From Lepiota brunneoincarnata (lineage: Eukaryota > Basidiomycota > Agaricomycetes > Agaricales > Agaricaceae), in assembly GCA_023014365.1 (NCBI GenBank), contig JAEBUN010000001.1:558001-622000 (forward strand): DNA of 64,000 nt, in the 5' to 3' direction. Of the stretch, positions 1 through 64,000 are shown piece after piece. The position numbers were made by a program, and so were the translations under genes. How positions within the stretch are numbered: the stretch's first letter is position 1; every line of letters begins with the position of its first letter. The notes below the pieces were generated by a model. The model had not been told where the DNA came from. It saw nothing but the letters and a program-made list of their open reading frames with translations, and did not search any database.

Positions 1-1398
1 ATACTGGCCAAAGGATTACAAAGTCAATTTTTCCATCTATCTATGGTCAGGCTCACATTCGTGCTCTTACTCAGGAGAATATCCAAACCGCATTCCGTAA
101 AACTGGGGTTGTTCCTCTTGACCGTCAAGTTATTTGCTCTGAGCTCTTTCAGCCTAGCTTGGAAACTTCTCGTAATGCACCCATGCCCCTTCCATTCAGC
201 ACTCCTATTCGCAACACTGCTAGAGCCATTACAATGCTAGCTGAAAAGCAAAATGTGGATGCTCAGAGTTCTATACCACTTGTTAGCGACGATTCTGACC
301 CAGAGGATGAACATGGTGTTAGCTTTGATGTTCCTGAATCTCTTGTTGACATGTTTGCTCGGCTCACAACCAACATCAACCATCCACTCTTTGCTCCTGA
401 CCCTCTTCCTTCCAACACTCCTCCCCCGGAGTACAACCCATTTGTTATGTCACCAGTCAAGAAGCAAACCGATCTTCTTCAGTTTGTACCTCAAACTGAA
501 CGGGAAAGTCTTCTTCAGGCCACATTACGGGATGCAGCATTACGCGAAGCATATCACAAAGGCCAGCTACAGGGCCAGCAGGCAGCCATCATCCTCCAGC
601 ATGTCTACTGTGGTCACATGCAAAATCAACTTCACGCAAAGGAGAAGAAAGCCAAGTCAAAGACATCTCGCAGTGCACTCTTGGGTGGAGTTCCTCGTTT
701 GTTGACTGGAGATGAGTTTGTTGAGGCAGTTGTGGCTAGAGAGCAGGAGATGAAGTAGGAAGATGAGGAGAAGCAGAATAAGCGCACAGTTAGGGCTTAT
801 CACTCAGAGAAGTTAAAGGAGTGGAAGGAAAAGGAGGCAAAGAGAATCAAGGAGAATAATTGGGAGAGAGTGAACTACAAGCTTTATATGGAGGTATGGA
901 AGGAAGACAACTTGGATCGGAAGGACAATGGTTTGGCTCCCCTCCCCCATCCTGGTCCACTGGGTCCACTCCCAAAACCAGTCCCAAAACCTACCCTTGC
1001 ACAATCTGCAAGGCATTGTGGCTTTCAAAACCTCTTCCAGCCCCAGGAAAAGGCTGCAAGTAGTGACTCTGACATTACTCATACATTTTCCAGTGATGAC
1101 GAGCACCAGGGGAGTAACAACGATGATGATTGAAATATTTCTGAAGGATTTACAGGGGTTTCGATGGCGGTGTGACCAAATGTCACACGCGGCGTCACAC
1201 TGTATAAAGGACTCGTTTTGTGCTTAAATTTCGAAGTGATACTATGCATTCAAAACTTGACGAAAAATTCTGTAATTCTGTAATTATATTTTGACAAAGT
1301 GTATCTACATATGTACAAAATTCGAAGTGGATATGTTGAGCTTTGTCCCCACTGTGTGCAAAATAAGTTTCGGTGTATAAAGGAGTGGTGAGTGACTG
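1..1398 (+). mobile_element. Right end of a pogo/Tc1-type DDE transposon
   Basis: The end of a cut-and-paste DNA transposon whose left end lies outside the window. It contains the C-terminal part of the transposase (3-1133) and about 265 bp of noncoding right end. The boundary can be placed because Helitron unit 3 has the matching uninterrupted sequence near 6843 (CTAACTGCTCAG). In unit 1 the same sequence resumes at TA 1399-1400, directly after AGTGACTG. Read inward on the minus strand, the element end starts CAGTCACTC; pogo-family termini often start CAGT, and the TA target fits the superfamily. The motif TGTATAAAGGA occurs twice near the end (about 1200 and 1374). The left terminal repeat needed for proof is not visible. 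Confidence 0.7.
3..1133 (+). pseudogene. DDE transposase, C-terminal part, with an in-frame amber stop
   Basis: Open from the left edge in one frame to the TGA at 1131-1133, except for one TAG at 756-758. Near position 60 it reads HIRALTQENIQTAFRKTGV, the conserved region after the DDE catalytic core in fungal pogo/DDE-1 transposases. A Pro/Ser-rich stretch and a charged Lys/Glu-rich tail follow (around 760-900), then an acidic C-terminus (SSDDEHQGSNNDDD). The frame continues cleanly for 125 codons after the TAG with the same charged composition, so the stop is probably a recent nonsense change. The DDE catalytic residues would lie left of the window. Confidence 0.75.
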
Positions 1399-1429
1399 TA
1401 ACTGCTCAGTGAGAGAAATGCAAAGTAAA

Positions 1430-2040
1430 TTGATATAATCAATGCTAAGATCAGGATAGTGGTAAATTGTGATAGAAAGTAACCACACATGCATGCCAAC
1501 AGCATGGATTGTGGTTAGTTTCATACTGTGTTTAAAATATAAGTAGTATAAGATATTCAGACATTGCTAGATTGTGATGGAAATTGATTACACATGCATG
1601 CCAAAGGCATGGATTGTGGTCAGTTTCCTGCTGTGTTCAAGATAACAGTAACATAACATATTCAGATAATGCTAGATTGTGATGGAAATTGACTACACAT
1701 GCATGCTGAAGGTATGGATTGTGGTCAGTTTCCTGCTGTGTTCACAATATAAGTAACACAACATATTCAGACAATGCTAGATTGTGATAGAAATTGACCA
1801 CCCACTACTGTGTTCAAATATAAGTAACATATTATACCTAGACAATGCTAAGATTAGGATAATGCTAAATTGCAATAGAAATTGACCACACATACATGCT
1901 GGAGGCATGGATTGTGGTCAGTTTCATGCTGTGTTCAAGATATAAGTAATATAACATATTCAGACAATACTAAATTGTGATGGAAATTGACCACACATGC
2001 ATGCTGAAGGCATGGATTGTAGTCAGTTCCCTACTGAATT
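1430..2040 (+). repeat. About 105-bp AT-rich repeats with a hairpin core (unit 1)
   Basis: The string GGATTGTGGT recurs at 1506, 1611, 1716 and 1909, giving a period near 105 bp with one shortened copy. Each repeat holds an imperfect palindrome: GACCACACATGCATGC, a 4-5 base spacer, then GCATGGATTGTGGTC. Flanking parts of the repeat (AATGCTAGATTGTGATGG and ATATAAGTAACATAACATA) are also shared. Equivalent arrays lie in units 2 and 3. Confidence 0.85.
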
Positions 2041-2722
2041 CAAGATATAAATAACATAACATACTTGAATAATACTAAACTTTAGATAATATAAACAACT
2101 AGCACACTCCAAGTGCCCAGGCTGAAGAGTCTGGGCATCTATTCAAATAATGCTAAGGTCATCAAGATATTGATTGACATGATCATGTAATCCATTCAGT
2201 GAATGCCAAAGTCATCAAAGCATTGATAAACAAGATCATGTGATCTATTCAGTCACTTACAAACATCAGTAAATAAGGTTATGTGACTTCCAAAAAAAAT
2301 TTTTCACTCAAATCTCTAAACTTAACTATAATGCTAAAGTCATCCAAATTTGTGTGTAAGCTCAAGCATGTATTGTGATTAGTTTCATGCTGTATTTAAT
2401 ATATTAGTAATATAATATACCTAGACAATACTAAGCTTCAGATAATATAAACAATTGTTACACTCCAAGTGCCCAGGCCGAAGGGTCTGGGCATCTATTC
2501 AGATAATGCTAAAGTTATTAAAATATTGTTAAATGCAATCATGTGATCCAGAAAAAACTTATACTAAATTCATTTAACTAACAGATTTCAAGTACTCAAA
2601 CCATCTCAAATAATACCAAAGTCATCAAAACATTCATAAATAAGGTCATGTGATCAAAATCCAGGCAAACAAATATCACCAAATAAAGTCATGTGACCTG
2701 ACAAAATTTTGTTATTATACTC

Positions 2723-2757
2723 CCTGTGCCGAAGGCACAGCTAGGGTCTTACCCTAG
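2723..2757 (+). terminator. Helitron 3' terminal hairpins, unit 1
   Basis: CTGTGCC-gaa-GGCACAG followed by CTAGGG-tctta-CCCTAG. Two consecutive hairpins ending in CTAG fit the Helitron rule of a 3' hairpin and a CTRR terminus. In this element class they are thought to stop rolling-circle transfer; here they separate units 1 and 2. Confidence 0.8.
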
Positions 2758-2942
2758 TCTTCTTATATAGAATGGGATGTCGAGGGTGGGATGATGGCTG
2801 CTGAGTCAGTTCTTACTAATAGTGACTAAGCAGTTTTGATTGGCTGGCTGGGGGGGTCGATGACAAGGAGGGGGTTTGGGAACCCATAAATTTGGGAATC
2901 TGGGGGGGTGTGGGGCGAGACGTTGACGGCGAAATTACGAAA

Positions 2943-3730
2943 TAAATTGATAGGGAGAATATTGAGGAATAAATTGATCTTTGTTTGAGAAGAAGGGGGT
3001 ATGGAGGGTGCTACAGTAGCTCAATCAACACGATACCTGGGGGGCCTAGGGAAGCCAATTGGCCCTCCCCTCCGGTGAAGACGCAAACTAAATCAATAGA
3101 GAGAACATTAAGCAATAACATCTTTGATGGTAATATTGATGGGGGTATTCCCAGTGCCAGAGGCGTTCGTTCTCTATATAAATTTGGGATTGGGGAGCGG
3201 CCTTGGGCCTTCCAACCTCCTGATTTAATGGGCATTTATTGATAGGTGGGATGTTGACCAATTGGACATGGCCCCTGATGGCCCATCAGAGGGGAAAATG
3301 CAAAAAGCGAATTCTAGCTGGCTTCCACTGGCTCTGTTACTACAATAACCTGGGGATCCCTGGGGATTAGGATTGCGAAGACTTGACAAAAGTCCGCAAA
3401 TGAATCAATAGGGAGATTGTGGAGGAACACAAATTACACCATAATTCTGAAGGAAATTTGTCCCAGGGGCCTGCATTCCTTCCACATCTGCGCTACTTTT
3501 TCCAGCACTATCTATCCAATGGGTGCACATGTTCCCAAAGTCCTGGACCAAATCGATAGGACCAGTATCGTGCAACACTCAATTTTCCATCGAACATGAT
3601 ATACAATATTGCTGCTCATATACTCATTCCTCTCGCGCCAGACCGGGGGATCACGTGTAGGGCATCCACTCCATAACTCCCAAGCAATCCACGAATAAAT
3701 CATTAGGTGGAATGTCGAGCAATCGGAATT
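2943..3730. repeat. Degenerate ~147-bp periodic motif, unit 2
   Basis: Six copies of a motif close to AATCAATAGGNGGAATNTTGAGCAAT, with ATAGG (or a variant) at about 2950, 3096, 3242, 3408, 3556 and 3703. The spacings are 146, 146, 166, 148 and 147 bp. Sequence between motifs is less conserved, though GCGAAGAC and AAGTCCGG-like strings often precede the motif. On the minus strand the motif reads like LN-IPPINKY or LFLSILPIDS, but the varying frame between copies argues against one continuous reading frame. Function unknown. Confidence 0.75.
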
Positions 3731-4589
3731 TCTTTGGAAATACGGGAATTCTGGCAATTGCTGACAAATCCGGATCAATGCCCATCTGAGCTTCTCACGC
3801 TCAGGCCACCATTGATCTTCCTGCCACCATCCCTCTCCAACCGTAAAAAATTGCTAGAAGTATGGATAAATTCCCAAAAATTCGGATAATGTTAAAATAA
3901 TACTTATTGTTAAACTGGATCAAAGAATACATTCAAAATCATTGTAAATCGCAAATAAACTGTAACAATAATCATAAAAATTCAGGAAAATTAGAAATAA
4001 ATTACAGATAAATCCAACTGCTCAGACAATGCAAAGTAAATAGTGGAAGTTTGATATAATCAAAACTGAGTGACCACACACCCATACTGCAACCAAGATA
4101 TAAGTAATACAATCTACTCAGATAATGCTAAGATCAGGATAATACTAAATTGTGATGGAAAGTAACTACACATGCATATTATATCCAAAATATAAGTAAT
4201 ACAATATACATAGACAATGCTAAGATCAGGATAGTGCTAGATTGCAATGGAAATTGACTACACATGCATGCTGAAGGCATGGATTGTGGTTAGTTTCATA
4301 CTATGTTCAAAATATAAGTAATATAACATATTCAGACAATGCTAGATTACAATAGAAAGTGACTACACAAGCATGCTGAAGGCATGTATTGTGGTCAGTT
4401 TCATGCTGTGTTCAAGATATAAGTGACATGACATATTCAGAAAATCCTAGATTATGATGGAAAATAAGGTATGGATTGTGGTCAGTTTCATGCAGTATTT
4501 AAGATCTGAGTAACATAACATATTCAGATAATGCTAAGCTTCAGATAATACCAGATGATATTAAATTATTTGTTCAAGATATATAATAA

Positions 4590-5345
4590 ACAATTAGCAT
4601 ACTCCAAGTGCCTAGGCCAAAGGGTCTGGGCACCTATTTAGATAATGCTAAAATGATCAAAATATCAGTAAATAAGGCTATGTGGCTCAGAAAATTTGAA
4701 TCTCTCTCAAAACAAGTAGATTATATATTCCAAGTGCCCAGGCTAAAAGGTCTGGGCATCTATTCAAATAATACTAAAAATATTAAAATATCAGCAAATA
4801 AGATCATGTAGTCTGAAACAATTAGTATACTCCAAGTGCCCAGGCCAGTCTGGGCATCTATTCAGATAATGCTAAAATGATTAAAATATCAGTAAATAAG
4901 ATTATGTGACTCAGAGAAATTGAATCTCTCTTAAAACAAGTAAACTACATACTCTAAGTGCCCAGGCTGAAGGATCTGGGCATCTATTCAGATAATGCTA
5001 AGGTCATTAAACAGGATCATATGATCCATTCAGTTGATACCAAACATTAGTAAACAAAGTCATATGACTTCCATAAAACTGTTTTTTCACTCAAACCTTC
5101 CCAAACTCAACTATTATTAAAATGTTTGTTCAAGATATATATTAAACAATTAGCATACTTCAAATACCCAGACTGAAGGATCTGGGCATCTATTTATATA
5201 ATGCTAAAGGCATTAAAATACCAGTAAACAAGGTCATATAATTTAGACAAATAGCTGTCATCAGTTGATTTTAAATCTCAAACAATTAGTGCAATCCAAG
5301 TGCCCAGGCCAAAGGGTCTGGGCATCTATTCAGATAATGCTAAAG
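4590..5345 (+). repeat. Hairpin repeats TGCCCAG...CTGGGCA (unit 2)
   Basis: About six copies of a 100-130 bp repeat starting with a variant of ACTCCAAGTGCCCAGGC, seen near 4598, 4726, 4830, 4948, 5155 and 5293. Each has inverted arms TGCCCAG and CTGGGCA around a loop like GCCGAAGGGT, then ATCTATTCAGATAATGCTAA and a variant of AAATAAGGTCATGTGACT. Single copies also occur in unit 1 (near 2110, 2470) and unit 3 (near 7450, 7810). The loop resembles that of the terminal hairpin of every unit. Confidence 0.8.
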
Positions 5346-5543
5346 TTATTAAAATATTGGTAAACATGATTATGTGATTCAGAAAAACTTATCCTAAGCT
5401 CATTTAACTAATACATTTCAAGTACCTAGGCTAACTCTGATAATTAAATAAGGTTATATGATCAACATATTGACAAATACAGACAAACAAATATCAACAA
5501 AGTCATGTGACCTAACAAAACTCAACTTTTTGTAATTATACTC

Positions 5544-5578
5544 CCTGTGCCAAAGGCACAGCTAGGGTCTTACCCTAG
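5544..5578 (+). terminator. Helitron 3' terminal hairpins, unit 2
   Basis: The same double hairpin as at 2723-2757, with a CAAAGG loop variant in the first hairpin. It ends in CTAG, immediately followed by TCTATAAGAGAATGG of unit 3. Confidence 0.8.
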
Positions 5579-5771
5579 TCTATAAGAGAATGGGACAACG
5601 AGCCTGGGATGATGGCTGATGACCAATTTTTAGTCAGCGCTGACCAATCCTGACATAATATTTTCTGATTGGCTGGCTGAGGGGGTGGATTCCAAGGAGG
5701 GGGCCTGGGGGCCTATACATTTCGGGATCTGGGGGGGTGGATAGCGAGATGTGAACGGCGAAATTAGTAAG

Positions 5772-6560
5772 CAGGTTGATAGGAAGAATGATGAGGAATA
5801 AATTGATCTTTGTGGGGGAAGAGGTGTCTGTAGAGGGCTGGGAAATGGTTCAATGGCATTGATACTTGGGCTTCCGATTGGGGCACGCTGGCCCTCCCCT
5901 TTCGCGAAGACGCAAAGCGAATCAATAGAGAGAACAATGAGGAATAACACCTTTGATGGGAATATTGATGGGGGTATTCCCGGTGCCAGAGGCGTTCATT
6001 TGCAATGTAAATTTGGGAGTGGGGGGCGGCTATAGGCATGGCAATCCTCTGATTTAACGAGTATTTATTAATAGGTGGAATGTTGAGCAATTGGACATGG
6101 GCTTTGATGGCCCATCAGAGGGGAAAATGCAAAAAGCGCATTTGAGTGGCTTCCACTGGCTCAATTGCTACAATACTTTGGTAGTCATTTGGGGTACAAA
6201 CTGCGAAGACCTCGCAGAAATCTGGAACAGAATCAATAGGGAGAATGTGGAGGAATAGTAATTACACTGTAATTTAAAAGGAAATTCATCCCAGGGCCTT
6301 GCAATTATCCTATATCTTTGCTACATTGACACATGTTACCCCTCATCTACGTGCACATGCCCTCAAAGTCCTGGACCATACCCATAGGAACAATATAGTG
6401 CAACACTCAATTTCATTTTGTACATGATATTGAATATCTCCGCTCATATACTCATTCCCCTCGCGCCAAACCTGGGATTCACGTGTCATACATCCCCATC
6501 ATGGCCTCCAAGCAATCCACAAATAAATCAATAGGTGGAATGTTGAGCAATCGGAATTTC
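5772..6560. repeat. Degenerate ~147-bp periodic motif, unit 3
   Basis: The same six motifs as in unit 2, with ATAGG at 5779, 5925, 6071, 6236, 6384 and 6531. The spacings (146, 146, 165, 148, 147) reproduce the pattern of unit 2 to within one base, including the single longer third gap. Confidence 0.75.
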
Positions 6561-6899
6561 TTGGGGAACATGGAAATTCTGGCAATTGCTGACACATCCG
6601 GATCAATGCCCACCTGAGCTTCTCACGCCCCGTCCACCATTGATCTTCCTGCCACCATCCCTCTCCAGCCATAAAAAATCGCTAAAAATACGCTTAAATT
6701 CGTGGAAATTCGGATAATATTAAAAGAATACTTATTGTTAAACAAGACCAAGCAATATATCCAAAATCATTGTAAATAGCAAATAAAACATAAAGATAAT
6801 TGTAAAAATTCAGGAAAATTAGAAATAAATTAAAGATAAATCTAACTGCTCAGTTACAGGTGAGAGAAATGCAAAGTAAATTGATGTAATCAATGCTAA

Positions 6900-7400
6900 G
6901 ATCAGGATAGTGGTAAATTGTGATAGAAAGTAACCACACATGCATGCCAACAGCATGGATTGTGGTTAGTTTCATACTGTGTTTAAAATATAAGTAGTAT
7001 AAGATATTCAGACAATGCTAGATTGTGATGGAAATTGATCACACATGCATGCCAAAGGCATGGATTGTGGTCAGTTTCCTGCTGTGTTCACAATATAAAT
7101 AACACAACATATTCAGACAATGCTAGATTGTGATAGAAATTGACCACCCACTACTGTGTTCAAATATAAGTAATATATTATACCTAGACAATGCTAAGAT
7201 TAGGATAATGCTAAATTGCAATGGAAATTGACCACACATGCATGCTGGAGGCATGGATTGTGGTCAGTTTCATACTGTGTTCAAGATATAAGTAATATAA
7301 CATATTCAGACAATGCTAAATTATGATGGAAATTGACCACACATGCATGCTGAAGGCATGGATTGTAGTCAGTTCCCTACTGAATTCAAGATATAAATAA
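6900..7400 (+). repeat. About 105-bp AT-rich hairpin repeats (unit 3)
   Basis: A near copy of the 1430-2040 array in unit 1, with the same order of repeats and the same shortened copy. The shared irregularities mean the arrays were copied as a block rather than expanded independently. Confidence 0.85.
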
Positions 7401-8067
7401 CATAACATACTTAGATAATACTAAGCTTTAGATAATATAAACAATTAGCACACTCCAAGTGCCTAGGCTGAAGGATCTGGGCATCCATTTAGATAATGCT
7501 ATGGTCATCAAGATATTGATTAACATGATCATGTAATCCATTGAGTGAATGCCAAAGTCATCAAAACATTGATAAACAAGATCATGTGATCTATTCAGTC
7601 ACTTACAAACATCAGTAAATAAGGTCATGTGACTTCCAAAAAAGATTTTCACTCAAATCTCTAAACTTAACTATAATGCTAAAGTCATCCAAATTTGTGT
7701 GTAAGCTCAGGCATGTATTGTGATTAGTTTCATGCTGTATTTAATATATAAGTAATATAACATACCTAGACAATACTAAGCTTCAGATAATATAAACAAT
7801 TGTTACACTCCAAGTGCCCAGGCCGAAGGGTCTGGGCATCTATTCAGATAATGCTAAAGTCATTAAAATATTGTTAAATGCAATCATGTGATCCAGAAAA
7901 AACTTATACTAAATTCATTTAACTAACAGATTTCAAGTACTCAAACTATCTCAAATAATACCAAAGTTATCAAAATATTCATAAATAAGGTCATGTGATC
8001 AAAATACAGACAAACAAATATTACCAAACAAAGTCATGTGACCTAACAAAATTTTGTTATTATACTC

Positions 8068-8102
8068 CCTGTGCCAAAGGCACAGCTAGGGTCTTACCCT
8101 AG
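8068..8102 (+). terminator. Helitron 3' terminal hairpins, unit 3
   Basis: The same CTGTGCC-aaa-GGCACAG and CTAGGG-tctta-CCCTAG pair, followed with no spacer by TCTATAAGAGAATGG, the 5' end of unit 4. Confidence 0.8.
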
Positions 8103-8303
8103 TCTATAAGAGAATGGGACAACGAGTCTGGGATAATGGCTGATGACCAATTTTTAGTCAGCGCTGACTAAGATTTGTCAGCTGACATAATATTTTCTGA
8201 TTAGCTGGCTGAGGGGGTGGATTCCAAGGGGGGGGTCTGGGGGCCTATAAATTTGGGGATCTGGGGTAGTGGGTAGCGAGATGTGAACGGCAAAATTACA
8301 AAG

Positions 8304-9090
8304 CAGGTTGATAGGAAGAATGATGAGGATAAATTGATCTTTGTGGGGGAAGAGGTGTCTGTAGAGGGTTGGGAAATGGTTCAATGTCAATGATACTTGG
8401 GATTCCGATTGGGGCACACTGGCCCTCCCTTTTCGCGAAGACACAAAGCGAATCAATAGAGGCAACAATGAGGAATAACACCTTTGATGCGGACATTGAT
8501 GGGGGGTATTCCCAGTGCCAGAGGCGTTCGTTTGCTATGTAAACATGGGTTTGGTGAGCGGCCATGGGCATGGCAACTTCCCAATTTAATGGGTATTTAT
8601 TGATAGGTGGGATGTGGAGGCATTGGACATAGGCTTTGATTGCCATCAGAGGAGAAAATGCAAAAAGCGGATTTTCAATGCCTTCCACTAGCTCAATTGC
8701 TACGATAATTTGGGGACCTTGGGCGATTAGGATTGCGAAGACTGGACAAAAGTCTGGAACGGAATCGATAGGGAGAATACTGAGGAACAATAATTCTAAC
8801 ATATATTAAAAGGAAATTCACCTCAGGGTCCTGCTGTCCCTTGGATATCATAGAACCTTGAGGGATTGGACATATGATGAATATGAAGATGTTCCTACAG
8901 TTTGAACCCGGCTCAATAGGCACAATATGATACAACAATCAATTTATGTTCACAAAGAAAATAAGGTATTGTCGCTCATAAAACGGTTTTCTACGTGCCA
9001 GACCTTGCACCCACATACCGAGCATCCACCCAATACCTCCCAAAAGGTCTGGGAATAAATCAATAGGCGGGACATTGAGCAATGGGAATT
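8304..9090. repeat. Degenerate ~147-bp periodic motif, unit 4
   Basis: Six motifs with ATAGG at 8311, 8456, 8603, 8768, 8916 and 9063, spaced 145, 147, 165, 148 and 147 bp. It is the third copy of the layout seen in units 2 and 3 and lies upstream of the Rep-helicase gene, where a Helitron 5' terminal region or promoter is expected. Confidence 0.75.
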
Positions 9091-9807
9091 TCTTTGAAAT
9101 TGTCCGAATTTTACAAATTGCTGACAAATCCGGATCAATGCTCAGAGGTCGCGACTGATGGCAACTGCCAATTACCTGATGTCCGACATACCCGACATCC
9201 AAACTTATCAGGGTTAAATAGCTGACCTGACAGCAGGGATGGCCTTCTTTCTGACCCCCACCATTGATCTCCCTGCCACCAAGGTGAGTCGTCCCCCCCC
9301 CAGTCACGAATATTCGTTAAAAATACGCAAAAATATGCAAAAAATCGGAAAATATTAAAACAATATTCGCTACCAAACAGGACCAAACGAATCATCGAGA
9401 ATCATCGTAAATCGCAAAAATCCGTAAAATTAACCGTAAAAATTCGTTCTAATTCAGGAAATTTTGAAATAAATTATAGATATCCAGCAAACAATATTCG
9501 CTACCAAACAGAACCAAATAAATCATCGAAAATCATCGAAAATCGCAAAAATCCGTAAATATATTCGTAAATATTCTCTAAAATTCAGAAAAAATTAAAA
9601 TAAATCATAGATACCCAGTCTAGCTGCTCAGATACAGGTGCTCATAATAAACCATCCCAACTTTGTGGATTAAAGGTGAGTAAAATGCGATTTAAATACC
9701 TAAAAATTGGTAATTGATTGTTTAATTAGAATAAATTAGTGATCTTTGAATAAGATGTGAGTATATTGTCATAATGTTTTTTTGCTAATAAAATATATTG
9801 TTTTTAG

Positions 9808-12800
9808 GAATCCACTCTCACCTCCCACAACTCCAGAGCAAGTACATGAGGCTGCTCGCACTACTGAACGAGAACAATGTTTGCAGATGACTTCTCCTGA
9901 GGATCGTAGGGAGCGCAACAGACCTCCTCCCCCAATTCCTTCACAGCCAAACTTTGGAGCTATGCCTATTCTTCCTCCCCCAGTTATGGTTTACCAGACT
10001 GGCCAGGAACTTGCTAGAGCTCCCATCCCCCCAGTTGTGGATTTCCAGACTGGCTAGGGATCTGTGGGAGAACTCTCTGCTGGAGTCCCTTTATTGCCTC
10101 CATTTAATCCTCAAGCAGGACCTTCTAGATCTGTGGCTGAACCTTCTGGATCTGTGGCTGGACCTTTTACTGGAGTATCTTCTGTACCCTTGCTACCTCC
10201 ATTTAATCCTCAAGCAGGACCTTCTGCTTCAAGAAATATTGTTCTCCCTTCTCCAGTGCAATTACGAGAGGGTTGGGATAGACCTCTGGAAAATCCTATT
10301 CCTAGAAACATACCACAACTCCCTGAGCCTGTTCAAAGAGGCAGAGGTAGAGGTAGACATGGTAGGCCCAATGTGGCCCAGACCAATATGGACCAGGCAA
10401 GACTTGCACTGCCAGTACCACAGGCCAATCTGGCTCCAACAGGTGTAGAATTATTGGAACAACAACTTAGAGAGCAAAGAGAACAAAGAGAACAAGAAGA
10501 ACAAAGAGTTTTACAGGAACAAAGAGAACAAGAAATACAAAGATTATTGCAACAACAGAGAGGGCAGGGAATACAAAGAGTACAGCAGGAGCAAAGAAAA
10601 CAAGAAATACAAAGATTGACACAAGAACAAGAGGAGCAAAGAGAACAAATAGAACATAGGGAACAAAATTTACAAAGGCAGTTGAATAATTGGAGAAACG
10701 AGCATCAAGCTGAACTTGAAGAGGATAGGGACCCACAAGCCCCAGAGCAGGATAATGATCTTGCACAGCAGGCTCTACAAGATTTAGGGCAATTCCAGGC
10801 TCAGGCAGGGAGAAATCCAGAATTACAAGATATACCAAATGAACTACCCAGGATATTTGAACAAAATCAGGAGAATATCTATAACAATGATCCTATCCCT
10901 GAAAGAGGACCTATTCCAAAGGGATGTCGCCCCTACTCTGAACCACCTGAAATCCACACTTTAGGTCTTATGAATATTGTGTGTGGATATTGTGGTGCTC
11001 TTCACTTTACAAGTGAAAAACTTACAAGCTCTTGAGTTAATAATCCTCAATTTGGAACTTGCTGTCTTCAAAATGAAGTCCGGTTACAGCCATATCATCA
11101 TCTGGATGATGTTCTTCAAGATTTAATGTGTGGACTTAGTCCTCAGTCTGATACATTCAAGAAAAATATCAGATGCTATAATGCTTCACTGGCCTTTACA
11201 TTACTTGGGGTCAAGGTTGATGCCAGTGTTACTCGAGCCTCTGGTCCTTACTGCTTCAAAATCTGTGGAGAACTCCACCATCTCTCAGGGGCTCTTCAAC
11301 CAGCTGAAAACCAGCCTGCACAATATGCTCAAATATATATATATGATCCAGAGGAGTAAAGACAGATCAGAAATCAAAACAATGATGGCTTTGGTGATCC
11401 TGTTATCATGGGTCAACTCCAGGATATGCTACACCGGACACATCCCTACATTCATGCATATAAGCAGGCATATCAAATCATGCGTGAAAAGCCTCCAGGA
11501 GAGCAGCAGACTATTACTGCCCAACTACATATTGATCCTGTCCAAGACCAGAGGCGATATAATGCTCCTACTGCTGATGAGATAGCAGTCATTGTTCCTG
11601 GCTCTGGCATGGAGGAGAATGTCTCTGACCACAGAGATATTGTATTGTGCTTACATGGTGGTGGACTCAGGAAAATTACACATCTCAAGTCTTCCTATGC
11701 TACCCTCCACTACACATTGCTCTTTCCACATGGTGATAATGGCTGGCACCCTAAAATTCCTATGTTTCCTGGACCCAAAGGTACCCGGAGATCCGAGTAT
11801 GTTCCCCAGAGATGCTACTATGCATACTGCTCCCATGTCCACAATGATCCCCAGCCTCCATTGTTCTGGGGTGGCAGACTATTCCAACAATCTGTTGTTG
11901 ATGCTTGGGCCTCAAATGAGCAGAGTATTCTCAACTGGACTAGGGCAAATCAAAAGAAGCTTAGAGCTGATCTATACCAAGGCCTCCAGGATGCTGCTAT
12001 TGGTGATAGAGATGAGAATCTCAACCTTGCCAACCATGGCCAGAGGGTTATACTTCCTTCAACACATGTGGGGGGTGAGCGTTACATGAACCAGCTATTC
12101 CAGGATTCTATGGCTATCTGTAGGGCTTTCAGGAAGCCTGATATTTTCTTGACTATGACTGCCAATCCAAACTGGCCTGAAGTATAGGAGGCTTTATTCA
12201 AGGAGTTGGGTCCAGGCCAGAAGAAACAGTCTGTCTCAGATAGGCCTGATATTGTGGCAAGGGTCTTTGAGCAGAAGAAGAATGCTCTTCTCAAGGAAAT
12301 TAAAGGTGGCCTATTTGGAAAGGTGGTTGGCATGGTTCATACCATTGAATACCAGAAGTGAGGATTACCCCACATGCATCTCCTCATTTTCCTGGATGGT
12401 CCTGATAAGATCAGAGATGCTGCCCATGTTGATTCAATTGTTTCTGCAGAGTTGCCAGATCCCAACACTGAGCCTGTTCTCTATGGTATTGTGACTTCAT
12501 CAATGCTCCATGGTCCCTGTGGTCCTGAATATCCTAATGCCAAGTGTATGGTGGATGGGAAGTGTAGCAAGGGCTATCCTAAACCATTCAATGATCAGAC
12601 TATATATGGAGATGATGGCTATCCAAAATATGTCAGATGCAATAATGATCGTACATTCACCAAGGGCACATTTACCTTTGATAACCGCTGGGTTGTCCCT
12701 TTTGCCAAGTACCTTAGTGCCAAATTTGGATGTCATATCAACTTGGAGATCTGTGCCTCTGTTTTTGCTGTCAAGTACATCCACAAGTATGTTTACAAGG

Positions 12801-15209
12801 GCCATGATCGAACTACTCTTGAGATTATCTCAAGACCAGACCAACAGCACAATGAGGTCAAGGAATATCTGGATTCTCGCTATGTATCCCCAATTGAAGC
12901 TCTCTGGCATATCTTTGAATTCCCAATGCATGGAGAGTTCCCTCCTGTCTATCGCTTGCCTGTGCACTTGGAAAACCAACATATGGTGTACTATGATCCA
13001 GAGCAAAATGTGGATGAAGTTCTTAACCACCCAAATGTTGATAAGACCATGCTTACTGCTTGGTTTGAGGCCAACCGCAATTATCCTCATGCTCGCAACA
13101 CTTTATACCAGGACTTTCCTAGATTTTGGGTGTACAACAGCAAAACTGGCAAGAAGTGGAAACCCAGGCAAAGAGGAGAGGCTATTGGAAGGATGTTCTT
13201 TGCATCTCCAAGTCAAGGAGAGCGCTTCTACCTCCGTATGTTGTTGACAGTTGTTCCAGGTAAGTCAAGGAGAGATTTCTACCTCTAAACATTGTTGACA
13301 GTTATTCCAGGTGCTACATCCTTTGCAGACTTGCGCACTTTTGATGATGTCCAGTATAACTCATTCAAGGAGGCATGTTTTGCAAGGGGATTGTTACAGG
13401 ATGACCACGAGTGGATTCAGTGCTTGCAAGAAGCTAGCCAAATACAGACAGGATCATTGCTCCGACGTTTATTCATCATTATTCTCCAACATTGCAATCC
13501 TACCTCACCTGATGTTCTTTGGGAAAGGTTCAGAGAGAGTATCTGTGATGACCTTAGGAGACAACTTGGACATATCCCTCACTATCAGGACAGGGAATTT
13601 ACACAGGAGGAAGTCTATGACTATGGCTTATACCTTCTCAACCAAATCCTGATGAAGTCTGGAAAGTCTTTGGCTGACTATCCACCTATGCCACTTTCTG
13701 TAGGACCTGGGAATGGAAGACCTTGGGAAAATCTCCCAGGAAATTACTTGATTCATCTGGAGCTTGACTATGACCGCAATGAATTGGAGGAGAGAGTTCA
13801 CAGAAACCGGAGGGACTTCAATCCAGAACAGTCTGCAGCTTATGAAGCTGTTCTTAACTCTGGATGATAACTTGGGAAAGATGATTTTCATCCACAGTGC
13901 AGGTGGTGGTGGAAAAACCTTTGTCTGTAATACCATTGCTGCTGCTGTGAGGTCTAGAGGCCAAGTGGCTCTTTGTGTGGCCTCTTCTGGCATTGCTGCA
14001 CTTCTCTTAGAGGGTGGTAGGACTGCCCACTCCAGATTCAAGATCCCGATTCCTGCCTTTCAAGAATCTGTTGCAAATATCAAACCAAATACTCAGGTGC
14101 ACAGATTGATACAGGAGACCAAAATCATCATCTGGGATGAAGTTCCTATGCAACATATCCATGGTATCAAGTCTGTTGATAGATGTCTCAGAGACTTACT
14201 CCACAAGAATAGTTCCTTTGGTGGAATCACTGTGGTATTTGGAGGTGATTTCCGTCAAACACTTCCTGTAATACCAAAGGGACTTAGACAACAGATTGTG
14301 GGTGCCTCAATAGTCAAAAGTGCACTCTGGGATAATATGGAGGTCCACTACTTGGTGCGCAACATGTGATTGAGGAACTCTCCTGAGGCTGCAGAGCATG
14401 CTGCATGGCTGTTGGATATTGGATCTGGGAGAAACATGGATGATACTGGAATGATTGAAATCCCTGCCAGAATGTGCTGTGCTGACTTGGATGGATTGAT
14501 TGAATCTACCTATCCTGGGATTGCTCAACTCAACAAACCTGATGATTATTTCTTGGACAGAACAATTCTATCTGCCAGAAATGATGAGGTAGATGACATT
14601 AATGATGAAATTCTTGCCAAGTTTCCAGGGGAGGTTCATGCACTGCATAGTGCAGATTCTGTGCTGTTGGAGAATGACCAGATGAATAATTACCAGCCTT
14701 ATCCAGTGGAGTATTTAAACTCACTCAGAGCAAGTGGGCTTCCATTGTCAAAGTTAAGACTAAAGATTGGATGTCCTGTGATGCTCCTCAGAAACTTGGA
14801 TCCAGAGAAGGGACTTTGTAATGGGACCAGGATGATTGTGACAGAAATCAGACACAGAGTGTTACAGTGTAGGATTATTACTGGAGATGCTCAATTTGCT
14901 GGACAGATGGTGATGATTCCAAGGACTGTATTGACACCCTCAAATGAGGACTTGGCTGTTCCCCTTCAGTGCATACAGTTTCCAATTCGACTTGCTTTTT
15001 CCATGACCATTAACAAGTCACAAGGACAATCAGTTGCATATGTAGGAATTAATTTACAGCAATCAGTATTTTCTCATGGCCAATTGTATGTAGCATTTTC
15101 TAGATGTACATCTGGGGACAGGATTAGAGTAGTGTTACCAGAGGATAATGAGACCAGAAGGACTCCAAATGTAGTGTACAATGAAGTATTTGGACAACTT
15201 AGATTGTAG
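9808..15209 (+). pseudogene. Helitron Rep-helicase (HUH endonuclease plus Pif1-type helicase), multiply disrupted
   Basis: The rolling-circle transposase of unit 4. The exon probably starts after the TTTTTAG acceptor at 9807. In order: a Pro-rich N-terminus; a Gln/Glu-rich coiled coil (about 10450-10700); a zinc-type segment CGYCGALHF...CC; the HUH motif GLPHMHL (His codons 12371-12373 and 12377-12379); the tyrosine motif KYIHKYVYKG (12773-12802); then a Pif1/RecD-like helicase with Walker A GGGGKT (about 13900), Walker B IIIWDE, GGDFRQ, and C-terminal motifs INKSQGQS and YVAFSR. One frame runs through TAG 10055, TGA 11033, TAA 11357, TAG 12185 and TGA 12359. A +1 (or -2) shift near 13860 moves to another frame, which holds TGA 14367 before the final TAG 15207-15209. 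Residues on both sides of each stop match the family, so decay looks recent. Confidence 0.9.
13260..13310 (+). other. Intron-like 51-bp tandem duplication inside the Rep-helicase gene
   Basis: Coding sequence at about 13210-13261 (AAGTCAAGGAGAG ... TTCCAGGT) is followed directly by a diverged second copy (AAGTCAAGGAGAG ... TTCCAGGT). The duplication joint makes GTAAGT at 13260-13265 and TTATTCCAG at 13302-13310, good 5' and 3' splice sites. Removing 13260-13310 restores the family reading VVPG-ATSF and also removes the in-frame TAA at 13286-13288. Confidence 0.75.
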
Positions 15210-15494
15210 ATAGATATTTATACAGTATTTGTGATATTCAATGATTAAAGATTGAGTCAAATAAATAGACCATGATCCATGCCAAAGGCATGGATTGTGG
15301 TCTATCCGGAGATGAGATGAGAATAAGAGAATCATACCTGTGCCAAAGGCATAGGGGTGATTATCTTACTATAGACAAATGTATGAATGATCTACACATC
15401 AAAACAGTTACAAACAATGTCATGTGACTCAAGAAAACTCAAAATTTTGCCAATCTCACTATAAACTCAACTATAACTCTTCTCTTAATATACT

Positions 15495-15530
15495 CCCTGT
15501 GCCGAAGGCACAGCTAGGGTCTTACCCTAG
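15495..15530 (+). terminator. Helitron 3' terminal hairpins, unit 4
   Basis: The fourth copy of the double hairpin ending CTAG. Upstream of it are GACCATGATCCATGCC-aaa-GGCATGGATTGTGGTC (from about 15270, 16-bp arms with two mismatches) and ATCATACCTGTGCC-aaa-GGCATAGGGGTGAT. The 3' end is thus a chain of hairpins sharing the loop core GCC-RAA-GGC. Confidence 0.8.
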
Positions 15531-16540
15531 TTCATAATGTTCTTTTAATTCTTTTTCATGTTGTAGTCTTTGTTGTTCTGCTAGTTCTTCAGCAAAACTT
15601 GTTCAAGTGTGTGTGGATGTTGATGCACTTGGAGCAGGTGAGTCGAATGGGGATGGAGGATAGAACAGCAACAGTGTTTGAGTGGGTCATGGTGTAGGAT
15701 TTCTTCTGGGATCCAGGTTTTGTATACCTGGTCCTGAGATTCTGTTTCTTGATTTGGGATGAGGGGGTGATGGGGATTCTCAGGCTGAGAATTTCTTTGG
15801 AGGTATGGTGATATTTGTCTAGTGATCGATTATCACTAGAAGTATGAAGAATTGGGTGGCAATTATGGGTATTCCTGAATACAGGTTCCATGATCTGATG
15901 ACACAACAGTGGCAGGGGTACATGATGCATTCAAGTTCTAGGGTGATTATTCGGTAGGCGATGAGGGTGGTGGTTGAGGTGAAGACAAATATGAGGAGGT
16001 AAGCCAGGTCTGCTGGCAGGGGTGGGATGGAGAATAAGAACATAGCAATGGCTACAGAGAATGTCACAATTGGCAACAACGTCATATTTCATGACACAGA
16101 GTACCTCGATGCATTCAGTATGTTGGCAGAGCAGAGCAGAGCAGAGGGCGAGCAGGAGATAAGCAGCAAAGTATCTTAGTGTTTTGTTACCTGGGTTAGG
16201 GGTTCGCTCTTGAGTAGCACGGGGTTCGACACAGGATGTCTATACAGACTTGGTCCTGTCCTACTAAGCATGACTTGGAGATGACGGAGCACTATAGTCC
16301 AGCCAGTTTAGAGGCAAAGAGTTATAGGAGGCAAGAACTTTATAACACTAAGATAAGGATACAAGGGTATGGTACAGTATCCTTATATACTACTATGTGT
16401 GGCTATGCTCCTACTATATATATCTGGACCCAGGTAAGTGAGTCATATCTTTATCTATCTAAGTATAGATTGTTCTGATGGTACTTCTGTTTGTTTCAGA
16501 ATGACAGGTCTTATATCTATTTATATACTTTGGGTGCTTC
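15531..16540. other. Helitron 3' flank, no convincing gene
   Basis: About 1 kb between two Helitron-type elements. The minus strand can encode a short hydrophobic peptide (16085-15819; MTLLPIVTFSVAIAMFLFS and a second membrane-like stretch), which might be a remnant of a membrane protein gene, but no family is recognisable. A small AGAGC repeat lies near 16130-16150. A T/A-rich stretch with TATATACTAC lies near 16380-16430. Confidence 0.35.
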
Positions 16541-16549
16541 TGATAAGAG

Positions 16550-17092
16550 TTCCTTCTGGTGAGGCTTCTGCTAAGGGGACTTTAAGGGGACTTCTGATAA
16601 CACTTGCAGCATCAGATTGGATCAATAATCATGGAGATTATGGACCCAAATGTTGTGCACCCTATCTTAATAACTTTCAACCTGAAATCATGCAAACATT
16701 CATTTGCAACCATGATATTAAGCTAATGATGAACATGCATGAAACAGGTGATGCAACACAATATGTATCAAAGTACATGGGCAAACAATTACCAAAGACA
16801 AGCAATGCTATGGCAATTATGGGAAAGCGACTGGAGTATCATCTTGCTGAAGAACATAGCCATAATAACATTATCAATATCACCCAATGCCTTTTGACAC
16901 AGTGTGTCAATGCCCTTAACCAACAGAAGGAATTCAGTGCTCCAGAAGTTATGGCCAGTCTTCTTGGACAACCTACACAACTATATTCCCATCATTTTGT
17001 GCCTTTATATCTTGGCGCCACAATAAAGCAAGTTTATCCCTATTTACATGAATCACAGTTGTTAGAGCTGGTGCGGGTCGGGACCAAGGCGG
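16550..17092 (+). pseudogene. Rep-domain fragment of a second Helitron-like element
   Basis: An open stretch reading DWINNHGDYGPKCCAPYL, then CNHDIKLMMNMHETGDATQ, YVSKYMGKQ and later VMASLLGQP. These match the region around and after the catalytic tyrosines of Helitron Rep proteins, in a subfamily different from unit 4. The upstream HUH part is missing. The frame loses similarity at about 17080, where GC-rich unrelated sequence starts. Together with the helicase pieces at 18.1-20.7 kb it forms one dismembered element. Confidence 0.7.
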
Positions 17093-17700
17093 AGGGTCGG
17101 GGTGGTAACCTTGATATAAGGTAACCGGGGGACAGGGCAAAGTCAGTATGTAGACTTTGGGACCGAGGCGGAGTACGTCGGGCGGGGGGTTGGACTTGCA
17201 GCCTCAGCGTATGTGCTGTGCCCTCCTACTGTCCTAGTCCGTATTTCAGGAAGTCGGGGCCGAAGCGGGGCGAGGCAGAAGAGAGGAGAGGATAGAGAAC
17301 AGGGAGCTGGTCCGCTGCTCGAATCGATTATCAGACTGAGGAGTACAAGCCAAGTACCTACAGTATATATACTACTGGCCTTACGAACTATGACTCGTAC
17401 TGATTACGTGCGGAGCGAAGCGGAGGCCGATATAGTTACAACGGATTACGAACAGATTACGAATGGAATGGAAACCGGTACAGGTATGGAGACCGATAAC
17501 GTATCGTGACTACGGACGGGAAATGGAGACTGGAACTAGAGACACCGAGGGTCAGGTGACCACGGCACGTGTGGAGGTGGTCGCGTGATCAGGGCAGTGG
17601 GTTGTGGTTGGAGCAAGTCGGGGCCGAGTCGGAGGGCAGAGGGTTGTTGTGTGGAGCACACGTGGAATCGAGAAGCCGAAGTTCAAGTGATTAGACTCTG
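17093..17700. other. GC-rich insertion splitting the second Helitron-like element
   Basis: About 600 bp clearly richer in G than its surroundings, full of short strings such as GGGGCCGA, GGCGGAG and GGTCGGG. It separates the Rep fragment from helicase-linked sequence in the same orientation. No protein family, clear terminal repeats or target duplication could be identified. Confidence 0.4.
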
Positions 17701-18079
17701 AGTTGGCATGGATATGACAACAGTAAGTCATTTGTCATTATCATAACACATACTATTGTTTAATTTTCATTTTCCCTCTCAAGAAATAACATTGAATCAT
17801 ATGCAGTAAATAAGCAAGATATTCTCTTTATAACTACTACTTGCTAATATATATGGTCTTCCCAGCCCATAGCACTTAGGAATGGTCACCTTGCATTACA
17901 AGACCAGTTGAGTGACTATCAATACTGAGGACACGCATTAGAACAAGCAAGCCTATATGCTTTTATTGTCAACACCTATGACAGTCCAAATAGTCACAAT
18001 AATGGAGCCATGAACATATCACTTCATGTCCCCTACTTACCTGCCACAAACAAAACATCTGCTCAAGTGATACGTTGAG

Positions 18080-20690
18080 AAAACCATGAGACTATTGCCA
18101 AATTCATTGGCAGTTGGTTTCCAAGGAATGATTGTCCAGAGGAACATGAACTCTACTGTGCTGTTGTCCTCATGTTATTCTGACCATGGTGCAGTCTTCA
18201 GACTTTGAAAAACACCAACATTTCTTTCCACACCAAATATTACCAGACCTTACATCTTATGCCCAATGAAACACATAGAATGCTGGACAACATCCAATTC
18301 CACTATTCTTCTTGGGATCATAGTCTCCAACACCAGACAGAATTAATTGTAACAGGAGGAGAACCTTTGCAGAGCATAGTAGATAACGACATGAATGATG
18401 TCTAAGGCATTGATGAAGCCAACGATATATCCAACATTTTACAAATAAATCAACAACAGGCACAAAGTGCAAGGCAATTTGCATACTCTGAGGATGCACT
18501 ACAAATTGCCTATACCCATAACATTTCCGGTGGATCAATGTCGGCAGTATACACGAATATGCTGATTGTCCCCAAAGCATCTACAACTGACATAGCACTG
18601 TATGACAGGTTAGCACCATTTCAGCAACTGAACAAAGGAATATTGATATATCATTCATAGATGGGCTACTGAACTAGCACATTTTACATGGGAAAATGAA
18701 CTTGACAATGATGAACACCCACCAATCTCTTCCACAATCCGAAATTCAACCCATAACATAACCCATCATCCTGTTCACCACAAATCCAAATGAGCCAAAC
18801 TTCAACAACTAAATGATCATCAATGAATGGCACATGACATTGTTGAAACCAAATTATTGGATGATCTAAATGGAAAGAACTCAAATCAACTACTCATGTG
18901 CATAATGGGAGAAGGAGGAATGGGTAAATTGGCCATCATCCAAACCATTGCAAAAATGTATGAAGAACACAGAGTTCAGAATTGGTTGGCCAAAATGGCT
19001 ACTTCAGGAGTAGCAGCAACACTGATTGAGGGTGAAACGTTACACAGTTGGCTCTCAATTGGTCCAATAACTGGAGATGACTGGAAAATTCATTCAACAC
19101 CAACAGTTGACACTAAACATGAACAAAAAATTGCACCTTGATTATTGATGAATGTTCCATGATGACAATGCGCTTATTATCTATCGCATCTGAAATCATA
19201 GCCATCACTTGAGGATGATGTGATAATGCTGGTTCTACAACGGAAGCCTTTGGGGGACTGAACATTATTCTGTTGGGAGACTTCTATCAATTTCCACCTG
19301 TTGCACAGACAAAACTTGCACTATATCATGATGGATGTGATATGCAAAGTCACTTGGGCTGACAACTTTTTCTCCAATTTCAACACATTGTCTTGTTGGA
19401 CCAACAAATGCAAGTTGATGATCCCCATTGGTGTGAACTTTTGAAGCATATGTGGTTGGGGGAATGCACAGCAGCCAATGAACATTGATTACAAAGTCTT
19501 CTGCTCACCAATGCAAACTGTGTAGTCCCAGATTTCACAACATCACCATGGAATGATTGTATTTTGATAATGCCAAGATGATGTGTAGTTGATCACTGGA
19601 ACAATGAGGCTCTTCAATGCTATGCCAACTGTTCACACCAACAAATCTACATCTTTCCTGCAGAGGACCGCATCAGGAGACAACAGATTGCCCCTGAAGA
19701 CAAAGCCATTATTGATGCAACAAAAAGTGATGTAAAACTCAAACCTTTCATTAAAATAGTGATTGGTATGAGAGCCATGGTTCTACTCAACATTGCAACA
19801 GAAGCTGATATTGCAAATGGAACCCAAGGTGTTGTCAAAGATTTGGTTCTTGATCCACAAGAATTACTGCCACAAACAACTGAAGGTGTAGACACATACC
19901 TTCATTATCTACCTGCCATGATTTTTTTCCAACCTGATATTCCAACCACACTTCATTTCATACCCCTTTCACATGGTCTCATTTTGATAATGCCCTCCAC
20001 AGTATCTTTCTACTTCATTGACCACACTGGTCAATGTCAACGACTTACCCATCAACAAATAGCCATTACACCAGCATATGTATTCACCAATTACAAATCT
20101 CAAGGACAAACATTATCTCCTGTCATTATTGATCTTGCTAAACCAAATGATCGTGGAGCTCCCCTTACAAGCCATAATGCCTATGTTACCTTCAATCAAA
20201 GTTGCCGGCAAGATGACATTCATATCCTACAACCATTTGATACCAATTTGATTTGTACTGCTCCATGTGAGGGAGGAAACTCACCTATGTGCAGAATCCA
20301 TCCCTGCATCATATTTTCATTTAGATATTTAAGTAGCATATCTGTACTTAGATACCTGAGCTCCCAATGACGAGGATGTCTCCACTGCCATAAGACCTCT
20401 GATAGGCTACAGTGTAACCAGCCTGAAGTTTCTTCCCCTCAGTTTCACTCTCTCTCACTCTCTCTCTCTTTCTAAAGTCTCTCACTCAATGGAGTTGTAC
20501 TTGTACCCAGTTTCATGAGGTCGAGAAGATGAGCCCGTGGTTGTTTTGTCAACCACACCTCATCCTTATGATTGTCTTGGAGGATGATTCTCTTTCCTAC
20601 ACCCAAGCAGCGAAGTACGCCTAGAAACAGAAAGATTACAAGCATTAGTAAACATAACACAAAATAAATTCAAGGCAAGATACCATTACA
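18080..20690 (+). pseudogene. Pif1-type helicase of the second Helitron-like element, heavily decayed
   Basis: Helicase pieces in the expected order but with many stops (often TGA) and frame changes. They include CAVVLMLF, then NETHRMLDNIQFHYSSW; GEGGMGK (Walker A with the final S/T replaced by L) near 18915; LIIDECSM (Walker B) near 19145; LLGDFYQFPPV near 19270; IGMRAMVLLNIATEADIANG near 19770; and YKSQGQT near 20095. The C-terminal end is split by a solo LTR at 20266-20601. The remaining tail (SSEVRLETERLQ) continues after it to about 20690. No functional protein could be made. Confidence 0.75.
20266..20601. mobile_element. Solo LTR, copy 1
   Basis: A 336-bp sequence beginning TGTGAGGGAGGAAACTC and ending CTTTCCTACA (TG...CA ends). 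It matches 47272-47625, is inserted in the helicase remnant, and has flanks TCCA and CCCA, a probable 4-bp target duplication with one change. It contains a CT-rich stretch. No internal retrotransposon genes are nearby, so it is probably a recombination-derived solo LTR. Confidence 0.75.
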
Positions 20691-23480
20691 AATATTCTTA
20701 CATGTTTCCTAAAATACACCAACAGACTTTACAACAATCTCAGATGGCAATAACATGTCACATGGAATGGTGAAATGAATCAGAAAACTGATGGTGTAGA
20801 TGGCTAGCTGGCACATTTAAAACAAACACACACTTTTGAGCTTGTCCGTTGATGGGGAGACAGCTCACATTCTTCTAGGAGAATGGAACAGGGCCATTGG
20901 TGTGCCAGAGAAGTCAGTGATAAGTTTCAACAATGAGAAAGACACTGACTTGAATTTGCTGTATGTTCATTTTGCAGCAGAACCCTCAACCTTTTGCAAT
21001 TCCACAGGTTGAGAGCAGCAGAGGACAGTATGCACCTGACAAGGCTGCATTTCTGTGGAAGATTAAACAGTTGGGCACATTGCACAAGTATCTCATGCAT
21101 GCACACTTTGCTTTGCCTAGTGCATATACTATTGTGAATGATGCTAAATTTGATTTACAACGCTCAGCATGAGGCTGCAATTGTGATACCTATTCCAAGC
21201 ACCACACAAGATGTCCTTCAGCTGACATTGGACATTGGGCTGCATGCTGCTTGTCATGGCCCACACAGCAGGTTGGCTACCATGTTCTTGCAAGCATTTT
21301 TAGATTCTAGTATAGGTGTTCCCATGTTCTTCCCAACTTAACAACTTATAATATCACAACTTCAGAAGATATTGTCTTGGCGGCTGAAGAGTTGTGATGC
21401 ACTTCACATACTGAGCAGTGTCTCCTGTACTATTTTATAAATTGCCCATGCAAAGAAAAGGAAAACAGGATCAAGTAAATGAGATAGCAATGAAAACACG
21501 ATCAATATGTCCACCTTGTGGTACACATGGTAGAACACTACCTAGTATGACCCAAGATTCCAATGGTCGCATGGTGCAGGTGTTGATTAATTCAATTTGG
21601 ATTTGTGGGCTCTCATCAAAGCAGTATGCACATACTACAGCACCCAGATCACTATTGTGTTTGATATGAATAAGTTCAACTCAGCACAGCAAGTCAGGCT
21701 ACATTTACAGCACCTGTTTTCATAAATATTATGCCCATGGTGAAGAAAGTGGCTGTTGTTATGTAAAAATGTGTCCCTCACATACAACAGAAAGCCATCA
21801 AACTTGCTCCCCCTGGTTACACAGATGACCTTTTGATCAGGACATGTGCTGCACAAGGCATTTGACACATATTTAGGTACCTCAGAAATTCATTCAAAAC
21901 ACTTTCTCCAGGCAAGAAAAAAACCTTTTAGCCATCATTATGTAAAAATGTGTCCCTCACATGTCACCCACATGTTTGGGCAAGGGCTGATTGAAAGATC
22001 GTCTGTTGTTGCTATGTAAAATTCCACGTTGCTGTCTGCCGACACCACAATCAAGTTTTTATGGCACACTGGCTCCAATTGCTCCAAGTTCCCTAGAAGA
22101 CTGATACTTAATTCCATCTTCAGACTGTGGAGCATTTATGTTGGACAGTTCACAATCTGAGTTCATGTCCATCATTATTATTGTGTGTTCCATCCATCTT
22201 GAGATTTTCTTCCTGTCAATATTCCAACAGTCACTTAGTGCACAAGCCAGAATAGTGCATGAACAGAAGCTCAGAAACTAGAAACCCAACCAACTATCGT
22301 ACCTGTTGAGAGATAGAAGGTCAAAGTGGAATAGGAACATATTTACAAACTTGATGTCATGTTTTCATTCTGTAGAATACCATTCATTTTGGATCTTACT
22401 AAGCTGGAACAAGCAGAGCTGGACCTTAGCCACTGAAGTAGTGGCCTCGCTAGGGGACAATACCCAAGTGCAAATACCCAAGGTACATCAGGACCCAGTG
22501 GCTGGCTAGCAGGGACCTGGAGGTGGTAGCAGTCAGGGAGGACAAGCCAACCCTGGCAACATGGCCTTGCAGTGGGCTAGTCACATGAGGGGAAAAAAAA
22601 GTTATTTCAAATTTCTGAGCCAGTTTGACTCTGGTGCTTTTATCAGGACTTGCCAAGGGTAGCAAACTGAGTTGAGCAATCTAGTTAAACTACCCAACTA
22701 AGATCTAAGTCACTACATGTTCTACAAAATGGATATGATCACCCCAACAACAACCACACAGCCTGTAAACCAGCCAAAATAGATAGATATTCCAACACAG
22801 GTTGTCTTTTATATAAGGTTCCACTCAGGTCTCATGACATCTTTCCTCCAACCACTACATCCAACTTTGAATTGCTTCACTACTAAATGAATCTTACTAT
22901 TGTTCATGATTGCTTACAACACCAACCAAATTATCTTGCAAGAACATCCTGGGAGCCTTCAGTGTCATGGACATCTCACCAAACTGGTGAAATTTTAATA
23001 GAGAAACATAATAACAATGAAGCCTCCACCAGGGCTACAGCAACTATTGTGGGCATTATGAGTCCAAACAAGCTTTTCCTATCACCTAGTGGTAAATATA
23101 ATTGTTTTCTGAACTAGCCAATCACTTTATGAAATAAAAACTATCAGGCAACTTTAACCCATCATTGTTAGGGGAGTAAGAGCACTGGAACCAAATTGAT
23201 ATTCAGGTGGCAATTACAATCGCCACCCATGCTACATATATACATAGCGGTCTGTGCACAGACCAGGCAACTAAACACTACAATAGCTACCAGAAATAAC
23301 ATGCACAAACAATACACAAACAACTAAAGATAATAAAGTCATCCGCGGATCGGGCTTGGGGATGGGGGTGGCCGAAGGCTGAGACCAGGCTCGGGCATTG
23401 GGCATTGGCTAGGAAGGCTGAGCCCGGACGTCCAACCACAAGTCCCTAGACGTACCTTGTGTAAGGGGGGGGGGCACGAC
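20691..23480. other. About 2.8 kb of low-information sequence, probably old transposon debris
   Basis: Short open stretches (for example around 20963-21172 and 22306-22509) are interrupted by stops and match nothing recognisable. The phrase TATGTAAAAATGTGTCCCTCACAT occurs twice as a variant near 21760 and 21940. A G-rich segment with a run of about 10 G lies at 23465-23475. It follows the second Helitron-like element and could be captured or inserted material. Confidence 0.4.
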
Positions 23481-23490
23481 GCCCGTCCCC

Positions 23491-24189
23491 TTACAATCAT
23501 TCAAATCTCTTAATTGCGCCAAATATCAGCTCACTCTCACTTGCCCATCTGCACACAAAATTTTCGTTCCAGATTGGACAAAAGCAATAACTAACCTTGA
23601 AAATGTCATATCCAAAATTGCTTCAACAAATGACCACCGCCATCTATTTGTCACTGGCTTTGATCCGCGATGCATTCGTCTCTCTGCAAACATATTTGAA
23701 CCAAGAGATGATAAAAATCCACGTATGTTTTATGCTTCACTCTAATTTCCATCATTGTTGATCTCACCCTGCACAATAAAACCAGATCCTGATGACAATG
23801 ACATCCACCACTTGCCTATCAATCCCAATTATAACGAATCCTTCCAAAAACTTGTTAAAACTCACCGTCTCCGGCCTTTCTTGGCATTCGATGAAAACGA
23901 TAATCTTATTGACATTGCCGATCTCGCCCAAAAGCTCCGAAATGCACTAGTTGAAATGACTTTCAGTATGCGCCACTACGTCATGCAAACCGAAATGAAG
24001 GAACATTTCGACTCTTTCAATGCCGTCATTGAACAAATCATTATCTTGGTGCCGGGTTGTGGGATGCAAAGCACGCCGTTTGACAAAAAAATAAAGAAAC
24101 CGTACCGACCACAGCCCGAATGCTTTTCCAACGAGGAAAAGAACGAAGATGATGACAATTCAGAGGGTCAAAAAGGTAGGTACAAATAA
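23491..24189 (+). CDS. Hypothetical protein fragment, two exons
   Basis: The exon open at 23491-23722 (reads CAKYQLTLTCPSAHKIFVP and LFVTGFDPRCIRLSANIFE) joins by an intron 23723-23785 (GTATGT...ACCAG) to PDDND and an acidic, charged stretch ending EEKNEDDDNSEGQK. A possible further donor, GTAGGT, lies at 24174. No start codon or family is evident. The beginning abuts G-rich debris, so the gene is probably 5'-truncated. Confidence 0.4.
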
Positions 24190-24366
24190 CCATCTAACTT
24201 CAACCTAACATGCTAAACGGTTAAACAAGATCCTGGCCCCTCCAAGAGGAAAAAGGCCTCCGTTCCTAAAAGAAACTAGGTTACCATGTATCTATAAAAT
24301 AACTAAGCAAAATGTACTTTTGTTGGACCCAAACAAGGCAAGGTGTTTGACGGCAACGCCGTCCTC

Positions 24367-24871
24367 TAGTTGTCATCACTGTTACCATCCCCGGGCCGGA
24401 ATATGGATTCCGGGTCCCTCCTTCCATTAGGTTGCTACTCACCCCACCGTGCTTCAACAGAAACCACGGGTTCCACTTCGAAAAGCCCGAGACGGCATTC
24501 GAAGAAGGTGGTGGACCAGGGGAGTTGCTGGAAGACTAGAATGACCAGCGCCAGGACTCATCTGGGAGAGTGTCGGGTGGTGATTTCCGTAATGTACTTG
24601 GACCCACTTCCCGGTGTTTTGGCTCCCGATCTTTTTTTCTTTTTTTTCTCTCGATCTCTATGTAAACGGTAGCCAGCATGCCAGGACAATTACTCGCTCC
24701 TTTTGTTGTTCCGTATTTACCTTAAATAACGTAGCTCGAATCACCGGCAGCCTCAGTTCTCGTGCATACGAGTTTCTGAGGCTAACGAACACTCGTATTC
24801 TAACATCCCGGCCGACATCGTCGGATACTGATGAAAAGGCTGGTGGCGCTAGGGAAAAAGCGACAGTGTGG
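24367..24871 (+). pseudogene. Duplicated 3' end of the JEN-type transporter gene (block U1)
   Basis: Matches the last two exons of the transporter at 56436-56750, in the opposite orientation. It begins in the exon encoding VITVTILGPE, retains the 60-bp intron (GGATTCC... in place of GTATGT at the donor) and the exon starting after TTCAACAG. A sequence of about 215 bp interrupts it between about 24590 and 24806, flanked by TTCCG and TCCCG. The transporter stop TGA is replaced by TGG (near 24868), as in block U2. It cannot encode a transporter. Confidence 0.8.
24590..24806. mobile_element. Small insertion in the transporter 3' copy
   Basis: About 215 bp absent from the other copies of this block, beginning near TGTACTTGGACCC and ending TTCTAACA, with TTCCG/TCCCG at the two junctions. 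TG...CA ends and a short flank repeat would suit a solo LTR or small non-autonomous element, but no second copy is in the window. Confidence 0.4.
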
Positions 24872-25599
24872 TTGTGTGGTTTACTGTGGGTATGAGGTGG
24901 AACTGTTTGAAATGTACGTGAGCCTCCTATTTTTACGTGTTTTATGTGTGTGTATCACGATGATTTATGATGCATGACTATGATTACGAAACGGTGATCA
25001 AGATTGAGAACAGCGCCATTTGGCATTCGTTCTGGGCATCCCTGGTGCTACCAACGCTGGGGATCACTGATCATTCTGACCTGAGATGTTCTCAAATTGC
25101 CTGCAGATGTTATTATTATTACCCACCCACGTGCCCAATGCCCTGACACAACCGCATGGAAGAAGAGGCCTTCTTGGCAGGGATGTGGCACTAACCCGCA
25201 CCCGTTAGGTGCCACAGAAATTCCCTATCAATATTGTGTCATGCTAGAGTAGTTAAAAGGTCTTACGGACGGTAAATCAATAAGCTTCCCCCAACCCTGT
25301 CGCTGGAACTAGTGAAATTCAAAAACCTCAAGGAGCTTTACCACCATGCCCTCGAGCCCACAACTTCCGCTCATATTACGATGCATTATAGTGGCGCTAC
25401 CCATTGAATCAGTAAGGGAGGTTCAATTCTAGCAACGAAACACACAAGACCACACGGGATTTCCTGAGACCCTGGTTGGTTTCCGGATGGCGTGACCTCC
25501 CCTTGCCGAGTATATCAAACTGGGCGCCATGGACATTTTAGCACCTTGATCAGAAATAACCACATTTTCTCCCTCACTCCCCTCCACCACGATTGTGTA

Positions 25600-26202
25600 A
25601 TGCCAGAGGTAGGGTCATCGTCGGTATGTCGTTCCCCGAGAATATGGTGCAGAACCCCATATAACTAGATGGCAGAATCCGAACGGAGGCGGGGTACCTC
25701 CCAGCATGTCGCATCCCAAAACCGTCCGAGGCCGCGCCTGTGATTATTGTAGATGCAAGTATACGATGTCCAATTACAAAATTGAGACGCTAATTATTTA
25801 CAGCGAGGAAACGCAGGTGCTCCGGCAAAGACACCCAAGACGATTGTTCCTATTGTCTTCGAATAGGTGTGGTCTGCAAGTATTCCACTGCGTAGGTCCA
25901 GTGCTTGCTACTGATCCCCTGATTGACGTGCGGTAATAACAGAGGCGAGGTACCTCCCACCCCACGAATCTTTAGGCCGGGGCCGCCACGTGTAAGCTGT
26001 GATGGATGTAGAAGTAAGTGTACGATGTCCAATTGCAAATCCGAGACGCCAATTGTTTATAGAGCGGAAGAGACAGTGCATCGGCAAAATAAGTGGGACG
26101 TGTGTCGCTTGTCGTCTACGAAATGCGGATTGCATGTGTAGGTCCAGTGCTTGCTATTAATTATAATCCCCTGATTGACGTGCGGTAGCGAGCATGACCT
26201 AA
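25600..26202 (+). CDS. Small protein with two complete Zn2Cys6 clusters (116 aa model)
   Basis: Six short exons: 25600-25623, 25676-25754, 25804-25891, 25943-26013, 26063-26137 and 26189-26202. They join in frame to 351 nt including the stop. Cluster 1 reads CDYCRSRKRRC...CSYCLRIGVVC (C-X2-C-X6-C-X8-C-X2-C-X6-C). Cluster 2 reads CDGCRKRKRQC...CVACRLRNADC (C-X2-C-X6-C-X7-C-X2-C-X6-C). Both clusters are split by an intron directly after C-X2-C-R; the first has a GC donor (GCAAGT). Zn2Cys6 is the DNA-binding fold of fungal transcription factors, but no coiled coil or middle homology region follows. It may be a truncated regulator, a dominant DNA binder or a decaying fragment. It lies downstream of a transporter 3' copy, as its relatives do. 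Confidence 0.65.
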
Positions 26203-26447
26203 AATAACAAACAAAAGCGACCTGGGAGCCCCCGGCCACCAGAGATACACATATAGGAGATCTCCATATACAACATCTGAAGTAATTCCATTGACGAGAT
26301 GAAAGAGTACACAGACATATTGAGCTAGAAACGGTAGGAGGGAAACAAGGGGAAGGGGGCTGGAGGGAGAGTTAGAGGAACAGGACAGGGCCAAGTCACA
26401 AACGTAGCGAAAACGAGGTAGGATATTCAACCCCTGGTCACACATTC

Positions 26448-26660
26448 AGGCAGTGCGCAATTGCAATCTATAAGTTTCCCCAAGTTGGAAATGAGTACGC
26501 AAAATCGGTTATAACAATATCAACAAGGCTTGAAACAACCGGGAAAAGCACATTTCATACCTAAAACGTGGAACCACTGATATCACAGCAACGCGGGAGA
26601 CTAGAGTGACTCGCATTGCGGGTTTCACATTGCGAATCAGAACCCTTTTTCTGCTGTGTT
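26448..26660. repeat. Dispersed repeat shared with 51.72-51.99 kb and 53.30-53.48 kb
   Basis: Contains variants of GCACATTTCATACCTA and GAATCAGAACCCTTTTT that recur near 51.87-51.97 kb in the same orientation. The part reading GTACGCAAAATCGGTTATAA recurs near 51.81 kb, and inverted near 53.37 kb. Several unrelated-looking blocks of this window therefore share parts beyond the transporter and zinc-cluster sequences. Confidence 0.65.
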
Positions 26661-26799
26661 AGGCCTGTTCAGCAACATCGGGTTCAAGCCCTGCGATTCT
26701 ACAACAAGCAGAATGCATGTGGAATTACCACGTAACCCAATGGAACACTTGATTAACTTTATGCGCGGATTCTGTCGGATGTTCCTGAAGAAATCTGGC

Positions 26800-27165
26800 C
26801 AATATCCCATCGGTTGATCAAGGCTATTGTTTCCCGCCAGGGTTCCTTCACAAGCTTTCCTCACCATGTGTGCAGTTTCTTGGGGATCAGTCGTGGTGGG
26901 TATTACACTGCAGTGCACAAACTCCATTCAGCCCCGGACGTACCGTCATCGGATGAGGCGGATGCTGGCCCTTCACGATTCCTCCATGCATCGTTCCGCG
27001 ATTACTTTGTCCAGCCTATGCGCTTGGGCCGGTTTTGTGCTTCATTGTCACCGGACTTCAAGGGAAATGACAAGGGACAGAATGCTTACAGCTCCTCAGT
27101 TCGCCTACGCTGTTCCTCGCCGAGAGTACATTTAAGCTCACCAACACGTTTAGGCTTTTGATATC
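26800..27165 (+). pseudogene. NACHT (STAND NTPase) C-terminal remnant
   Basis: Reads FLGISRGGYYTAVHKLHSA, then DVPSSDEADAGPSRFLHAS and FRDYFVQPMRLGRF. This matches the post-NACHT region of fungal STAND proteins and the minus-strand gene at 30.6-32.2 kb (FLGITRSDFYTASRKLHS...FHASFQDYLVHP). No Walker motifs remain, and similarity ends by about 27160. It lies on the other side of the K+ channel gene in inverted orientation. Confidence 0.7.
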
Positions 27166-27829
27166 GACACTGTATGGGCCTCTGACCCAGCAGGAGTTGA
27201 ATCTCCGTATTGCATGGTCCCTTCCTGACCATGGGTCGAGGCAGCAGCTTGGTGAGCACCTGATCAGGGTGGCACAATTCAGTACCATGACCAGCCAGGA
27301 TTCACAAGCAGCAACAGGGATGGCATCGAACCCACGGGGCTGCTGGTATGCTTTATGATCAAAATCAAAGCCAGGTGCAAGATACTACCCCTTACGACCT
27401 TTTGGCATCATCAGCGAGCAGCTCTATGGGTGTGTTTGTTGAGCTTCCACTACAAAGGGGACAGCTTGAGGCGAGACACAGGTCTTCCCTGTAGGCTATC
27501 CTCGGAGCCCACTTTGAGATTGAAGTGTAAAAGGATAGAAACTGCGGGTGTTTTCCGGGTTCTTAAGAGCATTGGGGCAAGCCAAGTTCGTCATTTTGTT
27601 TACGGGACGTGATGTCTACGATTCTATGCAATCACCAATTACTATTTCGCGCTCACTCGTAATCCACCTGTAGGAGAGTCACTAGCTCTTCAATAGAATA
27701 CGGGCGTTTGAGGGGCACGAGGTCCTACTCATCAAGAGGTCCGTGTGCGAGAGTGTATATCTCGTCCCAGCAGTGAAATCATTATGATTGGTGGAGGGGT
27801 GTATACCAAATCATGCACAAATATATCGT
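27166..27829. other. Intergenic, nothing recognised
   Basis: No open stretch with family resemblance. Lies between the NACHT remnant and the 3' end of the K+ channel gene, and would include that gene's 3' untranslated region. Confidence 0.5.
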
Positions 27830-29623
27830 CTACCTTCTAGAACTCGACGGCGTCTGCTTCCCCTTCCCACAATCGTTCCCATCCTCACCCTCCGCATCCA
27901 AAACCGTCACTAATCTCCTCAATAGCCTCGCTTGCACGTCAACGGTAGCACTGAGATCCGCAATCTGCTTGCTCAACTCAGTCTGATTCTGAGCCAATTT
28001 CATATTCGAGAGATCTCTCCTCGTCGTTTGCCCGTTTGGCGTTCCAGGATCGATTGGTGGGGCGAAGAGGGGTGGATAGAGTAGGCGGGTAGGATCATTA
28101 GCGATCGGATCGGCAAGTTCTTCTGCATCTAAATTTCCCTCGCTGCGATTCTGTGAAGTTTTTTTATCTGGATACTGTGTTACTGCAGGGGGGAGGAAAC
28201 CCACTTTATTGCTTGTCATTCGCTCCCAGACAATACTGAATTCGCGTCCGAGAACAAAACTTGGCAACGTGATAAGTAATAGCCCACAGACGAGTATTGG
28301 AAGGGTGATCAGGCGGCCCAAAAAGGAACGAGGGGTGATTTCGCCGTAGCCAACTGTGGTAATAGCTGTATGTATAATGATGAGAAGAGTGTGCAGGATC
28401 GGGAGGCAGGACACGACTCACTGACTAAAACGAACCTAAGAAACGATGGATCAGACAAATCGAAGAGAATCACATGTAAAAACGCTGGACTTACCATGCT
28501 GCAGCAGGAATTGACTTGGAAAGGGCTAATGAGCCACTATAGGAGGCAACTAATGAAGGAAACATACAGAGAATTGGCTTGGGTCACCGTCTGAGTTGAT
28601 GAACGTTTCAAGGGTTTCATCCCAAGTACCTCTTTCTGCGAAATATCTGCGGTTTCCTCGGTGAGATAACTATTAGCTTGCTCAAAAAGAATAGGCGCAC
28701 AGAAGGGTACTAAACACGGTGAGCATCATAATGACGAAAAACCCGATCGCTAGAAGAGCGTGTTGAGACCTCCGCACAGAGAGGTACATGACTTCAATAG
28801 TTCTGAAGCAAGGTAAGCAATCACGGTATATACCGACAAGATGGAAAGACTTACAAGAGTATTGTATGATTATATCTAAATGGCCGGAAAACTCTGAGCA
28901 AACGAAACATTCGCAGAATGGAGAAGCGGAATAATACAGACTAAAGGACTTGTATTAGAGTTATAATCGTTAGTTCAAACAGACGACTCACAGTATCCTG
29001 TTGCAACAGTAACTCAATATAATATGGTAACACCGAAAGCAGGTCGATAATCCCGTAAAATGCTGGAAACATTACGTAATCGCCAGCAATCAGCGCGGTT
29101 TCAGAAAGGCCGGTGAGCATGAGGTTGAGGGAGACTAACAAAATATCCACTTGAACAAGCTTCTCCAAGTGTTACTCCACGCTATACACCGTGCGATATA
29201 CTCCATAGTGAATAAAGCCACCACGCTCGTCTCTATCCCAAACCAAACCCGGGTTGAGATTGAATGGAAAGCGGGTACTGTCTCCAGTACGGTGATGATC
29301 GCGGAAATAATGATGAGCCCGGTCGTCATTGCATATACGAGGAATGCAGAGGGTGATGATGTCGGTCGTTCGAGGAGGGCGAAGAGGCTGCGCTTCCATC
29401 GTGGGTGGATATTGTCGAGAGTAACGTCCTCTCCAAAAGACGCCGAATGAGGAATAAGCTCGTCGATATTAGATGGAGATGGTGGCTGGTATTCTTCTGT
29501 GAGGAAACGGGATACCTCTGGGTGGTTTGTCCGTAGGCGGGTGAGCTCTATCGAAGTGTTGCGGGACATGAGGTTCGTTGATGCGACCACAGGTGACAAA
29601 TTCGGACCAGCATTCGGGGTCAC
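27830..29623 (-). CDS. Voltage-gated potassium channel (463 aa, 8 exons)
   Basis: Exons from 5' to 3': 29623-29140, 29062-28992, 28940-28855, 28802-28701, 28646-28568, 28514-28495, 28435-28422 and 28365-27830; they sum to 1392 nt with consistent phases. The product is a one-repeat Kv-type subunit: S1 around SAFLVYAMTTGLIIISAII, S3 around GIIDLLSVLPYYIE, and S4 with arginine at every third position (RFSILRMFRLLRVFRPFR). S5 is LLAIGFFVIMMLTVF, the pore helix AAAWFVLVTIT, and the selectivity filter TVGYGE. S6 is ITLPILVCGLLLITLPSFV. The C-terminal tail contains a heptad-like stretch. Exons 6 and 7 are only 20 and 14 bp and carry the pore. It should sit in the plasma or vacuolar membrane as a tetramer. 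All introns are GT-AG, 51-77 bp. Confidence 0.9.
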
Positions 29624-29689
29624 ACGGAAAAATTCTCACGTCTCTGCTGGGCGCTAATGCAAGTGATCCGGACAATGATTAATGTATAC

Positions 29690-30629
29690 ATCTCACTTAC
29701 ACCACTGATATCAGGCTCTACAATCATCTCGGTGACAAGGGGCAAGCCGTCTGAGGCCAATTTCAGGGAGTAGAAACATATTTGGCTCGCGGGTGTTAGC
29801 TACAGCAAGGCCCGCACTCGTGTCATACCCCAGCAAAAAGTATGCAGGACCTGGGAGTTTCTAGAAATCGTTTGTGGAGATCAAGTCGAAATCCTGTCAT
29901 TGAAATCAAGGGAAATCAGTTGTCGCGACGGCTGAACATACCAAAGCCTCCGCGTCAATTTTTAGGACTCTGAAAAGCCTGTCATCAATTTCAACCATGC
30001 CAGGGTTAACATTGGGAGGAGGAAGCCGTCACCAACCCAACATTAGGCAGGCTCGAACCTTGCATTTCGTCATTGGGTCCCCAATTCGGAGACAAAGTGA
30101 CACAAAGTGATATTTTAGCCACCTCCAATTATACTAAGTTCACTTAACGCCTGACCCAGGCGACGAGGAAGCTGGGACACCAAATTATTTGAGAGCGTAA
30201 GGCGACTCCCTGGTCTCTTTATTATTCAAAGCCTTTAATAAGGGCCCTGTGGAGGCCCCATGGAATATGGATTACCATATATCGAACCCGGCTGTAACAT
30301 CTGAATTAGTGATATATAGATATCAAGCTACACGATCATCTTGGCCACGGAAGGCCAGACCTCTGCGGCTGATTTCAGAGAGTAAAATTCAATTGGATCA
30401 GCACGGTGAGCCATCGCAAGGACCGCATTCGTATCATATCCCAATAAGAAGTATACGCGGCCGGACAGTTTCCCGAAATCTCGAAGAGTGGAAACCGTGT
30501 TAAAGTCCTAAACGTCCAGGCGACGTTCGCGTGTCATCGAAAATTGGTTGTCGTGATGTTACACATACCAAGGGTTCTGCGGCCTTATATAGCAGGCGCT
30601 TGAGAAGCTTGTCATCAATTTCACCCATG
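29690..30629 (-). pseudogene. Two related fragments of an unidentified gene
   Basis: Minus-strand segments near 30010-29690 and 30640-30280 resemble each other. One reads MVEIDDRLFRVL-DAEALVC, the other MGEIDDKLLKRLLYKAAEPL; each is then followed by GRVYFLLGYDTNAVLA or PAYFLLGYDTSAGLA and a block like FYSLKSAAEVWPS. The 30.6-kb copy starts just after the NACHT pseudogene and may be its downstream exons or a separate gene; the other is a duplicate. Both contain stops. Confidence 0.45.
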
Positions 30630-32235
30630 CTATCGGTCCTGACTAAATCGTAGAGGGACTGCACAAGCGATGTGAATAGGCCACGAAAGGTGCCCTTGCA
30701 GCAGCTTCTCAGTTTGTGCTCGATCTACGAGCTCCGGCAGATGGGGCAACAAGCTAGTGCTGGGATAGTTCAGGCACTGTGCGAGGAAAATAGCAACTGA
30801 CCCAACGTAACGCAGGCTTGAAATCTGCATTTCGTCATTAGGGCTAGTATTCGGGGATAAAGTAACACACGATCGGCCTGAACGAGCGGGATGAACGAGG
30901 TAATCCTGGAATGATGCGTGAAAAAGGAGCAATGGGCGGATGTCAGTCTCCTCTGGGGAGGGAACATCCAAGACAGAATGAAGTTTGCGTGACGCGGTGT
31001 AGAAATCACTACGAGTGATGCCCAGGAAGTTCGAGAGGAGTCGTGGGGTATTCTCAGCTTGCACGGTCAACTCGTCAATGCCAATCGTCAGCAACTTATG
31101 TGTTAATGGCCAGGTATTTCTGGGTACTTCAGAAAGATCCGTGTATACAGAAGATCAAGAATATGCATGGGACCCAGCGCACCAACTACGTGCGAGTGTC
31201 TGATCACCGAAAACACGTCAGCGAGACGCGCATTGGGTTGCCCAGATTCAGGATCTTCAATGTACTTGAGAACGGTGTTTGCGAGTACGAAAAGACCTGA
31301 GGCCTCATCGATGATACGTACAATATCATCCTCGGGAGGCCACGATCCATTAACGTCTTCATCAACATAGTTCTGGTACCTCCTATGTACATACCTCCTT
31401 GAAACGCGCATGAACAAATTGAGCCACATCAGCTCGAGACTCCTCTGCATCAACTGTCAGCTCCTCTCTCCAACAATGTATCGGGAAATCCACTCGAGCG
31501 AGACAATCCATTAGATGTGGCTTCGGTCGGCTGCAAATCATCCAGATGATTGGGATGGAGATTCGGGAGAGGATGAGGTTGTTGATCAACTCGATGATAT
31601 CTAATTGGGCCTGTTCTCCGTCACATTCGTCAAGGCCATCTAAGATAATGAGGTGCTTTGGATGGGCCGATAACGACCTTAACGGTTCAATGATCAGCTT
31701 CCTGAATTGAACCTGGGGCGTCTTCCTCAGCAGATCAGGGTCTGCGGCCAACTGGGCAGCGGCGAGTGGAAGATATCCTGGGAACCGCACGGCTAGTTGA
31801 TATGCAAGGGTAATGAAGACGGGTTGGAGATCATCGCGTCAGTTGGACTTGGAGAAAAAGAAAGCGGCGCCTAGACGGCGGTTCTCCGCAGCACATTCGG
31901 CGATTGTTTGTGCGACAGCGGATTTGCCAACACCGGCAGGCCCATGAAGCCACAGTATATCCCATGTGCGCTGGTGATCGACGAGCCACTGCTGTACTCT
32001 GGTAGTCAGGGTTACACGGGTTCCAGGATAGGATAGAGGGGGCGGGTAGCGGGCGGAGGAATCAAAGTCTGCTCCTGGTGTCATTTCTCATGCGAGGACC
32101 TCAAGCACTTGCATATTAGATTCAGTGCTTTGGACTCTCCGGAATAACAAGTCCGCGACTCGTACCTGGTCTTCCCTGGTCAATACAACCAATGTTTGTC
32201 AGTTTTTCAATCACTGTTGTCGATTGATCGGCCAT
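30630..32235 (-). pseudogene. NACHT-domain STAND NTPase, disrupted
   Basis: Fungal NACHT proteins are NTPase switches linked to nonself recognition. A start at 32235 gives MADQSTTVIEKLTNIG; after an intron comes ADFDSSARYPPP, then Walker A GPAGVGKS (about 31945) and RRLGAAFFFSKSN. Walker B is LIILDGLDECDG (about 31640), followed by WMICSRPKPHL, ASGLFVLANTVL and FLGITRSDFY. Defects: an in-frame TGA at 31841-31839 and two frame changes, near 31390 and 31100. No WD40 or ankyrin repeats follow. It could be a pseudogene or a gene with misread introns, but the TGA lies inside a conserved stretch. Confidence 0.8.
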
Positions 32236-33719
32236 GGTTACGGCCCCGTTGAACATCGTATTATTCGCATTCTGGAACTACCCCGGCACAACGTTCTCTG
32301 ATTCTGCGTCTTATTGAGTCGATCGCACACCAGAATGATTCATCGAATAAACTGACCAGCTGGAACCCTTTTAATCTTCTTCCTCCGACCCAGTAGGTGA
32401 CTAAGGAATGGCATCTTCAGGCTGCACAAGGTAATATACGAGTCAGGTTCCCCGTGTGGTTTATATAGGAGTAGACAACAAATGACAAATTACAATTCAG
32501 GATTGATGCTGTGTCGATCTGCGGGCGTCTTACAGCGTTCTCACGATCATTTGGATCCGACGCCCAAACGAGTCCGCTGCCCTATGGACAGCCTGTCCAT
32601 GGACCGGACTTAGTGCTTTTCTAATCTGTGACTTGGTAGTGCTAGCGAGAGCAAGAGGCCCTGCTGGTGTTGGGCGTCGCCTGACCGCTATCCTTCTGGC
32701 ATTTCTCCTATGAAGCCTACAATATTATCAGATCCTGTGTCAGTCGCAAACACTTCTCTCCAACATAGTACCGAACGATCGGTTCTGTTGCATTAGACCA
32801 AGTTGATTGCAGCTGCGGTACACTCAACCACCAATACGATCACAGTGCTACGCCATCTACCACAAGAGAGGAAACTGACCCTCCGATCTCAAGGGATTGT
32901 TTCCTGAGTGCCGTCTCAGGTTAACAACATAGGTACGCAGCAATTCGGAAAGGAACAACACACGTCTGCGAGTGGAGCAGAAATAGGGTAGGGGAAGATG
33001 TGTTGGAAAACCTTGCAACGCGTTCCGACACCTCGGTGGCGTCGAGATGTATCCTGGGGTTTTCGAGTCAACGGATCCGAAGTAAGCATCCATTCCGACT
33101 GTGATGCCTCCGAGAAATGAGCCCTACCACCACATTCTGGAGGAGCAACAGAGTACACACATTGTTCTTTAATACGTGCCCAATTGCAACGGATTATCAC
33201 CATAAGGGGGGCCGACAATCAGGCTTACTACCTACACAACCTTTTTGTTTTCCCTCTCCAAATCCAACAGCCGACCCTATAACATCATATTGAATAAAGT
33301 AACTCCGTTATAGCGTGGCTAGGTGTAGGAAAAGAGGTGAGATTAATAAGCATCTATTGCGCAGTTCAGCATCGTTTGTGGTCATGGATAGCTGATATCT
33401 CAGATAGAAGGCCTAATGGAGGGACACTGTAATACTGCCTTGGGTCGTTGTATTGACTAATACAAGCCACTCCTTCTACATATCGTCCGTAATAACCCCG
33501 AAATCGTAGGCTACTTGGTGCACAAGGACCGCCACAGACGGAGCTGTCGCTTTAATTTCTCTTTTGTCATCTCGAAATATGGTTACTCGTCAGATTTATA
33601 TCTGTGGTGACGGATTTAGTATGGCTAACTGGTAACCTCACTAGGTTTGAGCGACTGCACGCATAATTGAATGAACTATAAATTTCACGGATATCGAATG
33701 GAACATCACCGGAATGAAT
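32236..33719. other. Intergenic, nothing recognised
   Basis: About 1.5 kb without a reading frame that resembles a family. The part near 32236 is the probable upstream region of the NACHT gene. A minus-strand open stretch at 33218-32916 has no visible domain. Confidence 0.4.
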
Positions 33720-35683
33720 TTATTGGACGAGTTGCCGCTGACCGAGGGCCTCCCAGTGACACCCGACTGCCCAGAATTCTGTGCCAGCAACACGAGACAC
33801 TGTTAACAAGAGAGAATACCTGGCAGATAAAACAAGCTTAACGATGACATAGACTTTCTGCCCAGCAGCAGGAAGCACGTCATAAGTACTTCCCGAATCA
33901 CTGCTCTCTGCATCTAATTCTTCACCCACATCCGATCCCTGTAAGTTATGCCCGACACCGGGACCTAAGGATCCCGTCCTTCTTCTTGGTCCATCATCAG
34001 GGACAGGGCACGCAAAGACTCGAACAGGAACTGGCGCAGAGTGGCTGTACATCATACCATTTGGCTCCATTTGCGGTAGATGATGCAAAATTGCTGGGGG
34101 TGAATGGTGTGATACGCGGCCATAGCTTGGTGCATAATCAGGTTCCTGAGGCTGATCCTGCGAGTTAGACGATCCATATTTAAAATAGAACGCATATCCT
34201 TCAATAAAGATTCTCGAGCGGAACACTGACCTCGAGTTCGTGTAGGCGAGGGCTGAAATTTTCTAGAGTGATCCTGCGGAAAAAATGTACTTCTGTGGCC
34301 TGAATTTGGGGCGATTGAAGCCGCAGCTGGTCGCTGCTATTGAATTTGGATCGAAAGTGTAACTTCATTTGAAATATCGTTCTGCAAGAGAACCAGGAGG
34401 GAAGACGCACTTGGCAGGAAGAGCGGCCATATTACTGTCACTAATCCCATATATCTTTTCGGACCTCCCCTCAGAGCCGTTATCTTGGCCTATGATTCTA
34501 TCGGGTATACTATTGACTTGAAACCGTCCGGCACAACGAGGGCTAGACGGGATAATTGGTCAAGAGAATTCCACAAATAAAACATAGCTTGCCATCGTAT
34601 CCACCCATCAACATCAAATGATGTGTTCGTATCGAGATGAGAACACCGAAGACATTTCCGTAGAACCTCCTCCACCACCGAACTTGGCCGGAAGATGATG
34701 CTCATCTCGATCGTATCTCCCTCCTTGACAGCCTGCGCAAGCGCAGAACGGGAGATGGCTTGGTCATTTTCAGCCCGCACCATCCGATAATCGCCTCGCT
34801 CGATATAGTGTTCCCCAATGTGGTTCTTGGAATATCCTTTGACAACATAATCGAACGCCTATTCCATTCAGTCGATATAGCGCTAGTCATCAGTATGGAT
34901 GGTCGCGCCTCCCATGTGGTAAAGAACAATAGCGGAATCGCTACAATCTCACCAATAGCATCGACTACGTCCACCGTGTTGTATTTAATAATGCGTGGGG
35001 AGCCGAGAGCAGGTCGTGAATATGCGGGGGATTCAATCAGGCACGCGTGGAACGCCCGAAGCTCGTCCCCGAAAGCCATAAGCCCCACACTCTGTAGACA
35101 GAATTAGTCACGAAATGAGATTGTCATGAAGTTAACTCCTACGAATTTAGTGAGACCAGCAACATTGATAATTTTAGTCGGTGGTTCGACAACTCTGTAC
35201 TCAAGGTTGTCACCTCGTCAGATGCAGCCCACACAACCTTCCGCCATAGACTGGATATGGTAGTCGTCGATAGCGCTTGATGACATGCATTTATCTTTTC
35301 CGAGAACCGGTGAAGCAATAGGTGACATTGGACTGCCTCCGGTAGAACGAGATGAGTCAGAATGTCGCCCATAGGTCCAGATCTATAGCGCTGCACTGCA
35401 TATTCAGTCAGGATTAGGGTGCTCTGTAGGGAACGGAGCTCGGTCGCCAAGATTTCGCATTCCTTCCTCATACTTGCATTATCATAGAGGGCCTTCGCAA
35501 CCTGAGGGGCGAGGTCAGCAGTAGCGAGAATATCTCCAAGTGACCCAGCTGTGAAGGCAACGACACGCGTGGTGGGGAAGAGATGTACAGCATAAGGATC
35601 CGACTTGCTTTGAACATCATAGCTACATCGCCACTACACCGCCACCACATTATTTCCCACCTTCTAGCGCTTGAAGGCATCAT
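33720..35683 (-). CDS. Ubiquitin-like-domain protein with a STAND-type N-terminus
   Basis: Exons 35683-35661 and 35607-35143 join to MMPSSARSKSDPYAVHLFP and then FTAGSLGDILATADLAPQV, an N-terminal type common in Agaricomycete STAND and ubiquitin-like proteins. This is followed by a helical region. Exon 35089-34909 gives VDAIGEIVAIPLLFFTTWE, and exon 34858 onward gives FDYVVKGYSKNHIGEHYIE and RGDYRMV...EMSIIFRP, a beta-grasp ubiquitin-like fold. A CLRCSHL motif follows. The intron 34859-34908 has a GC donor, and a second GC donor may follow DGWIRW. The 3' exons (to about 33720, Pro-rich and acidic) are uncertain and could be a separate gene. The molecular role of this family is unknown. Confidence 0.6.
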
Positions 35684-35689
35684 ACAGTT

Positions 35690-37018
35690 ATGCTTTTAGC
35701 CGCACGTTACTATCGGACTTGGACTTTGTGCGTCATTTTCTGCGGTAAGATGTTGGAACAGACCGCATTTGCAGAATTTAGAAAGCAGACTTGAGTTGAT
35801 AATTATATATTGCTAGTATATTCCAGTGCGGAGAGGGAAGTTATGCGTCCTTACGACTAGCTACCCAAGTCCTCGATCTTGCCCCTCTCTCTCGCTCTCT
35901 CCTCTCTCCTCTCTCCCCTCTCCTCTCTCGGGTCGAAGCCCCACGACTGATGGGGGCAGTCGCACTCGCTTTCCAACTCCGCCAATCCTGGTGTAAGCCA
36001 GGTCGGCGGGCTTACACTGATATATGGGAGGGGGGCTGTATTTTGCTACCTCGTAATACATTTACCTAGCTAGTTTTTATACTACATGATGTTTTTGGAT
36101 TTGGAAAAGGATGGTGTATTTTGAGTGGAGAAGGAGCTAGGTGTCTGTGACGAGTAGGCAGTAACTCGTCCACACGCTTTGGCCTCGCTTAGATAATCCT
36201 GTTTATAGTTTGTTTATCCGTTTATTGTGTTCCTCGTTATCATAGAGAATTTGCGGGTGGCCCATGCCCTACGCAGCGTTAGATATTTAACGAGCTACGT
36301 GACCTTGTAGTACGGTAGTTTTCACCTCTCCCGAAATGAGAGTGGTAGTTTCACCCGTCCACCTACGTGTGTGATTACCGCTTCCCCCATTCTGTAACCT
36401 CAGTGTTACAGTGTCGTGGTTGTCCCCGCGATCTTGTCCGAATTAGTGGAGGAGGGGATGACGGGTGCTACGCAAGCAGCCGTTGTCCGCCCTCCACACC
36501 AGCTCATATATTGCAACGGCCCTGGATATCGGAGATTCGCAGGTAGGTGCATCGGCAGGTTAGTTATCAATACCAGTGCTCTTTTCAGCCCTCATACACA
36601 GCCGGCATTCGTCCTATGCGACGCGGGAGAACAGAGGAGCAATCAGAATTGTTGTTGAACCTTCATATTGCCCGTGGCTAGGGCGCCCTCGCCCGCACCC
36701 ATCCCCGCGTTTGTTTCACTATAACACTCCCCACAACGTGACTTGCTCTACTCATTCTCTCTCTAGGCGAGGTGCTAGGCGAGGAGGCTCCAAGCTCATT
36801 AGTTTTACTCCCTGCATTGTGTGGGGACGGGCGGGGGCCTACAAGGCCCGTACAGGCACCTTGGTGTGATATTGCAAATTTTTATTGTTGCCGAAGAAAA
36901 CAAATTCCAAACTCCCCCTGCATTGGAGTCAACGTGGCGGTGATGGCCGTGCTGCCGTGCTTACATAACTGATTGGTATTTATTGAAATAATCCCGGAAT
37001 AATTGTTTTCCCCATCCC
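35690..37018. other. Intergenic with a CT-rich microsatellite
   Basis: A pyrimidine tract of CTCTCTC and CCTCTC units lies at about 35880-35935. The remainder has no recognisable coding sequence; its right end is the upstream region of the RING-finger gene. Confidence 0.5.
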
Positions 37019-38022
37019 ATGCCCCGTCCAAGGTCAAGTCCCCCTCCGCCCACTATGCCACATGATGACCTCGTCGAGCAATGGTTGGACCGTTTTGATG
37101 ATCCAGGTGCTATTAAATTTAACATTGTTTTGGGTCTCTTTTTTCGCTGACCATGCCACGCTTCCGCCCCCCCCTCTCGCTCTCCCTAGACTCCATCGAC
37201 GAAGACCCGGAGTACACTATCAACCTTGGTGCAGAAACACCCTTGTCTATCTGCTCCTTCAACGACCCTGTTCCCTCTCCTCCACCTCGCGTTTTCACGC
37301 GCCGCACCTCCCTCCCAAAGATCCCCCGCAGACGCAATTCTATCGGCCGTGACTGTGGTATCTGGTGTGTCTGCTTTCCCTCCTTTACCTTTTGACTGAC
37401 CACTCATTCATATAAGTTTTGAATTTGCTGTAAAGCCCGCGCGAGTTCTTTGCTGCGGAACGATCTACTGCCAAGAACACATCACTGACGTGCGTCGACG
37501 CCCTTTACTTTCGTTATTCGATCTAACCATCCACAGTGGCTACATGGTCCCTCTTCAGACGGCCGCTGTCCCTCTTGTAGCGCGCCGTGTTCCAACGAGG
37601 CCAACATCCTCTCCTTGGTTTCCCCAACCCTAAACGTCAAACCTTCCTCCCCCCCAGCCCATCCCTCACAAGAAGAAATCGCCCCCTCACTCGCGACACG
37701 CGGCCGTTCTCAGTCCACATCCACATCCACATCCAAACAATCTCAGCTATCCGAATCCACCCTCTCTTCTTCCTCAGACGGCAATACCAACTCTTCTGTT
37801 CTTGGGCTTGGGCCCACGCCCGAAGAGAATTTCGAAGAAGAAAACGACGGACAACATTGGCTCGCTTATGCACTAGGTTTTGGACACATGGGACAAAGCC
37901 GCAGCGCAGGTCCCTCCCCGTATCCTTTCATTCATCCCGGCTCTTCAACGGCCGAAGTGATTGCCAGGCTGACGAGTGTTATGGGTTTGACGCTACTGTT
38001 CTACGCTCTGTTCGCCTCATGA
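37019..38022 (+). CDS. RING-finger protein with a C-terminal hydrophobic tail (273 aa, 4 exons)
   Basis: Exons 37019-37106, 37190-37364, 37417-37489 and 37537-38022 give 822 nt in frame. After a Pro- and Arg-rich N-terminus the zinc ligands appear: CGIC split across an intron, then LCCGTIYCQEHITDWLHGP and RCPSC. This is a C3HC4-like RING arrangement typical of E3 ubiquitin ligases, and WLHG after the His is a conserved feature of this fungal group. A Ser/Thr-rich linker follows, then a final hydrophobic stretch (LTSVMGLTLLFYALFAS) fit for a tail anchor. It likely acts in ubiquitin transfer at an internal membrane; the substrate is unknown. Introns are 83, 52 and 47 bp. Confidence 0.8.
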
Positions 38023-38881
38023 CCACCCCGTGTGTATCCCACCAGGCCGACAAACCATTAGGGTCTGATGTTTCACACCTGGCACCGGTACCCATCCTTG
38101 CGGATCCATTTCTAATCATCCGAGCAGCTTGTAGTCATGAGGCCTGACTTTGCACATGGTCCTCCGGTGATTACCGAGCGACCCATTACCGAGCTGGCTT
38201 GCCCTCAGCCCAGAATCCATGATTTGTCCCTCAATATGACTACGGCTTACGACCTTGCCAACGATCCCGTACGACCATTAACTCTCTCCTTTTCTTTTCT
38301 TTTACCTGATTGCATGATTGATACCCATCTATCGGCACTTGGGTTATGGCATCCTTACCATTCTTGGCATACCTACCCCTGTCCCCTATTCACTCTATCA
38401 CCGACACCTTTCCTTTCAAGCTTCCAAGTTCTACTTTGGTCCCCTCTGACCCCCCTCCATGGTTCGCACTCGTCATTGATCATTATTCGCTATCGATTCT
38501 TATATAATTCAAAACTTAGTGTGTGTACTAGTATGATTTATACACTTGTCAATTATCTACCTTTGCTGGGTCCACAACTCTATTCCATGCCGTTCTCTCA
38601 CAACATAACCAAACGTGAGCGTGCGTGAGGGTGAATGGGAGATACACCAAGCCCTCCTTGGGTACGCTCCAACGGGCCCCATAGCCAGCTGATCTCAGTC
38701 CCTGGCTAGCCCCAGTCTGGTTGACCCGGTGACTCGCCGCGGAGCTTCTCGTTCGTTCTTGGTGGCGTGTGGTGAGGCCAGGTATCAAGGACTCGAGTTC
38801 TTAGCGATGACTTCGAGAAGTTGGGGAACATTCTTCCGGAGTGAACTATTCTTGGGCTTGTTACTCTTGTCCGTGTTGCTA

Positions 38882-38917
<36 letters not shown>

Positions 38918-39541
38918 GTCATGTCGGCTATGTCATTAGGCTTTTTGATCGAGGAGGCAAATAAAACATAAGTTTTGAGAAGTGGACGGTTTGTTTGTTG
39001 TCCAGTCAGAGGTGGTTTTGTAACAATTGCGTAAATGCCGGCAATGGGGCGTCTAGTTGGAGGAGGGCTATCACCGCTTATCGTCGATTATTTAATTGGA
39101 TGGGCTGATCGAGGATCAATTGGAATGAAATAGATCGATATGCGCCGCTAAAGGGATTGGCATTTGCGGTATAATGATAAAATAAGCTTTTAATCTTACT
39201 GACTTGTGGCTACCGTGATAAGGATTCATGCATACGTCCCAAACCTTAGCCCATTGTCCACAACCAACGTCCTCCACAAGCGATATGGGACAATCTAATT
39301 TCTTGTCCTTTTTAATTATCATCATTTTATAGCTCCGAGGGCTGTCGGTCTAATTCCTAGAATCGGTAGCTTGAATGGTTCTATACAACTGATAATAATC
39401 AGGTTCCTTGAATGATGGACATTAGTCCCTCTCCTATTTGGGAAGGCACCATACGGAGATACTAAACCCCCCTTTCCAACTCACTCCTTCGGCGCCAAAA
39501 AGAGCTCTCCAACGTAGCCGTCGCACATTGAATCAGGCACC
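38023..39541. other. Intergenic with a TTG microsatellite
   Basis: Contains the probable 3' untranslated region of the RING gene and a TTG/GTT trinucleotide run of about 11 units at 38882-38917. No gene is supported. The last 100 bp is the upstream region of the acetyltransferase gene. Confidence 0.5.
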
Positions 39542-40300
39542 ATGACCGAGATGAACTATTCTTCTCTACCTATTACAACTAATCCAATTCCTCGCCATCA
39601 TCATCATGTGAACCACACGACAGCGGAGCCTATCATTAGCAATTTCAAAACAAGACCTGCGACATCAGCAGACCTCTCCGCCCTCCCTGAGATCTTCAAT
39701 CACTACATCTCCACATCTGTCATCTCTTTCCGGTTCGACCACATCGGACTCGAGTTCTTTGAGGAGGTTTTAGCGACTACCACATCGAGGGGATTGCCTT
39801 TTATCATCGCTACTACTCCTTGCATCTCAGTATCAACACATCACGGGGATTCAAATTCGAACTCTGCCGAAGGACTAGGTGGAGAAATAGAGAACAGGGA
39901 GGCGGTGATGGGATACGCCTATGCCTTGCCTTTCCGCCAGAATTACTCCGCGTACCGGCACACAGTCGAGATATCACTGTATGTCCACCATATGTATCAC
40001 TCCTTCGGCATAGGGAGCACTCTGATGGATGCTCTTGAGGGACAACTACGCCTGACAGAGGTGCCCGATCCATTCCCAGATCCCCGCGTGCGAGCTAGTG
40101 GTAGTATTGGGGGTGAGGAAACAGGAAGGGTACACCAAGTCCTCGCCATCATGTCTATTGATGTCGAAAGTCACGATAGTGGACTCGGTCTGGAAAGGTT
40201 TTGTGCGCGGTGGGGATTCACCAGGGTCGGCCATCTCAAGAATGTCGGATTCAAATTCGGGAGGTGGATTGATGTATTATTCTTACAGCTGACGCTATAA
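39542..40300 (+). CDS. GNAT N-acetyltransferase, phosphinothricin-acetyltransferase-like (252 aa)
   Basis: A single exon. After about 35 variable residues the GNAT domain starts (TRPATSADLSALPEIFNHYI). It continues with AYALPFRQNYSAYRHTVEI, SLYVHHMYHSFGIGSTLMD (acetyl-CoA pyrophosphate loop of the form Q/R-x-x-G-x-G/A, here HSFGIGS) and MSIDVESHDSGLGLERFCA. It ends ARWGFTRVGHLKNVGFKFG and WIDVLFLQ, the order found in the PAT/bar group. It likely acetylates a small amine such as phosphinothricin-like or amino-acid substrates in the cytosol; the natural substrate is unknown. A Gly/Ser-rich insert at residues 100-120 and another at 180-195 enlarge it over bacterial PAT. Confidence 0.85.
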   Translation: MTEMNYSSLPITTNPIPRHHHHVNHTTAEPIISNFKTRPATSADLSALPEIFNHYISTSVISFRFDHIGLEFFEEVLATTTSRGLPFIIATTPCISVSTHHGDSNSNSAEGLGGEIENREAVMGYAYALPFRQNYSAYRHTVEISLYVHHMYHSFGIGSTLMDALEGQLRLTEVPDPFPDPRVRASGSIGGEETGRVHQVLAIMSIDVESHDSGLGLERFCARWGFTRVGHLKNVGFKFGRWIDVLFLQLTL

Positions 40301-40336
40301 CACGATTCTCTTACTTCACATCATGGTCCAGGACTT

Positions 40337-43300
40337 TCACACCTTCATAACCGGCACCTCACCCAACCTCAACTTGGCCGCTGCGAACGGAACTAACTTG
40401 ACTTGACTCACGCTCCCACCAGAAATGCAGGCGACAGGGCTCTGTGGAGGAGCCGTTGCCGTACCCTTGGCCAAACCCCATTCGATCTGACATGCCTTCG
40501 CGCTCATGGTCACGGGCTGGTTTCCGGGTGCCCAGACGTAAAACGGTAACTTTCCTCTGTTGGCGGAGAGGAGAGATGGAGTCGAGTCGTGGATTGTGAG
40601 TGTCGAGGGATCTATAGCGAGTTGCCAAGGCACGGTTGGGAGGAGGGTGTTGTCTTGTGTATGGTTGTCAGTCTTATCCCGAGCCGTGGTTAATATGAAG
40701 GCCAAGGGAGGTGTGTAAATGACATACAGGCGTAACGTATTGTGCCGGCGCGTTGGGGAAGAGACGTTTGACGTCCACAAGCGCTTGAGCGCTCCTTCAT
40801 AGTGGCTTGAGTGGTCGTGAATGGTTTGTACAAACCAGTTTAACCACACACCGTAAGCCTGGAGCCGACGTCTGGTTGAAACTCAGAGCCACTGCATAGT
40901 TCAATGGTCCCCTTGTTATTGCGACGGCACCGTTAGTCCTCGTTTCAATTTCAAGCGGCATATTCAGAGTAATAGAAACTTTGTTCGTTCCAGCTTTCAA
41001 CTAATTTTGGTTGAAGAATCAGCCGTGAATTTTCACAAAGAAAGTTCATTTGAGCCTACCTGGACAGTGTGCAAAGACGTCTGCGGAGCAGGCTTCAGCG
41101 CCGTCGCTCTCCCACCGTTAACCGAAATCGTGCTCTTCGCACTACCCTTCGCCCATTCAGGTACCCGAATCTTGAAAGGGAAGTTCCGCGTCGCGGTAAC
41201 CGAGTAACTGAGTACCGAGCCGAAGGGATACAGCGTATCCACAGCAACTTTTACATACAAGGCGCTCAAATTACGACAGTACCCGGCCCTTTTAGAACTT
41301 GACGCACCTTTGACCTGATTAGATCCGACGGCCCCAGAGAACGCCGACGGCCCCAAGAACGCGTGTACAAGCGACTGATCGGATTTATCAACGAAGAATG
41401 AATGGGACCAAAACTTGGGATATGCTTGTGGATGATTGACTGTGCAGCATGGGTAATTCCTGTTCCCCCGTGTGTCATGATACTGATTCCTTCGAGTGTG
41501 AAGGGGGCTAAAATATGACGCACGGCTCAAATCCAAAAACGTTCGAGTTGGGCCCGTTGTTTACCCAAGGTGGAGGGTCCATGACTTGTGCCCAGATTTG
41601 ATTAACTAAAAATAGCGGACAGTGGGTTTCGGAAACCGGGAATGACTGGGGGCCGAAGTACCTTGCTGGTCATATTGATGTGCTACGGATCTTGTGAGCT
41701 TATTATCATTGTTACGACGGTGGTGTTACTCACACAGCCAATCATGCATGATACCGGCGGGCAATGCATTATACGCTGGACAACGGAGAAAGTCAATGGA
41801 GGTGCCGGAAGAAACGTTCATTGCTCACCTAGCTTCTCCGCACGGTCGGCCAGGGAGTTGTTTCCGAAGATTTGATATATCGTGGCCAGGGAGAAAATTT
41901 GTTCCCTGGCTGTATGGTGAGTATTAGGGCATGAAGTTCATCGGGAGGCTTACACGACAGCGCAAAGCTCTGTCCTATAACCAGAGGTGAGGCTTCACGC
42001 TGACAAAAGAGGAAAGGAACGAACCCTCGCGACGGATCAAGCCCGGCGATGTGCTCGTCTGCAGAAAAGGTACCTGCGAGGCGGAGATATAGGTGTATAA
42101 GCAACTGGATTGCTGGGTCGAACGTACCAGAAGCACGCCCATGGAATTTATAGAGCATGTCGATTCTGTCGAAAGTGTTCTGTGCATCAGTCGGGTCACC
42201 CGTGAACCTCCAGGCAAGAGCCTCAGATTTCAGTGCTGAATCCCCCTCCCCATCAGATGCTTTCAACAGGGATGACATTGAGGCGAAGCGAACCTTCGGC
42301 TGTGTTAACACCATGACTATTCAAGCCTGGATCAACTCTGGATCTTGTTATTGGATTAGTTCACATACGTTTGCATGTTCAACCTCGTCACTGCTGTTTT
42401 CGGGAATACGGCATCGGTGAACCAGTTGTTCTTCCAGGAGAAACCCGTGTCCCGGACAAGTTGCATTGTCTCGAGGAACATTGCTTCTTTACCTGCGAGC
42501 ACGATCAAATCAGAGATAAGTTGTCTCCGAGAAGGGGATACGTACCACGGGGGTCGCGGTCATAAAGCCATTGGATGGCATAGATGAGCTTTAGGCAGGT
42601 TATTATTGGGCCCATAATCACAAGAGTATCAACAAGAACCTACTTCTTCCCATCTGACGAATTGATAATCAAATTGGAAGCCCATGCTAGGGTTGCCTTG
42701 TTGCCCTGTTGCCCAGATGGTATGTACGAGATCGATGAATCGATGCATTGAGTCAAGAATCCGGGTTGTCTGAGCAGGGTCCGCTTCGGCATATTGCTAA
42801 TGCCATTGTTAATTGCTATACCACACCGGGGAATAATTTCTGACGCACAATTAATCCCAAGAGAACGAGATAACGGGGCCACACTAGCCTAGGAATAGTA
42901 GCATTGGGAACGAAGGGCTCGGGACCGATCCAACCATCTTCGCCTTGATGATCCAATGTCCAATCCAAGAACGGGCGAACTTGTCCGAGGAGGCGCTTAT
43001 CGTTCAGTTGGAAAGCGAGAGAAACCATGCCGTTGCTAGAAAAACGCAGGGCTCGACAACTGTCTACAATATATCATGGACTCACGACGCACAACCAATA
43101 AGGCGCGGCTTCGTGCATCTCACTATACTCGATAGAACCTCCTTCTACCCAGATTGAGCCGTTTACACTAGGAATTATAGTATCATCTATCAAAAGCGAA
43201 CTGAGAGCCAACTTACTAGCTGTCAAAGTCGCGTAGGTGGCCAGCCAAGCCGTCAGCTTGGATTCGCGCCTGGTCGAGGGCCCACCCTGCAGGTTTGATA

Positions 43301-43449
43301 GACCCAGTAGGAACTCGTTCGAAACGTGGAGCAAGAACTATTTGTCGTCAGAGCAATTTACAAGGTTTTAAGATGAACTCACGGCTCGGAAGAGTTGCTG
43401 CTCCTGCCCCGGAAAGTAGCGCAAGTCGGAGAAAGTGTTGTAGTAGCAT
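40337..43449 (-). CDS. Secreted GH127-type glycoside hydrolase (DUF1680)
   Basis: The chosen start at 43449 gives a clear signal peptide (MLLQHFLRLALLSGAGAA), and exon 43449-43383 joins 43337 onward as LPSLLAPRFERVPTGSIKP. Later segments, in order: GWIGPEPF, RLVWPRYLVLLGLI, ALAWRFTGDPTDAQNTFDR, TELCAV and NYPCCTVNHPQAYPKFWSH. The E-x-C of TELC (about 41970) and the CC pair (about 41450) match the zinc and catalytic cysteine motifs of GH127 beta-L-arabinofuranosidases. A C-terminal beta-rich part with VPEWAKGS and ITRGPLNYAV runs to the stop at 40337. At least ten short introns are needed. It likely acts on arabinose-containing plant cell-wall glycans outside the cell. Some intron borders in 41.6-42.4 kb are uncertain. 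Confidence 0.8.
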
Positions 43450-44220
43450 AGATTCCCTTGAACAGAAGACAAGGCACTCGTCTTCGTGTCATATTGGTGC
43501 GACAAAATCTCATATATAGAGGCTTGAGAATTGGAGCGGTCCGCTTTTAGGATTTGAGGAAGCATTCAGGCGCCGGACCGTTGAGAAATAGGCGTCATTC
43601 TCGGGAGCTGGGCTTCGAAAGAGCAGTCAGATGATGCATCATTTGATAGTATTTGTTGGCTTTAGAGCGGCAGTTCCCACCGGAATCATTAGGTGCATTT
43701 GAATTAATGTGAACGAACGACACGGGGGTTGAGTCCACTACGCGGTATGTGGAGAGACCGGGGGCGTGCCAGCCCTTGTGAAATATCCCGTGTCTAGGCC
43801 CGAGTAGTTATAGACTTTCATCAATCTGTCCTGAAACTTTTGTGTAGAGCTGAAGTAAAAGCCAGCCGACGAAAGACTGTGCATGTGTGACTCGTATTTG
43901 ATTTGTCATGCCATCACGGGGATGACCAAGCAGTTCCGAGGGTACGCCAAGGATTGACACGGACGAAACCATTAAATCGACGTGTTTTTACCTTCACAAA
44001 GCTTCAGGCCTTCAACAAACCCGCTCTGAGCTGGAACAACAAGAGGTTTCATTGTTCATTTAGCCAACCGGGCGTGCATGTTTTGACGCATTCCGCAAAC
44101 AACCCTGACTGATGTTTATCTCACCTGATCGAGCTGCTTACACAGCACGGGCTATATCTCCTGGTATAAGTAGGGCCAGGGCGGATGCGTTTAGATTCAC
44201 TCCTATCTCTTGCAGGTACG
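43450..44220. promoter_or_regulatory. Divergent promoter region between the GH127 and PNPOx-FNR genes
   Basis: The two genes diverge from this 770-bp interval. On the minus strand a TATA-like TCTATATATGAG lies at about 43507-43518, some 60 bp upstream of the GH127 start, a plausible core promoter. No other regulatory motif could be assigned. Confidence 0.45.
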
Positions 44221-46316
44221 ATGTCTGCTCTCCATGGTTGGCATCATGGCGAACGAAGTATGCACCAGAAGATGGGTTTCGCCGATAAAGTGTCGACTCA
44301 CTATACTGCCATCCAAGGGGACCTGCCTCCCGAGCACGGCCGATTTTATGCAACCTGCTTACCATTTCTGCCTGTTACGACACTTGATGGATCTGGGAGA
44401 CCATGGGGCTCGGTATTGGCGGGAAAGGATGGGAGAAAGGGATTCGTGAGCGACTCACGTTACACTAAGTTGAATGTGAAGGCACAGCTGTGGGATGGTG
44501 ACCCCCTGGAAGAAAATCTACAGCAGTTTGGAAAAGAAGCGAACATGCTGGTCGCGGGCATAGGTGTAGAATTCCCAACGAGACGAAGGAACAAGTTCGC
44601 CGGTGTTATCTCCAAACTGGAGCGGGTAAATCAAACCCTCGAAATGGAGTTCTTCGTGAATCAAGCAATTGGGTGCGTAAACAAAGAAATAACATTATTA
44701 GTGGTACTCAACTTGCACGAAATGGCAGCAACTGTCCGAAATACATCAACGTTCGCGACCTAGAACCTCGGGGTGATCGAAAACCGACCGTCATTCATCG
44801 CGCCAACACACTCTCCACTGAAGATAGACTTCCCGATGATGTTGTCCAATTCATATTGTCCTCAGACACTGTGTTTCTGGGAACATCATACGTCGCAAAG
44901 CCAGAAGATGCTGACAGATATCCCTCACATCTGGGCATGAACCATCGTGGGGGTCTTCCAGGATTCGTCCGAGTTAGAAAGGACGGTCGAACAGTCGTGC
45001 TTCCGGATTACTCAGGTATTTAGCATTCTTTATGCTACGGTCGTTAGACTGAGATCTCGACTACAGGAAATCGCCTGATGACATCACTGGGCAACATTGA
45101 AACAACCCCTCTCGCTTCACTCACTTTCGTCAATTTTATGACTGGTGACATCCTCTATCTCACTGGAGATGCCAAGAACCTGGTCGGCCCTGAAGCTCAT
45201 GCACTCATTCCATTCCAGCACGCTGTCACCGCCATCTATATGACTGGTTTCATCTTCGTTTCTGATGTCCTTCCTGTGAAGCAGAAAGAGGGTACCATGC
45301 ATCAAGCTAGTCCATATAGCCCTCCTGTGCGCCTGCTAGCAGAGGAGGCCGAAATCACCCTCTTCGAGAATGAAGATAAACCAGAAGCTGCTCTCACCCG
45401 AGTCGAGCTCCACGATCCGCATACTGCAACTTTCACATGGGAATCCTCCAAAAACCTGTTGATACAGCCGGGCCAAGCTATTATTCTTGACTGCTCCTCC
45501 TTAATTGGCGCTCGCCAGTACCAACATATGTCCCCTCTTGACCCATCCTCTGTTAATGACGATCGTATCCGCACCTGGACCGTCTCTTCGGCTTCCTCTG
45601 GTCCCACACGTATCTTCTCACTGACGGTTCGCCATAAACCTGGTGGGGCGATAACAACAGCCCTGTTCACTATCATTCATAAACTGACGCAGGTCAGACC
45701 AGATTTGCTGCGCGACATGCGGCCCCTCCAGCTTACAGTCAATGTCGCCGGCGTCACAGGACAATTCGTTCTCCCGCCGGGTCCGAGATTCATAACCGAT
45801 AGAGAGCTTGGCTTCGCGTTGCCCCCCACCCCCGCGCCATCTCGTCGAGATTTGATTTGGTTCGCTGGAGGAATTGGTCTCACGCCATTCCTTAGCATGC
45901 TCAACTCACTTGGCGAGACCGTAGAAGACGAACAAGTCAATATACACTTCATTTTGTCCACACGGGAACCTCATATTCTCCTCCCGCTCGTCTTCAAAAG
46001 CTTGGATGCCTCGAGTAATCATACAAATGATTCGATTTCTGCCGTCACGATGCGATTCAATCCTAATATTCACATTTCCTTTGACGTGTTTTGCTCCAAG
46101 TATCAAGGAGAAGCGGTTCAAGCCCCCTCTGGTATTAGAATGGAGCAACACGCGAGGAGATTGGATCCGGCATTCATTGAAGCGCGTAGTTCCGATTTTG
46201 TTGGGAAGGACGTGTTCGTGTGTGGACCGGAGGATTATACGAGATTGATCGTTGGGGCCTTGGCGAAGATTGGGGTGGATCAGGAACGGATCCGAACGGA
46301 GGGATTTACCTATTAA
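44221..46316 (+). CDS. PNPOx-like flavin protein fused to a ferredoxin reductase-type module (662 aa)
   Basis: Exons 44221-44672, 44729-45015 and 45067-46316 give 1989 nt in frame; an in-frame ATG at 44185 is an alternative start. The N-terminal half is a pyridoxamine-phosphate-oxidase-like split barrel: LPFLPVTTLDGSGRPWGSV, VEFPTRRRNKFAG, NCPKYINVR, LGTSYVA, LGMNHRGGLPGFVRV, MTSLGNIETTPLASL. The C-terminal half resembles FNR-type FAD/NAD(P)H reductases: RIRTWTVSSA (FAD-binding RxYT-like), WFAGGIGLTPFLSML (nicotinamide site) and DVFVCGPEDY near the end. No C-terminal 2Fe-2S ferredoxin is seen. It probably passes electrons from NAD(P)H through FAD to a bound flavin or small substrate in the cytosol; the substrate is unknown. 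Confidence 0.85.
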
Positions 46317-46831
46317 TCCTTCTTTTCTGAAGGAATGGGACGTTGATAATGGAAAGATGTACATGTGAATCGGTTTGTAAATACTTTTTGTTTATTCGGA
46401 AGTTAGGATGCCGGGGAGCAAGCGCACGGCAGTTTTTTCTTCGTGTTCTTTATTAATTCAAGTGCCATTTCGGCGCCGAACCATGTCCCAAAGCTTTTTC
46501 CAATACCGGCCATTTATGGCTGTTAATACCTGTGTAAGGATTTAAGTGTGTTTGAGTGAGGAAAGAAAGATTGTAAGATTATTGGATGATTCTGTCTGTG
46601 CTACGTGCCAGGGTTTATATACCACGTGCCTAAGCAGAGAAAACAAATTGTGGTCTAAGCTACCGAGCCCAAGCTCTTGTTCTCGGGTAGTCAGGGTACT
46701 ACTGAAAGACAACAAGTTGCGTTCGCGACAAAGATAAAGAAGTAACGAGTGGGACCGACGAAACGGTCACCGGGCTCGTCTTCTCGACCTCGAAACTGGG
46801 TACAAGTACAACTCGGATTGAGTGAGGGACT
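46317..46831. other. Intergenic, nothing recognised
   Basis: The 3' flank of the fusion oxidoreductase gene and of the opposing zinc-cluster gene. No supported feature. Confidence 0.5.
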
Positions 46832-47819
46832 TTAGAAAGAGAAACCCCGAGAGAAAATTACGGTAGGGTCGACATACTCGTGGTTAAGAGCTAAGTACAC
46901 ATCATACGTGCATAACACCTCTCGTTGAGCACATTTGGAACAACTGTGAGGAAATATGCCGTCGCATGCTATCTCCTCTGCAAACAATTAGCGTCTCAAA
47001 TTTGCAATTGGACATCGTACACTTACTTCTACAGCGATCACAGCCGCTAGTTTTCGTCCGGGGCTTCTCGCCGCCTGGGACGGTACTGGGATGCGACGTG
47101 CTGGGAGGTACCTCGCCTCTGCTATTACCGCACGTCAATCAGGGGATCAGTAGCAAGCACTGGACCTACGCAGTGGGATACGTGCATAACACACTTTTTC
47201 GACGAAAATTGGAACACTCGTCTTGGTTGCCTTTGCCGGGGCACTTGAGCTTCTTCGCTGTAAATAATTAGTGTGAGGGAGGAAACTCGCCTACGTGCAG
47301 AATCAGTCCCTGCATCATATTTTCATTTAGGTATTTAAGTAGCACATTTGTACTTAGATACCTGAGCTCCCAACGACGAGGATGTCTCCGCTTCCATAAG
47401 ACCTCCGATAGGCTACAGCGTAACCAGCCTGAAGTTTCTTTCCCTCAGTTTCGCTCTCTCTCTGTCTCTCTTTCTCTCGCTCTCTCAAGTTTCCCTACGA
47501 TCCCTCACTCAACTGGAGTTGTACTTGTACCCAGTTTCACGAGGTCGGGAAGACGAGCCCGTGGTCGTTTCGCCAACCACACCTCGCCCTTACAATTGTC
47601 TTGGAGGATGATTCTCTTTCCTACATTAGCGTCTCAATTTTGTAATTGGACATCGTACACTTGCATCTACAGTAAACACAGGCGCAGCCTCGGACCATGT
47701 TGGGATGCGACATGCTGGGAGGTACCCCGCCTCTGTTCGGATTCTGCCATCTAGTTATATGGGGTTCCGCACCATATTCTCGGGGAACGACATACCGATG
47801 ATGACCCTACCTTTGACAT
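46832..47819 (-). CDS. Two-cluster Zn2Cys6 small protein (block U2), with an LTR in an intron
   Basis: The sister of the 25.6-kb gene. The start at 47819 reads MSKVGSSS before a GTATGT donor. Cluster 1 reads CVYCR, then across the intron KKLKC...CSNF...VLC, with the fifth cysteine changed to Phe. Cluster 2 reads CDRC...CDGIFPHSCSKCAQREVLC but has one residue fewer between the second and third cysteines. The tail ends LNHEYVDPTVIFSRGFSF. The intron inside cluster 1 contains the 354-bp solo LTR at 47272-47625, expanding it to about 400 bp while leaving its ends intact. The cysteine loss and the deletion suggest relaxed constraint, so it may be a pseudogene. Confidence 0.5.
47272..47625. mobile_element. 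Solo LTR, copy 2, with TTAG target duplication
   Basis: A 354-bp sequence, TGTGAGGG...CTTTCCTACA, matching 20266-20601. It is flanked on both sides by TTAG (47268-47271 and 47626-47629). The pre-insertion sequence survives in the 46.98-kb relative (ATTAGCGTCTCAAATTTGC), confirming the boundaries. It sits inside an intron of the zinc-cluster gene. Confidence 0.85.
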
Positions 47820-48489
47820 TACACAATCGTGGTGGAGGGGAGAGAGGGAGAAAATGCGGTTATTTCCGATCAAGGTGCTAAAATGTCCATGGCGCTCAGT
47901 TTAATATACTCTGCAAGGGGAGGCCACGCCATCCGGAAACCAACCAGGGTCTCAGGAAAACCCGTGTGGTCTTGTGTACTTCGTTACTAGGATCGGACCT
48001 CTCCTTTCTGTTTCAGCGGGTAGCACTACTGGGATATAGTGGGTATGATGCATCGTAATATGAGCCGAAGTTGTGGGCTCGAGGGTATGGTGGTAAAGCT
48101 CCTTGAGGTTGATTCACCGTCCGTAAGACCTTTTAACCACTCTAGCGTAACACAATATTAATAGGGAATTTTTCTTGCCATATCCCTGCCAAGAAGGCCT
48201 CTTCTTCCATGCAGTTGTGTCAGGGCATTGGGCACATGGGTGGGTAATAACAATAACATCTGCAGGCAATTTAAGAACATCTCAGGTCAGGATGATCAAT
48301 GATCCCCAGCATTGGTGGTACCAGGGATGCCGAGAACGAATGCCAAATGGCACTGTTCTCAATCTCGATCCCCGTTTTGTAATCATAGTCAAATCGCCGT
48401 GATAAACACACATAAAACGAGTAAAAAACAGGAGGCTAACATACATTTCCAAAAAATCCACCTCATACCCACAGTAATTTACACAACCA
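47820..48489. repeat. 3' flank of the JEN-type transporter gene, duplicated (block U2)
   Basis: Corresponds, in the same order and orientation, to the interval between the transporter stop and the first zinc-cluster gene at 56435-55796, and to 24.87-25.6 kb on the other strand. Shared landmarks include CTCGAGCCCACAACTTC (complement), AAGGCCTCTTCTTCCATGC and AGAACATCTCAGGTCAG, the last shared only with U1. No gene inside. Confidence 0.7.
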
Positions 48490-49117
48490 CACTGTCGCCT
48501 TTTCCCTAGCATCACCAGCCTTCTCATCAGCATCCTCTGATGTCAGCCGGGAATCACTACCCGACGCTCCCCCAGACGAGTCCTGGCGCTGTTCATCCGA
48601 GTCTTCCAGCAACTCTCCTCATCCACCACCTTCTTCGAATGCCATCTTGGGCTTTTCGAAGTGAGACCCGTGGTTTCTGTTGAAGGATGATGGGGTGAGT
48701 AACAACCCAGTGGGAAGAAAGACCCAGAACCATACTCCGGCCCGAGGATGGTAACAGTGATGACAAAAGCAGCCATGACACTAATCAAGATGCTTTGTAC
48801 CTAGAGTTAACAGTGAATGTGAGTGAGATGTGTAAATGGAGAGGGGTGGTCGGAATACATCTCACCGTAGCATAATCCGGTATGTCCCGTGGTTGTCCGT
48901 CAACCATGATCGTGGTTCGCAGGTTGTCACCACCCACTATCCATAGCGCTCAGAGTCATGATCAATTGCATTCAACAAGCCCAAAAACATACTAGCTTCA
49001 ATTTGTGCAGAAGCGGATGGCACTATCTACACACGCACGAGGGGAGATCAGAATCATCATCACGGCAGATGGGGATGATCAAGGGAGTCCAGACACATAC
49101 ATTACCAATCTGGTATG
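48490..49117 (-). pseudogene. Duplicated 3' end of the JEN-type transporter gene (block U2)
   Basis: Covers the last four exons and introns of the transporter (homologous to 57062-56430), reading AAFVITVTILGPE and then the acidic tail EEL-EDSDEQRQDSS. It lacks everything upstream: similarity stops at the exon encoding AYQIGN, near 49117. The transporter stop codon is TGG here, shared with U1. It cannot encode a transporter. Confidence 0.8.
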
Positions 49118-49620
49118 CAGCTTGATTCGATAATCATGCTACCTGGAGGCTTTGAGGCCGTGGCACCCGCGATACTTGTTAAATCTACTTTATCTCCCAT
49201 GACTATGATACGTCTTTTCAATACCCGGTTGCTTGTATGAGTAATCTCGTTATCGCCATTTTCTGATCCCGCACCGTTGGTGAGGTGATCAATGCAGTTG
49301 AGCAATAAAGTGACTGTGCTTACCATGAAGAGCAGGGAGCTTCCCTTTCTTACAAAAAATCCGGTCCAGCAAAGGCATTCTGCATCGAAGGCTGTTTCTG
49401 ACATAAGTGGCCGTAGAGTGCTAACTATGGATGATGGGAGATGCTGAGATCGATTGTCAAGATGCACCAATGTTTACTTCAACACTCGGGGTCATGTGGG
49501 TGGACTTGGAAGGGGCCATTCCTGACCAACCCAAAATCTCATTCCCCAGTCCTAGCTACATGAGCCACTTGAAAACCATGTGGAACAATACCTTACTCCA
49601 ATAATCATGTGTCGTTTTTT
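49118..49620. repeat. Unidentified segment joined to the transporter fragment, copy A
   Basis: Shared with 52566-53090 in the same orientation and attached to the transporter fragment at the same point (after the sequence for YQIGN). Both strands are open over long stretches. The plus strand reads LPGGFEA...RELPFL.KN...LSR; the minus strand (49470-49102) reads NEITHTSNRV and PGSMIIES. Neither resembles a known family. Confidence 0.45.
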
Positions 49621-49997
49621 TTTTCACCTGTGCACAGTAATTATTGACGACCTTATCCACCAAATCATAAGCTGCATAGGCACGAAACTCGCATTCCAGT
49701 TAGAGGCAGGCCAAATATGAATTTTACAAATAAAATTTTGCCTTGAGGAGCGGTGGTGTCTCAAGTATAAACTTACATACCGTCCCTGAGAACTCGGGGG
49801 TCTTTGGTGGAATATAAACCCAAATTGGTTCACGGACTCGGGAATATGTATAATCGTGCCAAATGCCCTCGACAATACTGTGCTTAACATTGGTCGAGTC
49901 ATAAGTGATAAGCGGATCATTCCTCGCATCATACATAAGTCATGGCATTGAATATATCAACCGTTAGCTTGTGGCCACAGAGTCACAGACAATGAAA

Positions 49998-50015
49998 GGG
50001 GGGGGGGGGGGGGGG
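49998..50015 (+). repeat. Run of 18 G
   Basis: An uninterrupted G18 at the left edge of block U3, just before the transporter 3' copy begins. Such a tract can form G-quadruplexes and is prone to length change; its place at a duplication breakpoint is notable. Confidence 0.9.
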
Positions 50016-50059
50016 CTCACCGCTCGCTTACATATCCAATGGATTTTGTACTTGCCCTG

Positions 50060-50170
50060 GATGAACAGCGCTAGGATTCGTTTGGGAGAGCGTCGGGTAG
50101 TGATTCCCGGCTGACATCAGAGGATGCTGATGAGAAGGCTGGTGAAGCTGGGGAAAAGGCGACAGTGTGA
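50060..50170 (+). pseudogene. Short duplicated end of the JEN-type transporter (block U3)
   Basis: Only the last 110 bp of the transporter coding region remains (from about GAACAGCGC to the TGA at 50168-50170). It is in the opposite orientation to the full gene and retains the original TGA stop, unlike U1 and U2. The transporter 3' flank follows to about 50810. Confidence 0.75.
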
Positions 50171-50811
50171 TTTTGAGGGTTACTGTGGGTATGAGGTGGA
50201 TTGTTTGGCAACGTACGTGAACCTCATTTTTTTTTCAACTTGTTTTATGTGTGTTTCCGTATCCCTGTTGCTGCACCCTAATGTATCACGACGATTTATT
50301 ATGCATGATTGTGAAATGGTGATCGAGATTGAAGTCAGCACCGTCTGGCTCTCCCCCCGACTTATGTATTCTCAAATTGCCTGGGGATGTTATTATTACC
50401 CACCCACATGCATGCCCGACCCAACCACACGGAAGCGGTGTTCTTTGCAGGGGGAGAAGAACAGTGCTGGTACGTGGCACCAGTCCGCACCGTAAATTTC
50501 CCAAAGCAAGTCGCTGTCAATATTGCATCACGCCAGGGTGGACAAAAGATCTTATGGACGGTTGGATCAATAAACTCCCCCCAAACTCACCCCTGGAGCT
50601 GGTTACATTTCAGAAGCCCAACGACCCTTACCACCATGCCCTCGAGCCCACAACTTCAGCTCATATTACGGCGCCTTATGCCCATCACGTACTAATTCAG
50701 CAACGAACCACCCAAGACCACACAGGTTTTAAATGCCGGAGACCTTGATGGGAATTTTTATACCTTGATCAGAAACAACCTACATATCCTCCCCCTCAAT
50801 ACGATTGCGAA

Positions 50812-51074
50812 ATGGCCCCGCGTAGAGGCACCAGGTTCAACCGGAGTTGCAAACACTGTGCAGGTAGGTGCACGACATCCAGTTATGAGCTTGAGATGCT
50901 ATCTTTTGTACAGCGCGAAAATTGTCGTGTGATGGCCGAAAGCCTTTTCCCTGTAGGAGATGTGTTGGCACCGGGGAAACTTGCGAGTTTGAAAGTGGAA
51001 GCCCGTACCGTAGTGCAGGCTCACAAAAGGAGCCAGATAACAAGTCTTACAAGATCATGTCATCTTCTTCGTAA
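50812..51074 (+). CDS. Single Zn2Cys6 small protein (70 aa model, block U3)
   Basis: Exons 50812-50863 and 50914-51074 join to 213 nt. It reads MAPRRGTRFNRSCKHCA, then across a 50-bp intron (GTAGGT...TACAG) ARKLSCDGRKPFPCRRC and VGTGETCEFE. The spacing is C-X2-C-X6-C-X7-C-X2-C-X6-C with all six cysteines and the usual basic residues between the second and third. About 27 residues follow, ending KIMSSSS. The end lies on a GTAAGA that could act as a donor, so a longer product is possible. The intron is placed as in all relatives, just after C-X2-C. Confidence 0.6.
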
Positions 51075-51194
51075 GAGAAAGGAGATGCTATACAATAAGA
51101 TAGTGTGGATAGATGGTGGATGTAATTAAACCCTAGCCGAAACCAAAACCTGTCACATTCTCCCCACCCCCCAAAGTTCAAACACGATTGTGAA

Positions 51195-51474
51195 ATGGGC
51201 TCGCATAGGTCATCGGTACACTGACCACCATATAACCCGATGGCAAGAGAGAGCCGCAAGAGAGGCTCTGACAAAGGGCCTAAGAAGTCTGGGATTAGGA
51301 GGTTGTTCGCCCAGGCTTGCCAATGCTGTCGACATAGGTGCACAACATCCAGTCATGAGCTTGAGATGCTATCTTTGTGATGGAGCTGAAATCGACGTGT
51401 AATCGCACAAAGCCTCTTCCCTGCGATGAATGTGCTGGCACCGGGAAAAATTGCGGGTATGAGTAGGTGTCGGT
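51195..51474 (+). pseudogene. Second Zn2Cys6 copy in block U3, splice sites damaged
   Basis: The start at 51195 (MGSH) joins after a short intron to ESRKRGSDKGPKKSGIRR and AQACQCCR. The second half reads LKSTCNRTKPLPCDEC and AGTGKNCGYE. All six cysteines are present with C-X2-C-X6-C-X7-C-X2-C-X6-C spacing if the internal intron is removed, but its donor is ATAGGT rather than GTAGGT and the acceptor is weak. Probably no longer correctly spliced. Confidence 0.45.
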
Positions 51475-52129
51475 CTAGTATTCTCTATTAGCTACCTTGA
51501 TTGCTAAGATCCCTGAACGGACATGGAGGAATAGGGCCAGTGGCTAGATTTTCGGAATCACGCCACCCGAATAGGCCACATATGGAAGAAGCTGATGATT
51601 TTCGCCAGTTCTCTGTAAATCAATGCATTTATGCCAATAGCATACTAGCAGTCGGCGGTAAACTTGCTGAGCAAAAGTCCAACAAAGTATCTAGCATACA
51701 TATATCCGGGAGACCCTATAATCTGTGGGGTCTATTATTGAACCCATTGGGCCCGGGCACATTCAGGTGGTACGTGGTTGCAATCTCTCAGTTTTCTCAA
51801 GTCGGAAAAGAGTATGCAAAATTGGTTGTAACAACATCAACCCTGCTTGAAACAGCCAGGAAGGGCACATTTCATACCTAGCGTGGAACCAGTGATATCG
51901 CAGCAATGCAAGAGACTAGAATTACTCGCCATACAGGTGCGAATCGGAACCCTTTTTCTGTTGTGTCAGCAAACGGGTGGTCCAGGTCACGTTGTCATTC
52001 TGGGCCCAGATCTCTAGGGTGATCAACGATGTCGATGAGCCTTGTCACCATCAATAGATGAGTTGGTCTGTGACTCCGATGACATAGTCAGGAGAGAGGG
52101 TGGGTGTCTGCAGGTGACTCGAATGTCAT
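51475..52129. other. Repeat mosaic without a gene
   Basis: Contains the repeat shared with 26.45-26.66 kb (about 51.78-51.99 kb) and a piece (about 51.71-51.85 kb) that recurs inverted at 53.30-53.48 kb. No protein was recognised. Confidence 0.5.
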
Positions 52130-52565
52130 CCTGGCTTCTCAAAGTGGAACCCGTGGTTTCTGTTGAAGCATGGGGGGGTGAGTAACAACATAACTGGGGG
52201 GAAGGACACGGAAAACATACTCCGGCCCGAGGATGGTAACAGTGATGACAAAGACAGCGACAACGCCGATCAAGATCCCTTGTGCCTAGAGTTAATAGTA
52301 GATACGAATGAGATGTGTAAATGGATAGGGGTGGTCAAAATGCATCTCACCGTAGCATAGTCTGGTACGTCCCGTGGTTGTCCGTCAATGATGATCATGG
52401 TTCGCAGGTTGTCACCACCCGCTATCCGGAGCACTCAGAGTCATGATCAATTGCATTCAGCAAGCCAAAATATACTAGCTTCAATTTGCGCAGAAGCGGA
52501 TGACACCATCTACATGCTCATCAACACGGCTGATGTGATTCAAGCGAGTCCAGGCACGTTACCAA
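52130..52565 (-). pseudogene. Duplicated 3' region of the JEN-type transporter gene (block U4)
   Basis: Covers transporter sequence from the exon before AYQIGN to the start of the last exon (CCCGTGGTTTCTGTTGAA near 52150), homologous to about 57065-56610. The acidic C-terminus, stop and 3' flank are missing. Upstream it joins the same unidentified segment, at the same point, as block U2. Confidence 0.75.
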
Positions 52566-53090
52566 TCTGATATACAGATTGATTTGATAACCATACTACC
52601 CGGAGACTTCGAGGCTGCGACACCCACGATGCTCGTTGAATCTCCTTTATCCCCCACCCCTGTGATACGTATATCCGGTACCCGGTTGCTTGTATCCTCA
52701 GTAATCTCGTTACCACCGTTTTCTGATCCTGCAAAGTTGGTGAGGTCATTCATGCAGTTGGGCGATAAAGTGACTGTGCTTACTATGAGTTGGAGGGAGC
52801 TTCCCTTTCTTATGAAAAATACGATCCAGCAAAGCCATTCTGTGTGGACGGTTGTTTCTGAGCTAAGTGACTGCAGGGTGCTAACTATGTATGATGGGAG
52901 ACGCCGAGATCGATTGTCGACAAATACTTCGACGCCCAGGATCATGCGTGTGGACTTGGAAGGGGCCGTTCCTGACCAACCCAAAGTCTCAATCCCCAAT
53001 CCCAGCTATATGAGCCACTTGAAGACTATGTAGAATAACACCTCACTTCGGGGATCATTTGACATTTTTTCAGGATTTTTTGAGACCTAT
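52566..53090. repeat. Unidentified segment joined to the transporter fragment, copy B
   Basis: The partner of 49118-49620. The plus strand is open for about 150 codons (52584-53033; reads LPGDFEAATPTMLVESP, MSWRELPFLMKNTIQQS and MSHLKTM). The minus strand is also open (52999-52559). One of the two is probably a real gene fragment brought together with the transporter end before duplication; which strand cannot be decided here. Confidence 0.45.
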
Positions 53091-53299
53091 TAGACACGGT
53101 GTTTGCCAGAAACTGAATTTCGCCTGGAAATAGTGATTATTGACAACATTATTCACCATATTATAGGATAAACAAGCACAAAACTTGTGTTCTTATTAGA
53201 GATAGGCCAAATATGATGCTAAAAAAAGTTTGAGCACGCAAGGTGAAGCAGTGTCAGACTCTTCTACAGGTGGGTCGTGTCGAGACGGGTGCAGCGGGA

Positions 53300-53480
53300 C
53301 GTGACGAAACGAAACGAAACGAAACCAGCCGAAACGAAGCTTCAAGCCTTGTTGATGTTGTTATAACCCATTTTGCGTACTCTTTTCCGACTTGGGGAAA
53401 CTTATCGATTGCAACTACGTACCGCCTGAATGTGCCCAGGCCGAAAGGGGTCAATAACAGACCCCACACAGATGAAGGGG
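53300..53480 (-). repeat. Inverted copy of the 51.71-51.85 kb repeat
   Basis: TTGTTATAACCCATTTTGCG and GCAACTACGTACCGCCTGAA are reverse complements (with changes) of sequence at 51.71-51.85 kb. A GAAAC pentanucleotide run (CGAAACGAAACGAAAC) lies just left of it, at about 53304-53322. Confidence 0.65.
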
Positions 53481-53739
53481 CCTCCTGGATATATATATGC
53501 TTTGTTATACTTTTGGTCAGCAGGCTTACCGGCGCTTGCTAGTGACCTATCGGGATGAGCACATTGGTTTACAGGGAAGCTGGCGAAAGTTATCAGCTTT
53601 TCCCATATGTGGTCTGTTTGGGTGGCGTGATCCCGAAAATCTGACCATCGGCCTTATTCCTCCACGTCTGTTCAGGGCTCAATAGCGATGGCTGATAGGG
53701 GATGCTGGGCCTGCACTGACTCGTACCCTCAAAATTTGC

Positions 53740-53960
53740 CGGCGCCAGCGCATTCATCATAGGGAAAGAGGACTTCGTGCGTTTACACCCCGATCTCAGT
53801 TCTGCAAACAGACAGCATCTCAAGTTCATGACTGGATATCGTGCACTACACCAACAGTGCTGGCAAGCCCGCGTGAACAACTTCCTTGTCCCAGACATCT
53901 TAGGCCTTTGGCTGGAGCGTCTCTTGCGTCTCTGCTGGTTTATAAATTGTTCACATTCAC
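53740..53960 (-). pseudogene. Degraded Zn2Cys6 copy, type B (block U5)
   Basis: Reads GTRKLFTRACQHCW, then across the usual intron position LRSGCKRTKSS. The second half has lost cysteines: the TGC-type codons have become TAT and TTT, and a frame change precedes ECAGAG. No complete cluster can form. Confidence 0.6.
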
Positions 53961-54061
53961 GAAACCCTAATCTAGATCTACATCATATCCCACCCCCTTT
54001 TCGCGAGTTCTCCTGTATGTGTATCTCTCATGACTGAAGGCTTCCAGGTCGCTTTTGGTTT

Positions 54062-54417
54062 TTATGTAGGTGGTGTTTCTCTACGGCTACTACCGCACGT
54101 CAATCAGAAGATCAATAATAAGCACTGGACTTACGGCGGCCACTGGCATTTCGTCGGGTCAGTAGCAACACACTGGGGACAAACTTTAGGCCGTGTACCC
54201 GCGCAGGGCTGTCCTGATCCTGTAAACAATTAGTGTCTCAAATTTGCGGTTGGACATACACCTACTTTGACAGGGAAAACACTTAATCTTCGCTTGGGCG
54301 GCGGCATCACAGGGATTCATCCCCCTGCCGGCACTCCCACCTCTCGTCTACTATCTAGTTATATGGGGGTCTGCATCATTTTCTCGGAGTACGACGTACC
54401 CCTTTAGTCGGAGACAT
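54062..54417 (-). CDS. Single Zn2Cys6 small protein, type A (70 aa model, block U5)
   Basis: Exons 54417-54400, 54347-54266, 54219-54135 and 54089-54062 join to 213 nt. It reads MSPTKG...KIKCFPCQ, RSGQPCAGTRPKVCPQC and VATDPTKC, then a short tail ending ETPPT. The spacing is C-X2-C-X6-C-X7-C-X2-C-X7-C, within Zn2Cys6 limits. Its three introns (52, 46 and 45 bp) are all GT-AG and match those of the 55.4-kb gene. Few basic residues lie between cysteines 2 and 3, so DNA binding is uncertain. Confidence 0.6.
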
Positions 54418-54599
54418 TTCGAAATCGTGTTGAGGGGGAGGGAGAATATGTGGGTGTTTCTGGTCAAGATGCTAAGATCCCCCATGGACCTTGATATACT
54501 CTGCAAGGGGAGGCTATACTAGGCTATACCATCCAGATTGGCAGAAACTAACAAGGGTCCCCTGCATTTGAAACTGTGTGGCCTTGTGTGGTTTGTTGC

Positions 54600-55147
54600 C
54601 GGATTAGCACGTGATGTGTATTGTGGGCTCGAGGGCATGATGGTAAGGGTCGTTGGGTTTCTAAAATGTCACCAGCTCCGGTGACGAGCTTAGGGGAAGC
54701 TTATTGATCGAACCCTCCATAAGATCTTTTGTCCATTCTGATGTGACGCAATATTGATAGGAGGTTTATTTTGCGGGGTTTACGGTGCTGATTGATGCCA
54801 CATACCATGTACTGGTCGTTCCCCCTTTAGTCAGGTCGCCCGCCGACGGCGCCTTTTCATACCAGCACTCTTCTTCTCCCCGCCAAGAACGCCTCTCCTG
54901 TGAGGTTGGATCGGGGCACCGTGCATGTGGGTGGGTAACAATAACATCTGCAAGCAATTTGAGAACACACAAGTTGAAGCGAGGGTGCTGCCTTCAATCT
55001 CGATCACCACTTCATAATCATGCATCAGGGCACAGCAACATACCAAAACACACATAAAGCAAGTAAAAAAAAAAAGTACATTTCCAAACAATCCGCCTCA
55101 TACCCACAGTGACCCACACAATCACACCGTCGCCTTTTTCGGTGCAT
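54600..55147. repeat. Transporter stop codon and 3' flank, duplicated (block U5)
   Basis: On the minus strand it begins with the last codons of the transporter (AAGGCGACGGTG-TGA near 55140-55126), which directly follow the type B zinc copy of block U6. The 3' flank continues to the type A gene of U5. This is the tandem junction between blocks U6 and U5. Confidence 0.7.
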
Positions 55148-55149
55148 GT

Positions 55150-55376
55150 TCGTCACAGGGAAAGAGGTCTGTGCCACTACACCCCGATTTCAGCTCTGTA
55201 AAAAGCCAGCGTCTCAAGTTCATGACTAGATGTCGTGCACTACACCAACAGTGTTGGCAAGCCCGCGTGAACAACTTCCTTGTCCCGGACTTCTTAGGCT
55301 TTTGGCTGGAGCTTCTCTTGCGTCTCTGCTGGTTTACAAACTGTTCACATTCACGAAACCCTAGTCTAGATCCCAC
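55150..55376 (-). pseudogene. Zn2Cys6 copy, type B (block U6)
   Basis: Reads KKSGTRKLFTRACQHCW and, after the standard intron position, LKSGCSGTDLFPCDEH. The first four cysteines are recognisable; the fifth position is His (DEH) and the remainder is replaced by the transporter tail of the next block. Joining the exons gives TAG at the splice point. Probably not functional. Confidence 0.5.
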
Positions 55377-55444
55377 CCCCTTTTCCCGAGTTCTCCTGTA
55401 TGTGTATCTCCGATGACTGAAGGCCTCCAGGTCGCTTTTGGTTT

Positions 55445-55795
55445 TTATGGACCTGGTATTCCCCTAGGGCTCCTACCGCACGTCAATCAGAAGATCAACA
55501 ATAAGCACTGGACTTACAGCCGCCACCTGCATTTCCGCTGGTCAATAGCACACTGGGGACAGTCATCAGGCCGTGCACCGGTGCAGGGCTGGTTCGACTC
55601 TGTAAACAATTAATGTCTCAAATTTGCGGTTGGACATACACCTACTTTGACAGGGAACACACTTAAGCCACCGCGCGGCGTCACCATGGCGATCCACCCC
55701 GCCGCTGCTACTCCTGGCTCCCGTCTGCCTTCTGGTTATATGAGGGGTCTGCACCATTTTCTCGGAGTACGACATACTCGCTTTTCCGGAGCCAT
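55445..55795 (-). CDS. Single Zn2Cys6 small protein, type A (68 aa model, block U6)
   Basis: Exons 55795-55778, 55724-55646, 55599-55518 and 55472-55445 join to 207 nt. It reads MAPEKRTGARSSSGG...CVPCQ, KSNQPCTGARPDDCPQC and AIDQRKC, then a short tail ending RGIPGP. The cluster is C-X2-C-X6-C-X7-C-X2-C-X6-C. It lies about 640 bp downstream of the full transporter gene on the same strand, and the exon-intron plan equals that of the other type A genes. A role in regulating the adjacent transporter is conceivable but rests only on position. Confidence 0.6.
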
Positions 55796-56435
55796 TTTGA
55801 AATCGTGTTGGGGGGGAGGGAGAATATGTGGTTGTTTCTGGTCAAGATACTAAAATGCCCATGGTAACCGTTAATATACCCCTGCAAGGGGAGGCTATAC
55901 TAGGCTATACCATCCAGATTGGCAGAAACTAGCAAGGGTCCCCGGCATTTAAAATTTGTGTGGTCTTGTGTGGTTTGTTGCTGGATTAGCACGTGATGTG
56001 TATAATGCACCGTAATGGGAGCTGAAGTTGTGGGCTCGAGGGCAAGGCCCCTAAAATGCCACCAGCCCCAGCGACGAGTCTGGCGAAAGTTTATTGATCC
56101 AACCATCCATAAGATCTTTTGTCCACTCTGGCGTGACGCAATATTGACAGGGACTTATTTTTGGGCATTTACGGTGCGGATTGGTGCCACATACCGCCAC
56201 TCTTCTTCTCCCTGCCAAGAACGCCTCTTCCATGCGGTTGGGTCGGGACATGGCGCACGCCGCGGGCAATTTGAGAATACACAAATTCGGAACTTCATAC
56301 TCATGCATCATAAATGGTGGTGATACACTAGCGCGCAGCAATAGGGATACCGAAACACACATAAAACGAGCAAAAAAAAAGAGGCTCACATACATTTCCA
56401 AACAATCCACCTCATACCCACAGTAACCCACACAA

Positions 56436-58889
56436 TCACACTGTCGCCTTTTCCCCAGCTTCACCAGCCTTCTCATCAGCATCCTCCGATGTCGGCCGGG
56501 AATCACTACCCGACGCTCTCCCAGACGAATCCTGGCGCTGCTCATCCGAGTCTTCGAGCAACTCTCCTCGTCCACCACCTTCTTCGAATGCCGTCTTGGC
56601 CTTTTCAAAGTGGAATCCGTGGTTTCTGTTGAAGCATGGGAGGGTGAGTAACGACCTAACGGGGAGAAGGACACAGAAAACATACTCCGGCCCGAGGATG
56701 GTAACAGTAATGACAAAGGCAGCGACGACACCAATCAAGATTCCTTGTACCTAGAGTTAACAGTGAATGTGAGCGAGATGTGTAAATGGATGGTAAAATG
56801 GATAGGGGTGGTCGAGGTGCATCTCACCGTAGCATAGTCCGGTACGTCCCGTGGTTGTCCGTCAACGATGATCGTGGTTCGCAGGTTGTCACCACCCGCT
56901 ATCCGGAGCACTCAGAGTCGTGATCAACTGCATTCAGTAAACCAAAACGTACTAGCTTCAATTTGCGCAGAAGCAGATGACACCATCTACACGCGCACGA
57001 GGGGAGATCAGAATCATCATCACGGCAGATGGGGATGATCAAGGGAGTCCAGACACGTACATTACCGATCTGATATGCAACACCAGGGAAGGTAGCACGG
57101 AATGCGGGAGGCGACATCTCCGCCAGCTGGATAGGGATCTAAACCAACCAAACGTAAGGGTGGCCAACTCGAACAAGCCCGAATCGTCCACACTCACAAC
57201 ACCCCACGCGCCTTGCACTCCAAACTGAATGCAAAAGGCTCCAGCAGCAAGAGCGCTGAACGAGGTCGGAAGGATCCACAGGGGGATAAATGCTTAATAT
57301 CACCCACATGTCAGCCAAGGCCATCATTGATGGCCGGAGACCCACCTGCGATAAGAAGCACGAAGAGCCTGTTGCCGATGTATCAGAAACCCCATAGACG
57401 CAGCAGATGAAATAGTCGCAAACTTACACAATCGTCAACCGCCGACCGATGTACTGACTGACCATTCCAGCAATCATCCCGCCTCTGTTCGGGACCTCCA
57501 ATTAAACCCTCGCTCTACTGGTGGACGTTAAACTACTCACGCAATTGCACCCTGAGAAGGAGAGGAAAGAGAGATCAGCACCACTCGTCTCCATGATCAC
57601 TAAATTGTACTGACACAGTTGCCGATAATGGTCGCGACTGTGGAATCATTGGGGGAAAAGTTCTTGGAGGATTCGAGATACGTGGGATAGAGATCCTAAA
57701 AATACCACGACGGGTCAGGGATGCGGAGTCACGGATGAGCTGGGGGGTATTAAAATGGAGATGTCCAATCTTACCTGGGAACCATGTGACAAGAAATTGA
57801 ACCCTAATGGGAGGACCCCGCACTGTCAAAGAGGCCAAGGTGAGATACAGGGAGCACAACATACCAGTCATGAGAAGAACTGCATAGATACACAGGAGCC
57901 AGTGAGCCTTTAACATTTCCTTGGTTTCATGCAAGAAAACCTTCGTCTTGTTCTTGGTACTGACTCCGCGGGCTCGCTCGGCAGCCTTGGCACGGATGAA
58001 GATTTGAGATTCGGGGAGGATGGCGCGCACTCCGGCCGCAAATAGAGAGATACCGGCGGCAGTCCAGAACAAACTCCTCCAGGTCGTTGAAGTCTCTGGG
58101 ACGAGGCGGAGGTTGATTACGGCAGCGAGGAGATAACCAACAGCGTATCCTTGTTGCAAGACACCGCTGGCAAGCCCACGGGCCTCAACTGGGAGATTCT
58201 CGAGTGCGGTTGACGCAGCAAGACCCCAGATACCACCCATCCCGATACCAAAGAGAGAACGAAGGGCAAGGAATTCGCGAAAGGTGGTGACGAAACCGGC
58301 TGCGAGTTCGAGCACAGCGACAAGCACAAGATTTCCTACAAGAGGCCATTTGCGCCCGTATCGGTCCGAGATGATGCCAAAGATGACCTGTGGGGGTACA
58401 TATCAGTTGTCGCTCGGGGAGTTGGACAGGGGAGGTAGGGGAACGCACAGCGCCGACCGATCGCAGGAGGAGCGTGAGCGTGATAGCGGTTGTCTGTCAC
58501 ACAAGGTCATCATCTATAATGACAATGTCAAATAGGGGGCGTACAATGTCATGGACGGTCTTCCCCGGAAACTGAACGGTCAGCCTCCTCACACTCAACG
58601 ACACCGAGAAGAAATCGAGGGCATCACAGGTCCAAGCCAGCCACCTGTCCACGGAACATAAACACGGATCATCAGCTCAGGCAGCAACAACGGGAGCCAA
58701 GCGCAGGCGGCCCTTGCCAAGACGACTTGGGACATCGACAGCGGACAATTGAATTGAGGATGACACTGACCCAGAAAAGAAATGAGCCCATTGGACCCAA
58801 GTGAGCCCAGCGAGGACCTGGAGGAGAGGCCTGGCCTGGCTACGTTGCTCGCGCTTGGGAATGAGGTTGCGGAGAAAGTAGGGGGCCAT
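56436..58889 (-). CDS. JEN-type monocarboxylate/proton symporter, MFS (506 aa, 15 exons)
   Basis: Exons: 58889-58771, 58644-58545, 58493-58449, 58387-57865, 57803-57775, 57695-57615, 57551-57541 (11 bp), 57484-57428, 57368-57346, 57292-57198, 57138-57061, 56986-56953, 56898-56828, 56750-56686, 56625-56436; total 1521 nt in frame. It reads LTWVQWAHFFSGWLAWTCD, VIFGIISDRYGRKWPLVGN (MFS loop motif), RSLFGIGMGGIWGLAASTA, LENLPVEARGLASGVLQQG, GFNFLSHGSQDLYPTYLE and EMSPPAFRATFPGVAYQIG. It ends in an acidic tail. These match fungal Jen1-like lactate/pyruvate transporters of the sialate:H+ symporter group. It should lie in the plasma membrane. Its 3' part is the source or sister of the copies at 24.4, 48.5, 50.1, 52.1 and 55.1 kb. 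Confidence 0.9.
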
Positions 58890-59060
58890 GTGTCGTGCTA
58901 CTGTGAAGGGGCAAAGACAGACAGAAAGAAGGGGATGTGGTGTGTTTTTATTAAACGAAGGAGACTAATCGACGTAATCGACGCCCACGGATTTGATAAA
59001 CGACTGGGCTAAAGCTTGTAATTTCCCACTGCCATGTCATCCGGAGCAAGTGGCACACAA
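58890..59060. promoter_or_regulatory. Upstream region of the transporter gene
   Basis: A short interval between the transporter start and the decayed NAT10 copy. It is noncoding and contains no motif that can be assigned with confidence; the close spacing means the promoter may extend into the duplicated NAT10 sequence. Confidence 0.35.
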
Positions 59061-59790
59061 GTCAGATGGTTCGTCACTTGCACCCGAACAAGCCCAGTAT
59101 GCCAAGCAAACACTATCGGTCATTACTTCACCTCCTTGCTCCTGTCCCTTTTTCTTGCTGGCCTGCGCTGCCTCCTCTCTCTCGTTCTCCACACTCACTA
59201 CCTTCAGCCCTCCACCCCTTGACCTGCGCCTCCGCACCCTCCAGTCCGTCATCCGTCCCATCAGTATTCGTATATCTAACAACAACATTATATGACACTC
59301 GATCCATAGCGTCAATCAGTTCCCGCTGCTTCTTCGATGCATGTCGCGCTTCGTCCCAGCCTCGTTCAACTCTTCTTCCAGAACCACACCCACCCCCTTC
59401 CACTCCCCTCTTCCCCCTTCTGAATTCTCTTCTTCGCCCCTGGCTGCCCTTCGCCCTCCCCAATCCCCGAAGCGACCACTCCACCATCAGCGCCCCGCAG
59501 CTTGATGCCTTCTGATACTGATAACTCCGCACTAATAGCGGCTTTTCGTATATTGATATAAACACTTGAAAAGTCTTTCTATCAAGTAGCTGCAGCACGA
59601 TGCCCACGAAACAGGCCAACATTTACGCAGAATAATGATCCACAACACACCTCCACTTCATCTACACCCTTCCGCCGCAAGCCAACATCCACCCGCACCC
59701 CACACAGCCCCCAGCTGGACCTCCCCGCCTAACCGCTTCTGGAAATACACCCCCGACCCGTCGGGATCAAGTCCAGAATGACAATATTGC
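59061..59790 (-). pseudogene. Decayed copy of the NAT10/KRE33 C-terminus
   Basis: Parallels 63157-63930: VILDLIPTG...YFQKRLGGEVQ, then KAAISAELSVSEG, VLEEELNEAG, KKQRELIDAMD and GAEAQVKG in changing frames. The middle part corresponding to PVSQALALFVKV is deleted or rewritten. Several stops and frame shifts are present. It is a non-functional duplicate of the gene end that enters from the right edge. Confidence 0.75.
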
Positions 59791-60411
59791 GAACTCACTA
59801 GCAATGACTCGTTCTGCGTCTCTCGAAGGTACATAACCTGTCGCTTCCAGAAACTAACATCGAGCGCTCACACAGATACCAAAAAAAAAAAATGCACGCT
59901 TCCCCGCTGAAGAAGTCGAGGCGTCGATCCATATGATAATCGAAACTCTCAGGCTTCCGTTCCGTGAGCCGTTGCAAATGACGAAGGCTTCGTATCGACT
60001 TGCGTTGTATTGTTGGCTTCGCGATGAGAATCACCTTGGACTCGGCAACAAAATTAGCTCTCCCCCCACAGATAATCACCAGTATCAGGACATCTCGGTC
60101 CCGGTTTATCGGATTCGTCGGAATTGAAGTCCTCTCCACCAGTATAAAATGAACGGAGAGTCTGCAGCGCTCGCGAACCTTGTCCTATCTCGTATTTTAC
60201 CCTTGTAAACCCAGTTCTTAAGATCCGGATTTTTGCTTCGTTCATAGTCCGAGTACTTGTCGCATCCAAATGCTTTGAAACTCATCGAACAGTATCTTCA
60301 AGCTCCACTAGGGACTCGCAAGGATATTTGGTGAAGAAACATGCTATGATACATTTTTACGGAGACAAACCCTTTTCACTCCAACTATACCCAAGCATTT
60401 GCTTGGAGGGG
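59791..60411. other. Intergenic, nothing recognised
   Basis: Between the NAT10 remnant and the DUF6533-like gene. Short open stretches on both strands show no family resemblance. A run of 13 A lies at about 59879-59891. Confidence 0.45.
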
Positions 60412-62419
60412 TTACGGCTTTAAGATGATGCTCTGTCCTGTTATATGGGGTGAGCCGCTCCCACTCGTATAGTCGAATCCCCTCCAATCATACTCACTGT
60501 GGGGCTGATCGTCGTCCTCGTGCCAAGTAAGCGGCATGTTATTGAATCGTAGTGTGGCGAGTTGGCGTGGAATGGTCGTTTCGGTGAGTTTGCCATTGGC
60601 TCGACGAATGTTCAGAATCAATCTGGACCCCTGTGGTAAATACTCAGTATCCTGGTGGGTATGGGTGTCTTCTCTGTGGCACTTACAAGAACCTGGTACA
60701 TGATTGCAAGCCATCTAAAGGGGAAGGGGAAGTCGTAACCAGAGATCAGGTGGTAAACCACGAGAAAACACATACACGTTCCAGTCTGCTACGTATTTCA
60801 AATCTGAATCAGAACCAATCTCTATAGTCATTCCAAAACAACCGATAACTGTATTCTGAGCTCAGGCCCCATCCGTGGCAACAATATTAATAAATCTCTC
60901 ACCGAAAATTCTGACAAGAAAGTCAGATAAATTCCGCACTCCGAGGTCCGAGGTACAAAACTCACGGAATAAACAATAACATTCCATCCCGATAGAACAC
61001 ATATAACACCGGCGTCAGTGAAGCCGCTCGTGCGATTGCTGATCGAAGGGAGGTCGAGCGCATTTGGAGCTTGAGGGCTTCGTATAGTTTGAAGAGCATA
61101 AGGACTAACTCCAACCCTGGTGTAGTTCCTCTCTATCCCTGCTCTGTAACACGTCCCAATTGATCACTCACCGGTCGTTGCGGGTCTAACACACCTGTCG
61201 AGATTGTCAGATACATTTTTAGAGTAACGTGACGGGAGGAGCAGGATGTTTCTTACCAGGTTGCCTTCCAGATAAAACAACCCAAAGTATCAACGGTAGG
61301 TTCCGCGTCAGAGAAATGGCATCCTCGAGTGCCAAGATAAATTGTGACGAATTGAGATCTCTCGAACAGAGCCACTCCGATGAAAAAGATCAAGAAAGCG
61401 GTCTGGAGGCAGATTTACTAATGTTATAAACCACAGAGGAATAGGATTGGTACCACAAGCTCAGCTTGGGTGGTTACAAAAATGAAGTCCCATTGAAATT
61501 CACTAGGGATAGTTACTCACCCGCCACTGCCAGATAGAGTATGATCGTAACTATGGGAGCGCAATTTTCTGAGTAGTAGTAATAGAGAGTGTGTTATGCA
61601 AACGGCTACCTTTTAGTTCCCCCTGGTAGAGTGCCCTCAGCCTCAGCACCAATAATGTCTTCATAATAAGGGTATAGCCAAAATCGGTGGCGCTGAGCGA
61701 TGATGAAGCTTTGGAATAAATGCAACCTAGCCCAATAACTCACAACTCCAGGGAATATACAAACAAACGCTGCCTGTATCGATCACGATGGTCAATACAT
61801 CGACACGGGTGTGTTTGTGTCTATGAGAGGGCACCATACCCCTAACACAAAGGGGGTGATTGTTCAGTAAATGTTATTACGATAGCATAGCAGTCGTCTC
61901 ACCACTGGTGTGATGTCCACGGCCATCCATACTAATAAGAAATCGGTATGAATTCCGAATCCGCCAGTAGTGACTTGCAGTAAAACAATCCGCTGAAACG
62001 ATTTAAGTTTCTACCTCGTTATCAACTGAAATCACTGAGACGTACATCAGGCATAAGACACCCATGACCTTCATAACGAGATAGATGGCTGTGGCAAATG
62101 ACCGAGGCCTTCCGAGTTCCTGTCCCTGAGCATGGTAACTTCTGAATTCAAATACAAATGTGGACATTACCAGTAAACGTTTTCAGCGATCTGGCAACTG
62201 GAATGGTAAGAAAAATGGTTGGATTTTTCGAGAACCAGTTGTACAAACCTCGGAACGGGAAGAGCAGCACCGAGTCATAGACAAACAACGCAGCGCCTGG
62301 AATTGCAAATTTGCTGAGCATTCAAAGGTGCACAACAAAGCTGATAACTGAAGTACCGATACAGTAGATATAGTGGCGCGTCATCATGACCATCGCGTAG
62401 GTAGCTTCGTCAGACATGT
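60412..62419 (-). CDS. Multi-pass membrane protein, DUF6533-like
   Basis: The start near 62419 (MSDEATYAMVMMTRHYI) joins to AALFVYDSVLLFPFRE, then RPRSFATAIYLVMKVMGVL, TLIMKTLLVLRLRALYQG, SLRSAIARAASLTPVLYVF and YRDGMLLFIP. It ends SRLILNIRRANGKLTE and a hydrophilic C-terminus ending IILKP at the 60412 stop. This order of hydrophobic segments with the Y-D and R-D-G motifs is typical of the large Agaricomycete DUF6533 family. Its function is unknown; expected location is the plasma membrane. Many short introns are needed and only parts of the model are certain. Confidence 0.55.
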
Positions 62420-63156
62420 TGGGATATGGCGCGTGGGCTGTTGGGATTCGAGTGAGCGAATGTCATTATAAATTCCCGAGGAGCCCTCTATATCATGTCT
62501 CCGCGGGTGGCGTTGTGCCCCAATGATTAACCCTTCGAGAGTCATAAATTCAAGCTACTCCCAATCGCATCGTAGGTTCTAGAGTGATTTGTCTTCCTTA
62601 AGAGTAGTGTCTCACATCACTGCCCGCTGATTGGCTCCAGAAACTACGACAGAGCCCTTGGCTTTGTACCAATGACATTCAGGATGTATTAGTGCCCGAT
62701 GGCGCTAAGTGACTATCATATCTTGCACCAAAATTAGTGATCAGGGGTCGTCCATCATGTACGACGAACGCGGAACATATAGAAGCAGCCGTGGCGCAGA
62801 CTTCAAGGCCTCAAGGCCTCGGGCATAGCTTTGTATTCCACGGGGCACTAGCGAGGCGAGTGGCAAGGGTCGACGGAGCACTAGCATGAGGTGAGGTGAC
62901 AGGGGCCGGCTAGTCGTCCAAAGCATTGGGACGACGCAGCGTTCCGCCCATAACAAAGTTCAAAGGCTCCATACCACCAGCTAACGAGTCATATCGGACC
63001 TTCTCCCCTGGGTGGATCTCAGAGTTGAGATCACACAGAACATCCAGGGGGTCTGGCCGTGGTGAGTTTTCAAATTTTATTTTAAGGGGCACAAAAACAC
63101 GAAGGTCAAGTAGTCAGCGCACCAAAGAACTACATGCCGAACAAATATACTGTCTT
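62420..63156. other. Intergenic between the DUF6533-like gene and the NAT10 end
   Basis: The promoter side of the DUF6533-like gene and the 3' flank of the NAT10 gene. A minus-strand open stretch at 63092-62910 (reads GEKVRYDSLAGGMEPLN) has no recognised domain and may be an unrelated exon. Confidence 0.4.
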
Positions 63157-64000
63157 TCATCGCTTCGCCTTCTTACTCCTCCTGTTTTTCTTGTTACTGT
63201 TCTCTTCTGGCTTCCGCTTCTGCCCTCCACTCCCTTTCACACTCACTACCGTTGACCCTCCACTACCCTTGATCTGTGCCTCTGCACCACTCCAGTCCAT
63301 TGTCCCATCATCAATCGCATATCTAGCGATGGTATTACCACAACTGCCCATCGAACGTATAACATCATACCACTCGCCTTCTCAGATCCAGGGCGTCAAT
63401 CAGCTCCCGTTGCTTCTCCTTCAGCGCGCGCCCAGCTTCGTCCCCAGCTTCATTCAGCTCTTCTTCTAGAACCGCACTCGCACTCTTCCACCCCCCTTCG
63501 CCCTCCTTAGTTCTCTTCTTCTGACCTGCCATCTCTTTGCCTTCCTCTTCTTTATTGTTCGACGCATCCTCTCCGTCATTAATGCCCCGCAAAGTAACGC
63601 CTTCCTGACAGTGGCAACTCCGCACTAATAGCGGCCTTTTGTATATCTATAAGGCGCTTGGAGAGTTTTTTTATCACTTTGACAAACAGCGCCAATGCCT
63701 GTGAAACAGGCAACTGCAACTCGGCCTTTACGCAACAAGGTCAGTACATATTTTCGCAGAACAAATAATTCACAACACACCTCTACTTCTTCGACACTCT
63801 TCCGCTGCGAGCCGACAGCCAGAAGAATAGCACTTTGTACGGCTGTCAGCTTAACCACTTCGCCTAAGCGCTTCTGGAAATATGCTCCTGCAACAGTCGG
63901 CATCAAGTCCAGGATAACATGATAATCAAGCATATTATTCGCATACGACTCTAGGCGCTTTAGGTCGAACGGTGTAAGAAGCAGTGATAGTTCCTCTGCA
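63157..64000 (-). CDS. RNA cytidine acetyltransferase NAT10/KRE33, C-terminal part (runs off the right edge)
   Basis: The last exons of the rRNA/tRNA ac4C acetyltransferase acting in nucleolar ribosome biogenesis. Exon 64000-63781 reads DLMPTVAGAYFQKRLGEVV and SAILLAVGSQRKSVEEVE. Intron 63726-63780 follows, then exon 63725-63378 with LQLPVSQALALFVKVIKKL, KRLIDIQKAAISAELP and later VLEEELNEAGDEAGRALKE, KQRELIDALDL. Intron 63323-63377 has a GC donor (GCGAGT). The last exon gives YAIDDG...GAEAQIKG and a Lys/Arg-rich tail, as expected for this family. One extra base near 63600-63606, compared with the 59-kb copy, shifts the frame between AISAELPLS and the tail; if real, it would truncate the basic C-terminus. 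The helicase and GNAT domains lie outside the window. Confidence 0.8.

Follow-up and report, generated by a model that had tools for sequence, protein, structure and literature searches.

The array and its surroundings

The window analyzed here, 64,000 nucleotides of the agaric Lepiota brunneoincarnata (contig JAEBUN010000001.1, called C1 below, forward-strand positions 558,001 to 622,000), holds four plus-strand Helitron units set head to tail. Its left edge lies inside a different element, the right portion of which takes up window positions 1 to 1398. This is a 3.38-kb transposon bounded by perfect 27-bp terminal inverted repeats, with a duplicated TA on each side. It spans C1:556017 to about C1:559398, its right end falling at about window position 1398, and it may be a pogo/Fot1-like element. 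An open frame within it (159 to 758) has no Pfam match. The transposon splits the first Helitron unit, the 5' end of which is at C1:555030, 2,971 bp to the left of the window, and the right portion of which, with a type-A 3' end, occupies 1399 to 2757. Unit 3 aligns to unit 1 on both the left and the right of the insert. The initial annotation began the array at 1401, but there is no Helitron end there.

Unit 2 (2758 to 5578, 2,821 bp) begins with TCTTCTTATATAG and unit 3 (5579 to 8102, 2,524 bp) is 98.7% identical to the left-most unit of an array on contig C9; both are without Rep. Unit 4 (8103 to 15530, 7,428 bp) carries a broken Rep-helicase gene. All four units close on the same 17-nucleotide 3' end, CTAGGGTCTTACCCTAG, found with 0 mismatches at 2741 to 2757, 5562 to 5578, 8086 to 8102, and 15514 to 15530. 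The search returned 8 matches, these four sites being counted on both strands, and shuffles gave a mean of 0.06 matches at up to 3 mismatches. Directly after the 3' ends at 2757, 5578, and 8102 comes the TC of the next unit, making three CTAG|TC junctions with zero spacer, as the initial annotation had described them. The right terminus of unit 4 reads CTAG|T. Folding places two contiguous hairpins at 15489 to 15530, with CTAG inside the second. Together with the Rep and Pif1 domains, the TC and CTAG ends, and the AT target, these hairpins uphold the original identification of the units as Helitrons.

Several other features of the locus deserve mention. For one gene in the window the best named matches are to Macrolepiota (62%), Leucoagaricus (56%), and Leucocoprinus (55%), as suits an Agaricaceae mushroom. 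The AT-rich right halves of units 1 to 3 (window 1450 to 2700, 4070 to 5500, and 6900 to 8000) consist of degenerate repeats, in which hairpins with a loop resembling that of the terminal hairpin can be made out by eye. When the array flanks are joined (C1:554430-555029 plus window 15531 to 16130), one long minus-strand frame is kept. We assume this frame to be retrotransposon gag-like, and the array seems to sit inside that gag-like gene.

The Rep-helicase genes

The coding pieces in unit 4 lie at 11408 to 15209 on the plus strand and match Helitron_like_N, PIF1, and Pif1_2B. The Helitron_like_N and PIF1 domains are in pieces and stops interrupt the frame, so that the fourth unit does have the Rep-helicase credited to it but not as an intact frame. 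Long open Rep-helicase frames are present in copies from other arrays. In a copy on C8, Helitron_like_N and PIF1 match at full or nearly full profile length, in separate frames with an intron-like segment between them. A Rep search found 16 places, seven of which are 94 to 100% identical and lie, by position, in seven different arrays; the one on C24 is assigned to its array by inference, its ends being unchained and 15.6 kb apart. The other nine places, at 64 to 70% identity, form a second Rep lineage (C60, C5, C79:773268, C32, C6, C27, C47 twice, and C71). Seven of the nine have in-frame stops within the matched stretch, and those on C6, C47:53558, and C71 lie directly to the right of a 5' end of the third variant described below.

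The Rep gene holds one further curiosity. At about 13260 to 13310 of the window, a 51-bp GTAAG...TTCCAG segment with an in-frame stop is a tandem duplicate of the preceding exon stretch, and it occurs at the same place in two C8 copies. From its sequence it is possibly a predicted intron gained through exon duplication.

Stacking throughout the genome

Is the array in the window unusual? The terminal sequences do occur elsewhere, as the initial annotation had proposed to look for, and a search of the 55.6-Mb genome recognized 37 3' ends of type A and 51 of type B, a total of 88 in which the end at C8:631934, running on into internal repeat sequence, may be spurious. For 5' ends there were 84 matches to the main pattern, chance ones among them (control, 7), and 17 to a third variant. 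When ends were linked by coordinate, 66 of the 88 3' ends were joined directly to a 5' end (33 of 37 type A and 33 of 51 type B), two of these junctions resting on diverged 5' ends added by eye. The result is 21 multi-unit stacks, the one in the window among them. They vary in unit number, as had been anticipated, from 2 to at least 11, with the proviso that in unfetched stretches the chains are known by coordinates only and some (C24 and C76) may be pieces of one longer array. Besides the chains there are 25 single entries: solitary units, orphan ends, and chance matches. No ends on opposite strands lie within 200 bp of each other among the type-A, type-B, and main 5' matches. One C9 unit (C9:254884-265383) is 10.5 kb long and has long minus-strand frames, presumably LTR retrotransposon-like.

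The CTAG|TC junction of the window array is thus ordinary for its genome. The initial annotation had stressed gene-less units abutting their likely autonomous source; the junctions stand, but the locus loses its special status, the same junction type being found genome-wide.

What do the ends of these units have in common? Among 60 extracted units, 58 share GAATGGGA at the 5' end and 59 begin with TC, one short C9 unit having TG. Among the units that begin with the third 5' variant are nine short ones of 182 to 186 bp with a type-B end. The type-A 3' end folds into two contiguous 7-bp hairpins, and CTAG forms part of the second (z scores of -5.7 to -6.0 for three of the four window ends), and one type-B example folded into two adjacent hairpins in the same layout. 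All 37 type-A ends have CTAG. Type-B ends depart from CTRR, with CTCG in 29 of 51, CTTG in 16, and CTCA in 6. Both types occur within the same arrays, so the expectation that ends would read TC and CTAG throughout held only in part. The second hairpin of the 51 type-B ends shows no covariation (pairs GC 27, GT 12, AC 8, and AT 4), a pattern that may reflect CpG decay.

Some 5' termini are repeated or extended, for example by a 17-bp 5' stub ahead of a complete 5' end or by an added TCT or TCTA (C74:51855-51838, C16:919236, C9:249969, C47:67200, C76:39777, and window 2758). Multiple 5' termini of Helitrons are also described in the portion of PMC5148889 available.

Insertion sites

Where the outer flanks were read, the left flank is A in 14 of 15 cases (the C47 and C76 arrays having one shared left flank sequence) and the right flank is T in 14 of 14. 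The exception is the window array, with G instead of A. The reading covers the ends other than the left ends at C8:2081, C9:1125719, C19:631020, C24:65538, C26:13674, C27:28506, C79:1486896, and C86:22255 and the right ends on C2, C5, and C10 and at C15:929770, C24:40125, C26:34286, C27:21175, and C79:1462458.

Empty A/T sites, the search for which had also been advised, were found for two arrays. For the C28 array, the two flanks joined together are found as uninterrupted sequence at window 16286 to 16445 (plus strand) and again on C9; for the C9 array, they are found in two uninterrupted copies nearby. Both sites are A^T, and target duplication is absent in the one copy aligned for each. The C9 empty site sets the 5' end of that array at TCTATCTATAAG, four bases to the left of the pattern match. 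By eye, an uninterrupted stretch at C8:40426 corresponds to the flanks of a short unit that stands alone on C69. The 182-bp units are solitary at three A^T sites and are found within stacks as well. A C6 paralogue was considered as a clean empty site for the window array and rejected, the alignment being gapped around the junction.

How do the stacks form?

The units of a stack share one orientation, meet at exact junctions, are unlike their neighbors, and lie between A and T where the outer flanks were read. The initial annotation offered two mechanisms, failure of rolling-circle transfer to stop at the 3' hairpin and repeated insertion at the same AT site. It is the second that we favor, the A|TC edge being an AT site that is restored each time: stacks probably grow by single-unit insertions at the left edge of a resident copy, with Rep preferring resident 5' ends. 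A newcomer inserts at an A^T site without target duplication, as the empty sites of two arrays show. The left edge of the copy so installed, A|TC, is again an AT site, bearing the 5' core TCT....AGAATGGGA at which Rep presumably nicks to start transposition. If Rep preferentially targets the left end of resident copies, the 3' end of the next newcomer would be joined to the resident TC with zero spacer and A|TC would be renewed at the new left edge, to which growth would be restricted. Units with either type of 3' end could stack on one another because the 5' core is common to both.

Would the AT rule be enough? Each unit that inserts at A|TC leaves another A|TC at the left edge it creates, so that rule alone predicts both the exact junctions and growth at the left edge. 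It does not predict their number. Were 88 insertions spread at random over AT sites, the expected number of direct junctions would be, by a rough estimate, about 0.001, against 66 observed, so resident 5' ends must to some degree be preferred.

Are neighboring units copies of each other? Comparisons were made by global alignment, BLAST values being inflated by internal repeats, and covered 47 units of 1.9 to 3.4 kb among the 60 extracted; of the remaining 13, 5 are shorter than 1.9 kb and 8 are longer than 3.4 kb, and the 60 include neither the split unit 1 of C1 nor left-most units whose left end fell beyond the sequence retrieved. Only 3 of the 47 units have their nearest relative in their own array (shuffle mean, 2.8), and 24 adjacent pairs have a mean identity of 0.879, compared to 0.885 for all pairs (permutation P = 0.77). 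Across different arrays single units recur, with 44 pairs above 97% involving 31 units; no ordered two-unit pair among the compared units recurs above 97%, and 2 do so above 93%. Single units recurring between arrays where ordered pairs do not, units seem to arrive singly. The sole neighbors above 95% are a C79 pair, 99.7% identical, that may be a duplication.

These comparisons weigh on most of the competing accounts. Rolling-circle read-through or circle replication could lay down one unit as a concatemer, or several units could move together as a block. Either would give exact head-to-tail junctions, the process is named for other tandem Helitrons in the text seen of PMC5148889, and the C79 pair fits it. 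Read-through is nonetheless disfavored as the main source because neighbors resemble each other no more than units taken at random and blocks of two units do not recur above 97%, and units of differing 3'-end type alternate besides; we regard this origin as quite unlikely. Tandem duplication as the main source was rejected on the same adjacent identities and absence of ordered pairs. Could circles with joined ends instead enter residents by homologous recombination, or unequal exchange between stacks reshuffle the units? Such a circle would itself carry the exact junction, the units are homologous over long stretches, and one C15 unit (809830-816466) combines a Rep element resembling type A with a type-B end. 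Yet 31 of the 47 units match a unit of another array above 97% (under a filter requiring 75% coverage by the alignment of the shorter unit, as in some of the nearest-relative listings) while having differing neighbors, and they are not obvious reciprocal chimeras; we regard recombination as highly improbable. An assembly artifact scarcely enters into consideration given 21 chains of unlike units with different flanks, and a contig of 3.97 Mb around the window.

A closer competitor keeps insertion and drops the polarity: units might insert at any 5' end, internal G|TC junctions included, so that stacks grow anywhere. The same 5' core would be visible to Rep inside a stack, the left flank of the window array is G, and no left-young age gradient reached significance, whether by a CpG measure (22 versus 14 pairs, P = 0.24), by nearest identity (12 versus 11), or by comparing left-most units with the others (0.969 versus 0.965). 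Against this stand the A at 14 of 15 outer left flanks and the place of the short units, which hold the right base position in 5 of the 6 stacks that have one; we therefore think growth at any junction unlikely. In a test chosen post hoc and on few cases, 6 of 9 short units have a left neighbor and 1 of 9 a right neighbor, whereas 65 of 80 other ends have a right neighbor (Fisher test, 5e-5, or 2e-4 once a diverged 221-bp unit is counted; sign test restricted to the five one-sided cases, 0.06). A short C9 unit and the diverged 221-bp unit, on C15, do have right neighbors, counter to growth at the left edge. Left-edge polarity of stack growth is, on balance, likely.

Single-unit insertion at the left edge may also have a wider form. 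Over the first ten bases to the right of 14 arrays and solitary units, 5.64 of 10 match the Helitron 5' end, compared to 4.44 at AT sites in the window (P values of 0.002 to 0.008 under three composition controls); this test, too, was chosen post hoc and has few cases. Tentatively, then, Rep might prefer any resident 5' end across families that share the core, with first insertions also picking AT sites that resemble a 5' end and stacks growing leftwards. Such polar, self-targeting integration would gather later insertions onto residents, and host genes would tend to be spared.

What does all this offer? With three quarters of the recognized ends stacked beside unlike neighbors, the question of insertion versus rolling-circle origin becomes testable, and insertion is favored. 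If Helitrons do target resident 5' ends, they integrate less randomly than the AT rule would suggest. The 182-bp units, for their part, provide a small element in which to seek the sequences required in cis.

Comparison with known systems

Integron gene-cassette arrays are also made of unlike modules added singly at a site that is restored. They serve as a working likeness only; their enzymes and hosts are unrelated to those of Helitron stacks, and no membership is implied.

Among Helitrons proper, the units resemble the canonical Helraiser/Helibat elements, as set out in the accessible part of PMC5876387, in having Rep plus helicase, a 5' TC, a 3' tetranucleotide with a hairpin, and insertion at A^T without duplication. 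They differ in that most recognized ends are stacked, the terminal hairpin takes in the last tetranucleotide, and CTCG and CTTG occur beside CTAG. The Pleurotus ostreatus elements HELPO1 and HELPO2 are likewise mushroom Helitrons with an AT target, and HELPO2 has a CTTG end; the word "tandem" does not occur in the main text as available (PMC4289320). A literature search, which did not extend to many subscription papers, turned up nothing on Helitron stacks in Agaricales, and PMC9674265 and PMC9741609, in their visible portions, concern another subject. A preference of Helitrons for inserting near other Helitrons is cited in PMC12477314. Excerpts of two papers cite tandem arrays, in plants and bats (PMC5876387) and in bat, Drosophila, rice, maize, and plant centromeres (PMC5148889). 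The latter, in the same excerpts, describes three Helitrons in tandem in Metarhizium acridum, of the Helitron2-like group, for which 5'-end insertion and rolling-circle replication were both proposed and left undecided. That is one case, Helitron2-like, whereas here there are 21 chains of unlike units. Tandem Helitrons, then, were already known; what is new is their dominance in one genome, along with data that separate the two models.
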